Positions 1-64,000 of a stretch of 64,000 nt of DNA are shown piece by piece. Below the pieces are notes generated by a model. The model was given only the letters and a program-made list of their open reading frames with translations. It was not told where the DNA came from and did not search any database. The position numbers and the translations under genes are program-made. Position 1 is the first letter of the stretch, and each line of letters opens with the position of its first letter. Origin of the DNA: Thelephora terrestris (Eukaryota; Basidiomycota; Agaricomycetes; Thelephorales; Thelephoraceae). The DNA is taken from assembly GCA_015956445.1 (NCBI GenBank), contig WIUZ02000002.1:2852001-2916000 (forward strand). The letters are read 5' to 3'.

Positions 1-199
1 TTCGTCTCCGCTCGGGATTTTCCTCACACCAAACGGGCTGCCCCAGACGGCCCAGCAGTCCCCAAATACCGAGGTTTGGGTCACGCTTGCGCAGAGAGAG
101 TAAAAGTGCAAGAGGGATATCAGCCTGCGTACTTGTTTGAGTTAGTACAGACCAGAACCATGTGAGCTAAGAATAGATATTTGAAGAAGGTGGAGCAGG

Positions 200-1490
200 C
201 TATGAGGAAGACTGGCCACGTTTTGCGCCGGAAGCTGTGGTTACCGAAGTATCAATCGTTTCAATCTTATCGAGCACCTCCCGCTCCCAGGCAGTGTATC
301 CTCCCTCATCTGCGGGACCAGCATCTTCTTTGGCGGCCTTGAATACATCCCAAGAGATACACCCCATATCTCCTTCGGTAGGCTCCAACGTGAACCTACC
401 TTGACGTGATCTCGTCAACGTGACTACATGAGCGGCAGATCCCACGGCATGGCCAAGGTCATGCACGATAGACCTCACATAAGTCCCACCGGACACCTTC
501 ATCCTCAATACGAACGCAGTCGGTGCCCGGTCATCTTCGACCGGCTCTTCTGGTTCATCAACCACTCGGGCGTCCTCCTGTACGCTCCTCAAAGTCTTTT
601 CCAGCGCCTGCCTCTGGTCTTCAGAAAGGACCTGTTCCGGGTACCTGAAGCTATGGTCACTCCCAAGCCACTCTTCGATCTCGAGAGAGTGTATGGTGAC
701 GGGCCGCTTCTCGATTTTCCGAGGTAACGGAGTTCCGCTCCTGGCATACTCATATAACGGTTTCCCGTCCATTTTCAAGGCAGAGAATCTACAGCGCTGG
801 AGCTTGTCACTACCCCTGCAAACGAGTGAACGCAATGACATACATGGGTGGGGTCTGTTCAATCTGCCCGCGGAACACGGGCAATGCATTTTCTACCATT
901 TCGCGTGTTACGTGCCTCCAGGGAGCCACGCGTACCTGCGCTCCTTGACAATCGTAGGAGTCTGTTTCGCATCCCAATAAACACGTCGTCTTGTATTCCT
1001 ACACGAGGTTCAGATGAGTATCGCGAACGCGCGGTATGATCAGCAGTTGCAAACGTACTTTGACACAATCTAAGAATTCGGACAACTTTTTTGTTCCTCT
1101 TCCGATACCAACGACTTGGATGACCGAACCATGTCAGACAAATGCCTGGGATACTCATTAAAGGAAGGGTTACCTAGCACACCATCTGGTAGTATCGGAT
1201 CAGAATAGCGACAACCGCAATAGTGGTCTGGTCAACCCACCAGCTAATGGATCCAACGTCCCCCCCTGGCCAATCTTAACCATATCTTTATTGCTCTTCC
1301 ACTTCCTCCTCTTCTGTTTCTCGTTCTTTCCTTCCTTGTGAGCAGCAAGTTTCCCCCGTTCCACGAACAGGGGGGAAGTGTTGACCAGGTCTTTCACATC
1401 ATTGATTATGGCCATAGATGTTGGGCCGGAGGGTTTTGCGACAGCGAAGAGGCCCGAAAGCGGCAGGGGTGGCAGAGAATCCTTCGGCAT
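200..1490 (-). CDS. PUS4: tRNA pseudouridine-55 synthase (TruB/Pus4 family)
   Basis: Isomerises U55 in the T-psi-C loop of tRNAs; the yeast orthologue acts in nucleus and mitochondria. I read five exons on the minus strand: 1490-1241, 1185-1174, 1114-1059, 998-844 and 788-200, summing to 1062 nt (353 aa). The N-terminal motif LFAVAKPSGPTSM and the catalytic loop GGTLDPLADGVL (nucleophile Asp about residue 80) identify the TruB family. Further on are VVGIGRGTKKL, KEYKTTCLLGCETDSYD, the HVTRE segment and FSALKMDGKPLYEYAR. The DGVL part of the catalytic loop is supplied by a 12-nt microexon; without it the loop is broken. A lysine-rich insert of about 25 residues sits between the start and the catalytic loop. 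The start is the first ATG in frame after the upstream stop and precedes the family-typical N-terminus directly. No stop interrupts the spliced frame, so the gene looks functional. Confidence 0.93.
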
Positions 1491-3509
1491 TCGAGCTTTG
1501 GATGCGGCCTGGCCTGTGGTAGCGTGATGAATAAAGGAGAGGCTGCAAGCTAAGTACCGGGGCGGTCGCGTCTTCCTGGCATAGATTCGTAGGGTGTTGT
1601 GGGAAAGTATCGTGGCTGCCACTTTGATATATGGGTATACCAACGAGAGGTGCCAACAAGCGCTTGATTGTCCGTCACTTGTTTGCCGCATACTGCGACT
1701 TCTATCGCTCAGTCTTGTCTTTCGTGCCGACGGTTTTCTGTCGCAGACTCCCAGAATGCAAATACCTAGTTATTATGGCTCTTCCCGCTAAAACCAAATG
1801 CAGCACCCCCTTCCTTCATCCGCTCCCCTCTACTCAAGCCCTCAGCGCTTCAGCACCTAAGCACTCAAGTACTCACCCTTGACCCTACCGGTGTTCCACA
1901 GCCTAATATCAGCGAGCACGGATCATGACTCCCCGTAGCCCACGATAGAAGCAAAACCATCTGCATCAGCCCTAAGCTATCCGCCAAACTAACTCGTTTC
2001 CTCCTTGGAACCGGTTGCCATCGCACTGAGTTCCACATACAGTTCCAACGTGTAACCCACGGTCGCGACCGTGCGTCCGCGTCTGGGGAACAGCCCGGTC
2101 TCTTCTCCGCCGTCATCCCATATTTTTTGTTGACGTTCAGGGTGAACTCGAGCCGGGTGCGATACTGTATTCCCTCGATGGAACGGCCCAATCCCACCAT
2201 CTTCCGCGCAATTCTCCCCTCGAGTTCGCCTGTCTCCCTTCTTCTTGTATTCTGGGAGATCAATGGTTGAATCGTTACCCACCGGCGTACTTGGATCCGC
2301 CGTCGAATGCGGCCGACTCCGGAACGTATGGTCGACGGGATGGAATCTGAACGTTCACCTTTGTGATGGAACCTTTGCCCCTTCTCTCGTCTCTGACTGC
2401 ACCTTTCCGACTACCTCTACGGCGACGACGTCAGGTTCTTGGGAGGGTATCCAGCCTTCACTGGGGGGTGTATCAAGGTATGCCACGACAAGATGCTGAA
2501 CTTTAGCAGCTGAAATCGGAGAGCGAGGAAGTTTTGTTCGGTAGAGGACGCGGAAGCGCGGATTACCGGCGCACAACAGCAGGAAGTTACAATATTTTCG
2601 GGATTTGAGCTATACTTCAAGCCCAAGTGTCACTCTCGACCAAGTTAGCCATTCTCGGCGAGAAATCGCGCGCTCGGCTTCAGGTATCAGCGTTATACCC
2701 AACGGCTCGGCGGATTTGAGGAGAAAATCCAATTCTTAGCGGACCCAGATCGCATACATCCAACAATTCGAAAAATACAAGCGCCAAATTACAAAAATTC
2801 TCGGAAAAAACCCGTGAGCCTGTGGCTTTGAGGAGAACGGGACGGCTGCCAGGGCGCTTGAGACGCATCATTCTCGTCAGGGCAGACCGGTGATGCACGA
2901 TAATCTCAGGTGGCTTTGATAGGGATTTTTAACTGGGCACCAAGCTCAGGGAGTCCCATTCAAAACCCTGCAGTGATGATTTCAGCCGTAAGAGAGTACG
3001 CTATGGGCTGTATTAGACGTTGATTGTAACTCAATTAGCTGCCGATCGATTTCCAAGTCACGTTAGCTCAATTGTCGCGATTCCCAACAACCCCGAAGAT
3101 ACCGACCGGACCTTTTGCCTGAATGTAAGCCAAGATGCATGACTGCCTATTCGTGCGTAATGTATCAATTGCCAACAAACCGAGACACCGGACAGTGAGT
3201 GAGGAAACTAACTACCCCTGCAGAAGGTGAATCGGAAGGGAGGAATTCGGCACACACCCTCTCATACTCGTTGCTACTTTCGAAGATTTGGTGCATTCGC
3301 GGCGTCTGGGCGACAATGTAGGTGACCCTGAAGGCTTGACCCTGCAAACGGTTACAATAACCAATTCCTCTTGTTTTCCGCTCCCGCCCATCATGCATGC
3401 CAAACTAATTGGGTATACAGGTACTTATAAGATGTGGACCCCTTATCTTCTTCTACCCTCCTTACGCCAGCCCCCGAGATCCCTCCCTCCGGTCCAACAA
3501 ACCTGACCC
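1491..3509. other. intergenic, weak unassigned coding potential
   Basis: Two kilobases between PUS4 and the seven-TM gene. Open stretches on the minus strand at about 1865-2263, 1989-2282 and 2355-2576 have protein-like composition but fall in different frames. I could not link them with credible splice sites or match them to a family. They may be a decayed gene. The rest shows nothing I can support. Confidence 0.4.
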
Positions 3510-4827
3510 ATGTCTGACAACTCGCAAACGTCTTGGTCCAAAGATCCGTATGCCCCACAGATCTCACTCCGAATCTACTCAGACGAGAAGATAAATTTTG
3601 CCGGATACGTCTTGGGCTCGATATTCTACGGTATGCAGACCCACGCAACCGTGCTCACTCTCTCTGATTTGTCATTCAAGGGATTGTCATAGCACTGTTA
3701 TTCCGATGTCTGGGAACGTTGCTCAATCCCGTCGATCGCACGAGAGGGGGCATCAGATGGGGATTCGTGGCCCACACCACAGTCATGTTCTTGGCTGTAA
3801 CGGTGTACAACGGGGACAACCTTGGCCTTCAATCGCTATCCTACGTCGATAACCGAGAATATCCTGGCGACAATGACGGGTTCCCGGGGCCTTATAATTA
3901 CGAGTATATCATCTTAGATAAGCCAATCTCTTTCATTCCCGCCATTATGTTCATCTTAAATTACTGGCTGGCCGATGGTCTCTTGGTAAGTCCTGTGCCA
4001 AACCCATACGCCCAGCTGCCTAACATGGACGGTCCTTTAGCTCTATCGTTGTTGTATCCTTTACGCCATGAACTACTGGGTCATCGCCTTCCCATGTTTG
4101 TTGTACCTCGCCTCTTTGGGTACGTGCTCGAATCCTCCGCGATCCGACAGTGACACCTTCGGTTAACGTGATCGATACAGCGATGGGTGTCGGCTTCCTC
4201 TACCTGGGCCAAATGCCGCCAAACTTACTCTTAGCGCACTACGTCACCTTTGCAGACTTTGGGAAGGCGTATTATTCAATGTCTCTTTCGCTCGATGTCC
4301 TCCTCACGCTCATGATTGTGGCACGAATCGCCCTACATAGCAGGGATATCCGAAGCGCTATAGGTTCTCTGGCGAAACCTTCCGGTAGATTGTACAAGAC
4401 CCTGGTCACCATACTTGTTGAGTCTTGTGCCCTTTACACCGTTAGTTATCTGCTATTTCTTGGACCGTGGGCGTCCAGTAGTCCAGTTTGTGATGCATTC
4501 TTCCCGATGCTCGCCGCAAACCAGGTCCGTACCAAAAAGTTTTACAATCTCCTGACGCTCCGTACGACGTCGTTATCTAATCGTGGCAAATAGGTCATCG
4601 CTCCGTACCTCATCATTCTGCGAGTTGCCAACAGGAGCGCATTGACGAGCGATACTATCACCTCTGGGACATCTGGTTCACTTTATTTCGCAAGCCAAGG
4701 GAAGTCGGCGGACGGCAGTGGAACCCTTCTTGACGAATATCCGATGAGTTCGACGGAGATAAACGGGGAGGCGACTGACGAGGTTGGTGTCGGAGTTGCA
4801 CCTGTGATTAACCGGATTTCGGGATGA
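3510..4827 (+). CDS. seven-transmembrane protein of Agaricomycete type, function unknown
   Basis: Five exons: 3510-3630, 3681-3985, 4041-4119, 4181-4524 and 4594-4827, summing to 1083 nt (360 aa). About seven hydrophobic segments are visible. The first spans the exon 1/2 junction (INFAGYVLGSIFYG then IVIALLF). Next come WGFVAHTTVMFLAVTV, FIPAIMFILNYWLADGLLL, YWVIAFPCLLYLASLAMGVG, MSLSLDVLLTLMIVARIAL, LVTILVESCALYTVSYLLFL, and a last one ending VIAPYLIILRVANRSALT. The N-terminus is short. The C-terminal tail of about 65 residues is Ser/Thr/Gly-rich and probably cytosolic. This layout resembles a large expanded family of Agaricomycete integral membrane proteins with GPCR-like topology. That resemblance is from memory of the family, not an alignment, and no ligand or partner can be inferred. 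The spliced frame is intact. Confidence 0.82.
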
Positions 4828-7800
4828 TGCATGATGGACCCCAGGGTTGTTTTATGCTCGGTACCTCGTTGTAGCTATGGCTCCTTTCTGTTACCACTTT
4901 TATTGGGTTCCGGAAAAGCGCGTCGGGCATATTGGTCTCGGACTCCAATATTGTCTGATACTTGCCTTCTTATATTGGGTACCGTGGACATCGCGTCTTT
5001 CCCATTCCAAGTCCCCAGTCTTTTTATTTGCAAGTTTGCTACGGAGCAGACTCTCGTGGTTTCTCTTTGTTCGGTTTGTTTGCACCACTTCCCGGAGGTT
5101 GTTAATGAGCGCTTGAGTTACTTAAGTGGGTCCAACTTTTCGGAGTATTCCGTCGACCTCAGCTCAGTTTTTCCCAGCGACCCCGAAGATGCCGATCCGG
5201 AGTCTCACCGGGTGCCTGATCGTTCCACCGTCCCACCCAGGGAAATATTTTCCATGTCATCATGCAGGCTCCCATCTCTCTTGCTCGCTTCCAGGATAAG
5301 AGGCTGGAAGCAGCTAGCCTCAGTTTGCATAGCGGCTGCGAGTGGGCGAGTTCCTCCCGCAGGCGGAGTACCTTCCAAGACGCCCTCACCTTAGACGAAC
5401 ACTCCCACTTGACGACCTGGTCTGATGAGAACCAGGACGAACCAATCCAGGAAGCTCCGTGGGCGCTAGCTTTCGCCGAAGACACATTGCGGCTGTCAAG
5501 GACTTTGCCCAACGTCCTCCGTCCGCGGCAACTTTTATGCATACCAAGATAACGAACCGTTCGAGCTTCGCAAGTTTTCGCTTTTCTTCTTTACTCTCGT
5601 CGGCGGCAGATGGCATGAACACCCTGGTTCAATCATGGGGTCCAAAGAAATGAGCAGCTCTTGTGAGGATTGGGCGTCGGCGATACTGAACTCACATACT
5701 TAGTCAACAAAGCAGTTTTGGCGGTTCTCATTGGTCAACTCTCTACGCTGGCGACATCGCATTGCCACAGACAAACGGGATCTAGTAGAGTCCCCCACGG
5801 TGGTTTCGGTCAACTCTCAGCTCTTCCGATTTAAAATCAGGTGTGGGGAGTGAATTAATACCTCAGCTTCAGAAACAGTTGGAGATGATCACGAAGGAAA
5901 TCGTTCGGAGTAGGAGGAAGACGGTCCTTGACATGTATACCAGCGACGTATCCCGGACTGCAGAACGTTGGGGGGGATGTGTCGGATACTTCATTCGGCG
6001 ACATTTCCTAGGCTGGCGGCATCGTCGCTCCTTGGACAGCCCATCATGAATGTTCAAGCGCCCATGTCGTTGCGGGTCTTTGCAATGTTGCAAGCTTCTG
6101 GTACGATCCGAGCAGCGGGAAATGGAAGGTACGCCCCCGGCCGCCCATCAATCGTACCTTGATCACACATGCGGCACGCTTCCTCAGGCCCGAGGTCGGT
6201 GGAATCAAAACACGCGGCATCGAACTCCTATCTTCCCCCATTCGTCTCCCACTTCGCCATCAACACACCGCAGCAAACATCGCACAAAACACGTTGAGGA
6301 CAATGGCAAAACCCAAGCCATCATCAATCCCCGAACCACGGGGCTGCCGTTGCGTTGGGGTGACTCGTACTGAGCTCCACAAAACTCGAAAAATACCGGC
6401 CCGGACGCACTTCCGGGACAGAAACCGAGGAAACCCTTGCCCAAGACAAAATTACATACGCACTCCTATGCAGTGCGTTCATAGAAGACTTATAACTCCC
6501 GCACAACGCTGTGTCGCGAAAACTCCTCTGGCGGACTAGCGGCGTAGGCTGGAATCCAGCCTCGAATTCAGAACGAATTCGGAGGAGATTTGAGGGGGGG
6601 ACTGCTGTTGGGGGATATAGCGGCGCGGGTTTTTCGTGATCCTTGAGACGGCTTCGTAGATTCGTTCGGCATCTCTGAGGAACTCGGAACCTGCTACCCT
6701 GAAGCCGGAATTGCCGTTACGAAGGTTGGACGCCTATACGCCTCAAGACTAGTTTCGTAGACGTGGCGCCCTGCGGATTATCAATTTTCGTGAGCAGGTG
6801 CTTGAGCACTCCCCAGCAAGACGAGGCCCAGACCCACACAGCCATAAACCTTACAATACATATTCCCGGGTTCTAAGCTAACGGATTTCCACGGGGAGTT
6901 GGAAATGTCAGGAAATGTCCCAGCAAGAGGCCTCAAAATTCAGCCCTCTTCGAGTCTTCTTCTCATCAGAGCTGCGCACGTGAGAGTAGGTTCACTCGCA
7001 AGGGGGATTAGGGCGATCTCGATATACCAGGACTGACCCTGTCGATTTGTTTTCAACTCACGAATTCTGGCGACATTCACCCGAAGACGAGCGTTGTTAC
7101 CCTTGACTACGGCTGCGTCAGTGGCCTTTCACGGGGGTCTGGTGACATATACTCTCTGGGTATTTTGCATATCCAGCTGGTGACGCTTTTTGTATCGATT
7201 TGCACATCAGAGATACCCATCGTCATTCACCACGACGTTCTGCCCCGGAAATCACCGCATGAGTCACATGTCCCCCATAAGCTCCGATCCTGGGCGGGTG
7301 GGAATAGGTGGGAATAGGTGGGAATGGGGCAGCCCTGCTACTTCAGATGCCGTGGACCATCTCCGGCCGCAGAGACCCCCCGTCTGGTTGCAATCTGCGC
7401 TTGCCGACGCCGTGTGATTGCGGAACAGGCGCCTCCTGACGAAGAATATCCCCGACCTCTTCACATCCGACGACCTGCGGCCGATCATTTTGATTGGGAA
7501 GTGGCAACCTCGTGCCGGCCGTGCGTACTCATACGAAATTCGTTTTTGTTAAGAAGCACCCCCGGTTTCCAGCACTTCAAGGGGCGGGTACATCGGATTA
7601 GACACAAATAATAGATGACGTGGGTCTACGTCTATCGGTGACGGTAAATTTTTACCGAGGAAATACTCTGCGTGAACTCTTTATCCCGGGTTCTCCTTGC
7701 TTGCAATTAGCAGTTGGGGTGTTTTGTATACCAGCCGGCGTCGAAGATTCTCCGCGATTTTAGTCGTCGAACGTCACAGTTGATTGCTGCGCTTTACAAC

Positions 7801-8501
7801 GTCAGTGCATCTCCACTAGGTCTGGTGAAGAAGAACGTACAGTTGCTTCACTCGATTCGCCGATCACGGAGATCCGGGAGTTTCGTTTGAGCCACTTTCA
7901 CCAAAACCACCCTCACTGAGTCAAAGTTTACGGTATTTCCCCCTCACGTTCCATACGAGAGTGGCGTGTGATAGCCTAGAGCAAATCAGCTTTGGAACAT
8001 GTGGGCAGAGCCGAATGTACAAAAGGGTTGCCGGTTCTCCATTCCAATCATTCATCCTTTACTGAGTCAGGTGCTGGCCCCAGATATAGTCAGGCCTTAT
8101 CTACAGATTTTGCTTGTTTCCGTGGCGAGGGCTTGAGCGCTCGAGGAACCGAAGGGGTGTTCTGATAGCGCCTTTCCAGCTGCCGGAAAGGTGTGAATAG
8201 CCAATATACCGATAGCACGTCCTGTGTCCATGTGGTCTGGGGCCCAATGAATCGCGGATAGATTCACCGTTCGGAATTCTTGCGATTGTGCCAGGGTCGC
8301 CGGAAATCAGACGTTTGGGGTACGAAAGGGTGCACCTAGTACTTAATATATGTTATACTTCCCGAGTTGTTGACCTCCTTATCTACTCTAACCGACTCGC
8401 GCTACTTCGAGAAAGTGAACAGGAAATTAAGTAAGCGGTCCGGTAGTACTGCTGAGGCGGGACGGTTTTCCAATTACCACGAATCATGATGGTCCTGGAA
8501 C
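4828..8501. other. gene-poor region
   Basis: About 3.7 kb with no gene I can support. Short open stretches at 4831-5394 and 5262-5650 (+) have some protein-like character but no recognisable motif and no consistent splicing. A three-copy 10-bp tandem (ggtgggaata) lies near 7297-7325. The tract ends at the palindrome that marks the left side of the Plavaka element. Confidence 0.45.
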
Positions 8502-8524
8502 GAAGTCGATCACTGATCGACTTC
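8502..8524. repeat. perfect 23-bp palindrome at left side of transposon
   Basis: Two 11-nt arms (gaagtcgatca and its exact reverse complement) are separated by a single c. It lies immediately outside the GGCTTT-rich tract at the left side of the Plavaka element. It could be a terminal structure of the element, a target-site palindrome or a hairpin. Confidence 0.85.
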
Positions 8525-8527
8525 TAC

Positions 8528-8648
8528 AACGGCTTTAACAGCTTTGAGGCTTTCGGGGGCTTTCGAGACTCGATCATCGTCTGGTCTCGCGGGTTCGTCG
8601 ATCGGCTTTCGGGCAGCTTTCGAATGGCTTCCAGGTGGCTTTCGCGTC
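8528..8648. repeat. GGCTTT-rich subterminal repeat cluster, left
   Basis: About eight copies of (G)GCTTT, most followed by CG, in 120 bp, all pointing the same way on the plus strand. They lie just beyond the 3' end of the transposase gene. The same motif recurs at the right side of the element. Confidence 0.75.
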
Positions 8649-8733
8649 TTTCTGTCGGCCACGAAATTTCTGCACGAAGTGTTTGGGATCCATCCCATAT
8701 TGCTCATTACAATTGCCATTACAATGGTGCGTA

Positions 8734-11700
8734 CTACACAACAGTCTCAAATGCATGATAGTCAATGTACTTATTTACATAAAAATAACGGAAGTTATCA
8801 AGAGTCGTTGAGTAGTGGAGTTCCCCAGGAACAAAGTGGTCCCCAAAGTAAGGTAATAAATGGATACCACGAAGCACTGCGTCAAGATGAATGACCGATG
8901 CGTGTCGCGTATCGTTTGGGGTAAATTCCGGCCGAACGAGCCACATGCCTGTTTCCTCTTCAGGCGTGTCAGCAACGCGTTCGAACCATTCGACGAGAGC
9001 ACAGGGGTACTCAATGGCATCGTGATTAAAGGAAAAAAACAATTTTACACGTGCAACGTGAGTCCCAAGGAAACTGTCGGTTTCATTACCGGTGGAGACA
9101 AGGACGGTATCATACCGTGGGGCTGGAATATCGCCCCGTCGCCAAAGCGGAGTTGCTCGTATCCGTTGGCGATACATCCCGCATGTACCAGAGACATCAC
9201 TGGGCGCAAAGAATGTGGCAATTGCAGACGGGAAAACTGCCACTGTGGAATCTGGGTTTGGTAGGAGTGCTGGCTCAACGTCACAGCCGGGAATATCGCT
9301 ATCTGGGTTGAGTTGGTCGTAGAGGAAGTGTTGTACCAGAGCAATGAGATCATAATTGACCCGCAGACCCAAATCTGTGAAATTTGAGGGAACCTTCCGT
9401 GCTGCCAGTCAAGGTTAGCCATTATTTTCCATCAATGACAACAAGAATACCTTTCGACTTTGCCAGGATGACATGGTTGAGAATCCCAGTTGGTGGATCG
9501 ATTGCCTGTAGATCCTCGAGATCGAGTGCTGGGACCCGAGACAATTCCCGGCGGACCTCTGCGTATGGGTTCCCAGAAAGCATTCCCCTGCGGGTGAAGT
9601 CTTGTCTGCAAGCAGAAATTTTTTCGAGTCGTTGGTTTGTGACAAGAACTTGAGCAAGTGCGTTGAAACGACTGGATCTTCGCCATGGCTTTTTGACTGC
9701 AGAAATGTGGCGGGTCTCCGTAATTGATGAACACAGTCCATTTGGTGCTCCAAACAGGGCAATGCTCTCGATATAGTGAACCATCGAATGTTGACGGGGC
9801 AAGGAGAAGTTTTCTACAATCCCATGCTTTTGAAATATGGTTCGATGCTCATGAAACCGATTGAGGGCATTTTCGATGGCAGATAGATGGTCTTCATCGA
9901 TCCTGGATCTTCGTACCAGGTAACAGAAATCCAGGTATGCCGAAAACACAGAAACCACCTCTGGATGCACATGGCCCTCAATTGCAGAGAGGTAAACCTA
10001 AATTTTGTGAGACATGTGCCTCCTGAAAAAAAATCAAACCTCATACCTTCATAAGAGCCTTTGAGTCATTGCCGGTCCATTGCTTGAAGTTGCGCCCAGT
10101 TTTGAAACGCCGTAACCCTGGGTATGGTGGACACAATGCAATCCTGTTCAATCAAAAAATAATCAGTGTTATATCTTATCAATGTTGAAGAGAATCTTAC
10201 AGACCTTCTGTCAATATCACTCAGTCGCTGTCTTGCCCCCTTTCGCCCATGTACAGCAGTAAGATACTTCTCCACCCATAAAACAAGGTGGTCCTTGAAG
10301 ACACCTTTTATGATTTGATGGAGAAGGTCAGGGGAGAGCAATTCATAGATATCTGCACGTGGAAAGTTATGTGTGAAGGGCTGTGTGGATGGATAAGGCT
10401 AATCGTCAAGAGATGTCACTTAACACAAAACTCACTGTCACATAGGAGATTATCCCATACTCTGACCAAATGGTATCATGGTCAAAATGTTCAATGAGGA
10501 ACTGAGTCCACTCCTTAGTCCGAGGAATAGATTCTGCATCAAGGTCAGGTGGCTTTCCAGAGCATCTGTAATCTTTTGAGAACTGGATAAAGATCTGATT
10601 GCAGGCTGGTCACTCACTTTGGACACCAACCTGAGACAACACCTGCTAAAGCCACCTGCTCTGGATAGTCTGCAATATATGGGCCAAGTCCATAGATTGC
10701 CTTTCGATAGTGTCCATCTGGGCACTGAATAACCTCAGGCGTAGTCATCCCTTGCCGAAGTGGCTCATAGATGACCTCCAGAGAAGTGTGAAAAACTTGG
10801 CGCCTGAATTTCCTAAATTCAAGTGTGTCTTCATGCTCATGATCAGCTAAACAGAAATATTTAGCAATTGTCAAAAAGACAAGAAAAAATTCTGCAAACT
10901 TTGTGGAATGGCTAAGAATGCAATTGGTACCACTGCATCCTTATTTGAACGGCGGAAACGATTGCTGATATTGCCAGCAGACATATAAACAGGGTGATAG
11001 ACAGTGTTGCCAGTTCCAGCAGACGCAACAGTTCCATCGCTTCCACTTATTATTGGAACAAACATAGAGCCATGTGTGTTTGAATCCTTAGCAATTTGAT
11101 CCTGTCTCCAAGTCAGTAAGAGTCATAAAAAAACCTAGTTGCACATACAGCTTGGTCCCATGCCCAGTTGCCTGACATAAACTCAGACCAGTGGCGCTTC
11201 AAGTTTTTGTACTCGCGATAAGGTGCATAGTTGAATTCACCATCAAAGGTTCTGTTCTTGAGTATGTTGTGAAGAACCGTCTTGGGATCACGGTAGTAGA
11301 CCTCGAGCGGTTGCGTCATCCAGCTCGGGACTTCACCGTCAGGCAACTCTCCACCATACTTCACCTCAAACCGTTTCCATTCTGCACCACCTTCGATGGA
11401 GTCAATGATAGCCCGAAACTCCCTGCTACCACCAAATGGAGGTCCCCTTCCATCACGAGCAGCATCAGCGGCCCATAACTCCATAAGGTGATTGAACTGG
11501 GTGTTCGACATCTCTGTTTGAGTGAACAAAAGTTCGGCAAGCTCAAACTCAACACGTGACTCGAATGGTGACCAGTCAGTTGGAGGTGGCTGAACTAGAG
11601 GAGGAGGGGGAGTATCAGGGGGAAGAGGGTCTCCATTGATATCGCAAGGTGTGGCTTAGAAACCGACCGATGAGAATATTGCGCTCTCTAAAAACAGGCC

Positions 11701-11886
11701 CAACATACCATTCAGCTGTGGATGGAAAACCTTCTTGAATGATGTATCTCGGGGAGGCGGTCTCGCGTCCGTCCGATGACACGCGTTTCGATGTTGGATG
11801 AGTCCGACTCGAGTGAAAAACCCATCGCAATAGGTACAAGCGAAGAGTTTCCCTGAAAACCTTTTTTTGGGAGAAACTGCTGGCAT
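8734..11886 (-). CDS. Plavaka transposase
   Basis: Nine exons on the minus strand: 11886-11709, 11654-11149, 11101-10900, 10846-10618, 10565-10436, 10398-10205, 10143-10047, 9997-9451 and 9401-8734, summing to 2751 nt (916 aa). All introns are GT-AG and every junction restores family-like sequence. The N-terminus has a C2H2 zinc finger (C17, C20, H32, H37; FACTYCDGFFTRVGLIQHRN), typical of Plavaka proteins. Later come FRRQVFHTSLEVIYEPL, PEVIQCPDGHYRKAIYGLGP, YIADYPEQVALAGVV, FTHNFPRADIYELLSPDLLH, QWTGNDSKALMKVYLSAIEG, SLPRQHSMVHYIESIALFG, SSITETRHISAVKKPWRRSS and the closing FYVNKYIDYHAFE. These blocks are the hallmarks of the family as I remember it; I did not assign catalytic residues. An in-frame stop lies directly before the start ATG. 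No stop or frameshift is seen, so the enzyme may be active. Confidence in identity is high, slightly lower for each exact splice site. Confidence 0.88.
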
Positions 11887-12057
11887 TTAGGTCGCAAGAC
11901 GGATTGACGGGAAGCAGTGAATATGGTAGAGAATGCTCGACAAAGGCTGAGTAGGTTTGGACGATGAAGTTTGAAGTGGGAAAAAAAAATCTGAAACAGG
12001 AATATACCGGCCTCATCCTCGTCACAAAGCTCTGATTTTTCCTCCACTCTGCCTCAC
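11887..12057. promoter_or_regulatory. shared divergent promoter of the transposon genes
   Basis: Only 171 bp separate the start codons of the transposase (leftward) and the companion gene (rightward), so both must be driven from this spacer. I see no clear TATA box in either direction. The role is inferred from gene arrangement. Confidence 0.55.
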
Positions 12058-14404
12058 ATGTCCTCAGTCTCTCGCAACACTAGAAGTCGAACAAATCCCA
12101 CTGCATCCAGCCAGAACACACAAAACTCTACCGCAAAAACTTCTGGGACCGATACTACCAGGCAAGAGGCTGTTGAGAAGGCCACCGCCGAGAGAGAGGC
12201 CGTGATCGAGGAACTCGTTGATACCGAGGCCCAGATTGCAGCGAAGAGGGCGGCTAACCTGAGGTCCTTGGCCCGACCTTTGCCTAACGACAGTCAAGCT
12301 AGACTGGTTGGCAACACAGGAGATGAAAGTGGTCACAGTCGTGATCGCGGCCCGGCCGACAGCGTCTTGCGTGGTAGTGGAAGTAGAGGGAATCATAGGC
12401 GTGGTAGGGGTACCCTTGGCCTTGGTCAGGGAATCAGCCATGGTCCTAAAAAAGCCACAGGAAGGGATGGTGATGAATCTGGAGATGGTTCTGAACAGGG
12501 TGAGTCTAACGAACTACTGTGAGGACCCAAAACTTACTTGTTGTGGTGTAGGCAACGCGATGGGCGACAGCACGAGTCGTATACTACCTGATATCCAAGG
12601 TCTCCCTACTGTTCCAGCAATGAATGTTGACTTGAACGGAACAGACGCTCCTGAAAATCCCGGGGAGAAATCCGTGTCCAAGCGTGGTCGTGTTGGGGCT
12701 GGAGAGAGAGAGAAGGAGACACGCGGACGGACCGGAATGCGTGATGAGGTGGCAGAACGTCTTCGTTTACGTACCAACGGGCCTCAAGTCGTTCGCCGCG
12801 ATTCCCCGACGAGCGAGGACGATCCCGCGCCTATCACCGTCTCAAAACGGAAGAAACCTCCACCCCCACCTACGATGTAAGTAGTTCAGCCACTGTACTT
12901 GAATAACAGGAGTAACTGACCGATATTCCAGCTCTGCTGCCAAACGGCAACGGCTGGGAGACTCGTTGTCGAAGATGCCGATCTTCGGCGCCGCGACCGC
13001 AGTTATCGAGACAACCCTCGCAACAGCGTTAGCCACAACGTCTGGGGGCAACCGGTCGACTTGTGAGGACCACATCATCAACAAGAGGCTCTCCTCAAGC
13101 CAGCGTGCCCTCTCTGCCGCACAACGGCGGGCACAGGTACGCCTTATCTCACCACTGACAACCCTCTCGGTTTTTTACGTGTCCCCTAGCCCATAACGCT
13201 TGCAGTGCGCCACGAGAGCCCAATGGCCGCCAAAACCACCACACCCCGCCCAGCGACTTCCCATATCCTCGAAGATCACACCGAAGACACGGGCGACTCT
13301 GCCAGTGATACCGACGACCGTGGCATCACTCCCGGTGGTACCACTGCGCCCCGCAAGTGTGCGAAACCGAAATCAACACGAGGTCGTACCCGGGGCGACC
13401 TTCCCAAACGATACAATACACCGCCTGACACTCGGTTCGACGATCGCTTCCTCCCCGAGGTCCAATACTTGTATGGGCTCGAACCTGACCCCTGGAGCCG
13501 CCTATCCGTGTCCCTTGTTCAACGCGCTCGGGATAAGGTGTTCACCGAGTTCCAAGACACATTGTCGACAAAAAGTGCTGTGTTCAGGAATGTGTGTGAC
13601 ACTCATCTCTTTCTCATCGCCTTTACTAACTTGGAGCTACAGGCAAAAGCTTCAATCTCTACCTGGCGACGTGCTCTGCTCAAGAAAGCCAACAGGATAG
13701 TAGATACTTATTTTGCAGATGAGGAGCGCTTTGCGACAACGTCCGATATCGCACATCAAGCACGATACCTCCTTGGGGATGGTAAAGTCATACCTTGGTT
13801 GTTTGAGAATGGCCCTGACGTTACAAAGGTCGATGACGTGGTATGTAGGCTACTAATGTGTCTAAAATATTGCTAACGTGTGTTTAATAGCTATCGACGG
13901 GATACTACCGATCAACGTTCATCATTGGGACCCTCGCCCTCCACTTTGAACGCTCCTCAACACGTCCTACCACCACCCACATTCATCCTGCGGGAGCACT
14001 CGTGCTAACGCTTACTGCGGTGGGTTATGTACCTTCTTTTCGAAAGAAATCTGACACGTGATGCCCAGCTTGAGCGAACCCTCAAGTCTTGGGTAACAGG
14101 GAAGTGCGTTGCTCCATCGGGTGACTTCTCGTCGGCCAATTGCAAGGTGGACACACAGGTATGGATGAAGGGGGTGGGGAGTTTTTCCGTGTCCCGTTGG
14201 AAACGGCTGCTCACCGCCGTCGAGGATTTGAGCTCCTCGACCGATATGGCACCTGGGCCTTCGACCGCCGGAACTGGTCCTTCCCCGACCTATGACCCAC
14301 GAACACAGGCACCGCCATCTTCCGGTTCGTTCCTTTCGTTGCTGTTCTATCCAGTGTTTGAATCCCCTGTAGATGTCGAGAACGATCCCAAGCAAACCGA
14401 GTAG
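12058..14404 (+). CDS. companion protein of the Plavaka transposon, function unknown
   Basis: Six exons: 12058-12499, 12552-12876, 12932-13136, 13190-13840, 13891-14019 and 14069-14404, summing to 2088 nt (695 aa). Exon 4 contains a GT-AG stretch at 13592-13642 that is exactly 51 nt and free of stops; if removed the protein is 678 aa. The N-terminal half is low-complexity and charged: a Ser/Thr/Asn-rich start, a short predicted coiled coil (EKATAEREAVIEELVDTEA), then Gly/Arg-rich and Lys/Pro-rich segments such as SKRKKPPPPP. The C-terminal half is more ordered, with RFDDRFLPEVQYLYGLEPDP and STWRRALLKKANRIVDTYF. I recognise no domain. Its position head-to-head with the transposase inside the element's repeat-bounded unit says it is element cargo or an accessory factor, perhaps a DNA-binding or regulatory partner (inference). 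Confidence 0.72.
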
Positions 14405-14513
14405 TGTATCTATCAGGCAATTATGTGTAATTACATTACTACTTAAATGTGAAATCTCTTTCGCTTTACAATAAATAATCCCACAGCCATTTTCCGAACA
14501 GCATTGCTTCGGA

Positions 14514-14680
14514 ACGGCTTTCGAGTGGCTTTCGATCGGCTTTCGTCGCTTTTGATGGTGCCAGTTCGGCTATGGTGTTCGCCAGCTCGATTGGCTTCCG
14601 TGGCTTTTGACTTTTTGGCCTTCGATGGCTTTACTGGCTTTCAAAGCCATCAAAAGCCACGGAAAGCCATCAAAAGCGAA
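14514..14680. repeat. GGCTTT-rich subterminal repeat cluster, right
   Basis: Repeated GGCTTT/GGCTTTCGA motifs run on the plus strand to about 14640 and then invert to AAAGCC. This makes a hairpin centred on 14642 (tggcttt-c-aaagcca, 14635-14649) within a longer imperfect inverted repeat. It matches the motif cluster at the left side of the element. Confidence 0.75.
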
Positions 14681-14747
14681 TCCGCAGGTTTCCTGATGCA
14701 CACGGACCAACCAAGAAGAGAGTGGTCTTCGGTTCATCTACTGTGGG

Positions 14748-14756
14748 TTTAAAAAG
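14748..14756 (+). promoter_or_regulatory. TATA-like element of the methyltransferase gene
   Basis: The AT stretch tttaaaaag sits about 50 bp before the start codon at 14807 and less than 70 bp from the last transposon repeat. It is the only TATA-like sequence in the short interval, so the core promoter abuts the element. Confidence 0.45.
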
Positions 14757-14806
14757 AGGGTTGAGATCCTGAGGTATCCTCCATCACCCTTAGTTTCATA
14801 CGCACC

Positions 14807-15559
14807 ATGTTTTTCTCAGCAGAAGCGATTGCCAAGTCGGTTTGGCTCTTCATCTCATCTATCGGAATATCACTCGCCATCCCACCTCCTCAGCCCAAGC
14901 CCCCTAAAGAATTCCGCGATAAATTCAACAGCGCATTACCAGCCTCCGACAGCAAGAGCTGTTCGGCTGCTTCATCGCCCTGGTTCGACTACAAGGCGGC
15001 CAGTGCGACATTCACCCTCTCCTATTTCCCATACATCTTCGCTTCATGGGTAGCGCTCATGAACACGCTCGACATAATCCACGCACTCGATCTATTCCCG
15101 CAGTTCATGCCCGTTGGCCACACCATCTCTGCCCGGACGCTCAACGCTCAGTTGATCACGGGCCTCACACTCACTTCCGTTGGTACCGCCATTCGTTTCA
15201 CCGCGTTCTACACGCTAGGAAAGCTGTTCACCTTCCAGCTGGCTATCCTTCCCGAACACAAGCTGATCACAAACGGGATATACGCATATTGCCGACACCC
15301 ATCCTATACCGCGACCCCGCTCATCTTTTGGGGAGTGACGTTGATGGCCACCGCGCCCGGGAGCGTGCTGTACGATTACCTCGGGGCGAGCTCGATGATG
15401 AAATTGATGAGCGTGTTGGGGTTGGCGGCTACTCGCGGTTCGTACGTGCTCGTGGCTAGGGCGGAGCTGGAGGACCAGGTCTTGCGGAGAGAGTTTGGCA
15501 AGGACTGGGAAGAATGGGTCCGCAAGGTTCCGTACAAGTTTGTCCCATATGTTTTTTGA
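14807..15559 (+). CDS. protein-S-isoprenylcysteine O-methyltransferase-like protein (ICMT/PEMT fold)
   Basis: A single 750-nt open frame of 250 aa without introns. It encodes a small multipass membrane enzyme, with hydrophobic segments near residues 10-25, 72-90, 118-140 and 170-190. The C-terminus shows the ICMT signature: HKLITNGIYAYCRHPSYTA followed by the E-D-x-x-L pair in ELEDQVLRREFGKDWEEW and the ending VRKVPYKFVPYVF. Those residues form the S-adenosylmethionine and lipid-binding core in the family. True ICMT (Ste14) methylates the C-terminal prenylcysteine of Ras- and pheromone-type proteins in the ER. Agaricomycetes carry several ICMT-like paralogues with untested substrates, and this may be one of those rather than the STE14 orthologue. 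The start ATG follows a TATA-like box by about 50 bp. The right end of a Plavaka transposon lies just upstream. Confidence 0.85.
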   Translation: MFFSAEAIAKSVWLFISSIGISLAIPPPQPKPPKEFRDKFNSALPASDSKSCSAASSPWFDYKAASATFTLSYFPYIFASWVALMNTLDIIHALDLFPQFMPVGHTISARTLNAQLITGLTLTSVGTAIRFTAFYTLGKLFTFQLAILPEHKLITNGIYAYCRHPSYTATPLIFWGVTLMATAPGSVLYDYLGASSMMKLMSVLGLAATRGSYVLVARAELEDQVLRREFGKDWEEWVRKVPYKFVPYVF

Positions 15560-16209
15560 GCTCCTGTGTGTAAATTAGCGACCGTTCGTAAAAAATATCC
15601 GTTCAAGGTTCGCACGAAAACGGCTGACAGACTCCTACTCAGCCGCACTACATGGGTGACCGGTTGAGACTCTGCCTGGAGAAACGTGGCTCACATATCC
15701 CGTGTCGATGGGTCGGTCGTACTAGACGGGGTTGACGAGACAAGCGGCACGTTCCCAAGAAGGAATGGTGGATTGAGTAGCCAACCTGATTCAATTGCAC
15801 CGTTTTCCTCCCGCCGGGTGCTACTGGGCCTTTCCCACGGTACCCGTTAAGGTCTGGCAGGTTCCAATTCGCCAGGCGGGTAATATCGGCGGTTGTACGA
15901 ATTCACTCAGGGAGTCATACCGCACAGCGAACGCCCTCGCTCTCGTATCGGTGGCAGCAACGGCTTTTTCCAAGACCGGATCGAGGTGCTACGATCACTG
16001 CTGGCCGCACCGCTCTCGGGACCGGCAACAGCCGGAAACCTCTGCTAAATTTTGGCTCCGCGCGGAATCACACACTCAGCTAGATCTATCCACATTCCTC
16101 GAGACCAATTTTCCCTGGACTGTTACACACCGCACTCGATTAAAGACATGTGGCATGAGAGGATGCCTTAGTCCCGCTCCCAACATCACCGTTGCCTTCT
16201 CCAAAGTTT
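15560..16209. other. intergenic, no gene supported
   Basis: Follows the methyltransferase gene. A 142-codon open stretch at 15795-16223 (+) has no recognisable motif. It may be unrecognisable 5' remains of the decayed ATPase that starts to be readable just downstream. Confidence 0.4.
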
Positions 16210-17880
16210 GCCATCCCGTATGACGTTTTCATGCTCGACCCTGACCGTTTCATAGGGGTACAGGGATGGAAAAACAATTGACCTACTTCGTTCACTCTCG
16301 ACACCGACTGGTCTCGTCATTCGCGGTGGTGAACTCAAACACATTCCGTGAGAAAACTCTGAGATGTCGCCCCTTCAGTGTTCCAACCTTGAGATTGATG
16401 AAGCCTCCTATACCGGTGAATCTTTCCCAGTCGCAAAGTTCATAGACATCATTTCCACCTCCCACGGACCCGACGGAGAACTCATCGAGAGTGGTCGTTC
16501 ACGAAGCCTTGATCGTCTCCGCTTCCAGACCAGAAAGGAACTTTGCCGCCAAAACTTCCTACGGGGCCCTCAATCTAGCCAAAAAGTGACCAAGTTGTCA
16601 TCGATCCATTTTTCTTGGATGAGCGCATTGTCAAGAGACTCACGTTTCTTCTATATGGAACGTCGCCGCGTGAGTTCCGCCACTGCGTTAAAAGGTTGAA
16701 CGAGTTAACACGATGGAACAGTGTTCGCAAAAACTAGGAAGGCCGTCCCGACCGAGGTCGTCCTTCAAGTTTTTGCTACCAAACTCGGCAAGCCACGTGT
16801 CACGCTCAGTTCTGCTGGGGCTCGCGACGATGAACCCACCCGCCCAGAACGCAAGTTCCAGGAGGATTCAAAGACCATCCCCGTTCGACGCCGCCTCAAG
16901 GCCACATACCCTTTTCTTCTGCCAAGTGTCTGTCCACGACCTTTGTCGATCGCAACCGTCCCGGCGCTCCTCTTGCTTTCTTGAAGGGTGCTATGCCTAC
17001 TTGCAAGGAACTTAAGATCTCCTAGAATGTCCATCGAGTGCCTCTTGAGTTTCACCGGATTGACGGGCGTTAGCGTCGCTACCGCTCACGGAATACTCAG
17101 GGAAATCTAAATCGCTGCACCGGATGACCCGTCTAGTGCTGTTGTTACTGCCACTCAAGTTAACAAACTCGTCAACAAGGAAATCGACCCCCTCCACCGT
17201 GGTGGGTCTGGGCGCATCGCTATCCAATGTGTTCCCCGCGTACTTATTTCATTCGCAGATTACAACTTTGATTCCACCCGTTTCGCCATCAGCAAAGGCC
17301 GTCGTATCTTTGATGTCATCCAACGTTTCACCTTCGACCTGCGTAGGCTATCCCACTGCCTTTCGTACGCTTCTAACTTACCCTCGAAATGGTATGTGTC
17401 GGCGTTGGTGAATGTTTCCAGGCCTCGCCTTCGGCTTTGGTCCGGGTATGGAGCCTCCCGCAGCGCGCGTCAATGAATAGCCACCTCATAGCATTGAGGG
17501 GGGTGTCTTCACCATTCAGATCGTCATCGCTTTACTACGGTCTTGCTATGGGCGTCGCCGTCGTGATCGCGTTCGTCGTTGTTGTATGGAGAAGCTACGA
17601 TCGTGACCTCGGAACCAGTGCAACCGCGCTTATGGTGATTGCTTCTGCGCGTTTCGTGCCCGGAAGGCTCTTCTATAAGGCTTGTGCGCGAACAAGACTA
17701 CTTTCTTCACGGTGGCCGTTGGGGTGTATGAAGTCTTCATCCGTTCCCTGATTCAGAATTTTGGTCGTGGAAACGGAGTTGCTCCATCTGAACAGTGACT
17801 TCCGAAGCCTGAACAGGGCGAAGTCCCCGGTCACGATGTGAGGAAAGGATTGTTTTCTCCGTTTTCTTCCAGCTCGCATA
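16210..17880 (+). pseudogene. decayed P-type cation ATPase, ENA (type IID) like
   Basis: Pieces of a P-type ATPase lie in the right order on the plus strand but in different frames with many stops. About 16290-16440 reads LRSLSTPTGLVIRGGELKHI followed by NLEIDEASYTGESFPVAK, the actuator-domain TGES loop. Near 16745 is PTEVVLQVFATKLGKP, which resembles the nucleotide-domain segment preceding the KRM region of ENA pumps. Near 17255 is DYNFDSTRFAISKGRRIFDV, and near 17490-17600 are PPHSIEGGVFTIQIV and YYGLAMGVAVVIAFVVVVW, matching the membrane segments that follow the hinge. The phosphorylated DKTGT motif is not found. In fungi ENA pumps export Na+, Li+ or K+. This copy cannot be functional. Family assignment is from remembered motif order; the boundaries are approximate. 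Confidence 0.72.
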
Positions 17881-18960
17881 TTCGCTTGGCAAGAGAGAGA
17901 ACGATCAAGCCGGTTCTGGGGCAGATCCTGAGTCCAGTTCTACCACTCCTTCATTTCCCTAATGTGTGCCTCCGGATCTATCATTAAACAGGCTACATGT
18001 CGCGGCCTGGGGAACGCTACCTTTATCACCGAGGTCCTTGTTTGAGATCGCCTCAAGATCATCAGCTTCGCCCGAACTCTCTCCCAATCACTTCTGCACA
18101 CATCGCACAAAGCAACGAGCGAGAGACGATCAGCAGTAAACTGATGTCATCAGCGGGTTTGAATTTGTGACCCGGGTCCGTTGATGTGCCTTCAAATGTT
18201 CAATAAACAAACCCGTGTGTATGACGCGGAACTTCATTTCCCCAACTGTACGCCCGGTAGCCAGATTTGGAATGGTGCCATCCCAGTCGGTGATAACCGA
18301 AACTTCCCTTGTGAAGAACTGCCGAGATGCTTTGCGACGCTTTCTGCCAAACGAGTTAGATTCAGCTTTCATTTTGCTTTTAGATCGATTTTCCTGCAGG
18401 CGCGGTCCGTAGTACCGAGGACCCTACTGGCGTGACCACACGAACTTTCATTCCGGCCGTAGCCTGTTACTTAAGTAGCTCCACCTCCCGCAGCAGATGC
18501 TTCGCCTCAGCCCCCTAAATCCCCCCTGCTCGCTAATCTTCACTCTTCCCGCCCCGTTACATTGCTTTACGCTCCTCACGGGGCCCTTCTGCGCAGTCCT
18601 TGTGATTGCGACTCTATTCTTGTCGTATTCTACCCCTCCATCTCCGCAGTTAGACACAGCACTTGAGCGTTGGTCCCCATGCGTTTGAAAGCAAGCTAGT
18701 CAACAAAAGGAACCGAGGATTGATGAAATTGTGATACGATACGTACACGCATATATGCTTTGACGAAGTACTCAACTTCCTACCACGGCCAAGCCAAGTT
18801 CCCAACTGTGCAGGCGCGCCTCCCTTTCCCTGTTTGCTACGGCCTCTACCATTTATATCTAAGCCGGACGCACACATATATGCGACCTGTCCCACCCTGG
18901 CTCTACCCGCTCACATAAAACCTCCTCTTCAAGGGTCATACCCAAAATCCATAGGCCAAA
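17881..18960. other. intergenic; upstream region of the sugar transporter
   Basis: About 1.1 kb with no supported gene. A weak TATA-like tttatatct lies at 18852-18860, roughly 100 bp before the transporter start. Short open frames near 18181-18435 have no recognisable content. Confidence 0.4.
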
Positions 18961-20335
18961 ATGAACAAGGGCGAGATCGTTTCGGAAACCAATTCCCAAC
19001 CTTCGGTGTTCGGGCTACCGCTAAAATACGTTTCGTGAGTCGCACCGAAACCAGTACGTCCTCTCCTACTGATGGTGTTGACCCCGTCATCGTTCAGGCT
19101 GGTGACTCTGGCAGTTCAAAATGCGGTTTTATCCATCGTTATGCACTATTCGAGGGTGTCTACGGTCCCCTCTGAAACGTACTCCGCCGGAACGGCTGTG
19201 CTGATAGTCGAGCTACTCAAGGGGTCCATTTCGTTCGTGATAGCGTATATGCGGATAGAAAACGCGACGGTTCCGTACAACCTACCTGCCAACGCGCCGA
19301 CGACGAGGTCAAACCAACTTTTACGGTTAAAGAAGCTCTGGAGGGAGATATTCAGATTGGATTGTTGGAAGTTGTCGATTCCTGCCCTCCTCTACGGTAC
19401 GTCTTTGGTTTCGACCCTCCCCCCACGCGTCCGAGCGAGAGAGAAGCGAACGTTGAACTGCGGGCGGGTCTTCCGTTGCTCTGTATCCAGTCATCCAGAA
19501 CAACTTGCAGTATATCGCTGCGGAGAACCTCGACGCGGCAACGTTCCAAGTCACGTATCAAATCAAGATCCTCACGACCGCCGGATTCTCGGTTCTCCTT
19601 TTGCACAAGACGCTCAACCTGAGCAAGTGGTTTTCGCTCATTTTGTTGGCCACCGGTGTCGGGATCGTCCAGGTGCAGGGCGCGGGCAGCGGTGGGAAGG
19701 AGGTCACGGCCAACGTGATGAACCCCGCCGCCGGATTTCTCGCCGTCTTGATTGGGTGCTGCACCTCCGGACTGGCCGGCGTCTATTTCGAAATGGTGCT
19801 GAAGAATTCCCAAACGGACCTGTGGATCAGGAACGTCCAACTCTCGCTCTTCTCCCTCATACCCGCCGCCCTCCCCGTCGTCTACGATCTCTCGAGGAAC
19901 GAATATCAACTCGGCCTCTTCCACGGTTTCGGAGCCTGGGCGTGGTCGACAGTCTTCGTCCAAGTCTTTGGCGGGCTCGTCACCGCGCTCGTGATCAAGT
20001 ACGCCGACAACATCCTCAAAGGCTTCGCCACGAGCCTGAGCATCGTCATCTCCTGTCTTGCCGCCGTCGCCCTTTTCGATTTCCCGCTCACGTTCACGTT
20101 CGCGCTCGGCGCTAGCGTCGTCTTGGCCGCCACGTGGATGTACAACCAATCCGGGAACGTGCTGCAAATCTTGTTCTCGGGAAGAAAATCATCTCCCGTG
20201 ATCGTGTTGCCTGTACGTGAGGACGACGAGGTTATGATCCCGCTCACGATGTCCCTGTCCTCCTCGTCTTCGGTCTCCCCGACTCCCACCGCGGTTGGTT
20301 CGCCGAGGGAGAAATCTCGTTCGTTCGAGATATGA
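18961..20335 (+). CDS. Golgi nucleotide-sugar transporter, UDP-galactose type (SLC35A family)
   Basis: Three exons: 18961-19034, 19098-19396 and 19491-20335, summing to 1218 nt (405 aa). The family signature is clear across the exon 2/3 junction and after it: VIQNNLQYIAAENLDAATFQ followed by VTYQIKILTTAGFSVLL. Around ten membrane segments are visible, including FSLILLATGVGIVQVQG, FLAVLIGCCTSGLAGVYFEM, LFSLIPAALPVVYDL, FVQVFGGLVTALVIKYADNI and LSIVISCLAAVALF. FVQVFGGLVTALVIKYADNI-LKGFATSLSIV is the usual C-terminal family block. The protein should exchange cytosolic UDP-sugar for lumenal UMP in the Golgi. Substrate (UDP-Gal, UDP-GlcNAc or CMP-Sia type) cannot be told from sequence alone; UDP-Gal is the commonest fungal assignment. 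The C-terminal tail of about 60 residues is Ser-rich and cytosolic. The 5' intron places the first 25 residues, MNKGEIVSETNSQPSVFGLP and onward, in their own exon. Confidence 0.9.
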
Positions 20336-21820
20336 TTTTGTTTTCACGACCGGTTCACACACGCAACATACCACTCACTGTAAATTATGGACTCTTCACC
20401 GCTCTCTTATTCGTACTTCAATATCCCCCCCACCCCCCGTATCGGTTCGGACTGTTCGTTGGTTTTCCCCCCACACTGCACATACCATAGGTCCCTGGAT
20501 TCTGGCGTGGTGTAACTTTGTTTCGCTCTCGTGGGTCCTTACTGTAATGCCACCCTGTTTCGCCTAGGCTCCACTGATGCGTGACGTGAGCTTGGGATGC
20601 AGTTTCGAGGAAGTTCCCCACACACAAGGGTGGCCCAAGCCGGGGCAGTTACGGTATCCGAAGGACCCGTGGATGTTTCAATGACGTAGAGTGTGACGGT
20701 GGGTGAAGGGAGACGGGGTAGTAAAGGCGTCCTCTCCCCTCGTGTGGGGTGTCTGGACAGTCGCGAGGTTTGTGGGCTGGGGAATAGTGTAATCGTCTCG
20801 GGTTTACCGCATACACGTATACACATCATTTTGGTGCACGACCCGCTCAAATCCGGTAAACGTGTTGGCGCTCCTGAATACCGGATACGATAATCTGCGG
20901 GGGATGAATTGGTCTAAATAGTTGGGTCGAAGCCGAATACATGGGAAAGAAAGTCCAGATCGTGGAGCATACTAAAGAATGATACTACTGCCGGGCATGG
21001 ATAGAAGGAATACAGAAACGGGTCAGGAAACCCGACATTCAATCGTCATATGGCAACACACAACTACACAACTGATTGTCCACGATAATCGATATCGATA
21101 GATGGTCAAGGGGTTAGCTCCGTCGAATATGGAGTGGACTCAACACCCCTGGGAGACGTCTTCAACATCAACATTACAATCCGTCATTAATTCATTCACA
21201 GCGAGCGCAAGTGAATTCGTAGTTCACCCCGCGGAGTGCCACCTTTCCTGATCGGAGTTCACAACTCGTTGTGGGGCGAATCGGTGGTCATGTGTGCACG
21301 ACGAGGATGATCTTCGTCCAGCCCTTGGTCCGTCCGAGTCAGAGGGCGATCAATGACCTTGGCGGGCCTAGTCCGCGCTGATTCCCGGAGAGGCAGTGGA
21401 AATCGGAATCGTACGAGCCGAGGAGTAAATGGGAAGGGGGCAATTGGGAGCAGTAGCAGGCGTAGCACTCGATAATGTTGACGGTCGGGCCGATGACGCG
21501 GGGTTGGGAAAGTTGAAAGATATTTTTGGAGACAAACAATGTGGGGGCGTTGGGCTAGTTGAACGCCTCGCCTTTGCTCGACGTGAGAAAGGGAGGGTGA
21601 ACAAAGAATACATTCCTGTTATTGGAAAAGCGAAGTATAGTCCTGAGGCGTGCTCTATATTAGGATAATGTCGAGAGTAAGGTGTCCGGTATGTGGATGC
21701 AATCAATGAGCGCCTCGCGTGGAGGGCTTTATTGTAAGAAAGCAAATAGGAAAGCGAGGAGAGCAGGCAATATACAATGGCAGGCTGGAGGGAGGTAGCG
21801 CATGGAGGTATACGAGGTGA
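20336..21820. other. intergenic between transporter and cyclin genes
   Basis: About 1.5 kb between the 3' ends of two convergent genes. Open stretches at 21259-21745 read Pro/Ser-rich protein on the minus strand but have no motif. They are more likely 3' untranslated sequence of the cyclin. No RNA gene or repeat is apparent. Confidence 0.4.
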
Positions 21821-22819
21821 TTACGAGGGTGAAACTGATGACATGGCGGACTCGATTGAGTCCCTCGAACAATTGTTCCTAATGGAGAGGACTGCCAACC
21901 GACTTCCCAGCGCCGGTGATGAGGTAGAGGACGCGACCGAAGAAGCAGGACTAGGCCACGCCCTGGCCACACGGACGCCGGGGCCGAAGATGAGGCGGGG
22001 GGATGTCGATCCTTTGGACCTCGGGATGGGGATGGGAGCGGGCACGAAGGAGACGGGTCTGGGGGTGGGTCTGGGGGGTTTCGAGAGGGTGTGTCTGAGT
22101 TTCACGGGTTGGAGCGGCATGAATTGAGCCGGCTGAGGCGCTGATGTTGTGGAGAGTGTGGAGACAGGAAGGAACTTCTGGTGAGCTAACATCTCCTCCT
22201 CGTGGACGGAAAGGTCCCAGTCGAGGATGCTGAGCATCTCCCGTTCCATCCGGCCAATGTCTCGGTGCTCAAAAATACCGGAACACCTCGCCCAGATGAC
22301 GTTTTTCATCATTTTATCGTTGAGGTACTACAAAAACGCCATCATGATGAGATCACTCCTGACGTCACCAGATAAATAAAAAGCAAGTACTCACTTTGCC
22401 AGCGAGCACGAGAGCTCCAACGAAGATCCTCTCGCAGGCCCAACGCTCGGTGGTTATCCGTAAGTGAGGCTTCGCTCGCTTGATATAGACGAGAGCGACG
22501 AGCACCACTGCGATGCTGACTCTCGAAGTGCAGATCATTCTCCACACAAACTGGGCGAACCCTCCGTGTTTTTTCTTGCAGTAGTGGGGAGTACGGTCGA
22601 GCGATGACGACGGTTCACGGTCCAGAGCGAAATCGACAATGTCGAGCGTTGTATGTACAGCATATTCTGATTGACAGAAGGCGAATGTAAGTTCTGGGCT
22701 CATCGACGGACCGGACTACGGGGTTACGTACCGATGACGGATTTGTCGATCCTGTGTCTGCACAATTCGACGACTTCATGGGAATCCCAGCAGAGAGGTG
22801 GTATTGTCGAGGATGCCAT
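21821..22819 (-). CDS. Pho80/Pcl-type cyclin
   Basis: Three exons on the minus strand: 22819-22732, 22666-22395 and 22327-21821, summing to 867 nt (288 aa). The cyclin box runs from about residue 55 to 150: FAQFVWRMICTSRVSIAVVL, VALVYIKRAKPHLRI, then ERIFVGALVLAGK joined by the second splice to YLNDKMMKNVIWARCSGIF and IGRMEREMLSILDWDLSVHE. That order, with the Y-L-N/D-D motif right after A-G-K and LDWDL near the end of the box, is typical of Pcl1/Pcl2 cyclins that activate the Pho85 kinase in cell-cycle and polarity control. The C-terminal 130 residues are Ser/Pro-rich and probably disordered, with many possible kinase sites. An in-frame ATG also occurs at 23035, but the 72 extra codons are low-complexity and I prefer 22819. 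The exact partner kinase is inferred from the family. Confidence 0.87.
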
Positions 22820-24466
22820 GGGTAATAGACTGGTGTGGGTGGCAATAGTCGTAGTGGTAACTGTAGTTGGCGCGGCGGGGAGTCGGAGTGTGAGCTGACG
22901 CGGACGGGCGGTCGATAGAGATGAGTACTGCTGGGGATACGATGAGGAGAGGCGATAAGCAGGGTGGATGGAAGCTGTTTTATAGAAGAGCAGGGGACAT
23001 GACTGTACAAATGGGAAAGAAGGTGGACCAGTCATTCGTTCCTACAGCGGGCGAATTGGATTTGAAATCGGGCCTTCACGTGATCCTTCCCTTTGTGTTT
23101 GTATTTGGTCATCAGCGTTTGACAGATCAGGCCCAGGGCGGAAGTTCCCTCTATCAATGATCAACCATGTGGGTATGATTTGACCCCTACACAGGGTGCG
23201 ACTTAAATCTAGACCCAGACACCGTTTCAATGGACGTTCTCGAGCATTGCTCCCTCAATCGTCGACCCTTTGTCGTCCCCATTCAAGTTGCCGCCCATGT
23301 CACCCGAACTGATATGGCATCGCGAGCCACGTTCCGTCACCGCCTGCCAAGAATGTAGTCAACGTAAACGGTCCATTCTAGACCTGCATTCTTTCTTCTG
23401 AATGATAAGGGTGTAGCGGAACGAGTACTTGACAGATCTCTGTATTGCTCTTGCTTCGTGTATCAGCGGGGTTAATGAAGGGCCTGTCTGAGATCCAGGT
23501 GCTACCAACTAGAGGCGATCATGGCGCCAGGGGGCTTCTGTTGCATAATGATGTGGCACAACTCATTTTATTATTAGCCAGCTACGTAGAGCCATACAGA
23601 TCGAATCGGTCACCCCACCTATTCTGTTCGTCCCGGGCTACTTAGAGAGTCCCGTCTCTACACCGCAGCCGCGCTCCGAGAGTGACACACGAGAATGAAC
23701 TTTAAAGAGAAACCACCAGTTGCGCGCCCGGGAAACGAGGGTAGTTGGGCTTACGACACAATCCTCACCTTCTGTAGTTGACCCTGGAACGGCCTTCCTG
23801 GTGCAGTTAAAGGATTTCGGATGACCTGGAAATGATTGGTGATGCAGCGGTGATGATACAGTTATCCAGCCCTGGGCAGCATGGCCCACTATAGCAACCG
23901 TCCGTTCATGACAACTCTAGCTACCTGCTAGAATATTGTAGCTTGGAAGGGCGATCGAGTCTTTCACCTCCGTTGCGTTCATGAACCTCGGACATTGTGA
24001 GGACTTCGAAGAGTATTGATGTGAAAACAGCGGCGACAAGGAGGAAAGGTTTCGCAGATCACGAAAGTAAGTGGTTCGTTCTGGCGAAGGCCGCCGTATA
24101 CCGATATCCATCGGCGCAGTGTTTTTTCCGTTCGGAACACTGGTACCAGCCGACTTGATGAGTAAGGAAGATGAGTACGATGACCAATGAGGCATTCGTT
24201 TTCTGTCGGTGGCCCGGAAGTGACCAAGCGTGGGAACTAATTCTGTGGACCGGATCGGCAGTGCGACTCAGCCCGTCAATCCGATATTATATGTCAGCCC
24301 TTCACTCATCCCCCGAGCTACCACACACGCTTCATTTCACCGACCACCGAACAGCGCGTACAATTCTTTTGAGTCTGCTGTCGTCTTGATCGGAGAGAGG
24401 CTGGTCGCTCGCAATTCATAGATTCCAAGCGGTTCGCGGGCTTCTCCGTAATTACTGTGGTCAGCG
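22820..24466. other. intergenic, no gene supported
   Basis: About 1.65 kb between the divergent cyclin and SDHAF1 genes. The first 220 bp upstream of the cyclin start are pyrimidine-rich on the coding strand, as in fungal promoters and leaders. The rest contains only short open frames with no motif. Confidence 0.4.
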
Positions 24467-24837
24467 ATGCGTCCCCACTCAGGTCTCCAAAAGGACGTGT
24501 TGAACCTTTACAAACGGTGCGCTTTCGTTCTCCTGATGTGAATTTCCATCTCACCAATTCTACGTGGTCTAGCGCACTCCGTATTGCGAGGACGAAACCC
24601 GTGGAAACGCGAGCAAAATTCGACATCTTGATCCGGTACACCTTCCGGACCCAAGCCGCCTCTGTCAACTCACGCCAAATCAGCGGCATAGAGTACCTCC
24701 TCAGGAAAGGCAAACGACAGTTAGAAACTTACGAAGCACCACTCGTAAAGGACTGTTACGTCTCACGCGAGATGAAGGAGTGGAATGAAACTTTCCGGAG
24801 GACACCGGATCTCCCAAACTCAAAGGCTCGAGTGTGA
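24467..24837 (+). CDS. SDHAF1: succinate dehydrogenase assembly factor 1 (LYR family)
   Basis: Two exons, 24467-24516 and 24573-24837, summing to 315 nt (104 aa). The first exon codes MRPHSGLQKDVLNLYKR and the second continues ALRIARTKPVETRAKFDILI. This is the SDHAF1/Sdh6 arrangement: GLQ-x-V-L-x-LYR-x-ALR near the N-terminus, then ARTKP, YTFRTQA and IEYLLRKGKRQLETYEAPLV with KDC close behind. In yeast and humans the protein works in the mitochondrial matrix to protect and help load Fe-S clusters into the SdhB subunit of complex II. Here the tripeptide reads LYK rather than LYR at residues 14-16, with Arg next. No presequence is obvious, as usual for such small LYR proteins. The gene is tail-to-tail with the mitoribosomal protein gene, 86 bp apart. 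Confidence 0.88.
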
Positions 24838-24923
24838 GGTTGCGATCCACTGCAGCTGGAGGCGCCATGAACTGGTCTTTGTTGACGGTAACACCACGAA
24901 TTAATAGTACCATGTAATTTAAT

Positions 24924-25852
24924 CTACTTCCGTACCAAGTGCGGTTGAACCAACCCAGCCGCCGCCCTCTCTGCTGCCGCTCGGTGGACAGGTTCCTCCA
25001 CTTTCCTAACTTCAAGTTTAGGCTCTGGAACCTCGGGATCTTCTTCCTCTTCGAGCATCAGTGTCGACTGAGCAGTCTCGGTGAGGACTTTAGGCTCGTT
25101 TCCCTCCGTGATGAGTTGAACGGCCCCTTCGTACGCTACCCGGCGTTCGTTGATAACATACTTGATACGGGCCATCGTTTTCCGACACTGCGAAAGGGGG
25201 TCCCAAACATGAGCATAACTCGGATGTGCAAAAGGGACGAAATTACCCTGAACACCCGCTGTTTGATGGGTGTGAGTTCCAAGATGGCACCCAGGCGGTT
25301 CGCCTCCAATAATTGCGTCTCCAAAAGGTTCCTCTCCCTCAGTACCACGTACCAGAGGGTATGGAGGTCCTTGAAACTCTTTCGTCGAAGCTCGGTGGCG
25401 CTCCACGCACGACCTGTGTTGAAACAAGGAAACAAAGCACACCGAACATAACTCAGCACAGGTATACAGGGTGCAAAACATGCAGCATGACACCTAGGCG
25501 GTAGATAAAACATACCTGAATAATTAACAGTGTTATCCTTCTTCTCGAGGGCTACGCGACTCAGCACTCCGTCCTTTCCAACCGTTTTCCGAAAGAAGGC
25601 CCATAACCCATGGTTCGGGTTCACCTCAATGCCCAAATGAGGTCTCAAAGGTCCCTCAGGAGCAACAGTTTTCTTGCCCTTCCCGACTAAGTTTATAGGG
25701 TTTGCGGGGGATGTAGACGGAAGTGCAGCTTCGGTAGCGTATGACTTGGCGGGGTGAACTCGGACTCCATGAGCGAAGGTCAGGAACCCGGGCCTGCTAG
25801 CGAGAAACTGGGAGCTGAGGGAAGTCGTGGGTGTCCTGAGAGCGTTCAGCAT
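24924..25852 (-). CDS. MRPL4: mitochondrial large-subunit ribosomal protein uL29m (MRP-L47/Mrpl4 family)
   Basis: Three exons on the minus strand: 25852-25516, 25413-25247 and 25187-24924, summing to 768 nt (255 aa). The first 40 residues are basic and Ser-rich with few acids, as in a mitochondrial presequence. The family core spans the junctions: [40 protein letters not shown], then [20 protein letters not shown]. These correspond to the bacterial L29 hairpin extended in the MRP-L47 family, which sits at the polypeptide exit tunnel. The C-terminal 60 residues are Glu/Pro-rich. The frame is intact at all junctions. The neighbour SDHAF1 is also mitochondrial, but the two are convergent and need not be co-regulated. 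Confidence 0.92.
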
Positions 25853-26178
25853 CGCGTATTGGCTGAGCTCTGCACAGAACTTTTGTCGTCACGCGGTGTC
25901 GGAGAGCGGGTGCGGAGGACCGGAAACTGGATACGGAAGACCGGAACGAGCTTGTTTGTGGTTGTTAGGATCGGAAGCTGGTTCCCGGTCAGGCGCTGTG
26001 AATTCGAAATGCAGATTCAACGGGGATTCGCAGATCACTTGAATAAAGTTTACTTTTGCCGGGAAGACAGGGCATATTAAGATAGCGCTATGCTAGCAGA
26101 TACATACGCGAACATTTTCAAACCAAAACCCTGAGATTCAGATAGCAACAGCGACTGGACTCGAGACCCTGGAGTCGA
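25853..26178. other. promoter-sized gap before the uL29m gene
   Basis: 326 bp between the uL29m start and the 3' end of the F-box gene, both on the minus strand. A pyrimidine/purine-skewed tract with repeated ggaaact/ggaagac-like words lies at 25915-25985. I see no gene in it. Confidence 0.4.
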
Positions 26179-27384
26179 TCAGACAATGCACCGTACGTCA
26201 CCAACGGTTCTGAAACGACCAAGGAAGTAGCCCAGGTTGATGCTTTCTCCGTCGATTATCTGCTTGCATCCAAAACCAATTCCGATCTCGACCACCAAAG
26301 CCTCCTCCCCTTCGCTCCTCAACCGCCTCTGCTGTCCCAACTCAAACAAAAGACGGTCCACGGCATCCCAATCAGCGATGTTGATTTCCCCAAACGTATC
26401 GTCTGACTTGGTCAGAGCGGACATGTAAATCGTGACTTTTTGCAGCATCGGGGAGGTTACTGAGGACAGCACTTCCTCCAACGAATGGTCGGGGTAGGCT
26501 GTTCCACCGGAAAAAATGATTTCTTGAAGTTTGTTGCACGAACCGACAGAGAGTGGTGGATTGAATGGACGCATTCCTGAATGAGAATGGGTTACTGTTT
26601 GAGAGTCGGATAGTCTTCGTAGGGGTAACCTACCAGTGTACTTTTGCGAGATGTCCAGCGTCTTGAGGGTGCGTGAACAAGCGGAGATAAGGTTGTTGAA
26701 GTGGACACCGAGTTCCCGCGATGAACCGCCAATGGAGACGTAATCGTATTGCAATGGGTATTTTGCGAGTTTAGAAAGGATGTGCATATCGTTCCCGGCG
26801 AGGAGGCGTAGATGAAGCTTGCCTTTGAAAGCGTCGGGGTGGGAAGATTTTGGGGTAGGCGGCGGAGGATGCTCATCACCAGCAGCCATTAGCCCTTCGA
26901 TGGTGAGAGACTCGAGGTGGGGGAATAGGTATACGAGTGGCAACAAGGCGCCTAGGCTCTCGGATGGGTAGAGCAAATGGAGGGAACGGAGAGATTCACC
27001 GAAGTGGCCATAATGCTTGTCAGGAGCGATCGGTAGGTAAGGCTCGTTATCGAGGTCCATGCAGTCGTAGTCCGAGATCACCAAAGCCTCCACGCGCTTG
27101 AAAGAGCCGAGGTGGGGCATGACGATCTCGAACTCGCGCGGAGATCTATGGGAGACCTCGAGCTTGCGGGTGAAAGACGATAAGCCATCTTCTCCTGGGG
27201 AAATGTTTCTGCACCATTTCATGAGGAGGTGGTAGCCGATTCGGACCTCTGCGAAGAGGTTTTTCTGGCTCTGTCGAAGCCACGAGCGAGAAACGAGGGC
27301 ACAACTCCGAAGAGCTTCGTCGTCGTCTTGAAGGAAATCAATGACTTGATCTTTAATCTCCTGGGGGAGATAAGGGAAGCCCAT
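26179..27384 (-). CDS. F-box protein of Agaricomycete type
   Basis: Two exons on the minus strand, 27384-26634 and 26576-26179, give 1149 nt (382 aa). The intervening 57 nt carry GT and AG ends, are a multiple of three and contain no stop, so an unspliced 401-aa form is also possible. The N-terminus is an F-box: LPQEIKDQVIDFLQDDDEAL then RSCALVSRSWLRQSQKNLF. Such domains bind Skp1 in SCF ubiquitin ligases. The remainder has an irregular leucine-rich look (LRSLHLLYPSESLGALLPL, FPHLESLTIEGL, LKTLDISQKYTG), probably the substrate-binding part. Agaricomycetes carry large expanded families of such genes with unknown substrates. The start ATG at 27384 begins right before the F-box; an upstream in-frame extension to 27483 lacks support. 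It is divergent from EAF1, with 177 bp between the start codons. Confidence 0.83.
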   Translation of the reverse strand: MGFPYLPQEIKDQVIDFLQDDDEALRSCALVSRSWLRQSQKNLFAEVRIGYHLLMKWCRNISPGEDGLSSFTRKLEVSHRSPREFEIVMPHLGSFKRVEALVISDYDCMDLDNEPYLPIAPDKHYGHFGESLRSLHLLYPSESLGALLPLVYLFPHLESLTIEGLMAAGDEHPPPPTPKSSHPDAFKGKLHLRLLAGNDMHILSKLAKYPLQYDYVSIGGSSRELGVHFNNLISACSRTLKTLDISQKYTGRLPLRRLSDSQTVTHSHSGMRPFNPPLSVGSCNKLQEIIFSGGTAYPDHSLEEVLSSVTSPMLQKVTIYMSALTKSDDTFGEINIADWDAVDRLLFELGQQRRLRSEGEEALVVEIGIGFGCKQIIDGESINLGYFLGRFRTVGDVRCIV

Positions 27385-27561
27385 CGCAGAGCTGAACGAA
27401 GGGTGAGTCCGGGTGGTCGTCTGGATTTTGAGAGTGGCTCCAAACCCTTGAACGTGGTCGCGGGACGGATGAGGGATGGGCAATTGAGCTCACGTGATAG
27501 AAATGATCCCGTTCCCATTTCTGGAACGCGATCGGTCTACACCTTGCCAGCCACCCCCATC
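27385..27561. promoter_or_regulatory. divergent promoter of the F-box and EAF1 genes
   Basis: 177 bp separate the two start codons, so promoters for both directions must lie here or in the 5' parts of the genes. No TATA box is evident. The call rests on the gene arrangement only. Confidence 0.45.
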
Positions 27562-30500
27562 ATGGAGGGCACGGAGGAGTTACTGAAAGAACGTCTGCTT
27601 CAACTCGAGTAGGTACAAAGGTGAATGCTGGCCTTGTAATGGTGATTTACATTTGATTTAGGGACATATCACAACGGCGAAAAGTTCTACTGGGAGAACT
27701 GTATCACGTCCTGAAAGGGAGCGTGTACGGAGGATCAGAGGACACAGGAGAAGTCGGATTATCCGCGTTTCTGAACGAATTCGATTTCGAATCTGAGTGA
27801 GTGTGTGTTTGTCTCTTTCAAATCTCGTTTACATTACTCCCCAAAGCAAACACCGCGGCTCGATTGCTAACCTTGACGAATGGCTTCAACACCTACCACC
27901 ACCTTTCGACGAGGAATCTGAGGAGGAGGAAATCCAGGAGGTACCACAACAACCCGAAATATTGGAAATTCTGGAGGATGTCGAACCATCAGAAGTTGAA
28001 GCGCCAGATGTCGAAGTGCTAGACGTCGAAGAGTCAGATGTCGAAGAGCCAGATGTCGAAGGGCCAGATGTCGAAGGGCCAGATACCAAAGAGCCAGATA
28101 TCGGAGAGCCAGACTTCGAAGAGCTAGACGTCGAAGGGTCAGATGCCGAAGGGCCAGATGTCGGAGATCACACCCCGTCCGCAAGTCCAAGTGTAGAAGT
28201 TGTTCAGCCCCTGCCGATCCCAGTCCTTTCCGACATCGAAGACTCTGAACATCAAACCGAAACTCCCCCCGAGAACCGGAGCCACACCAGGAGATGTCGC
28301 CTAGAAGCCTCACACCCACCGAAATTGTTCCTGCCACACCGATTCCCGTAATGGAAGAAGCACGGTCCCCATCCCGGGTATTCTATCCGCGGTCATTCCC
28401 ACCGAACCCCTTTAATTCTTTCTCTGCACCTGTTAGTCCAACGTTCGAGGAGGAACAAGACGCGCACGTCGACGTTGTGATTATTTCCGACGAAGAAGAG
28501 GTTCAATCACTCGACTCACACATCGACAACTTTCCTCGCACGCCTTCACCCACAATCCCTATCGCCATTGATACCGCCCTTCTCCACCGTAGCCCTGATC
28601 GGCCTATGATTGTGGCTCCTCCCTCCCCCGCCCATGATCCCCAGTACAACTTCGACGCAGAGTTCTCGTTTGATCCTGTTAAACCGCCGGCAAAGAACGA
28701 TTTGCCTTATAATCTTCCACTCCTTAACTCCCTGCCCCCGGAGTTCCGTAAGAAAACTACTAGGATACAACGGAAGCGGGAGAAGGAGAAAGAGAGGGAA
28801 AGGGAGCGAAACGAGATCAGGAAAGAGAAAGAAGAATGGGCGCCAATGGGAATGGCGAGGTGGAGAGCTCTGCTCCGAGCGAACCCCACATGGCAACACC
28901 TGGCAAGGTCAACTAAGTCGCTCACTACCAAGGACTGGAACGTGAGGCTTCGTCGCATTTTTTATTTGTGCAGATTCTCAACCTCCATAAGGTTGCCCTG
29001 ACAGAGTTACGGCTCATACGCACATTTGATCGGATTGATATGCTAAAAGATTCCGGGAGATGGAGTTTCCGTCAACCTAAAAAGCAGAGGGGGTTGAGTG
29101 GTCTTATCAAGACGCACTGGGATTACCTCATGGACGAAATGGTAAAGAAGGAAGAAGGGCAACTTACATCACACGAGCTAACGATCGTCGATAGAAATGG
29201 ATGCGAATCGATTTCCGGGAAGAAAGGAAGTGGAAAATCGCTGTCGCGTACACTCTTGCGTTGGCTGTCCAAGAGTGGCATGAGGCTGGTTCCGCTGAGG
29301 AGCGCATCCGAAGGGGGATCTGTATCGTCTGGTCCAAAAATCTTGAGGAGGATATGCTTGTCTCTTCTGACGCTGAGGGGAGTAGAGCTGTGCCGATCGA
29401 CCTTCCTCGCCAGCGTCAGCTCTCGGATTCGATGCAGGTCGTCGAAGAGTCTGACGATGGCAGCGACGAGGAGGATAAAGATAACGCGATCATCGCTGAC
29501 GCCGATGGGGAGGAACAGGAAGGGGTCATCGGAGCTGAGCTCGCCCAGGAACCGGAGAATATGAAGGTCGAGGACAACTTCGACTTCACCGCTGCCCTAC
29601 AGGCTGCTCCGAGCACCGAGCCTAGAGACCAAGTTGAGACAGGGGTCAATTCCTCACGACAAAACTCTCGTGAGGGTTCGGATCCCACTCCACCGGGACT
29701 GAGGTTTACCTCTGAAAATCCCATGATGTGTTTCGGAAACAATGGGCTTTCTGCAGCCACGCAGGGTGCTATGAGGGAGAGGGTCGCTTTCATGGACTTG
29801 AATAAGGTCTTCCTTGATGTTGACGACTTGGGCCTCACGAACCTCATCCCCAAACCGTCAGCCGAAGAGGTTCCTGATTATGTTCCACCTACCATCGACC
29901 TTGTCGCCCTCTTCCGCGATGTCCAGGCCTATGGTCTTTCAGAACCGGTCCCCGTTGCCATCCAACTAGATCTCAAGAAGAACAGGAGAGAGAGGGAAGA
30001 TTTCAGCAGAAGAGTTGATGAGGCCAACGCCACAAAATTGGTCCCAGTGTCACAATTCATGTTCTGTCGACCGACCGTCATCAGCGCCTTGCAACCGTCT
30101 CGCCACTGGAGAGATGGTGATTGGATTGGCTTGGGCGAATCACCTGTGCACCCCACAGATATTCCTCCATTTTCGCAAGAGTTTGCCTGCAGTGAGTTTA
30201 TCCCTGCGATAACAACCTGCCTGCGTGTGATTTTTTAACGCCTACTCTAGACTTATTCGAGCGGAATGGTTACAGCAATCTCACTGTTCGACCTCCTACC
30301 ACCGATCCCAAACGTGTACAAGAGTCACGCATCGCCGATCAACTATGGACAACACATGACGATCAGCTCCTGAAGGACCTTTTCGGGACGTATGGCAGTA
30401 ATTGGACCCTTATCGCCGATTGTCTCAACGCTCTCCGACATGTCGTCTCCACTGACGTTCGCACGAACTGGGATTGCTACTACCGGTTTGTTGCCATGAA

Positions 30501-31826
30501 CACCAAGCAACAGGAGCAGGATCCGTCATCAAACCAAATGACAACGAGGACGAAGAGACAGTTCAGCTTGGGCCTTGATACTAGCGGGTTGAACGCGGAC
30601 AATAAGAAAAAGAGGCGACATTTTGTTGTTCTTGATGCTATCCGGCGGCTTGCGAAGAAGAAGGACCACGCAGCGAAGGTGCTTGGTGAGTCTCCGCTTC
30701 CCCTATCGTCTTTTTAACTATCGGAGACTGAGGGTGCCTCGGTAGCTGCCCAAACGAAGCGGCAGACTGGAATTCATGAGACGCACAACCAGATCAATAG
30801 CATGGCTAAACTCACCCCCCAGGAGTTGAGTCGCAAAAAAGAGTATTCTGACCTCTTGCTGCGCCGCCAGGCAGAGGATGCGCGGAATAGGCAACTCCGG
30901 GAACAACAGGCGAGACTACAGGGTACTGCCGGGGTAAGGGTTCAACGTGCAACATTGTCTATCTGTTCGCCTTACAGTTATCCTAGGCTGCCGCTGTTAA
31001 TCGTAATGCTCTCCAATTCCCCAACGGAGTTGGACAGACTGTACCGCCGATCAGAAGCCAAGTGAACATCTCACAACAGCAGAGACTTGCTGCCGCTCTT
31101 CAGCATCAACTAAGCCAGAGTGGCACCAGACTGTCGCCCCAGCAACAACAACAATTGATGCAAGCCCAGGTCAGGGTATTGGAAGCTCAACAACAGGCTC
31201 AGGCTCAAGCGCAAGGTCAACAGGGACAATCCCCGGCCCCTCAACAGCCTCAAACCGGACAAACGCAAATCCAACAACCCGCCATTCAGATCCAGACCCA
31301 TAATCTCCCCACTCAGCCGGCCACTCAACCGATCGTCACTACGATGCAGTTTGCGAATGGTACATCGGCTTCTCCCACACCACAGCAGGCAGTCTCTTCG
31401 AGCTCTGGGACACCTGTGAGCGTCAATGGGAGCGCGAATGGGAACGGGGGTGCTGCCACTCAGAGGCCAGCATCGGGACAAAATCAAGAAGCGACAACGA
31501 TGCCGTCTCCTTTGGATCCGGATGCAGCTGCTACAATCACTTCGGTCGGTGCTCGGCCTGTCGCTTCTTATTATAACGCCCTCCAGACTCTGCAGTCAAT
31601 GTTCGAGGCTAACGATGGTGTTACTGTCAATCCGAACCCGAACGGCAGCACTCAGACAAGGTTCCAGGCCACGCCCCAGGTTTGTGGCACTCCTTGTTGA
31701 CTTGGCATCTAAAGGAATTTATACGTCATGCAGGGAGCACATCGTCAACAGCCGCTGCAACAGCAGACTCGACTTTCCCCTTCACAGAACCACGCGCAAG
31801 CGGCCACATATCCTCCGCAATCTTGA
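27562..31826 (+). CDS. EAF1: EAF1/VID21, scaffold subunit of the NuA4 histone acetyltransferase complex
   Basis: Exons I can place: 27562-27608, 27662-27796, a long exon from 27847, then to 28941, 28974-29141, 29195-30191, 30251-30685, 30746-30933, 30987-31679 and 31734-31826. The coding frame changes between about 28200 and 28300. A weak donor near 28228 with the acceptor just before 28293 would bridge it, but that junction is unresolved. The N-terminus (MEGTEELLKERLLQLEDISQ) and an acidic Glu/Pro region precede a basic KREKEKERERERNE helix. The HSA domain follows (GLIKTHWDYLMDEMKWMRID, then FREERKWKIAVAYTLALAVQ), which recruits actin/Arp4 in NuA4. A SANT domain follows (QLWTTHDDQLLKDLFGTYGS, then NWTLIADCLNALRH and the closing NWDCYYRF). 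The C-terminus is Gln-rich. This order is diagnostic of Eaf1. The protein assembles NuA4 for H4/H2A acetylation in the nucleus. Confidence 0.88.
27992..28170 (+). repeat. 15-bp coding minisatellite in EAF1 (DVExP pentapeptides)
   Basis: About twelve imperfect tandem copies of a 15-bp unit like gatgtcgaagggcca, each coding a pentapeptide such as DVEGP, DVEEP or DFEEL. The period keeps the reading frame, so copy-number change would lengthen or shorten an acidic linker in EAF1 without a frameshift. Confidence 0.85.
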
Positions 31827-32459
31827 AGGGGTCGGCGTGGGAGATGTTTATAGGCAATTCTCTCAGGGGTTCGAGAGAGCATAGTAGCGGAGGCTAACGA
31901 GGGTCATTGTAATGTATGCGTGGTCCCGTTGGCAATGAGGAAGTCCTGTATAAGCTTGAGCTGGATGCCCTGCACGTTCTTGGCGAACCCCAGCTGGAAA
32001 AAATTGCGACCGCGATGAATAAAAGATGAGTTGATGTGGTTGATTCCAATGCCGATGCTTCAGCCTCCTCCGATCTTCAATTTAGAATATTCAAGCTTCA
32101 AGCCTTGATTCTTGCAATGGTGGACCCCTCCGAACACCAGTTGTCGTGATCCCTTAGAGGTGCGGTCCACACTATGTGCGGATCCTCCGAAATACGCTGC
32201 TGGCCACTCGCTATCATTAAATGTGTCCGAATCTGAAGTGTTGGCCGCCCAGGGAGAGCTTGTGCTGATTCTAGGATTCGCCGCATACCCTCTCTCCTAC
32301 ACATCATGCCACTTTATACACCTGCCCTGGGATCCACAGGATGGCAGAAATCAAGATGGATGAGTGAGACCTTCCGGTTTCGTGACGTCACCTCACTCAC
32401 CGTCGTTTGAAATTCTCAGGAAAGAAAGTACCCGAGGTGAAAGAGAGCATGTTTTGGAG
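31827..32459. other. intergenic, no gene supported
   Basis: About 630 bp downstream of EAF1. Short open frames only. The segment probably holds the EAF1 3' end and the dead upstream region of the DUF6535 copy. Confidence 0.4.
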
Positions 32460-34255
32460 ATGAGTCGACCCCAATGGGACGGTACGTTGTATCGCGTGTC
32501 TCTTAAATCATTCCCCAAGCATTCAGACCGTGCATCCAACAACAACGGGGGTTCTAGTGACCTAAACGACGACGGGGCGATCCCAGACCAATGTAGTGAT
32601 AATTCTTCCCGTGGCAACATCCTTTCACTAACACCTCATCTTAGTCAAGGAGTTGCAGAAGAACCTGAAGGACCACGAGTTGAGCGGACGTTCGATCGAA
32701 GGGTAACATCCAACCTCACGCCTCCTCTGATTCATACTGAGATCGCTCCCAGTGGCTCCCGAAAAGCTGGACGGTCGACCCAGGAGGATCATCGCGCTGG
32801 CTTCTACCAACACTACCGCAAGGCAGCTGAAGAATACGACAAGGAATTTATATTTATGAAGGAACGCGATGAAGATCTGAACACGACCCTAATATTCGTG
32901 CGTCTTGAGCGATCTTCAAGAAACATGCGTCCATGCAAGCGTTAGGCCGGGCGTTTCTCCGCTGTAGCCTCTGCATTCATCATTCAGCTTCAATCGGACC
33001 CTAACCAAGAGACCGCCGCCCTACTTCGCGTTTCAATCTACAAGATCGACAAGTCATCACCTTGGGTGGCGACACCCCCGCTTTACCGAAGTGAATCGGT
33101 TCCCCCAAACGATCGTTCACGTCCAAAGCTTATTGTACGGCAGCCTCGTCGTATCTCTCCTCTCCGCTTTCCTTGCGATGCTTCTGAAAAGCAATGGTTG
33201 ATTCGATATGCTTTGGCTGACATGCGAGGGTCGGCCATCGAGCGCAGTCAGGATCGGTTACGAAGACTTGACGGCATGGTTGCGTGGTACTTCGAGATGT
33301 GATGGAATCGTTGCCGCTGATGTCACAGGCCGCGTTTTTGCTCTGAGCTGCGCTCTGCCCAGATGCCTATGGGGGACCGACGCCACAGTTGTATCTGTTG
33401 TTCTTGGTATAACTTCATTTGGCGTTCTGTTCTACTTCTCTATTGTTGTTGCGGGATGGCTTCAGACAGCTGTTCATACCAAACCCCGGTGGCAAATGCT
33501 ATCTGTCGTTCGATTCTACTTGCCGTGTACTCGCTCCCGTACACTGGGTCTATCGACTGGCGGAGTGGCGCATACAGGTGTTCTGCGGTCGATATTTTCA
33601 TCAGGGCCCTCGCACGGCGGTTGCCCGCGGCTCAGAGCAGCTTGCCGGGATACCAGCGGTATGTTTCCTCCGTGCCTTTCTTGCTTATTGAGCACGTGAA
33701 CAACGCACGCCGTTCTCGGACATGAGCGCGATACACCAGCTGTTTTCTAGTATGCAGTTTCGCTTAATGTTTGACTGGAGCTGTTGTGATTTATCGGGTG
33801 ACAGCTTGACCGACTGTGCAAGAAGAGCACATGAAACTTGGATAAATTTGAGCGCCACTGCCAGGTAGGGGCCCGCCGTGAAGTGCCTCAGTAGCTAAAC
33901 TCCGTCGCAGGTCATTTTCTGTCCCAGGACCCGCCTCCCACTTCGGTTGTTGTCGATTGCCTGGCAACGGCTGCTACTGGCTTGGACTGTAGTGTCTTTG
34001 ATACTAATGACACGGTGTAAGATGAAGAGTTTATTCATCCCCCCCGACAACCGTGTCTCTTCTAACCCTACATCAGGGCGCGGCTTCAACTACTTTACGT
34101 GACCTCAATGATTCAGGAGCACGGAACCAGTCTCCCCGAGGAGCAACTCGCGTTTATGCCTACCAAGTACGAAGGCATTCCCTTGGAGGAGCAACTTGCG
34201 ATTGAGGTTTTCTCCAGATGCTGCATTGGGGGTGGTGAATTACTTGAGTGTAACA
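32460..34255 (+). pseudogene. decayed DUF6535-family gene
   Basis: Readable pieces in order on the plus strand: GFYQHYRKAAEEYDKEFIFM then KERDEDLNTTLIF. A normal-looking 50-bp intron (32899-32945) follows, then AGRFSAVASAFIIQLQSDPN. Later come EKQWLIRYALADMRGSAIER and RRLDGMVAWYFEM, then SVVLGITSFGVLFYFSIVVA and ASDSCSYQTPVANAI in other frames, and finally LPEEQLAFMPTKYEGIPLEE near 34130. This order matches the Basidiomycota DUF6535 membrane-protein family as I know it: D-x-x-L-I-F-A-G-x-F-S-A-V, then QW-x-x-x-Y, R-x-x-DG, two membrane helices, Y-x-T-P. At least three frame changes interrupt the region after residue WYFEM, and they are not bounded by plausible introns, so the copy is dead. 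Function of intact members is unknown. Boundaries are approximate. Confidence 0.68.
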
Positions 34256-35149
34256 TAAGGGGTCCCTCAAGGGCAGGAGGCGGTATGTGGCAGTAGCTGG
34301 TGTTGTAGTTAGCAACACACCCCAGCAAACACCGGCAGAAACTGATATACTGGACTCCACTTGCTACCGACACCCTTTGTCGCACAGAGTTCCACGGATA
34401 CCTCCTGGCCCGGTCGTGAATTGGCAAGTAAAATCTTTTCGTTCGTCGGAAGAGGTGGGTTGGATGCGAACACTTCGCTTTGTTCGCCCTGAGGCTCCTA
34501 GGTCAAGTCTCCCGATGTGACAAGCGAGTGGTTGTAGATCTGATCTGGCTCAGGTTCGGCTTTCTTCATTCCACAAGCCGCCACAGCTTTAGGTTTCCGC
34601 GTACATGTGACGTCCAATCTCAACACGAGGGTGTTACGGTCTGTTGCTTGGTCTTGCGAGGCAGATTAAAATTCAAAGTACGAAGGATCCATGTTCAGTG
34701 GAACCAAACCGATTCGCTGAGCAAGGACCTCGTCTTGGATTACGGACGTGTTCTACCAGACGTACACGTGTTTGATAGCGATTGTCGAGACCTAGTATAG
34801 GACGAGGAAATAAACAAATAAATTCCGTTCGGAGAAGTGGGGTGGACGTACCTTACCTCAGCTATGAGTATCCGTCAGAAAGCATTCGCAATGGAGGCAT
34901 CAACACCAGAATAGACCGCTGCGACAGCTTATTGACCTTGACATGTAGTTTCTTCGAGGACAGTCCGTAAGTCTGGGGGATAGAGCCTACGAGAGAGAGA
35001 TCGAATTTTGACTTTACAAAAAATGGCAGGATTCCAGGGATTACCTTTGTCTGGGTAGTGTCCAGGGAAAACGTTGCTGGGCACGTCTGAGATGTGTTTA
35101 GCGTGAACACCGCCGTGCCTTCGAGGATTGTAGATGTCTGACACGCAGT
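34256..35149. other. intergenic between two decayed genes
   Basis: About 890 bp with no gene I can support. Minus-strand open frames at 34862-35156 lie downstream of the LIN1 remnant. They may be its unreadable 3' remains or a filler sequence; no GYF-domain motif is visible. Confidence 0.4.
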
Positions 35150-35634
35150 ACCACACCTCATAACGGAACCGGCATTGTTGGACGAGGACAATCCGTGACT
35201 CATCCCGGGTTTCTTCCGCCTCTTGGCGTCGTCCTCGTCTTCTGGCTCATCCGAATCCGAAGAGTCCATCGCCGAAGCCGAGCTCCTGGCCCTCGATACC
35301 TCCCAGTCTCAAATCTTGTTCTTGCCCTTCTCGACGTTTTTCACGGGTTTCTTCTCCTCGGTGGCAGCAGAAGCGATAACAATTCATTGTCACCTCAAGG
35401 ATCGTTCGCTAGCTTTTGGCTGTTCACCATGCCTTCACCGTCGTCGCTAGAATCAGATCTGTAGCCTTCTGTACAGACGCGTCCATGGCAGCCGGTGCGA
35501 GGGCCATCCTCGAGATTAGATTCGACCTGTCCTGAGAAATTTGTGGGATCTTCTTCGGGGTCGAGAAATCGCGTTTTTTTGAAAGTTGAAGCGAAGGTCT
35601 CGGAGGCAGGTCGCTTAGATGGTCGAGGTGCCAT
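35150..35634 (-). pseudogene. 5' fragment of a LIN1/CD2BP2-like gene
   Basis: The start at 35634 reads MAPRPSKRPASETFASTFKK then TRFLDPEEDPTNFSGQVESN, followed by TEGYRSDSSDDGEG. This matches the N-terminus of Lin1/CD2BP2, a U5 snRNP-associated protein. Downstream, EEKKPVKNVEKGKNK, LRLGGIEGQELG and DSSDSDEPEDEDDAKRRKK occur in order but in different frames, and the family's C-terminal GYF domain is absent. I therefore call it a truncated, frame-broken copy. A functional LIN1 should exist elsewhere in the genome (inference). Confidence 0.7.
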
Positions 35635-36004
35635 CGTTTGCTTAAGAGATACAGGGCGATGAAGCCAAGAGGGACGCGTTGTTTGTGAATGTCGACCAAA
35701 GGCTTTGTCGAATCTTGATATGGACGGCAGGAGGATCTCCACAAAGGCTAGATCCACGAAACACAAATCAGCCGTTGATAATTATGTTAAAGAGCCAGAT
35801 CCTTGAAAAATTACAGGCAGTAGACAACGAACGTTAAAAGCAAACAAGATACAACGGGGAAGACATAGAATTGGTCAGTACAGAAGGCAACCGGGTATGA
35901 AACGACGAAGCAGGGGGTCGGCCGTACAATCGAAAATCGCATTGGGGAACACAAGAGACAGAAACGGGGATAGAGGATGTTGTGTCCATGAACGGGAAAT
36001 GGGG
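35635..36004. other. intergenic, no gene supported
   Basis: 370 bp between the LIN1 remnant and the 3' end of the NLR gene. It holds the NLR 3' flank; nothing else is visible. Confidence 0.4.
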
Positions 36005-39000
36005 TCAGTGACTTGGAGAGGCAGTTGTTGGACGTCCTGGACCACTGGATGGTGCATCGCGTGCTGAGAATGTTGGTTAATCGGAATAAGAAACAGCGCA
36101 ACATTCAGAAACTCACCGGCAACTGCTTGTTCTATCTTCTCGAGAAAAATTTTGCAATCTACTATGGCCGTTGATGCCCCAAGCTTCTCGTATATCTCGA
36201 GAGCACCCAAAGCGTCAGAAAGCGCATCTTCAAGCTGGTTTTGTCGATAGAAGATATAAGCCTTCCACTCCATCGCGCGACCGAGTTTGAATGGGTCGTC
36301 AGCCGCGTGCGACTTGGCTTGATCAATGTGAGAATGTGCTTTGTCGAACTCGTCTTCACGTGTGAAGAGACCTGCAAGGGAGTAATGATTCCAAAATAGT
36401 TGATCGCGCCATCCGAAAGTAGACGCGATTCCAAAGGCTTTCTCGAAATGGTCAATCGCCTTCTCCTTCTCCCTCTTGGCTTCATGTATTTCACCGAGAA
36501 TTCGATGAGTTTGGCAGAGCTTGAATTCTTGGCCTTTCTCCGGGAGGAGATCAATCGCGTGTAATGCTGCTTCTTCTGCCTCGTCGAGTCGTCTCTCCAA
36601 ATGGAACAACCGGGAAAGGTCAACCCAACAAGCCGCTTGCTTCATTGTGTAACCGAGGCGTTCGAAGATCCCCAATGCTTCCTTTGTTTGTTGTATTCCT
36701 TCGTCGTGGAGGCCTAGTGCCTGATTTGCATCAGACAGGTTGAACAATGTTTCAGCAACCTGAGGGTCATCCTCCCGCTCCCTCACGAGCTTCAAGGCCT
36801 GAGAAAGAAGCCGCTTTTGTTCTGAATAATTCCCAAGTATGTATGACAATCGCGCGAGCCAAATCAAACATGTTGGTTTGGAGTGATGGTCATCCGCAAG
36901 CCCTTCAACTCTTGGCCCAAGCACAGTATACCGGCGTTTGTGCCAATACAGATGCCTCATAAAGCCGACAAAGGCATCCCAAACGACGTCCGAGTTGGTG
37001 TCGATGGATGTGAAGACATCAAGCAGGTGCTCGGAATTCACGTCCTCGAAAACAATCCATCGTGCTTCTTCAAAACCAGGCTCCCCGGGATTAACGAAGA
37101 CTGACAACCGGGTGAAGTAGTGATCCTTGGTCACGCAGAGAAGTGGGGATAGTGATGGGTCTTGGGGACGAAGATGGTCCCTGATCGGCGCTAACATGGT
37201 GATGAAGTTGTTGCTTCGGGACGTTAAAGAAAGAACACAAAATTTGTTGAATATGTTCTTCCTATTAGGGATAGTGGAAAACAGCCAATCCAGGTTTTTC
37301 TCGTTGATCCCTTGCGGGAAGAAAGCGACGACTCCGAGGAGGTCACGCGCATGGGGGCCGAGGTTGCAGAATGTTGGGGAAGCAAGGGAGAGTTCTATGG
37401 TCGCTGCAAGGCTCTCGTTGTAATCCGTCTGGAGCACCTGCGCCCGTTGTACGTTCCACTCCTCGGCCAACCGGGTGTAATCCCACAGGTTGTGAGACGC
37501 CGTGGTTGCGAGCAGCGTGATCGAGAGCGCATGGAAATCTAGCTGTCTGATGAGGTCACTAATCACCTCGGACCGTCCACCGTTGTCGTAGATGGTGTAG
37601 AAGATATCGCACGCCGCCTCTGTTGATAAAGTGGAGATGGTCGGATGCTTGAAATGTGGGGGAACGGTGGTGATGCGGGAGGTAATGCCAAGGCAGATAT
37701 TGTTGAACCGACTCAGCTCCTGCACCACTTCGTAAATCTCTCGCGCGTCCGTCCCCTGCGGGTCAAGGACGGACTCAGCGTTGTCGAGAAAAAGGATCAT
37801 CTCCTTCGAGGACAGAAATGGCTCTAGGGGTGTCAGATCCTTGGGGTTTTCGATCCCTGCCCCGATGACCTCCGAGAGCCGGTTGAGAAAGTGGGGGAGA
37901 GACGCTGGAAACTTATCGCAGCGAATGAATCGACGGTTGTCGCCAAACCGTTTCTTGATCCGATCGTGATGGAGGACCTTCAGCGCAATGGACGTCTTGC
38001 CAATCCCTCCGGCACCTATGAGCGCGACCGGTTCAAACTTTTCGGCGAGATCGACGACTGTCTCGATTAGTTCATCGCGTCCAAAACACGCCCTTGGGGG
38101 TCGCGGGGGGGATTCTCCACGTGCACTAGATGCAAACATAAAACACCGGGCGCGTTAGCGATAGAATTGGAACGAACCTTGCGTGAGCCTAGGAAAGGTT
38201 GAGGGTATATGAGCTAGTGACGGGCGGGGCATAACGGTTGCTTACCGGTGGACTCTGACCATCGGACGCTTCTTGCTGTTTCACCATGGTCTGATGGATG
38301 GCCGAGAGGAGGTTATGAGATTTTGAAACAGCATTTTTGGTGTCCAAAACGATGTCGTGAGTACCAGAAACAATTTTGTGAATGCCGGAAACGAGGTTGT
38401 AAACGCTAGAAACCGCGACATTTGTATCAATTGCAAGTTCAGTCTGGAAACCGATGGTCAGCGACGCAAGCGGAGGAGCGAGAGATCGTACGTTGAAGAT
38501 CTGGAGAATCTTGTTGAGATCCGACGACCAGCCTGCGATCTTTTCCTTATCGTTCTTCGCGTGGAGAAGGCGAGAGGCTGCATTGCGCTTGCTCTGTTCC
38601 TTGACCTTGCTCTCGATCTCCGCCACAGTTCTGTGATATGGAGCACCATCAGTCAGCTATCCAAACTGTACACCCCTGGTTCAACCCACGTTTCCAGCCG
38701 GTTTATCGCATCTCGTACAAGCTGACTGAGGTGCTCAGCTCCTTTCCCCTGCGTCCCTCGGTCCAGGACACAACCGATCTCGACGCAGTTCTGCCCGAGC
38801 TCGATGTAGTCCTGCTCGTTTGCGAAGAATTCCTGGATGACACAGGTGAGCTGTAAGCTCGCTGTCGCGTGGAATAGGAAGCAACGCACTTTAATCGTCG
38901 TCAGAATTACTGCGGCCGAGCCAAAAACAGCCTTGGCGGGTGTGATGCTCGAGATCTCCTTCGCAAGAGTGAAAGCTTCGATGAAGACATTCAAGGTCGT

Positions 39001-39045
39001 GACAACGCCGTCCCGCTCTTTCGGTTGTTGGGGGTTTGTGGCCAT
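36005..39045 (-). CDS. NLR-type protein: MLKL-like helical N-domain, NB-ARC NTPase, TPR repeats
   Basis: Six exons on the minus strand: 39045-38890, 38832-38690, 38630-38246, 38188-38178, 38125-36117 and 36063-36005, summing to 2763 nt (920 aa). Residues 1-220 are helical and resemble the MLKL-type adaptor domain of basidiomycete NLRs: TTLNVFIEAFTLAKEISSIT, EFFANEQDYIELGQNCVEIG, LVRDAINRLETTVAEIESK. An NB-ARC domain follows from about residue 240, with FGRDELIETVV, the P-loop VALIGAGGIGKTS, Walker B MILFLDNAESVLD, the LGITSR motif and LDFHALSITLLA in the GLPL position. From about 540 to the end are TPR-like helices (NYSEQKRLLSQALKLVRERE, AIDHFEKAFGIASTFGW). Fungal NLRs of this build are thought to act in non-self recognition and cell death; the trigger here is unknown. 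An 11-nt microexon links the N-domain to NB-ARC. The frame is intact. Confidence 0.87.
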
Positions 39046-39923
39046 CGTCGAAGCTGGAGGTGGTTGCGAGAATGTGGTACAGAAAGAGGAGGCTGCGAGG
39101 AAGGAACCTACACAGCCCTCATACGCTCTAGATGGGCGGTGATTCTCACGTGGCACGCCTCGTGCAAGCGTTTGTCATACGTAGGAAGATATGGGCGTCA
39201 ACGATTTGGTCCAGACGCCATCCGATATACAACCAGAGGAGCGTCAACATATGCCACTGCACCAGCATTGGCAGCCGCATGACCCGGGGAGAGTGAACGT
39301 TTAGGAAGTGTGTTTGGTAATAGTCATTGCTGCTGCGTGGTAGTAGACGGTTGTCTCGCCCATCTCGTCTTCAGGTTTGTGAGGAGGGTGGTGAAGGTGA
39401 GGTGAGAACAGGAGGTGCCGCGTTGGGGAACTCCAATTCCGCGACTTTGTGCTTGATCATGATGCTATGATTGATTTGTCGCTTACTGTCGCTGGATTGC
39501 ACTCAGGTCCGTGGTAAGGGCTATTGTTCCTTTGGCAGATGTGGGTGTACCCTCTAGTACTGTGTATTGACCAATCGCTCCGGGGTGGACGCACTGGCTG
39601 GCGCGTGTGAGCACTCGCATGAGGCCTTGTTCGCGCTTTGTTCGGTCACAGCTCTTCGACTTCCTTGACCATGAATTATGGTCTGACATCCTCCTGTTCA
39701 CAATAAGTACTACGTCGTAAGCAGCCAAAGTGTGTCGCCCACGTATACAAGAGAGAGTCTGTTCAACGCAAAGCAGAAGAGGAGCGACAGAAAGAAAACA
39801 AGAGGCACAGAGAGAAAGGAGCAAAAGATACAAACAACCAAGCCCGTCAATATAATCGTACAAATCCACCATGCGTGCGCATGTGGAAGGTGTTAAAATC
39901 CGCAGAGCCACATCTCCGGTCCC
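39046..39923. other. intergenic between NLR and checkpoint mediator genes
   Basis: About 880 bp covering the NLR promoter side and the 3' flank of the checkpoint gene. No gene, RNA or repeat is supported. Confidence 0.4.
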
Positions 39924-42900
39924 TCAAACTTCCGGGATATCCAAAAGCCTTCCCGCCACCAAACATTCCTTAACCCACGGGATGTGAACGCAGGGAGGTC
40001 GTCCCACCTTACCGGCGGCGTTGAACTTCTCGACCTCCTCCACATCCTTAACGAGAACCAAGTCGTAGTCGGTGACCTCACGCAGGGCATGTTTCAAGTC
40101 GCACACGGCTTCAACTTCATCAGCACCCATCGCGAGCATGATGCTAGGAAGCTTTCGCGTGGATTCGTTCTGCTTGTCGTCCTCGGAGTTGATCTACAAG
40201 TTTTTCATTAGCTTAGATGGCGAATGAGTGCCGGATACCGTGTGTCCACTCACTCGTTTGAGGTTCTTAGGTTTCCCAGGGGGGAAAAGCTCGAGGCCGA
40301 TGCACAGTACCGACTTACCAAGCAAGGTGGAATTCGATCCGTGCATGTCCCGATAGATATCATGAAGCCGTTGTGATTTGTCGCCCCATCGCAGGTTGAC
40401 CCGTTGCGACATAAGACCGTGAGAGTATTCTCCGGCTGCGAGGAGGTAATCGTTCCAATCGATGAGAGCACGCTATGAGGTGATGCGATCAGCACACGTC
40501 TAAACATACGCTAAAGGTGGACTGACATTTTTGCGACAGTCAAGTAGCCACCGGGTCGAGACACAAGGGATTCCCAACGCTAGAGCGACGAGGTACTTGG
40601 GCTTCTGGTTCCATTCGTCTGCCAGAAGGAACACAGTTTGTATCGCAGGCCCCTTGAGCCTCACATCAGCTCGCCGCGCCACCCAGCTCCGCTCCGTAAG
40701 CGTAGATGGAAAGGGAAAGAGGGTCGCCCAATCATCAATGACCTTTCCTCCATTGTCCTTGATAAGGTCAAAAATATCCGTTCGGTGCTTATCGTCCGGA
40801 GACTGAGATTTCATAGTGACCACGAACCCGATCCTCTTCAAGAATTTCGAGGTCGAGGTTCCATTGACGGCGGTGGATTTACTTGTAGAGGAATTGAGGC
40901 CCTGAGCCTGAAGCGAAGTGCAGATGGAACTCTCGTGGACGAGTCTGTCACCCCAGTGTTTGTCGATGACCGACTCGTGTATCTTGATCGAGTTAGCCTT
41001 GACGTCCAATTCCCCTCCGGTGTCAACCCGCACCCGGACGTACTGTTCTGAATCCCAGCGATCAATCGCTGTGACGCGGCCCGACTGGTTGTACCCGGTA
41101 ACGAACACCTCATCCCCCTCCTCCAATTCGCTCTGACGGAGGTCTGAGATGTGGACTGGGCATTCCGTATCGTCACCGAACCGCACAACATACAGATCGC
41201 TCTGGAAAGGCGATCTGGAATGGACGATTCCGGCGTAGAAGTGCTTGCAGAGTGGCCACCGGGCGAAAACACGAGTACCATCACTATGGGCGATATCCCG
41301 AAGAGATCCAGGGAGTGAACGAACACGTTTGGACCCCCCGCGTTGAGGTGTAATACCTTGTGGCGTAGAGGTTCCAGATGCGGTTTTGTGGGGTTTCTGG
41401 TCGAGCCCAGAGCGCCTACGCTTTCTCGGCATGTCATCGGAAGATTTGAAACCGGCCTCTTCCTCGTCCTCCTCAGCGGGCTCCGTCTTGGCCTCATCAT
41501 CTTGAGCAGGAGGGGAATGACGTCCAGAGGTAACAGCGCTAGCTTCCGCGGATGCCTTCTTTCCTTTCCCTCGCCCCTTCTGAGGTCTCGCTTTAGTAAC
41601 AGAACCTTTAGCAGGACTCTTCACGGCTTTGGCAGACGCAGGCTGCTTGGCCTTCCTTCCTCCCCGACCTCGGGTCGCGATGGGGGTTGCAACTGCTTGG
41701 ACTTTCTCAACCTTTTCAACCTTCCTCTTCTTGGCCGGACGTTCGATGGGGGTTTCTTCCTCTTCCTGGGACAAACTTGAGATCCATGAATATAAACAAT
41801 CGCTTGGTCTTACTTACTTCGTTCTCAGAAGTATCAGGGGACTCGGTGTAAACGATCGGACGCTTGTTCCTCGTACTGCGACCCCGTTGGGGAAGGGGTT
41901 TCGGTGCAGGCTTCGCGGCTTTGACTATGGTGGCAAGGGGAACTTCATCCTCAGTCTCTGGCACAGTCGTGTCATCACAAACTCCTTGTTCTGCTTGTTG
42001 CCCTTCCTCCTCCTCTTCTTCCACGACTGGCTTCGGTGGCCGCCTCGCCTGCTGTCTGACTAGAGGTTGGTCATCGCCCATAGGATCGTCATCTTGCTCG
42101 CCCTCTGGCTCAGTCTCTTGCGCCTTCTCGACCTGGGGTATGCGATCTGGATCCGTTTGTGGTGGAGATTTATCGTCTGTCTCGCCTGATGACTCGGGTA
42201 CAATCTCGTCATCATCCTCCCGGAAAGGAGGCATCCGGCTTGCAAGTCCAGGACGGTGCAAGGAGGACATCGACACATCGGCCATTCTAGATGGTTCTGA
42301 GTCAGGGATGATGTCCATGGTCTCGTCTTCATCTACTCTTGGTGGATTGGGGGGAGGTGGCATGGATTGAAGGGACAGAATGGGGGATCGAATAGGGGAT
42401 CGAACGGGGGAGTGAGAATCTAGCAACAAAGGGTCTGCAACGGGCAGCTCTGGAGCACTCGGAGTCGTCTGCACCCCGCCTTGGCCTGTGGAAGGAAACC
42501 CCGTGGAATCGGTGTGCAATGGCGTCTCCGGGACAACTGACGTTGAGTCCCTTCGGTTGGCTGGGAGTCCATGAGGGTGAGGGATCCCAGGAATCTGCCT
42601 CCATTTCTTCAGCTGGTTGAACAAACTACGTTTGCCTGTCGAAGAAGCAGCCGTAGAAGCGAGAGGAGTTTGATACTAGGTCCGACATTGAGCGGATAAG
42701 CGAGAGGTTTACAGAATACGTACGGAAATAACGGGAGGAGGTACGATTTCTGAAGGAGCATCTGCTGGAGAAGCATCGGTTTGTGTTGGCACTTCGGCGG
42801 TTTCCCTGGCAACTTGGGTAGACGGTTGGGTGGGCACCATGTCCGACCCCGGCTGAGTAGACTCATCTATCTGCGTAGGTTCTTCATAGGGATGGGAATC

Positions 42901-43839
42901 GTTTTCGGGGAAGTTCCCTGAAGAGCTAGAAGACGAGTCCGGGGATTGTGGGAAGTTTGCACCGCTGCGATCGATGTAGGGATTGCGGTTGTTGCTGATA
43001 CACGTAAGGTACTCCATGTAGTTGGTGTCTTGCAGGTATCGCGTTGTCTCCGGCTGTGAGGCTTCCTGTGCAGGGGGCACAGGCTGCGTGTTTTGACTAT
43101 TGGTCCCGTCAGAACTTGATTGGCTCATGCCCACGATGGGTGACGGTCCAGGATTTGGCTTCGAGGAGATGGGGGAAAACATTGAATCCTGCTACGTTCC
43201 ATAAGCATAAATCATGGCCACTGAATTTTCGCCCACCTCCAGCGAATTCTCAAGTTGAGATAACGGAAGTCCAAAGCGTTTCGACTTGGCGAGGAAGGCC
43301 GCCTCCGGATTTACCGGGATTGAGCCAGCAAAGGAATCCTGAGATTGAGGTGAAGGAGATCGACGGGCGGGTGCGTGCAAAGATTTACTCTTCCTGAGAG
43401 GGGTAACGGGAGGGCGGTGCGGGGAAAGAAATGAGGTTGTTTTCCCCGCTTTTGAAGGGGGAGGTGTCCCTGGTGGTTCATTCGTGTGCGAAGGACTCTT
43501 TGGAGATAATGGCGGAGCAAGGCGGTCGGATGAGGCGGCGTTCTGCCCGGGCCCCGTTGTGTATGAGTGGCTAGTCTCCTGCGAACCTTGAGAATCTTCG
43601 TCGCAACGACCGTTGGGTTGGGTGGGAGATTGAGTCACGGCCAATCCATGGTAGTGATAATGAGGTGTACTTTTGATGTCAGAGGAAGTAAGGTTTTCTT
43701 CGACGTAGACCTCTGGCTCATCTAGAGTTACTGTCTTTGGGGTGCTAACTCCGCCACGAAGGGCTTCCCGAACGATCTGGGTGGCCTGAGACTCGGGTAG
43801 GAGAGACGCATTGCTGAAAGGCGGAACGGTCACATTCAT
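39924..43839 (-). CDS. DNA-damage checkpoint mediator, Rad9/Crb2/53BP1 family
   Basis: Six exons on the minus strand: 43839-43237, 43191-42724, 42675-41818, 41765-40527, 40472-40254 and 40193-39924, summing to 3657 nt (1218 aa). The N-terminal 640 residues are disordered and rich in SQ/TQ (ESQATQIV, STQPGSDMVPTQPSTQV, PTQTD), as expected for ATR/ATM-kinase targets. A tandem-Tudor-like domain lies at about 805-880 (DGTRVFARWPLCKHFYAGIV, YVVRFGDDTECPVHISDL), the module that reads methylated histone H4. Two BRCT repeats close the protein: about 950-1070 (LKRIGFVVTM, DLIKDNGGKVIDDW, GIPCVSTRWLLDC) and 1090-1215 (LLGKSVLCIGLELFPP, YDLVLVKDVEEVEKF, HIPWVKECLVAGRLLD). Tudor followed by BRCT2 is the Crb2/53BP1 arrangement. 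In the nucleus it should bridge ATR/Mec1 signals to the Chk kinases. The upstream sequence is open in frame for about 60 codons without an ATG, so a further 5' exon is possible. Confidence 0.87.
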
Positions 43840-44271
43840 CGAAAAGAGTGAAGGGTCAAAGGGACTGACGTCGAGATCAAAGGTTCCATTGGCGGGGAAT
43901 TGAACTCCGCCCGTCTGAAATCTGAAATCGACTGATAGACTTTCCCACCAGCGCTCTCGTCCGTAACCCTTTTCTCAAAGCCCCAAAAGGCGTCTTGGAT
44001 GGATTGACGGGAAAAGTGTGTAATCAAGAAATGAAACCGACGGAGATGAGAGAAGTGGAAGAAGAGCGCGGTGGCTGAATATCAAGACCCTGAATCCCGA
44101 AGCAGCCAAGACGCGGTGCTGCCCATCACGTGGGCGTGTCAACAGCCCTTTTACAATTTCAAAGTCACGAGACCTTTCGCAACGAGCACCGGGCGGGTTT
44201 GAGTTATTATCTCTTTGGCAGCTGTTTCCTCTCTCCCTTTGCAATCCCGGCCCGCTCTCCGCTTTCTTGAG
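43840..44271. promoter_or_regulatory. divergent intergenic region, checkpoint mediator and membrane protein genes
   Basis: 432 bp between two start codons pointing away from each other. It must contain both promoters, and possibly a non-coding first exon of the checkpoint gene. No TATA box is obvious. Confidence 0.4.
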
Positions 44272-46104
44272 ATGGCCTCTTCCGGTCGTGGCGAGTCCTT
44301 TGGTGGAAACGACTCTCCAACTGTCAAACATCACACAAAGACGTCTCGCCTACTTGAACTGAAACCATCGAGGACGAGTGGGCCCAACCACTTCGGCCAT
44401 GCTCCAGCAGTCGAACTGGTCAACCAAGACGTGGAAGCTAGCTCTCTCCCTGTTCCTGTACCAGACTATGGCAACGCGCCAGCTTATCAACCCAGTTCTC
44501 TCGTTATCAAAGCTGGGTTCTTACCTGCCATGGGCTCAACCACGGCCACCCCTGATATGTCTCAGCCTACTCTCATAAGCTTCGGCGACACAGTCTCATA
44601 CACTACTGATGTACTGGAAACCTTCACCTCTACTGAAGCGTTGGAACCGTCATTCTACCCGCCCAGTCGGCCTCGCCACATACAAAACTCCAGCGTGGTT
44701 GCCATCGTCATGTCCATCCTCGGCGGCACATTTCTCCTCGTTGCATTCATCGTTGCTGCTAAGATTCGCTCTAGGCGTACCGGACGTCGCTACCTACAGA
44801 CCCCCTCGCTCCCCGTTCTCCAGGATCAATTTCCCGACCACCCGGCAGAAGAGTCCCCCGTCTTTGGGGGGAAAGAGCGGTTCTCGGCGAGCATCTTCGG
44901 AAAGGAAAAATGGACTTGGACTCAGTATCGGTCCAAATCGCCTCTCAGGGAGGTCGAGAAGGATCCATTCTCTGACGCGTTCGCGAAACCGCTCAGGTCT
45001 TCGAACACTCTTCACCCGCACGAATCTTCTGTCAAGAAACGTGGTTTCTTGCAGCGTAGCCTATCTCACATGTCTGCCCTCTCCGCGTACTCGACCGCGA
45101 AATCTGATGTTGTCGGATTAGTCGCGAACGCCAGCGCGTCGGCTTTCGCTTCCACCACCACCATCGCTGATCGAGCTTCCCCAAACAAATCTGAAGGAAA
45201 CCGAAGCTCAGTGCGCAAATCTAAGGATAAGCAGGCCATAAGGATCACCGTTCGTGATTGGGATGCGGGCAGCGAAGATGAGTATGTGTACGACGGTGTC
45301 GAAGATCTCCCTGCAGTCATCACACATCTCCCCGTTCCCACACCCAATGCTCCCTCGGCGCAGATTCTTGGGCGCGAGCGTGTCAAAGCCCCATATCCAG
45401 TCGGCTCTTGTCCCTCGATCTCAGTCTCAATGAACTCCATCGCTGTGCCTAGCATGACCCCTTCGAACAGCACGACCGTCCCCGACAGCACTGATCCTTT
45501 CGATGACTCCTCTCCATATGCCACCGGACCCTCGACGTCTAAAACCGCCACCCGGAAAGAGCGCGATACCCAAGCGCTGACTATCGCTCTGGGATTGGAC
45601 TCTCCGAAACTTGAGCTTGAGCCTCAAGATCAGACATCTTTGAGTCGCGGGAGGATCTCGCTGCTCCGGAGGAGCCACACGGTCGCTCATCACGCCTCGT
45701 TTATGTCCATCCCTGATACCTTGAGCAGTCCGTGCCCTAGCGACGACGGGTCACGGCTCGGGAACTTCATGCTTAGAGATTACCGTCGCTCTTCGCTCTC
45801 CTTGCCTCGGGAACAGATGCCGCCACTCCCGCCCCCTCCGCCAATAGCTCCACTGAATCTCCGGTCTCACACGAACGGGAACTCGACCGATCACAAGGTG
45901 ACGGTCGTGGACGATAGGCCTCCGAGGGTGCCTTCGCCTCCTGCTTTTCCTTCTTTGGCACAGATGGCGATGTCTCAAGCCGCGGATTACGAAACTTATA
46001 GGAGCCCGACCTATAGCTTGTACGATGTGTACGCGGATAAAGTCTCAGATAAAGAGAGGGATAAGAGAACGACGTTGTTCTTTGGTGGGAAAGATAGAGG
46101 ATGA
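44272..46104 (+). CDS. single-pass membrane protein with long Ser/Pro-rich tail, function unknown
   Basis: An unbroken open frame of 1833 nt (610 aa) with no introns needed. The in-frame sequence before 44272 lacks an ATG, so that ATG is chosen. Residues 1-139 are Ser/Thr/Pro-rich with no cleavable signal peptide that I can see. One strong membrane helix follows at about 140-165 (VVAIVMSILGGTFLLVAFIV), immediately flanked by the basic stop-transfer AKIRSRRTGRR. The remaining 440 residues are predicted disordered and Ser/Pro-rich, with clusters such as MPPLPPPPPIAPL that could bind SH3 or WW domains. The layout (short outside, one helix, long cytosolic tail) recalls fungal wall-stress sensors or cell-surface regulators, but no Wsc or other known domain is present. 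I do not assign a function. Confidence 0.75.
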   Translation: MASSGRGESFGGNDSPTVKHHTKTSRLLELKPSRTSGPNHFGHAPAVELVNQDVEASSLPVPVPDYGNAPAYQPSSLVIKAGFLPAMGSTTATPDMSQPTLISFGDTVSYTTDVLETFTSTEALEPSFYPPSRPRHIQNSSVVAIVMSILGGTFLLVAFIVAAKIRSRRTGRRYLQTPSLPVLQDQFPDHPAEESPVFGGKERFSASIFGKEKWTWTQYRSKSPLREVEKDPFSDAFAKPLRSSNTLHPHESSVKKRGFLQRSLSHMSALSAYSTAKSDVVGLVANASASAFASTTTIADRASPNKSEGNRSSVRKSKDKQAIRITVRDWDAGSEDEYVYDGVEDLPAVITHLPVPTPNAPSAQILGRERVKAPYPVGSCPSISVSMNSIAVPSMTPSNSTTVPDSTDPFDDSSPYATGPSTSKTATRKERDTQALTIALGLDSPKLELEPQDQTSLSRGRISLLRRSHTVAHHASFMSIPDTLSSPCPSDDGSRLGNFMLRDYRRSSLSLPREQMPPLPPPPPIAPLNLRSHTNGNSTDHKVTVVDDRPPRVPSPPAFPSLAQMAMSQAADYETYRSPTYSLYDVYADKVSDKERDKRTTLFFGGKDRG

Positions 46105-46624
46105 ACGTGTTTTTTTGCTCTTGGGTCGGTTTCTCTCGGAGGGTCTCTGTTCATCAGTAACGCATAGTTTTGTATTTTTGTCCATGCTACACAAATATCG
46201 ATTACTCGAGCGTGCGCAGGTTAAAAACGAAAACACAGAACGGAGCGGGAGCCATCTTACTTTGTGGGGAATTGTTAATTTAGTAACCGGCTCTCCCTTC
46301 TAAATTCGCGCGACGTTAAAACCAAACGAGTCCGGCGGAACCGAACACAACGAGTACGGGAAATTGGAAGCAGAATCGATCCCCTCTACCTCCACCCGCG
46401 GCGATCCGAAGGGCGTCGCAGAGCTTTCAACCGGAGCCAAAAACAGCCACGGTATGGGAGAATTTTGAGACACGAACAAGGGAATGCCGTTGACATTGAG
46501 TGGGGGGGGCGAAGACGTCGAACGAGTACTAATACGGACAGGGAAATGGACGTATATCTTGATCAGAAGACAGCGACCACCTGGTCACAATTGGGGCCTC
46601 GTACGGCGGCGCGCACTAAGCGAC

Positions 46625-47069
46625 CAAACTCGGTTGTACAAGGTATGGGACGATCTAAATGAAATCGATCCCAAGGGACCTTGGTTGAACTCTAAAAATC
46701 TAAGCGCCTACCGACTGGAGTTCATCCAGCTTCCCCAGCGACTCCCGTAGATTTTCGAGCAATATTTTTTTTTCGTATTAATTCCTCACAGAATATATAA
46801 AACTATCGAGTGTGGTGAGCCACGGGTGACTACGGTCGACTGGGTGACTGCCCGTAGGATTTACACGGTGTACACTGGAATCCAGACGAATATCTAGGGA
46901 CATTTAAGGGAACTGTCAGTGAGTGTCAGGACCCCGACCGTCCCAATGCATAGGGTCAGGGGCACTGCAAAACTCGGCTAGTGGCACCGGATAGTCCCTC
47001 ACTTATAGCTATTCCACTTCCTCCAGGATCAATCAAACTCGGTTGTACAAGGTATGGGACGATTTAAAT
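46625..47069. repeat. pair of 36-bp direct repeats
   Basis: Copies at 46625-46660 and 47034-47069 differ at one position only. Each contains ggttgtacaaggtatgggac. They are 409 bp apart. No coding role is visible. Confidence 0.8.
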
Positions 47070-47628
47070 AGGATTCCTTGGGGCCAATCGCGACGTTGAA
47101 TCCGGACCAACGGTCGGTCGGAGAGCTGACGAGATCAATGAAAGAGGCGGGCGGGTTCAACAACGTTCAATGAACAGGTGCTGCGGATTCATCGATCATC
47201 CGCATCAGCCTGAAACCGGGTGTAGCTAGTCGCTGTGAGGGACCCGGAAATGAACTCACAGCAACCCAGCGCCCTCAAGCGCCCATCACAGCACGACAGC
47301 GACATGACAGTTGCGCTGATGCTTGAGGAGGAAGACCGGCGCAAGGGTGTGTGCACCTATCGGGGGAGAGGGAGATGTAGGAGGGAGATTCGCCAGCAAT
47401 CCGATGGGATGTTTAGATTTGGTTCCTGATCTTCTTGCGCACACTGGATTAAACCTTGAGACGGAATTGGGGGGGAACCTGAGGTGTGGACCGGAAGTGC
47501 CAAATTGGAGGGGATGCGCCGCTTCGGGTGGGTGTTCGGGTGAGGGAGTTCGCCAGGGCCCAGGGGTGGAAACCAAATTAGGAGAGATATCCGGGGGCCT
47601 CGAGGACGCCCCGCGCCTACCTTACCCC

Positions 47629-47838
47629 TCCAAGATCCAGTGTCCGGTACTTTTAGTCGTCCAATTTCCCACGTTCATTTCTTATTTTTTGAGGGACTCA
47701 CTCGTATATACGTTAAATAACATATTCACGTATTCGTCATGGCCTATCACACATCCTTCTTGTCCATCACACATCGTATCTCCAAGATCCAGTGTATGGT
47801 ACTTTTAGTCGTCCGATTTCCCACGTTCATTTCTTATT
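47629..47838. repeat. pair of 58-bp direct repeats
   Basis: Copies at 47629-47686 and 47781-47838 differ at about three positions. Each contains ggtacttttagtcgtcc and ends cacgttcatttcttatt. They are 152 bp apart, upstream of the first paralogue. Confidence 0.82.
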
Positions 47839-48170
47839 CGCGGAATTAAGTGAGCAACCAAAAGATTCTGTAGTCTTTACAGCATGAGTTGTTCGCATTG
47901 TACAAGATTGGTGGTGGCGGTAATCGCGCCTTTATACCCACATTTCCTGGAGCTTTGTGGCCTGAGTCACAAATGTCGATGACCTTCGTAAATGTCGTCG
48001 AAGATTGAAACATTCGTTCGGTATCTTCGACTGTCGCTGACACTTCTCTAGTATCCAAGAAAATGAATCTGCTCAATAACCACCCATTTCACGAGATCGA
48101 CCAGGGACGATTACAAATCATCAGATACACAGTTCTGCTCTCGGTTGCAACAAATAATGGCCTCTGGCCG

Positions 48171-48179
48171 TATATAAAG
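48171..48179 (+). promoter_or_regulatory. TATA box of paralogue A
   Basis: A canonical tatataaag lies 54 bp before the start codon at 48233, a normal spacing for a fungal core promoter. Confidence 0.65.
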
Positions 48180-48232
48180 ACGGCCGCTTCGACCTTACCC
48201 CCTCTCCCAAAGCACCTCAACAGACAGTGTGG

Positions 48233-49190
48233 ATGAATCCTCCAACTACCCTCTTTCATGGAGGTCTTCAGTCCCCATACGGCAACCTCAATTGGCAGGA
48301 AGAATCGCGAGCCTCTCCTTTCGTCGCCCCTGCCACTCGTACACAAGGACACCGCCTCCCTCTCGTTACCTTCCATCCTGTCCAAGGCGATGTCTGCGTT
48401 GATGTGAGTTCAAATTCCTTCGCACTTGCAACATCCATTCTAAAATAAACCCCAAGCCGGTCGATGGCAGGGTCTATACTTCGGCACGAGAGGAAGTTCC
48501 TCAGCTGCGTTACACCTACGGTGACACCCGTAAGGGCTGGTACAAGAAGCCTCCCGTTCTCTTCTCTAGATTTGGGAAGTCTGGGGTAAGGTTGCCCAAT
48601 GCGTACGGAGTAAACTTCGAAGTCGACGAGGGGGACAGTTTCCCATTCGGTACGAATATCCGTGGAATAACCATTAGAATACACGTGAGTCCTTGGAGTT
48701 TCTGGTTCGCTCACGCACTCATTATTGCACCAAGTTCCCTGGGTATCCTTCCAGCACTGACGTGGAAAAGACATTGAAGGAATTGGCGAAACAAGGCAGG
48801 AGGTCGAAGGCAAGGTCAATGCAGGTGCGTAAAGTATGTCGGAAAGTCATCACCTCATGGCAAACGCGTACCGGATAGGTTTCTACCAAAGACTATAGGG
48901 TCAAAGCGGAACCGGTAACCAAAAGGAAACTCGCACAGGAAGTCTCGAAGCGTGTCAAATGGCACATTGAAGACCTCATGAACAACAGCGACGTAGGCTG
49001 CTGATCTTCTCGTTTGTAATGCCCCCCTGACGCCAGGCAGTTGTTCCCATTCGATTGCGGCGTCGAAGGAAAGTGGTGTCTTGGGGAGGGGTTGATGAAG
49101 TTCGAGTACATGACGATCACTGCGATTGAGAACGTTTCCTCCGGATCCTGGTCGCCGGTCATACACGTCGACAAGTTCCTTCAAGATTAG
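48233..49190 (+). CDS. unrecognised protein family, paralogue A (shortened 3' end)
   Basis: Five exons: 48233-48403, 48457-48684, 48735-48824, 48879-48992 and 49041-49190, summing to 753 nt (250 aa). I do not recognise the family. The protein starts MNPPTTLFHGGLQSPYGNLN and contains TRTQGHRLPLVTFHPVQGDV, YTSAREEVPQLRYTYGDTRK, NFEVDEGDSFPFGTNIRGIT, FPGYPSSTDVEKTLKELAKQ, the basic GRRSKARSMQ, and VSTKDYRVKAEPVTKRKLAQ. It ends in FDCGVEGKWCLGEGLMKFEY with a short tail. No signal peptide or membrane helix is seen. All five exons match paralogue B one for one, and every junction is in phase 0. Compared with B, the sequence matching B's sixth exon (about 49277 on) is shifted by small insertions and soon loses similarity, so A ends early. 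Expression is plausible because of the TATA box. Function is unknown. Confidence 0.72.
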
Positions 49191-51747
49191 CGCGGTCGTT
49201 TAGCTTTTGAATATCTTCACACACTTACATCCATGCCTGGGCCATACGTCTATGTCTTATCTTCTTTCGTAGTTCCCCCCTCGTAATCAACTCGAGCGAT
49301 ACTTGGGCGGAAGACGAAACGCACGCAACCGGTTATCAATTTGACCGGCACCTAGGTTGATAGCAGTTAACAACTCATCAAGTCTGTCGCCAAGCGGCGG
49401 TTTCGTACCAAACTCCCTCGGCCGATCGACGGTCGTGGCGGACGCGCAGATCCCTTAGGAGTACCGTCTTTCCAAGACCGCTACGATGCCGCTGAACAGA
49501 AAGAGGGAGATACGGTGTATGAGTGAGTGAGGTAGAGGGATGTACAGAATCAGAAGAAGGAATGAGCCGGCCAAAACCCGATCGCTCTAATCTGTTGCTC
49601 CCTTGCCAGGGACGCTCGGTGCGGCTTCGGCCCGCACGAGGAGGCCAGTTCCGGAATGTAGGCTCTTGGGATTGAACGATCCCGATCAGCAAACCCACGT
49701 CAATTCCGTTCTTCAACGCCGCGCGACTCTAACACTTGCTCGCTGGATCACATCAGGTGCTAGATCCTCTGGGCTGAGTCCTGCTTTGTTGGTTCGAATC
49801 ATCCATATTTTGGGGCTACTTTGGTCGTACAATAGCACTGGCCTCGCGGATGTCGCTGGGAGAACGCTGAGACGCGTCAATATTCAATGCCCGGGGCGCT
49901 AGGTTATGGAAATTTCCCCGCCTCGAATAGTAAAATTTGAAAGTCAGGCGAAACCTCTCGGGTCGACTGGAAGGCGTTCAAATGATATCGCTTATTCGTT
50001 ATCTTGACCCAATAGGTATATGTGACCCTGAGTTCCAGGTAAAGCGTCAGAATTGGTTAATCTTATGGGGTCTGTTGGTAATGGTTAGATTTCTTGGTGT
50101 TTGTTGGTTAATTCCTTATCAAAGGGCGAATTTATCAACGGTTGGTGACTATCTTTTGGGACTTGAGGCGAGATTGTCCAACTGTTAAATAAGTTCTCGC
50201 GACCGGTAGGAAACAAAACTTTCCAACAAGTCCCGGGTCTTTAACCAATCCTACCTTCGCAGTGATATCTTATTTGCTTTGGTATCCTGAGGTCGGTTTT
50301 TAGGGCATCGCTTAGACGTTCGAGGCATCCGAGACGATGGAATGTTTCTGGGGTTCCCCGAAAGTTGTGGAACCGGAATCTCAACCCTTCATGAAATCAT
50401 CGCCCGATGCCTCTTTCTTTCCGACCCCTCGGTTTTCAGACAATTCATAGCGCCGATATATGCGGACGACTGTCCGTCTGTGGCTTGTTTGTAACAATGA
50501 CCTGCTAAATCGCTATATGATCATAAGATCTTCACGTAGGGTAAGCTACAGGTTTCCGCAAGGAAAATCGAGATGCTCATTGATCGATGATCGCCCTATG
50601 GATATCCTCCTTTTGTGCGGTGCTGTCGCGGGCTGTGATTATGCATTTTTACCTTGCTTGCGATCTCCTAAATCATAAGCGCCGTGTCACCGGAGATCTC
50701 GGTGTGCTTACGGTCAAAACGTTATGAATTCGAAGTCTTTGGTGCATGTACATGAGCCGGACGTTCCGACGTTCCAACACAAAAATACCCGTCGCGGGGC
50801 GCTCATGCAACCAGTGGTGCTTGGCCTTCAAGTTGGGCCAAGATAATGGTTGGTGTTGCCCCTTTTTCATGGTTTCCGAGATCAGAGTTTGTGTTTTTGG
50901 GGCGCCCGGAGAAGTCGCGGTGCTTTGTAGGTCCGATGCATGATTTGGCCCTTCGGGATCTGTCTAGTAAAACAAGAGTCCTGAGCCTGGAATCCCGCAC
51001 CTACTTCGTTACGTCAACACTGGTCGTCTGAGGGCACGGGCTTTAGGCCTTTGGAAACCGCCAAATGCGGCCAATGGTGCCATTCAACGGATGATGTCAG
51101 CGCTAGCCCTATCCCTACGGAAACTCATTTGACGTCCTGTTGCTTCGAAGTCAAAACACGAGCGCGGTGTTTTTTGCCTACATGCTGACCCGCATGCTTC
51201 ACAACCTCGCCTCGTCCTGGTCTCTGGAGCCCTCAACACATCCCTGCTCCTCTCAAGGGGTAGAAAATTATGCCGACTTGGATGTACGCAAGTCACTCAT
51301 TCAATACTGAAGGATCGGCAGTCAGATGCACATCCACGGTGGTGCGGCCAACAGGAAGCAACTAATTGAATTAATGACCTAGAGAGCGAGAGAGCTTTTG
51401 CGGGCCGCAATCACTGTAGCCCCCGACTGTATACACCGTAGAAAACAATACTTTTCAGAACCATCCATTTCGGAGCAGGTGGCGAAAGAGCGATGCGCCA
51501 GCCACTGAAACGATCAGCGTAAGACGTGCAGATATACAGCGCGGCTCTTGATTGCAAATTCCAGGCACACGCCAATCATGCTGGTGGCTGTTCAGTATTG
51601 ATTGACTGTGACCTGACTGAAAAACTCAAGGTAGGCGGCATCCCGGTCAATGCGTGCGGGATACATTAGTGGATGAGTTCGAGAACTTACATAAATATGG
51701 AGTTGACCCTGTCCCCTCCCTCAGTGTCATCTCAACAGACAGCGCAG
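49191..51747. other. gene-poor spacer between the paralogues
   Basis: About 2.5 kb. The first 120 bp still resemble the tail of the paralogue unit. The rest includes an AT-rich tract at about 49930-50200 and several short open frames with no motif. I found no mobile-element protein or RNA gene. Confidence 0.4.
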
Positions 51748-52943
51748 ATGAGTCTTCAGACTCCCCTCTTTCATGGAAATCCTCAGTCCCCATACGGCAA
51801 CCTCAGCTGGCAGGGAGGATCGCTAGCCTCTCCTTTCGCCGCCCCTGCCACTCGTACACAAGGACACCACCTCCCTCTCGTCACCTTCCATCCTGTCCAA
51901 GGCGAGGTCTGCGTTGACGTAAGTTCAAATTCCTCCGCATTTGCAATATCCCTCATGAAATAAACCCCAAGCCGGTTGATGGCAAAGTCTATACTTCGGC
52001 ACGAGAGGAGGTTCCGCAGCTGCGTTACACCTATGGTGACACCCGTAAAGGCTGGCACAAGCAATCGCCCGTTCTCTTCTCCAAATCGGGCAACTCTGGG
52101 GTAAGGTTTCCCGATGCCTACAGTGTGAACTTCGAAGTCGACGAGGGGAATAGTTTCCCGTTCGGTAGGAATTTCCGTGGAATAACAGTCAGATTACACG
52201 TAAGTTGCTGGGATTTCTGGTTCACCCGCGCACTCATTATTGCACCAAGTTCCCTGGGCATCCTTCCAGCACTGACGTGGAAAAGGTATTGAAGGAATTG
52301 GCCAAACAAGGCAAGAGGTCGAAGGCAAGGTCAATGCAGGTGCGTGAAGGTCATTGAAAGGTCAAGGAGGATCACCTTATGGCAAACGGGTACCGGATAG
52401 GTTTCTACCAAAGACTATAGGGTCAAAGCGGAACCGGTGACCAAAAGGAAACTCGTACAGGAAGTCTCGAAGCGTGTTAAATGGCACATTGAAGACCTCA
52501 TGAAAAACAGCGACGTAGGCTGCTGATCTTCTCGTTTGTAATGCCCCCCTGACGCCAGGCAGTTGTTCCCATTCGATTGCGGCGTCGAAGGAAAGTGGTG
52601 CCTTGGGGAGGGGTTGACGAAGTTCGAGTACATGACGATCACTGCGATTGAGAACGTTTCCTCCGGATCCTGGTCGCAAGTTCCTCCAAGATTAGCGCGG
52701 TCGTTTGGCTTCTGTACACAAAGCGTGGATCTAGATCCATACCTGTGCCATATGTCCTATCTTCCTTCGTAGTTCCTCGAAATCAACTCGAGCGGTGTTT
52801 TGGCGCAGAACGTCATGGGCGCAATCGACGCGATCCTCGGCTGGTGGAATGAAGTCTATAAAGATAAGGTTCCGCGTGGCTATCAGCGGAGGCTGTTCCC
52901 TGCTATGAGCGTTATATCGGCGTCTAGGTCAGATTTTTTCTAA
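51748..52943 (+). CDS. unrecognised protein family, paralogue B
   Basis: Exons 51748-51918, 51972-52199, 52250-52339 and 52401-52514 are the same lengths as in paralogue A, and their phase-0 junctions coincide. Exon 5 starts at 52563. Relative to A, a 17-nt block is missing after tggtcg at 52676. Read straight on, the frame stops at 52772 (270 aa). A better reading may be a splice from 52679 to a sixth exon at 52773-52943, which continues in phase with FLEINSSGVLAQNVMGAIDA and ILGWWNEVYKDKVPRGYQRR and gives about 296 aa. That segment looks far more protein-like than the read-through tail, although the donor (gttcct) is weak. Other recognisable blocks are the same as in A: SPYGNLSWQGGSLASPF, YTSAREEVPQLRYTYGDTRK and FPGHPSSTDVEKVLKELAKQ. 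No function can be assigned. Confidence 0.68.
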
Positions 52944-53663
52944 GTCTGTGATTCTACTCGTGGATGCTAAAGCCGGGTCGAAGCCATGAGAGGTATGGAG
53001 TGGAGAGCAGACGAGGAAGTCTCTTGCAGTCTCTTGCACTGATCATCGCGGCTCCAGTGCAAGTGACTTTCAATTTCGCTCAGCAACCCATCGATCACTC
53101 ACGATCACGTCAGACAACGATCCAACCGCCCAAGGAAAATTTATTCGGTAGTAAACTTCGCACACGATACTCAATAACTTTCTGGAGGTGAGGAGATCGC
53201 CCGCTGTAGCGAGCCAAAGAAGGTGTGACAGCCCAGGACTATAAAGAACGTGGGAGATGGACAGAAGTCCCGCGTGAAGGGACAAGTTAGAAACACAAGG
53301 AAGGAGACCTAAATAAAGGAACGCAATCTTACTGTGACCCGACGCCGTACCAGGTAAAACTACGAGTGTAAAGCAGGACAAGAAACAACCAGATGTCAAA
53401 CTACACGAAAAGGTGGTCCATGGTGGTATTGATTATTAAAGAGGACGAGGGGGAGTTCGGAAAAAGTCCACGACTGAATGCCAAAGGAGGGAGTGAAGGG
53501 AAAGGAGGGTTAAGAGGATAGCAGAGGTATGGATAACACATCCGAGCTATGGTAGTGATTGGGAGAGATAAAGTCTCTTTGACGAAACCTGGAGTCGTTA
53601 TAGAGTCATGAATGATGCAAGAACACAAGACAGCGGAGATCAGAAAGGAGATTGGAGGGTGTT
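52944..53663. other. intergenic, no gene supported
   Basis: About 720 bp including the 3' flank of the glucanase gene. A 109-codon open stretch at 53070-53399 (-) has hydrophobic composition but no motif or family match that I can see. Confidence 0.4.
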
Positions 53664-56428
53664 TCACGGTCGCGGAGTGACGCCTGGTGGGGGCGGGTAT
53701 GCCCTCTTCTTCGAAGTTCCCTTGCACACGGGAGGGGCGGTCGCGGTCGGTCCACACCAAGGGTCCAGGTAGGAGCAACCCGAGATTGTGACATACATGC
53801 TCCTCGAATCGCTCGGGTTTTCCCAACCATTTCCAACGTCAACCTTGACGGTTGAACTGGAGTAATCGGTGAAAGTCGGTCCGGGTAAAGTAACGATTGT
53901 TCCGGTCGGTGTGTAAGAGGGGAGGGCCGCGAGAAGACCGCCGCTGCTAATGGAGGTCGGGGGCCACTGTAAAGTGCTGCTTTGAATGTTCGAACCGGCG
54001 CCCGAGCCTCCAGTTTGCCAAGGCTGCAATGGAGGTGACCAGGGGCTCGTGTTACCGCAAACTCCGCTGGCCTGCCTAGGGTCCGTAGGCATCCAACCAT
54101 TCGCCAACCCAAGCTGGTAGCTCCAGCCTGGGGATTCGACCTGGCCTGAGACTGAGGACGGACCAATCTTCCAGGTCCAGAAGAACCAGTTCTGCAGGGC
54201 GTCCATCGATGCCAGAGCGAACTGCAAAGTACCCTGCTTCATTGTCTGGTCCCAGCTCTGCCAGTCCGTCCAGGTTGTGCAACTACCCTGACTGGGATAA
54301 GGACCACCGGTGGTGTACGTTCCCTCATAACGGGTACCCTCGCCGACGTTGTTGAGGAACAACCCGCAGTCCGTGACGGCGTTTGAAAACTCGCCCGCGG
54401 CCGTCATACCGAAGTTGGTCATTGATTGGTTGATTGTCTGGCCCCACGTAGTACAGGGTGTAGTGGCGTAGCTCGTTATCGGATTGCTCGACTGTGAGCC
54501 AAAGCATATGTATGGGTGCCAATCGAGGGCAATGCGGTCAGCGTTCGCCATGAATCCGGAATAGTGACCGAGACCCTGGAAACCTTCGTGGTAGGAGATC
54601 ACGGGGCCTTTTCCCTCGCCGAGGCCGCTGGCCTCACGCACGGTATCGTAGACGGCTTTGTAACTAAAGAGTGACAAGTCAATCTCCCCGTAGCGACGCA
54701 ACGACGAGGTAAGAGCTTACAATCCTTCCAGCTGCGCTGCGCCAATAAGAGGACTGCCCAGTGGTTCGTTGAGCACGCCGAACATCACGACGACGTCACT
54801 GTATTGTGGTTGGGAGATGAACTCGGCAATGACCCGAATGTAATCCAAAGCCCTTTGAGCATTAGCGTAGCCCATGGGACCGAGAAGGAAGTTAACGTTG
54901 CCGAGTCGCCCGGAATGGTTCCATCCGTTCTGTGAGCCAGGAACAGCGTGCAAATCCACGTTAATGCGGAGACCATACTTGCGGGCCCATTGTATTGCCT
55001 TGAGGAAATATCTGATTTTCGGCGGAACGGTTGGTCAGGTAAAGAAAATGAAGGTGAAAGGTACTAACGTCCAGCACACCCTAGGGAGGAATGGCTCATC
55101 ACCCCTAACCTCGATGGCCCACCAGGGTATGGGGATTCGCAAGAAGTTGAGACCAGCACCAGCAATCTCCGCGAAATCCTCCTCGGTCTGTGACGAATGT
55201 GTGTTAGGGTGGTGTACATTACAGGGAAGTGCGTGGGCCTACAATGAAAGTACTATAGTGGTTCGCCAGCTGATTTAGTCCACCACTGGCGGTATCAGCG
55301 GCCATATTCTGGCTCAGGGTCCACTCGTCAACCGCAGGTGTAGCAGCATTCTGATATTTCTGATAAAGACTTGGGGAACTTCACTGGAAGTGAGCGTCGG
55401 AAATAGAAGCGATAGACTGTAGCACATACATGAACTACACAGATGAAGTCAGCACGGGCTCAATGGGCAAAACCGAGGTTATCGGGAAACTTACAGGTTC
55501 TGTTACAAGCCAACCACCAAGATTGACACTGCGAGGACGCAAAGATTAGTGCGAAGCCTTGGAAGGAGGGCCTGGAGACGGACCCAAAGATACGATCTGT
55601 ACCCCACTTGAACGACTGGTTGAGGGGCGGGGTCCAGCTCTGCGCCTGAGCGTTGTTGTTGAAGGGATCATCGGGGTCCCAATACCAGGTTCCTCCAAAT
55701 GGATTTGAGTAGATTATCGTTGTGCCATTGTCCAAGTGAATAGTGCTTCCGTTTCCTCCTGACTTGAGAATGTTGTTGGTAGTATTGTTGTTGTTCCCGT
55801 TTCCGTTGTTGGGATTATTATTACCGTTGCCATTTCCATTGTTATTGTTGTTGCCAAGGGCGTCGGAAGTTTTGCCGTTCTTCTTAATGACAGTAAAGTA
55901 GAGAGCGACGACGATGCCGATGGCGGCGACGGCAACACCCACAACGATCGCGACAATGATCATCTTACGTTTAGATTTGTTCGGAGGTGCATACGTGTCA
56001 CGTTTCTCCTCGAGGTATTTGTTGCGGGTGCCTGAGGAGACGGAACCCGCGGCAAGGTCCGAATCATGGGGGTCGTCTTGGTATGGGACGGAAGAGTAAC
56101 GTCCCGAGTCACGGTTTACCAGGGGGTTCAACGCATAGACGGACGATGAGTTGTCGGCGTCATTGAGCGTGGACTGAACTCCAAAAGAGGAAGCGAATGA
56201 TCCCCGAGCGCCACCTGTCGCATGGCCGAGGAATCGGGGTCTCACGACACCGTCATGAACGAGATCATTGGCGCTGAAACCATCTGGGTCGAACGGAGGG
56301 TCCTGGGGACGTTCATAAGTAGGAGAGGGATTGTCAGTGTAGCTCCTTAGTGGGTCGACTGGTAGGCCATCCTGATGCACGTCGCCAGAGTCGACTGGGT
56401 AGTAGGGCGTGTTCTGCTGCGAGGCCAT
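53664..56428 (-). CDS. membrane-anchored exo-beta-1,3-glucanase, glycoside hydrolase family 5 (GH5_9 type)
   Basis: Seven exons on the minus strand: 56428-55584, 55528-55495, 55434-55430, 55378-55243, 55187-55069, 55011-54721 and 54663-53664, summing to 2430 nt (809 aa). The N-terminal 155 residues are cytosolic and Pro/Ser/Asp-rich. A type II signal anchor follows (about 156-180, MIIVAIVVGVAVAAIGIVVA) and then an Asn/Gly linker. The catalytic domain begins near VNLGGWLVTEPFISPSLYQK. It has AGAGLNFLRIPIPWWAIE, YGLRINVDLHAVPGSQNGWN and FGVLNEP, whose Glu is the family acid/base. Next are IALDWHPYICFG and MTAAGEFSNAVTDC, whose Glu is the expected nucleophile, then WFFWTWKIG. The C-terminus is Ser/Pro-rich. 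It resembles fungal ExgD-type enzymes that trim wall beta-1,3-glucan at the cell surface. A 5-nt microexon (TTCAT) supplies Phe and part of Ile in EPFI. Confidence 0.92.
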
Positions 56429-56870
56429 TTTAGCTGTGGAGAGTGAGACAATGCGGTGGTGGCCGTATAAGAGACAATTGGGACTTACGGAACGGTCAGG
56501 AAAACCCTGGAGGGCGACAGCGATGCAAAGAAAACGAACCCGTGCGGAGGAGGAGATGAAAAGGGAAGAGGAAAAGAGAGAAGGAAGTGTGCGGAAGGAA
56601 GGAGAAGCGTTCTCATTTAGGAGTGTTTTGATTGACGGCCTCGCGGTTCGATCCACAGTTTTTTTCAACAAATCTTTTCCCATCGGCGATGCAACAAATG
56701 CACACAACCAAGACTACAAAACCTGTCCCGAGCATTCCTTAGTGACCATCATCGCAAGTGAAATTCGGTGGAAACTCCCGCAGTCGCCGTCGATGCGGGG
56801 TGACCGGCAATTCCCTACGGCGTCTTTCACGTGATCGCGTCGCGTCGCGTCTTTGAATTCACCTACACCC
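56429..56870. promoter_or_regulatory. divergent intergenic region of glucanase and ECO1 genes
   Basis: 442 bp between the two outward-facing start codons. The glucanase leader side is rich in ggaaga/gaaaag runs (56555-56610). No TATA box is evident. It presumably holds both promoters. Confidence 0.4.
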
Positions 56871-58075
56871 ATGTCCTCCAGAGTCCAGCGAACCTACGGC
56901 AGGAGGAGCAGATCAACACTCTCTTCGTCTCCGCCTCCCCCGGAAGACCCCGCGCCAGAGCCTTCCACCTCTTCGCCAGTTTCTACACCCCCTTCATCCC
57001 CCATCCCAAAGCGATCTCTATCCGAAGCCTTCAGCTCCCGTCCATCCGCAAAGAAACCGCGTTTGTCACAACCCGACACGAAGAAATTCAAATCCTCCGC
57101 AGCCTCCTCTTCAAAATGGAAAGCCAACCCCAAGAAACAGTCACTGATCCAACTCCACTTTTCAATCGACGCGTCCATCTTACGCACATGTCCCATCTGC
57201 GATCTCTCCTACACGAAAGGCGCACAAGACGATGAGGATCTACACAAATCCCACTGTGCTCGCGTTCAACGCGGTTTAGAGTGGACGAAGGACGAAGTCA
57301 GGGAAAGCGCAAAGCATGGAGTGGTCGAGATCGAATCCGGAATCCGACTCAAAGATGGTTCAACCGGCAGGATTCTCGCCGTCAACGCAAACGTTCCCGG
57401 CAAGATCGGCTCAAAGGTGCTTATACCCCCTATCTCCTAAACATAAATCTCTCTGACCCGCAGCTCGTGCATTCTCCCTTACGTCAAAAACGAAACAAAA
57501 ATAACCAGCTCACGGCGTTATTCGACACCATCAGCCTCGCGCTTTCATCTCCACCTCTCAGTCGGCAGACCCTAGCCGAATCAAAAGTTTACCTCTTCCT
57601 CCTCACCCCTTCAGCCTCCAGCACACCCAAATCTACTTTAGGAAGCTCTAGATCCAATCAGTCTAACGGGCGCCACCGTGAGAAGATCGTGGGCTGTGTG
57701 CTTGCCCAACCGATCGCTGCAGCCATGCGCGTCATCGAAGAAACTCCCGTACACCAGAATAGCTCTGTATTGCGGCCGCCTGCTGCGCATACACCTTCGG
57801 AAGAGAATCTGATCACAGTCGACGTCTCCACTTCTCTATATTGCTCTCCAGAACCCTTGCCGACACCTCTCGGTATCCCCCGGATGTTCGTATCGTCTTC
57901 TTACCGCAGGATAGGTATTGCTTCCCGTTTACTCACCGCTGCGGCGGAGAATTTCTTTCATGGAGTTACCTTGAACCCCGCCAAAGGCGAGGTGGCATTC
58001 ACACAACCCACCGCATCTGGCAAGGCACTTATGGAGAAGTGGGGAAAGAAGGGTGCTAGAATCTACCGGGAATAG
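56871..58075 (+). CDS. ECO1: cohesin acetyltransferase ECO1/ESCO
   Basis: Two exons, 56871-57416 and 57464-58075, give 1158 nt (385 aa). The first in-frame ATG of the open stretch is at 56871. The N-terminal 95 residues are Ser/Pro-rich and basic. A C2H2-like zinc finger follows (RTCPICDLSYTKGAQDDEDL with HKSHC), the ESCO-family finger. The C-terminal GNAT domain shows EKIVGCVLAQPI, the acetyl-CoA loop VSSSYRRIGIASRLLTAAAE, and the diagnostic ending FTQPTASGKALMEKWG. Eco1 acetylates the Smc3 head in S phase and so locks cohesin onto sister chromatids; it acts at replication forks in the nucleus. The region between residues 185 and 260 contains a Ser-rich insertion compared with yeast. A phase-0 intron sits right after GRILAVNANVPGKIGSK. 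The gene looks intact. Confidence 0.91.
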
Positions 58076-58615
58076 AGAACCAGGAATAGCTTCTCCGCAG
58101 TCGACGCTGAATGGCCGGGATCGTAAACTAAGATCTATCACCACAATGAGTTGTACTCACATATTTAGAAACACTTTTTAGCTACCACCAGGGTGCCAAT
58201 AGGCGCGAAAAATCTCGGTCGGTTTCTTACTTCTGTGAATGTAGCGCTTAGCCTATCTTTATACGCCGTCCACCACCAAAGGGCTCGGCCTGATGCGCAT
58301 GGAAAACGACACTCTATTATTACAGTATATGAGAAGACCTGCTCTCGACGCGACATATCCGAGATGGTGAGAGATGAATACAAGACAACGCGACCAAGAT
58401 GACAACAGCGATACGGGAACACAAAATGAGACGCATATCAAGCAGAGTGGAGCGAACACACGAAGAATCGGCGAGCGGTCGTCCGTATATCCAAGCCACG
58501 AGACAAGAAAAGGAAGGGAGGGACGTCCATGCCGGGCACGTCTTTTCGGGGGATAAGTGGACCAGGAAAATGAGCGAGAGGTAAGTCCTTCGATCAAGCA
58601 TTGCATTGAGCATTT
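58076..58615. other. intergenic between convergent ECO1 and GLT1 3' ends
   Basis: 540 bp separating two convergent genes, so it consists of 3' flanks. No gene is supported. Short open frames in both directions have no motif. Confidence 0.45.
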
Positions 58616-61600
58616 CTAAACTTCAACTTCGACGGCCTTTGGGCTCAGGGTGCTCGGCGGAGGAACAAATTGCTATTGAAAATGGGGGTAAAAATTCCGG
58701 TCAACACGTGAACGACCTTCGAGAAAGCGGAAATTAAGGATCAGGAATGTGAAACGTCATGCTCACCCTGGCTTTGATGCCACCAGCAGACGGCAGCCTG
58801 GTGGACTTCTGGAGGTAAGTATCAACTTCAGCAGCCGCACCACGACCCTCGCTAAAATTCAGACATCAATCAGTGCTGTCGAGCCCTAGGGGTAGGACGA
58901 ATTCCTCACTTAATACCCCACACGATCAAGCTTTGACCCCTCCTGCAATCACCAGCAGCGAAGACGCCCTCAACGTTCGTCGAGTATTTCTACCCGAGGA
59001 TATTTTGAGTCAGTGGCTATGTCCACAGCCTCACAGCTAATGGAACTCACCTTGAATGGTGTTTGAATGTTCGACCTTCCGTCCTGTTTAAGGCCTAACG
59101 ATTTGATCACGTCGTTCTCCGGTCCCAAGAATCCGAGGGCGAGGAACACGAGTTGGGCGGGGAAGAACTTGGCAGATCCGGGGACCTCTTCCATCTTCCA
59201 CCTTCCACCGCTGTCCTTGGTCCATTCGACGCGGACTAGGTCACCGAATGAGCACCCATAACAATCATTTCAATGGACTGTGGGAATCGCACCTGTGTTC
59301 AGACCTTTCAATTTGCCCTCATCATCCAACACGAACTCCTTGGTCGAGATACAGTACTCCCTAGGATCAGAGCCGAAGTGAGCAGCGACCTCAGTGTGGC
59401 CATAATCGGTCCTAAAGATCCTCGGCCACTGGGGCCACGGGTTATCCGGAGCACGGCTGGCGGGCGGCTTGGGCAAGAGTTCAAAGTTCACGACAGACTT
59501 GGCCCCGTGTCGCATAGACGTCCCAATGCAGTCGTTTCCGGTGTCTCCACCCCCAATGACGATGACATCCTTGCCTTTCGCATTCATGTAGTTTCCGTCT
59601 TGGAGCTCGGAATCCAACAAGGACTTGGTGTTGCTCTGCAAGAACTCCATAGCAAAGTGGATACCGTCGGTGTCACGGTTTGGCAACCTCAGGTCTCGTG
59701 GCCAGGTCGCGCCGGTGCAAATGATCACAGCATCGTTTTGGGCCCTCAGGTCATCGACAGAAACGTCAACGCCGACGTTGGAGTTTGGCACGAAGGTCTG
59801 TCAACATCAAGAAATTATCCTCAACGATCCTCATGACTTCGGAAAAACAAATAACGCACAACTCCCTCAGCCGCCATCAAGTCAATGCGACGCTGGACGA
59901 CACTCTTGTCGAGCTTCATGCTGATATCACAAGCACACCGTCAATATGCGTGTCATCGAAATCGAATGGACCGACGCACTTTGGAATACCATACATCAAC
60001 AGACCTCCCATTCGATCATTGCGATCGTAGACAGTCACCCAATGACCAGCGTTGTTGAGTTGATCGGCGGCAGCCAATCCAGCTGGGCCAGACCCAACAA
60101 TCGCAATCCTCTTTTCCGTGCGAACCTTTGGTGGGTTTGGAACGACCCAGCCCATCTCGAAGCCCTGTTTCAAATCAACATGTGATCAGAGATCCACTCA
60201 GGTAGGAAATCAGGGGAAACGATCGCACTTTATCGATGATTGCACACTCGATGCTCTTGATTCCAACGGGTTGTTCATTGATACCCAACACGCAAGCTCC
60301 TTCACATGGTGCGGGACAGACGCGACCCGTAAACTCCGGGAAGTTGTTGGTAAGGAGCAACCTGTTGAGGGCGTCTCTCCATTGATCCTTGAACACAAGG
60401 TCGTTCCACTTGGGTATGATGTTCGAGATGGGGCATCCAGTTTCCGATTGGCAGAAAGGAACACCACAATCCATGCAGCGGGAGGACTGGTACTTGAGCT
60501 CGTCCTCGTTCAAGCGGTGAGAAATTTCCTTCCAGTCCTTAACACGCTTCCTTGGTGGGCGGTAGGTCTCGTTGAGGCGCTTGTATTGCATGAAACCACG
60601 AGTCTTGTCAAGTTTCTGCGCACGCTGCTTCGTCGAGTTGTCATCTACCATCGAATCTTCAAGGTCCAAGAGAGCAGGTTCCACCCGAGAGTGCCTGGTG
60701 ACAGGAGGATTGGGAGTGAGATGACCTGGAGTACCGGCCTTCAAGACACCCTCGATTCCTGTAGCCAAGTTCGCTTGACTTGCAGTCCTCGGGGGAATCA
60801 AATCAATGACGCTCTGACGCAGCTTCTCCTCCTTGGCACGTGTAGCCTGCTCCTCCAAAATGCGCTTGTAGTCGTTCGGCATGACCCTAACGAACAGGGG
60901 CAGAAGGTGATGGAAGTCGTGAAGGATTCGGTTGGCGACCTCGGACCCAGTGAAGTGACGATGATCTTCAATCATTCCTCGGAGCTCAGCAATCTCTCGT
61001 GGGTCAATGACTTTCCCCAACTCTACCATCTCCAGATTGACCCTCGAAGCAAAGGCGTGCGCGGTATCAAGGACGTAGGCGATACCGCCGCTCATACCGG
61101 CAGCGAAGTTCCGGCCAGTGGTTCCAAGAACGACCACTCGACCCCCGGTCATGTACTCGCAGCCGTGGTCACCGCAACCCTCGACGACGGCCTTGGCACC
61201 GGAGTTTCGAACAGCGAACCGCTCAGCAGCGATACCCCGGAAGAAAGCTTCGCCACGGGTGGCGCCGTAGAGACAGACGTTTCCGACGATGATATTCTCT
61301 TCGGCCTTGAATGTTGACTGCTTTGGAGGATAGACGATGAGGCGTCCACCAGATAGACCTTTTCCGACGTAATCATTTGCGTCTCCTTCAAGTTCGATCG
61401 TGATGCCTGGAGCCAAGAAAGCACCACAAGACTGCCCAGCGGATCCCTTCATGGAGATATGGATGGTATCACGGGGAAGCCCCTCTTCGCCGTACAGCTT
61501 GGAAACTTTATAAGAGAGCGAGGTTCCGAGAGCACGATCGGTGTTTGTGACAGCGCAATCGACGTGGACCGGCAATCCTTGTGTGAGAGCAGGCTCGGCT

Positions 61601-64000
61601 TCGTCAATGAACTTGTTGTCGAGGCGAATGTACAGCTTGTGGTCCTGAGAACGGACACGGTAGGTCGCGGCTCCAGGACGCATTTGCCAGGCAGGCTTGA
61701 GAACAGCTGAGAGGTCGAGGTGGGCAGTCTTGATGGTTCGGAGTTTCTCGTCGACCTTGAGCATATCAGCCCGACCAACCATTTCGTTGATGGTACGGAA
61801 TCCGAGTTTGGCCATGATCTTTCGCAAATCCTCGGCAATGTAGTAGAAGAAATTGATGACTTGTTCCGGTTGACCGGTGAACTTGGCACGAAGTTGGGGA
61901 TCCTGTGTGGCAATACCAACGGGGCAGGTATTAACTAGATTTTTTTCATTAGGGCTCGGCAACGTTGGATTAGCACAATACTCACGGTGGCACTTCCTCA
62001 TCATGATACAACCCATCGCGATAAGAGGAGCAGTAGCAAAACCCCACTCTTCGGCCCCAAGCAGACACGCAATAGCGACATCACGTCCGGTCCTCAATTG
62101 ACCATCTGTCTGAACGGTCACACGACCACGCAAGTCATTGAGAACCAGCGTCTGATGAGTCTCAGCGAGCCCCAGTTCCCAAGGAAGGCCAGCGTATTTG
62201 ATAGAAGTCCATCGGGATGCACCGGTACCACCGTCGTGACCAGAGATGAGGATATGATCGGCCTTCGCCTTGGCGACACCGCTAGCAACGATGCCAACGC
62301 CGACTTCAGAGACGAGCTTGACGGAGACCCGAGAACGAGGGTTGGAGCATTTCAAATCGTAGATGAGTTGCTTGAGATCCTCGATCGAGTAGATATCGTG
62401 ATGAGGTGGAGGAGAGATCAAGCCGACGCCAGCGGTGGAGTGACGAGTACGGGCGATGGAAGTGGAAACCTTGTGACCTGGCAACTCTCCACCCTCACCG
62501 GGCTTAGCACCTTGAGCCATCTTGATCTGGAGTTCGTCGGCGTCGGCGAGGTAGTTCGAAGTGACACCGAATCGACCGGAAGCGACCTGCTTGATAGCTG
62601 AACGCATGGTATCGCCGTTGTTGAGGATGTTCGAACGTTCTGCATCTTCGCCACCCTCGCCGGTGTTGGACTTACCACCCAGCCTGTTCATGGCGACGGC
62701 AAGGGTCGAATGCGACTCCATGGAGATGGAGCCATAAGACATGGCACCAGTAACAAATCGACGGACGATCTCGTTCCAAGGCTCGACCTGGTCAAGGGGA
62801 ATCGAAGTGGCATTCTCGTATCGGAACTCAAGGAGACCACGGAGATGGACGGCACGAGCCTGATCGTTGGCGTTCTTCGTGTAGGCGTCGAAGGCAGTTT
62901 GGTTCTTCTCCCGAACAGCATCCTGGAGATTGGCGATACCAGCGGGGTCATTGATGTGAGCCTCTCCACCGTCGCGCCAATGGTATTCTCCGGACTCGGG
63001 CATACCCGGTGGGATGATTGTTTCGCGTGAGGGCCAACCGCGTTCGTGCAGTTCGAAAGAGTCCATGGCAAGGAGGTCAAAGGTCGTTCCCTGAACCCGA
63101 CTGGCAGTTCCGCTGAAACACTTGTCGACGACTTCTGAATGGAGCCCGAAAGCTTCGAAAATTTGAGCACCCTTGTACGACTGGAGAGTAGAAATGCCCA
63201 TTTTCGACATGACCTTGAGAATTCCATTGTCGATGGAGCGGCGGTAGTTGTCCATGAGATCCTTGAGGGTCTTGTCATTCTTGGTCCTATGAGGGGAATG
63301 TCAGAAAGTTGTTGGAGAGAGGCAGAGGTGAGCTCACAATCCCTCGCGAGCGACCTTATGAATGGTCTCCATCATCAACCAGGGGCACACAGCATCGGCA
63401 CCGTACCCAAGAAGAACACAGAAGTGGTGAACTTCACGTGCCTCACCAGTATCGATCATCAAAGCGACCTTGGCACGCTTCTTGTGTTGCACAAGATGAT
63501 GGTGAACACCGCCGCAGGCGACAAGGGCCGAAAGGGGGATCCTGTCTGCATTAACCCCCCGATCCGACAAGATTATGACTTTAATACCGTCCTCGATCGC
63601 CTGTAAAGCCTCGCTGCAGGTACGTTCGAGGGCCAATCTGTAACCAGGAAGACCTTCTGACTTGGGGAAGGTGATGTCGATCACCCTTGACGGCCACGTT
63701 CGGTAGGCGACCTCGAGATTCTTCATAGCCTCCGTTTCTTCGAGAGTGAGAACGGGAGATGGAAGGAGGATACGGTGACACTGGTCTGCCTTCATTTCGA
63801 GAAGATTACCCTCAGGGCCGACGTAAGCCTCGAGAGACATGACAACGCTTTCACGAATGGGATCGATAGGAGGGTTTGTGACTTGAGCGAAAAGCTGGCG
63901 GAAGTAGTCGTAGATCATCCTCGCCTGATTGGACATGCATGCGAGAGGGGTATCGTTGCCCATCGACCCGAGAGCTTCTTTTCCATCACTGACCATCGGG
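58616..64000 (-). CDS. GLT1: glutamate synthase [NAD(P)H], GLT1 (partial, N-terminus beyond the window)
   Basis: Ten exons on the minus strand, ending with TAG at 58616: from the edge to 63338, 63286-61986, 61934-60229, 60164-59980, 59920-59860, 59797-59293, 59235-59051, 58989-58910, 58851-58767 and 58672-58616. That is about 1609 codons of an enzyme usually near 2150 residues; the glutaminase domain lies off the right edge. The enzyme makes two glutamates from glutamine and 2-oxoglutarate, using FMN, FAD and Fe-S centres. Visible are the FMN-domain block [33 protein letters not shown], and the 3Fe-4S cysteines in [15 protein letters not shown], formed by splicing across 61935-61985. In the small-subunit-like part are [29 protein letters not shown], the FAD site [14 protein letters not shown] and the nucleotide site [15 protein letters not shown]. 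The 51-nt intron is in frame and stop-free, so unspliced message would insert 17 residues in the Fe-S motif. Confidence 0.95.

What the first reader, a model, noticed from the sequence alone, without database searches (positions are those of the whole stretch)
8502..14685. A Plavaka DNA transposon with both genes unbroken
Nine transposase exons splice into one 916-codon frame with every family block in order, and the divergent companion gene splices into about 695 codons. Most DNA transposons in fungal genomes are decayed, so an intact copy suggests recent or current activity. The companion protein has no recognised domain and is the best candidate in this window for an undescribed function.
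Basis: partly seen in the sequence, partly recalled or inferred. Interest (0 to 1): 0.7.

Follow-up and report, generated by a model that had tools for sequence, protein, structure and literature searches.

The report
Gene-complete Plavaka transposon, one end lost
This is a fungal jumping gene whose two genes still read intact but whose left end has been overwritten, so it probably cannot move itself; its "mystery" second gene belongs to a protein family that usually sits beside this kind of jumping gene in this genome.

Summary
The two spliced genes are really there. The transposase (9 exons, 910 aa) matches Pfam Plavaka end to end. The divergent companion (6 exons, 695 aa) reads without a stop. 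The interpretation needs three corrections.

(1) The element is not intact. It spans 8513-14698. The right 13-bp inverted repeat is perfect. In the left one, bases 2-12 read as an exact inverted copy of the 11-bp flank, so 8 of 13 letters differ from the relatives. I found no copy of this family with both genes and both ends.

(2) Recent activity of this family is not supported. The only other piece found with companion sequence is a 627-bp fragment, 91% identical. A sister family of gene-less 905-bp elements (two copies 99.4% identical, perfect ends, 2-bp target duplications) did move recently.

(3) The companion does have a recognised domain, DUF6532 (PF20149), only just above Pfam's cut-off. 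17 of 22 DUF6532 loci in this genome lie within 12 kb of a Plavaka hit, all 17 divergently oriented. DUF6532 is therefore probably the regular second gene of Plavaka elements, a link I did not find in the papers searched. Most likely it is a TNPA-like partner binding the GGCTTT subterminal repeats; that role is inferred. The element itself is a new member of a known kind.

The parts
8513..14698 (.). Plavaka (PlavakaB-like) DNA transposon, 6186 bp
   Evidence: Alignment with three relatives that have both ends (L015, L016, L017) fixes the borders
8502..8524 (.). Scar at the left end: 11-bp flank 8502-8512, then C, then its exact reverse complement 8514-8524, standing where bases 2-12 of the 13-bp left terminal repeat should be (8 of the 13 letters differ from the relatives)
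8511..8512 (+). Left copy of presumed 2-bp target-site duplication, CA
   Evidence: Matches CA at 14699-14700; relatives have 2-bp duplications TA, AA, TT
14699..14700 (+). Right copy of presumed 2-bp target-site duplication, CA
14686..14698 (-). Intact right terminal inverted repeat CATCAGGAAACCT (read on the minus strand)
   Evidence: the 13-mer occurs 9 times in the genome, 8 of them at ends of this group of elements
8513..8762 (.). Left subterminal region, 5 GGCTTT, all on the plus strand
14449..14698 (.). Right subterminal region, 9 GGCTTT, 6 on the plus and 3 on the minus strand
8734..11886 (-). Transposase gene, 9 exons: 11886-11709, 11654-11149, 11101-10900, 10846-10618, 10565-10436, 10380-10205, 10143-10047, 9997-9451, 9401-8734 (with stop); 910 aa; PF18759; N-terminal C2H2-like zinc finger (below Pfam cut-offs)
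12058..14404 (+). Companion gene, 6 exons: 12058-12499, 12552-12876, 12932-13136, 13190-13840, 13891-14019, 14069-14404 (with stop 14402-14404); 695 aa; C-terminal DUF6532 domain (about aa 476-609). An optional last intron would give 679 aa
11887..12057 (.). 171-bp spacer between the two predicted start codons, presumably a shared divergent promoter region
   Evidence: Gene models; promoter role inferred

Best explanation
A cut-and-paste DNA transposon of the Plavaka group, probably sublineage B, with two divergent genes: a DDE transposase and a DUF6532 protein. Shown: the anatomy; the loss of the left terminal repeat; the open frames on predicted splicing; the divergent pairing of DUF6532 with Plavaka across this genome. 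Inferred: the transposase cuts at the CATCA.. termini while the DUF6532 protein acts as a TNPA-like partner, binding the GGCTTT subterminal repeats to bring the ends together and/or regulate expression. Because the left terminal repeat is overwritten, this copy should be immobile in cis. If expressed, it could still supply both proteins in trans to the gene-less 905-bp elements that carry the same 13-bp ends. The scar most likely arose by polymerase template switching, which copied the flank backwards over the repeat. The confidence given is for the element and its state; for the TNPA-like role alone I hold about 0.4.
For: PF18759 over 323 of 325 positions. Termini CATCAGGAAACCT and 2-bp duplications TA, AA, TT in 3 of 3 relatives with both ends agree with PlavakaB as described in PMC12730594 (CATCA..TGATG, 2 or 3 bp; passages read). 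Left repeat absent from the genome-wide list of the 13-mer; scar geometry. GGCTTT: 14 in the terminal 500 bp against 5 in the 5686-bp interior; 0 of 2000 simulated sequences reach 14. DUF6532: 17 of 22 loci within 12 kb of a Plavaka hit, 17 of 17 divergent, with 4.25% of the genome that close to the hits used. The window companion matches the profile of the divergent genes found at 3 of the 4 other Plavaka loci examined (hhalign probability 96.5%, E 9.6e-10). Last 116 codons of the transposase against the two 905-bp elements: dS about 1.15, dN about 0.045, ratio about 0.04, i.e. long purifying selection; against L017 (131 codons, one stop in it) ratio 0.13. TNPA binding to CACTA subterminal repeats, and trans supply of both proteins to non-autonomous copies, in PMC2613891 (passages read).
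Against: DNA binding by DUF6532 is untested. The transposase has its own weak zinc-finger-like N-terminus that could bind the repeats instead. The DUF6532 score is only just over the cut-off, and of two sister companions scanned one scores 11.8 bits and the other has no hit. The profile comparison of sister companions with three typical DUF6532 proteins is weak (probability 35%, E 4e-4). 5 of 22 DUF6532 loci had no listed Plavaka within 12 kb; one of those five has a Plavaka piece beside it, four gave none in the 4 kb looked at. 2 of the 22 loci, both linked, are below Pfam's cut-off. Distinct subterminal motifs in sister families were not clear (8 and 65 of 500 shuffles reach the observed top count). 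No transcript or strain data.
Confidence: 0.72

Rival explanations
1. One reading: a complete, recently or currently active autonomous Plavaka copy.
For: Both frames open. One disabling substitution would be 95% likely by about 1.3% neutral divergence of the two coding regions, so loss of function, if any, is recent.
Against: Left terminal repeat overwritten; no near-identical copy found; the other piece with companion sequence is a 627-bp fragment at 91%.
Confidence: 0.1
2. An immobile copy kept by the host or by chance as a trans-acting source, or on the way to domestication: genes retained, ends no longer needed.
For: Only gene-complete copy found of its family, with open frames and a broken end; strong purifying selection on the shared C-terminal stretch.
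Against: The selection signal covers the long time since the families split and is explained by ordinary transposon life. No orthologue in another species could be sought. Short time since the scar explains open frames equally well.
Confidence: 0.15
3. The left-end scar is the footprint of a failed excision: the transposase cut at the left end, the flank formed a hairpin, and asymmetric opening left an 11-nt palindromic insertion joined to a resected element end.
For: Palindrome centred at the flank/element junction with one base between the arms. Hairpin intermediates are known from RAG and Transib (recalled), and PMC12730594 places Plavaka in one group with Transib and RAG1 (passages).
Against: The replacement keeps the original length (11 bases for 11), which a template switch explains better. 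Eleven palindromic bases are long for such footprints (recalled). A single case.
Confidence: 0.2
4. The companion is not a transposition protein but an anti-silencing or host-interaction factor carried by Plavaka, comparable to the TET/JBP genes of other fungal transposons.
For: Fungal transposons, some Plavaka included, carry such extra genes (PMC12730594, passages). No fold or function is known for DUF6532 here.
Against: Pfam found no TET/JBP or other enzyme domain in the companion. The constant divergent pairing in 17 of 17 linked loci suits a core gene more than an optional passenger.
Confidence: 0.25

Closest known systems
PlavakaB DNA transposons of Agaricomycotina (PMC12730594, passages)
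   Same: PF18759 transposase, CATCA..TGATG termini, 2-bp target duplications in the relatives
   Different: Left terminal repeat of this copy is overwritten; its second gene is DUF6532, and no TET/JBP domain was found in its two gene models
CACTA/EnSpm (maize En/Spm) with TNPD and TNPA
   Same: 13-bp terminal repeats, dense subterminal repeats, a transposase plus a second, faster-changing protein
   Different: The companion has no established relation to TNPA, is a separate divergent gene rather than a splice product, and its DNA binding is untested
DUF6532 (PF20149) proteins of fungi
   Same: C-terminal domain match above Pfam's cut-off
   Different: Barely above the cut-off; the Pfam name assigns no function

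Membership tests
Plavaka superfamily | Plavaka transposase domain PF18759 | tested here: met
   404 bits, profile 3-325 of 325
PlavakaB | Termini 5'-CATCA..TGATG-3' | tested here: inconclusive
   Met at the right end of this copy and at both ends of 3 relatives; the left end of this copy is overwritten
PlavakaB | 2- or 3-bp target-site duplication | tested here: inconclusive
   2 bp in 3 of 3 relatives with both ends; CA/CA here, but two matching bases arise by chance about 1 in 16
PlavakaB | Position in the PlavakaB clade of the transposase tree | not tested
   No named reference Plavaka sequences were at hand
Intact autonomous transposon | Both terminal inverted repeats present | tested here: not met
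   Left 13-bp repeat overwritten, 8 of 13 letters differ
Intact autonomous transposon | Open transposase frame | tested here: met
   910 codons without a stop on predicted splicing
DUF6532 (PF20149) | Score over Pfam's curated cut-off of 24 bits | tested here: met
   24.8 bits whole protein, 28.8 bits domain part
TNPA-like subterminal-repeat binder | Binds the subterminal repeats | not testable with these tools
   Needs a binding assay

The most novel reading that the evidence does not exclude
DUF6532 is the regular second transposition protein of Plavaka elements, a fungal counterpart of TNPA that recognises each family's own subterminal repeats. This would give a function to a Pfam family of unknown function and make it a marker of Plavaka elements rather than of host genes.
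Probability: 0.4. Interest if true: 0.6.

Novelty: new member of a known kind. Interest (0 to 1): 0.4.

Why it matters
Plavaka elements are common in some mushroom-forming fungi but poorly characterised. If DUF6532 is their core second gene, many 'unknown' DUF6532 genes in fungal annotations are transposon genes, and expansions of DUF6532 read as host biology would be transposon copy number. One paper in the library lists both domains together as additional in two Ganoderma species; the single passage found there draws no link (PMC8955403).

Tried and rejected
Empty site or second allele: the left flank 7300-8512 has no second full copy in the assembly; the other 6 of 7 matches are short stretches at 69-70%, so no empty site could be read. 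Solved-structure relatives: the transposase gave only two chance-level matches. The companion alignment gave three weak ones, the best E 0.0006 to a chain named sc-CC-8-58 with no stretch passing on its own, judged not meaningful. Structure of companion exon 4 alone: mean pLDDT 46, helices only, too poor to search. A ninth genome copy of the 13-bp repeat (C56:557519) has neither the family's next bases nor GGCTTT in the stretch printed after it and was judged a chance match. An automatic gene model gave only 549 aa for the companion and was replaced by hand-placed short introns. Different subterminal motifs in sister families: suggestive only.

Rows dropped: I used 72 of the 132 Plavaka rows (leaving out what I took for further pieces of loci already listed; they merged into 70 clusters) and 22 of the 24 DUF6532 rows (two were second pieces of listed loci). 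Of the 22, two (C3:1267326, C56:1364311) are below Pfam's cut-off; without them it is 15 of 20. itself scored 123 of 261 candidates, so Plavaka loci are undercounted. The window's own pair is not among the 22. Some loci look like copies of each other, so the binomial P of about 1e-19 overstates the independent evidence. In the sister alignment A2 I used 3 of 4 loci; L044 was left out because another sequence follows the start of its companion. In the report's main divergence figure L017 is told apart from the two 905-bp copies because its alignment runs past the break and holds a stop.

Full report
What is there. The window lies in a 40.6-Mb assembly of 60 contigs (G000, C12:2852001-2916000). 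The sequence encodes a Plavaka-type transposase on the minus strand and a divergent second gene on the plus strand. I rebuilt both genes with short GT..AG introns. The transposase has nine exons and 910 aa, without a stop. The companion has six exons and 695 aa. The 13 introns are 47-61 bp. Pfam Plavaka (PF18759) matches the spliced transposase at E 5e-121 over positions 3-325 of 325. A C2H2-like finger at its N-terminus is weak, below the Pfam cut-offs. Splice sites are predictions; no transcripts were available.

Where it ends. Three other copies in the genome share its ends: two of 905 bp (L015 on C60, L016 on C4) and one of 3238 bp (L017 on C59). All three begin CATCAGGAAACCTACAACGG, end GCAGGTTTCCTGATG, and are flanked by 2-bp duplications AA, TA and TT. 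Applied to the window, the right end is perfect and stops at 14698. At the left, similarity starts only at CTACAACGG (8524). The preceding bases are the flank GAAGTCGATCA (8502-8512), one C (8513), and TGATCGACTTC (8514-8524), the exact reverse complement of that flank. Where bases 2-12 of the 13-bp repeat should stand there are thus eleven bases of inverted flank; 8 of the 13 letters differ from the relatives. CA precedes the scar and CA follows the right end, as a 2-bp duplication would. The 13-mer CATCAGGAAACCT occurs nine times in the genome (the same letters read backwards occur twice). Eight are ends of these elements: six in the three complete ones, one in the window, one in a truncated piece on C21. 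None is at the window's left end; the ninth (C56) looks like chance.

Is it young or active? The only other piece found with companion sequence is the C21 fragment, 627 bp at 91% identity, silent divergence 0.21 and amino-acid-changing divergence 0.043 over 106 codons. Against the two 905-bp elements, the shared last 116 transposase codons show silent divergence near 1.15 but amino-acid-changing divergence near 0.045; against L017, over 131 codons with one stop, 1.14 and 0.149. The lineages are therefore old and were kept by selection. The two 905-bp copies are 99.4% identical to each other, so that gene-less sister family moved recently. Its source was not found as a complete element: no copy that the searches returned has the exact ends plus both genes. 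Open Plavaka frames are common here: seven rows cover profile positions 1-325 or 104-324 in open frames of 738-885 aa without a stop inside, three of them with the same score (C9, C13, C59). An open frame is thus not by itself a sign of unusual youth. By simple counting, one disabling substitution would be 95% likely after about 1.3% neutral divergence of the two coding regions, so if the scar ended its mobility, this was recent or the genes are still under selection.

The companion. Pfam gives DUF6532 (PF20149) at 24.8 bits for the whole protein and 28.8 for its C-terminal part, cut-off 24. A genome-wide search for that family at E up to 0.01 gave 24 rows, 22 loci after merging, 20 of them over the cut-off. 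17 of 22 lie within 12 kb of a Plavaka hit and all 17 are divergent, whereas 4.25% of the genome is that close to the hits used and a quarter would be divergent by chance. For the remaining five I fetched the 4 kb where the transposase should be: one has a Plavaka piece (45% over 113 aa), four gave no match at E 1e-4. Upstream of four Plavaka loci related to the window's I found, in three, a divergent gene with the same order of blocks as the window companion. Their profile matches the window companion with probability 96.5%, but plain sequence searches with the window companion had not found them or gave only E 0.18 and 0.51 in two of them. Of two scanned by Pfam one scores 11.8 bits for DUF6532, the other has no hit, and their profile matches three typical DUF6532 proteins only weakly. 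The companion thus changes much faster than the transposase: 20-24% identity to the three sister companions, where transposase blocks of the four sister loci match at 39-61%.

How it most likely works. The element has the layout of a CACTA-type transposon: 13-bp terminal repeats, then crowded subterminal repeats. GGCTTT occurs 14 times in the outer 500 bp and 5 times in the remaining 5686 bp; 0 of 2000 simulated ends reach 14. In En/Spm, TNPA binds the subterminal repeats and both TNPA and the transposase are needed; such binding proteins are poorly conserved between CACTA families, and both proteins can be supplied in trans (PMC2613891, passages read). PMC12730594 groups Plavaka with CACTA/EnSpm (passages read). 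I therefore propose that the DUF6532 protein is the TNPA-like partner. The anatomy and the linkage are shown; the binding role is inferred. The competing idea, an anti-silencing passenger, is not excluded. This copy should be unable to move itself for want of a left end, but could act in trans.

The scar. Replacement of a stretch by an equal-length inverted copy of its neighbour is the kind of mutation attributed to template switching at quasi-palindromes (starts of abstracts seen in the listing, e.g. PMC3820800, PMC8604942; the papers were not opened). A failed excision through a hairpin flank is a rival reading of a single case.

What is known. Library searches: 'DUF6532' one paper, 'PF20149' the same paper, 'Plavaka' 11 papers. 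The Ganoderma paper names both domains in one list without linking them. In PMC12730594 the passages and terms I looked at mention no DUF6532 gene; its supplement was not seen. Of the 11 Plavaka papers I read passages in four, none in full. Iyer et al. 2014, cited there for these transposase groups, was not seen. The link may therefore be in print elsewhere.

Verdict. A real, gene-complete, end-broken member of a known transposon kind. The most useful finding is the pairing of DUF6532 with Plavaka across this genome.

Noticed in passing
L015:1224-2128 and L016:1280-2184: Two 905-bp gene-less elements, 99.4% identical, with perfect 13-bp ends and 2-bp target duplications: a recently moved non-autonomous Plavaka family.
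   Followed up: yes
L017:1464-4701: A 3238-bp element with the same ends holds about 2.3 kb more than the 905-bp copies, including a 371-aa stop-to-stop frame of unknown origin.
   Followed up: no
L018:3994-4563 (minus strand): The C21 remnant reads as one stop-to-stop frame joining a foreign N-terminal stretch to the last 106 residues of the companion; by eye, a similar stretch occurs in a frame of the C59 element.
   Followed up: no
window 14807-15559: One open frame for an isoprenylcysteine carboxyl methyltransferase-like membrane protein (PF04140) starting about 110 bp beyond the right end of the element.
   Followed up: no
G000 C12:1002714 and C48:2970; C12:991048 and C48:14609: Pairs of Plavaka hits with equal scores on two contigs suggest duplicated or haplotypic sequence in the assembly.
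   Followed up: no
G000 C9:237215, C13:172088, C59:1030246: Three Plavaka hits with equal scores and 774-aa open frames, perhaps a more recently active Plavaka family than the one in the window.
   Followed up: no
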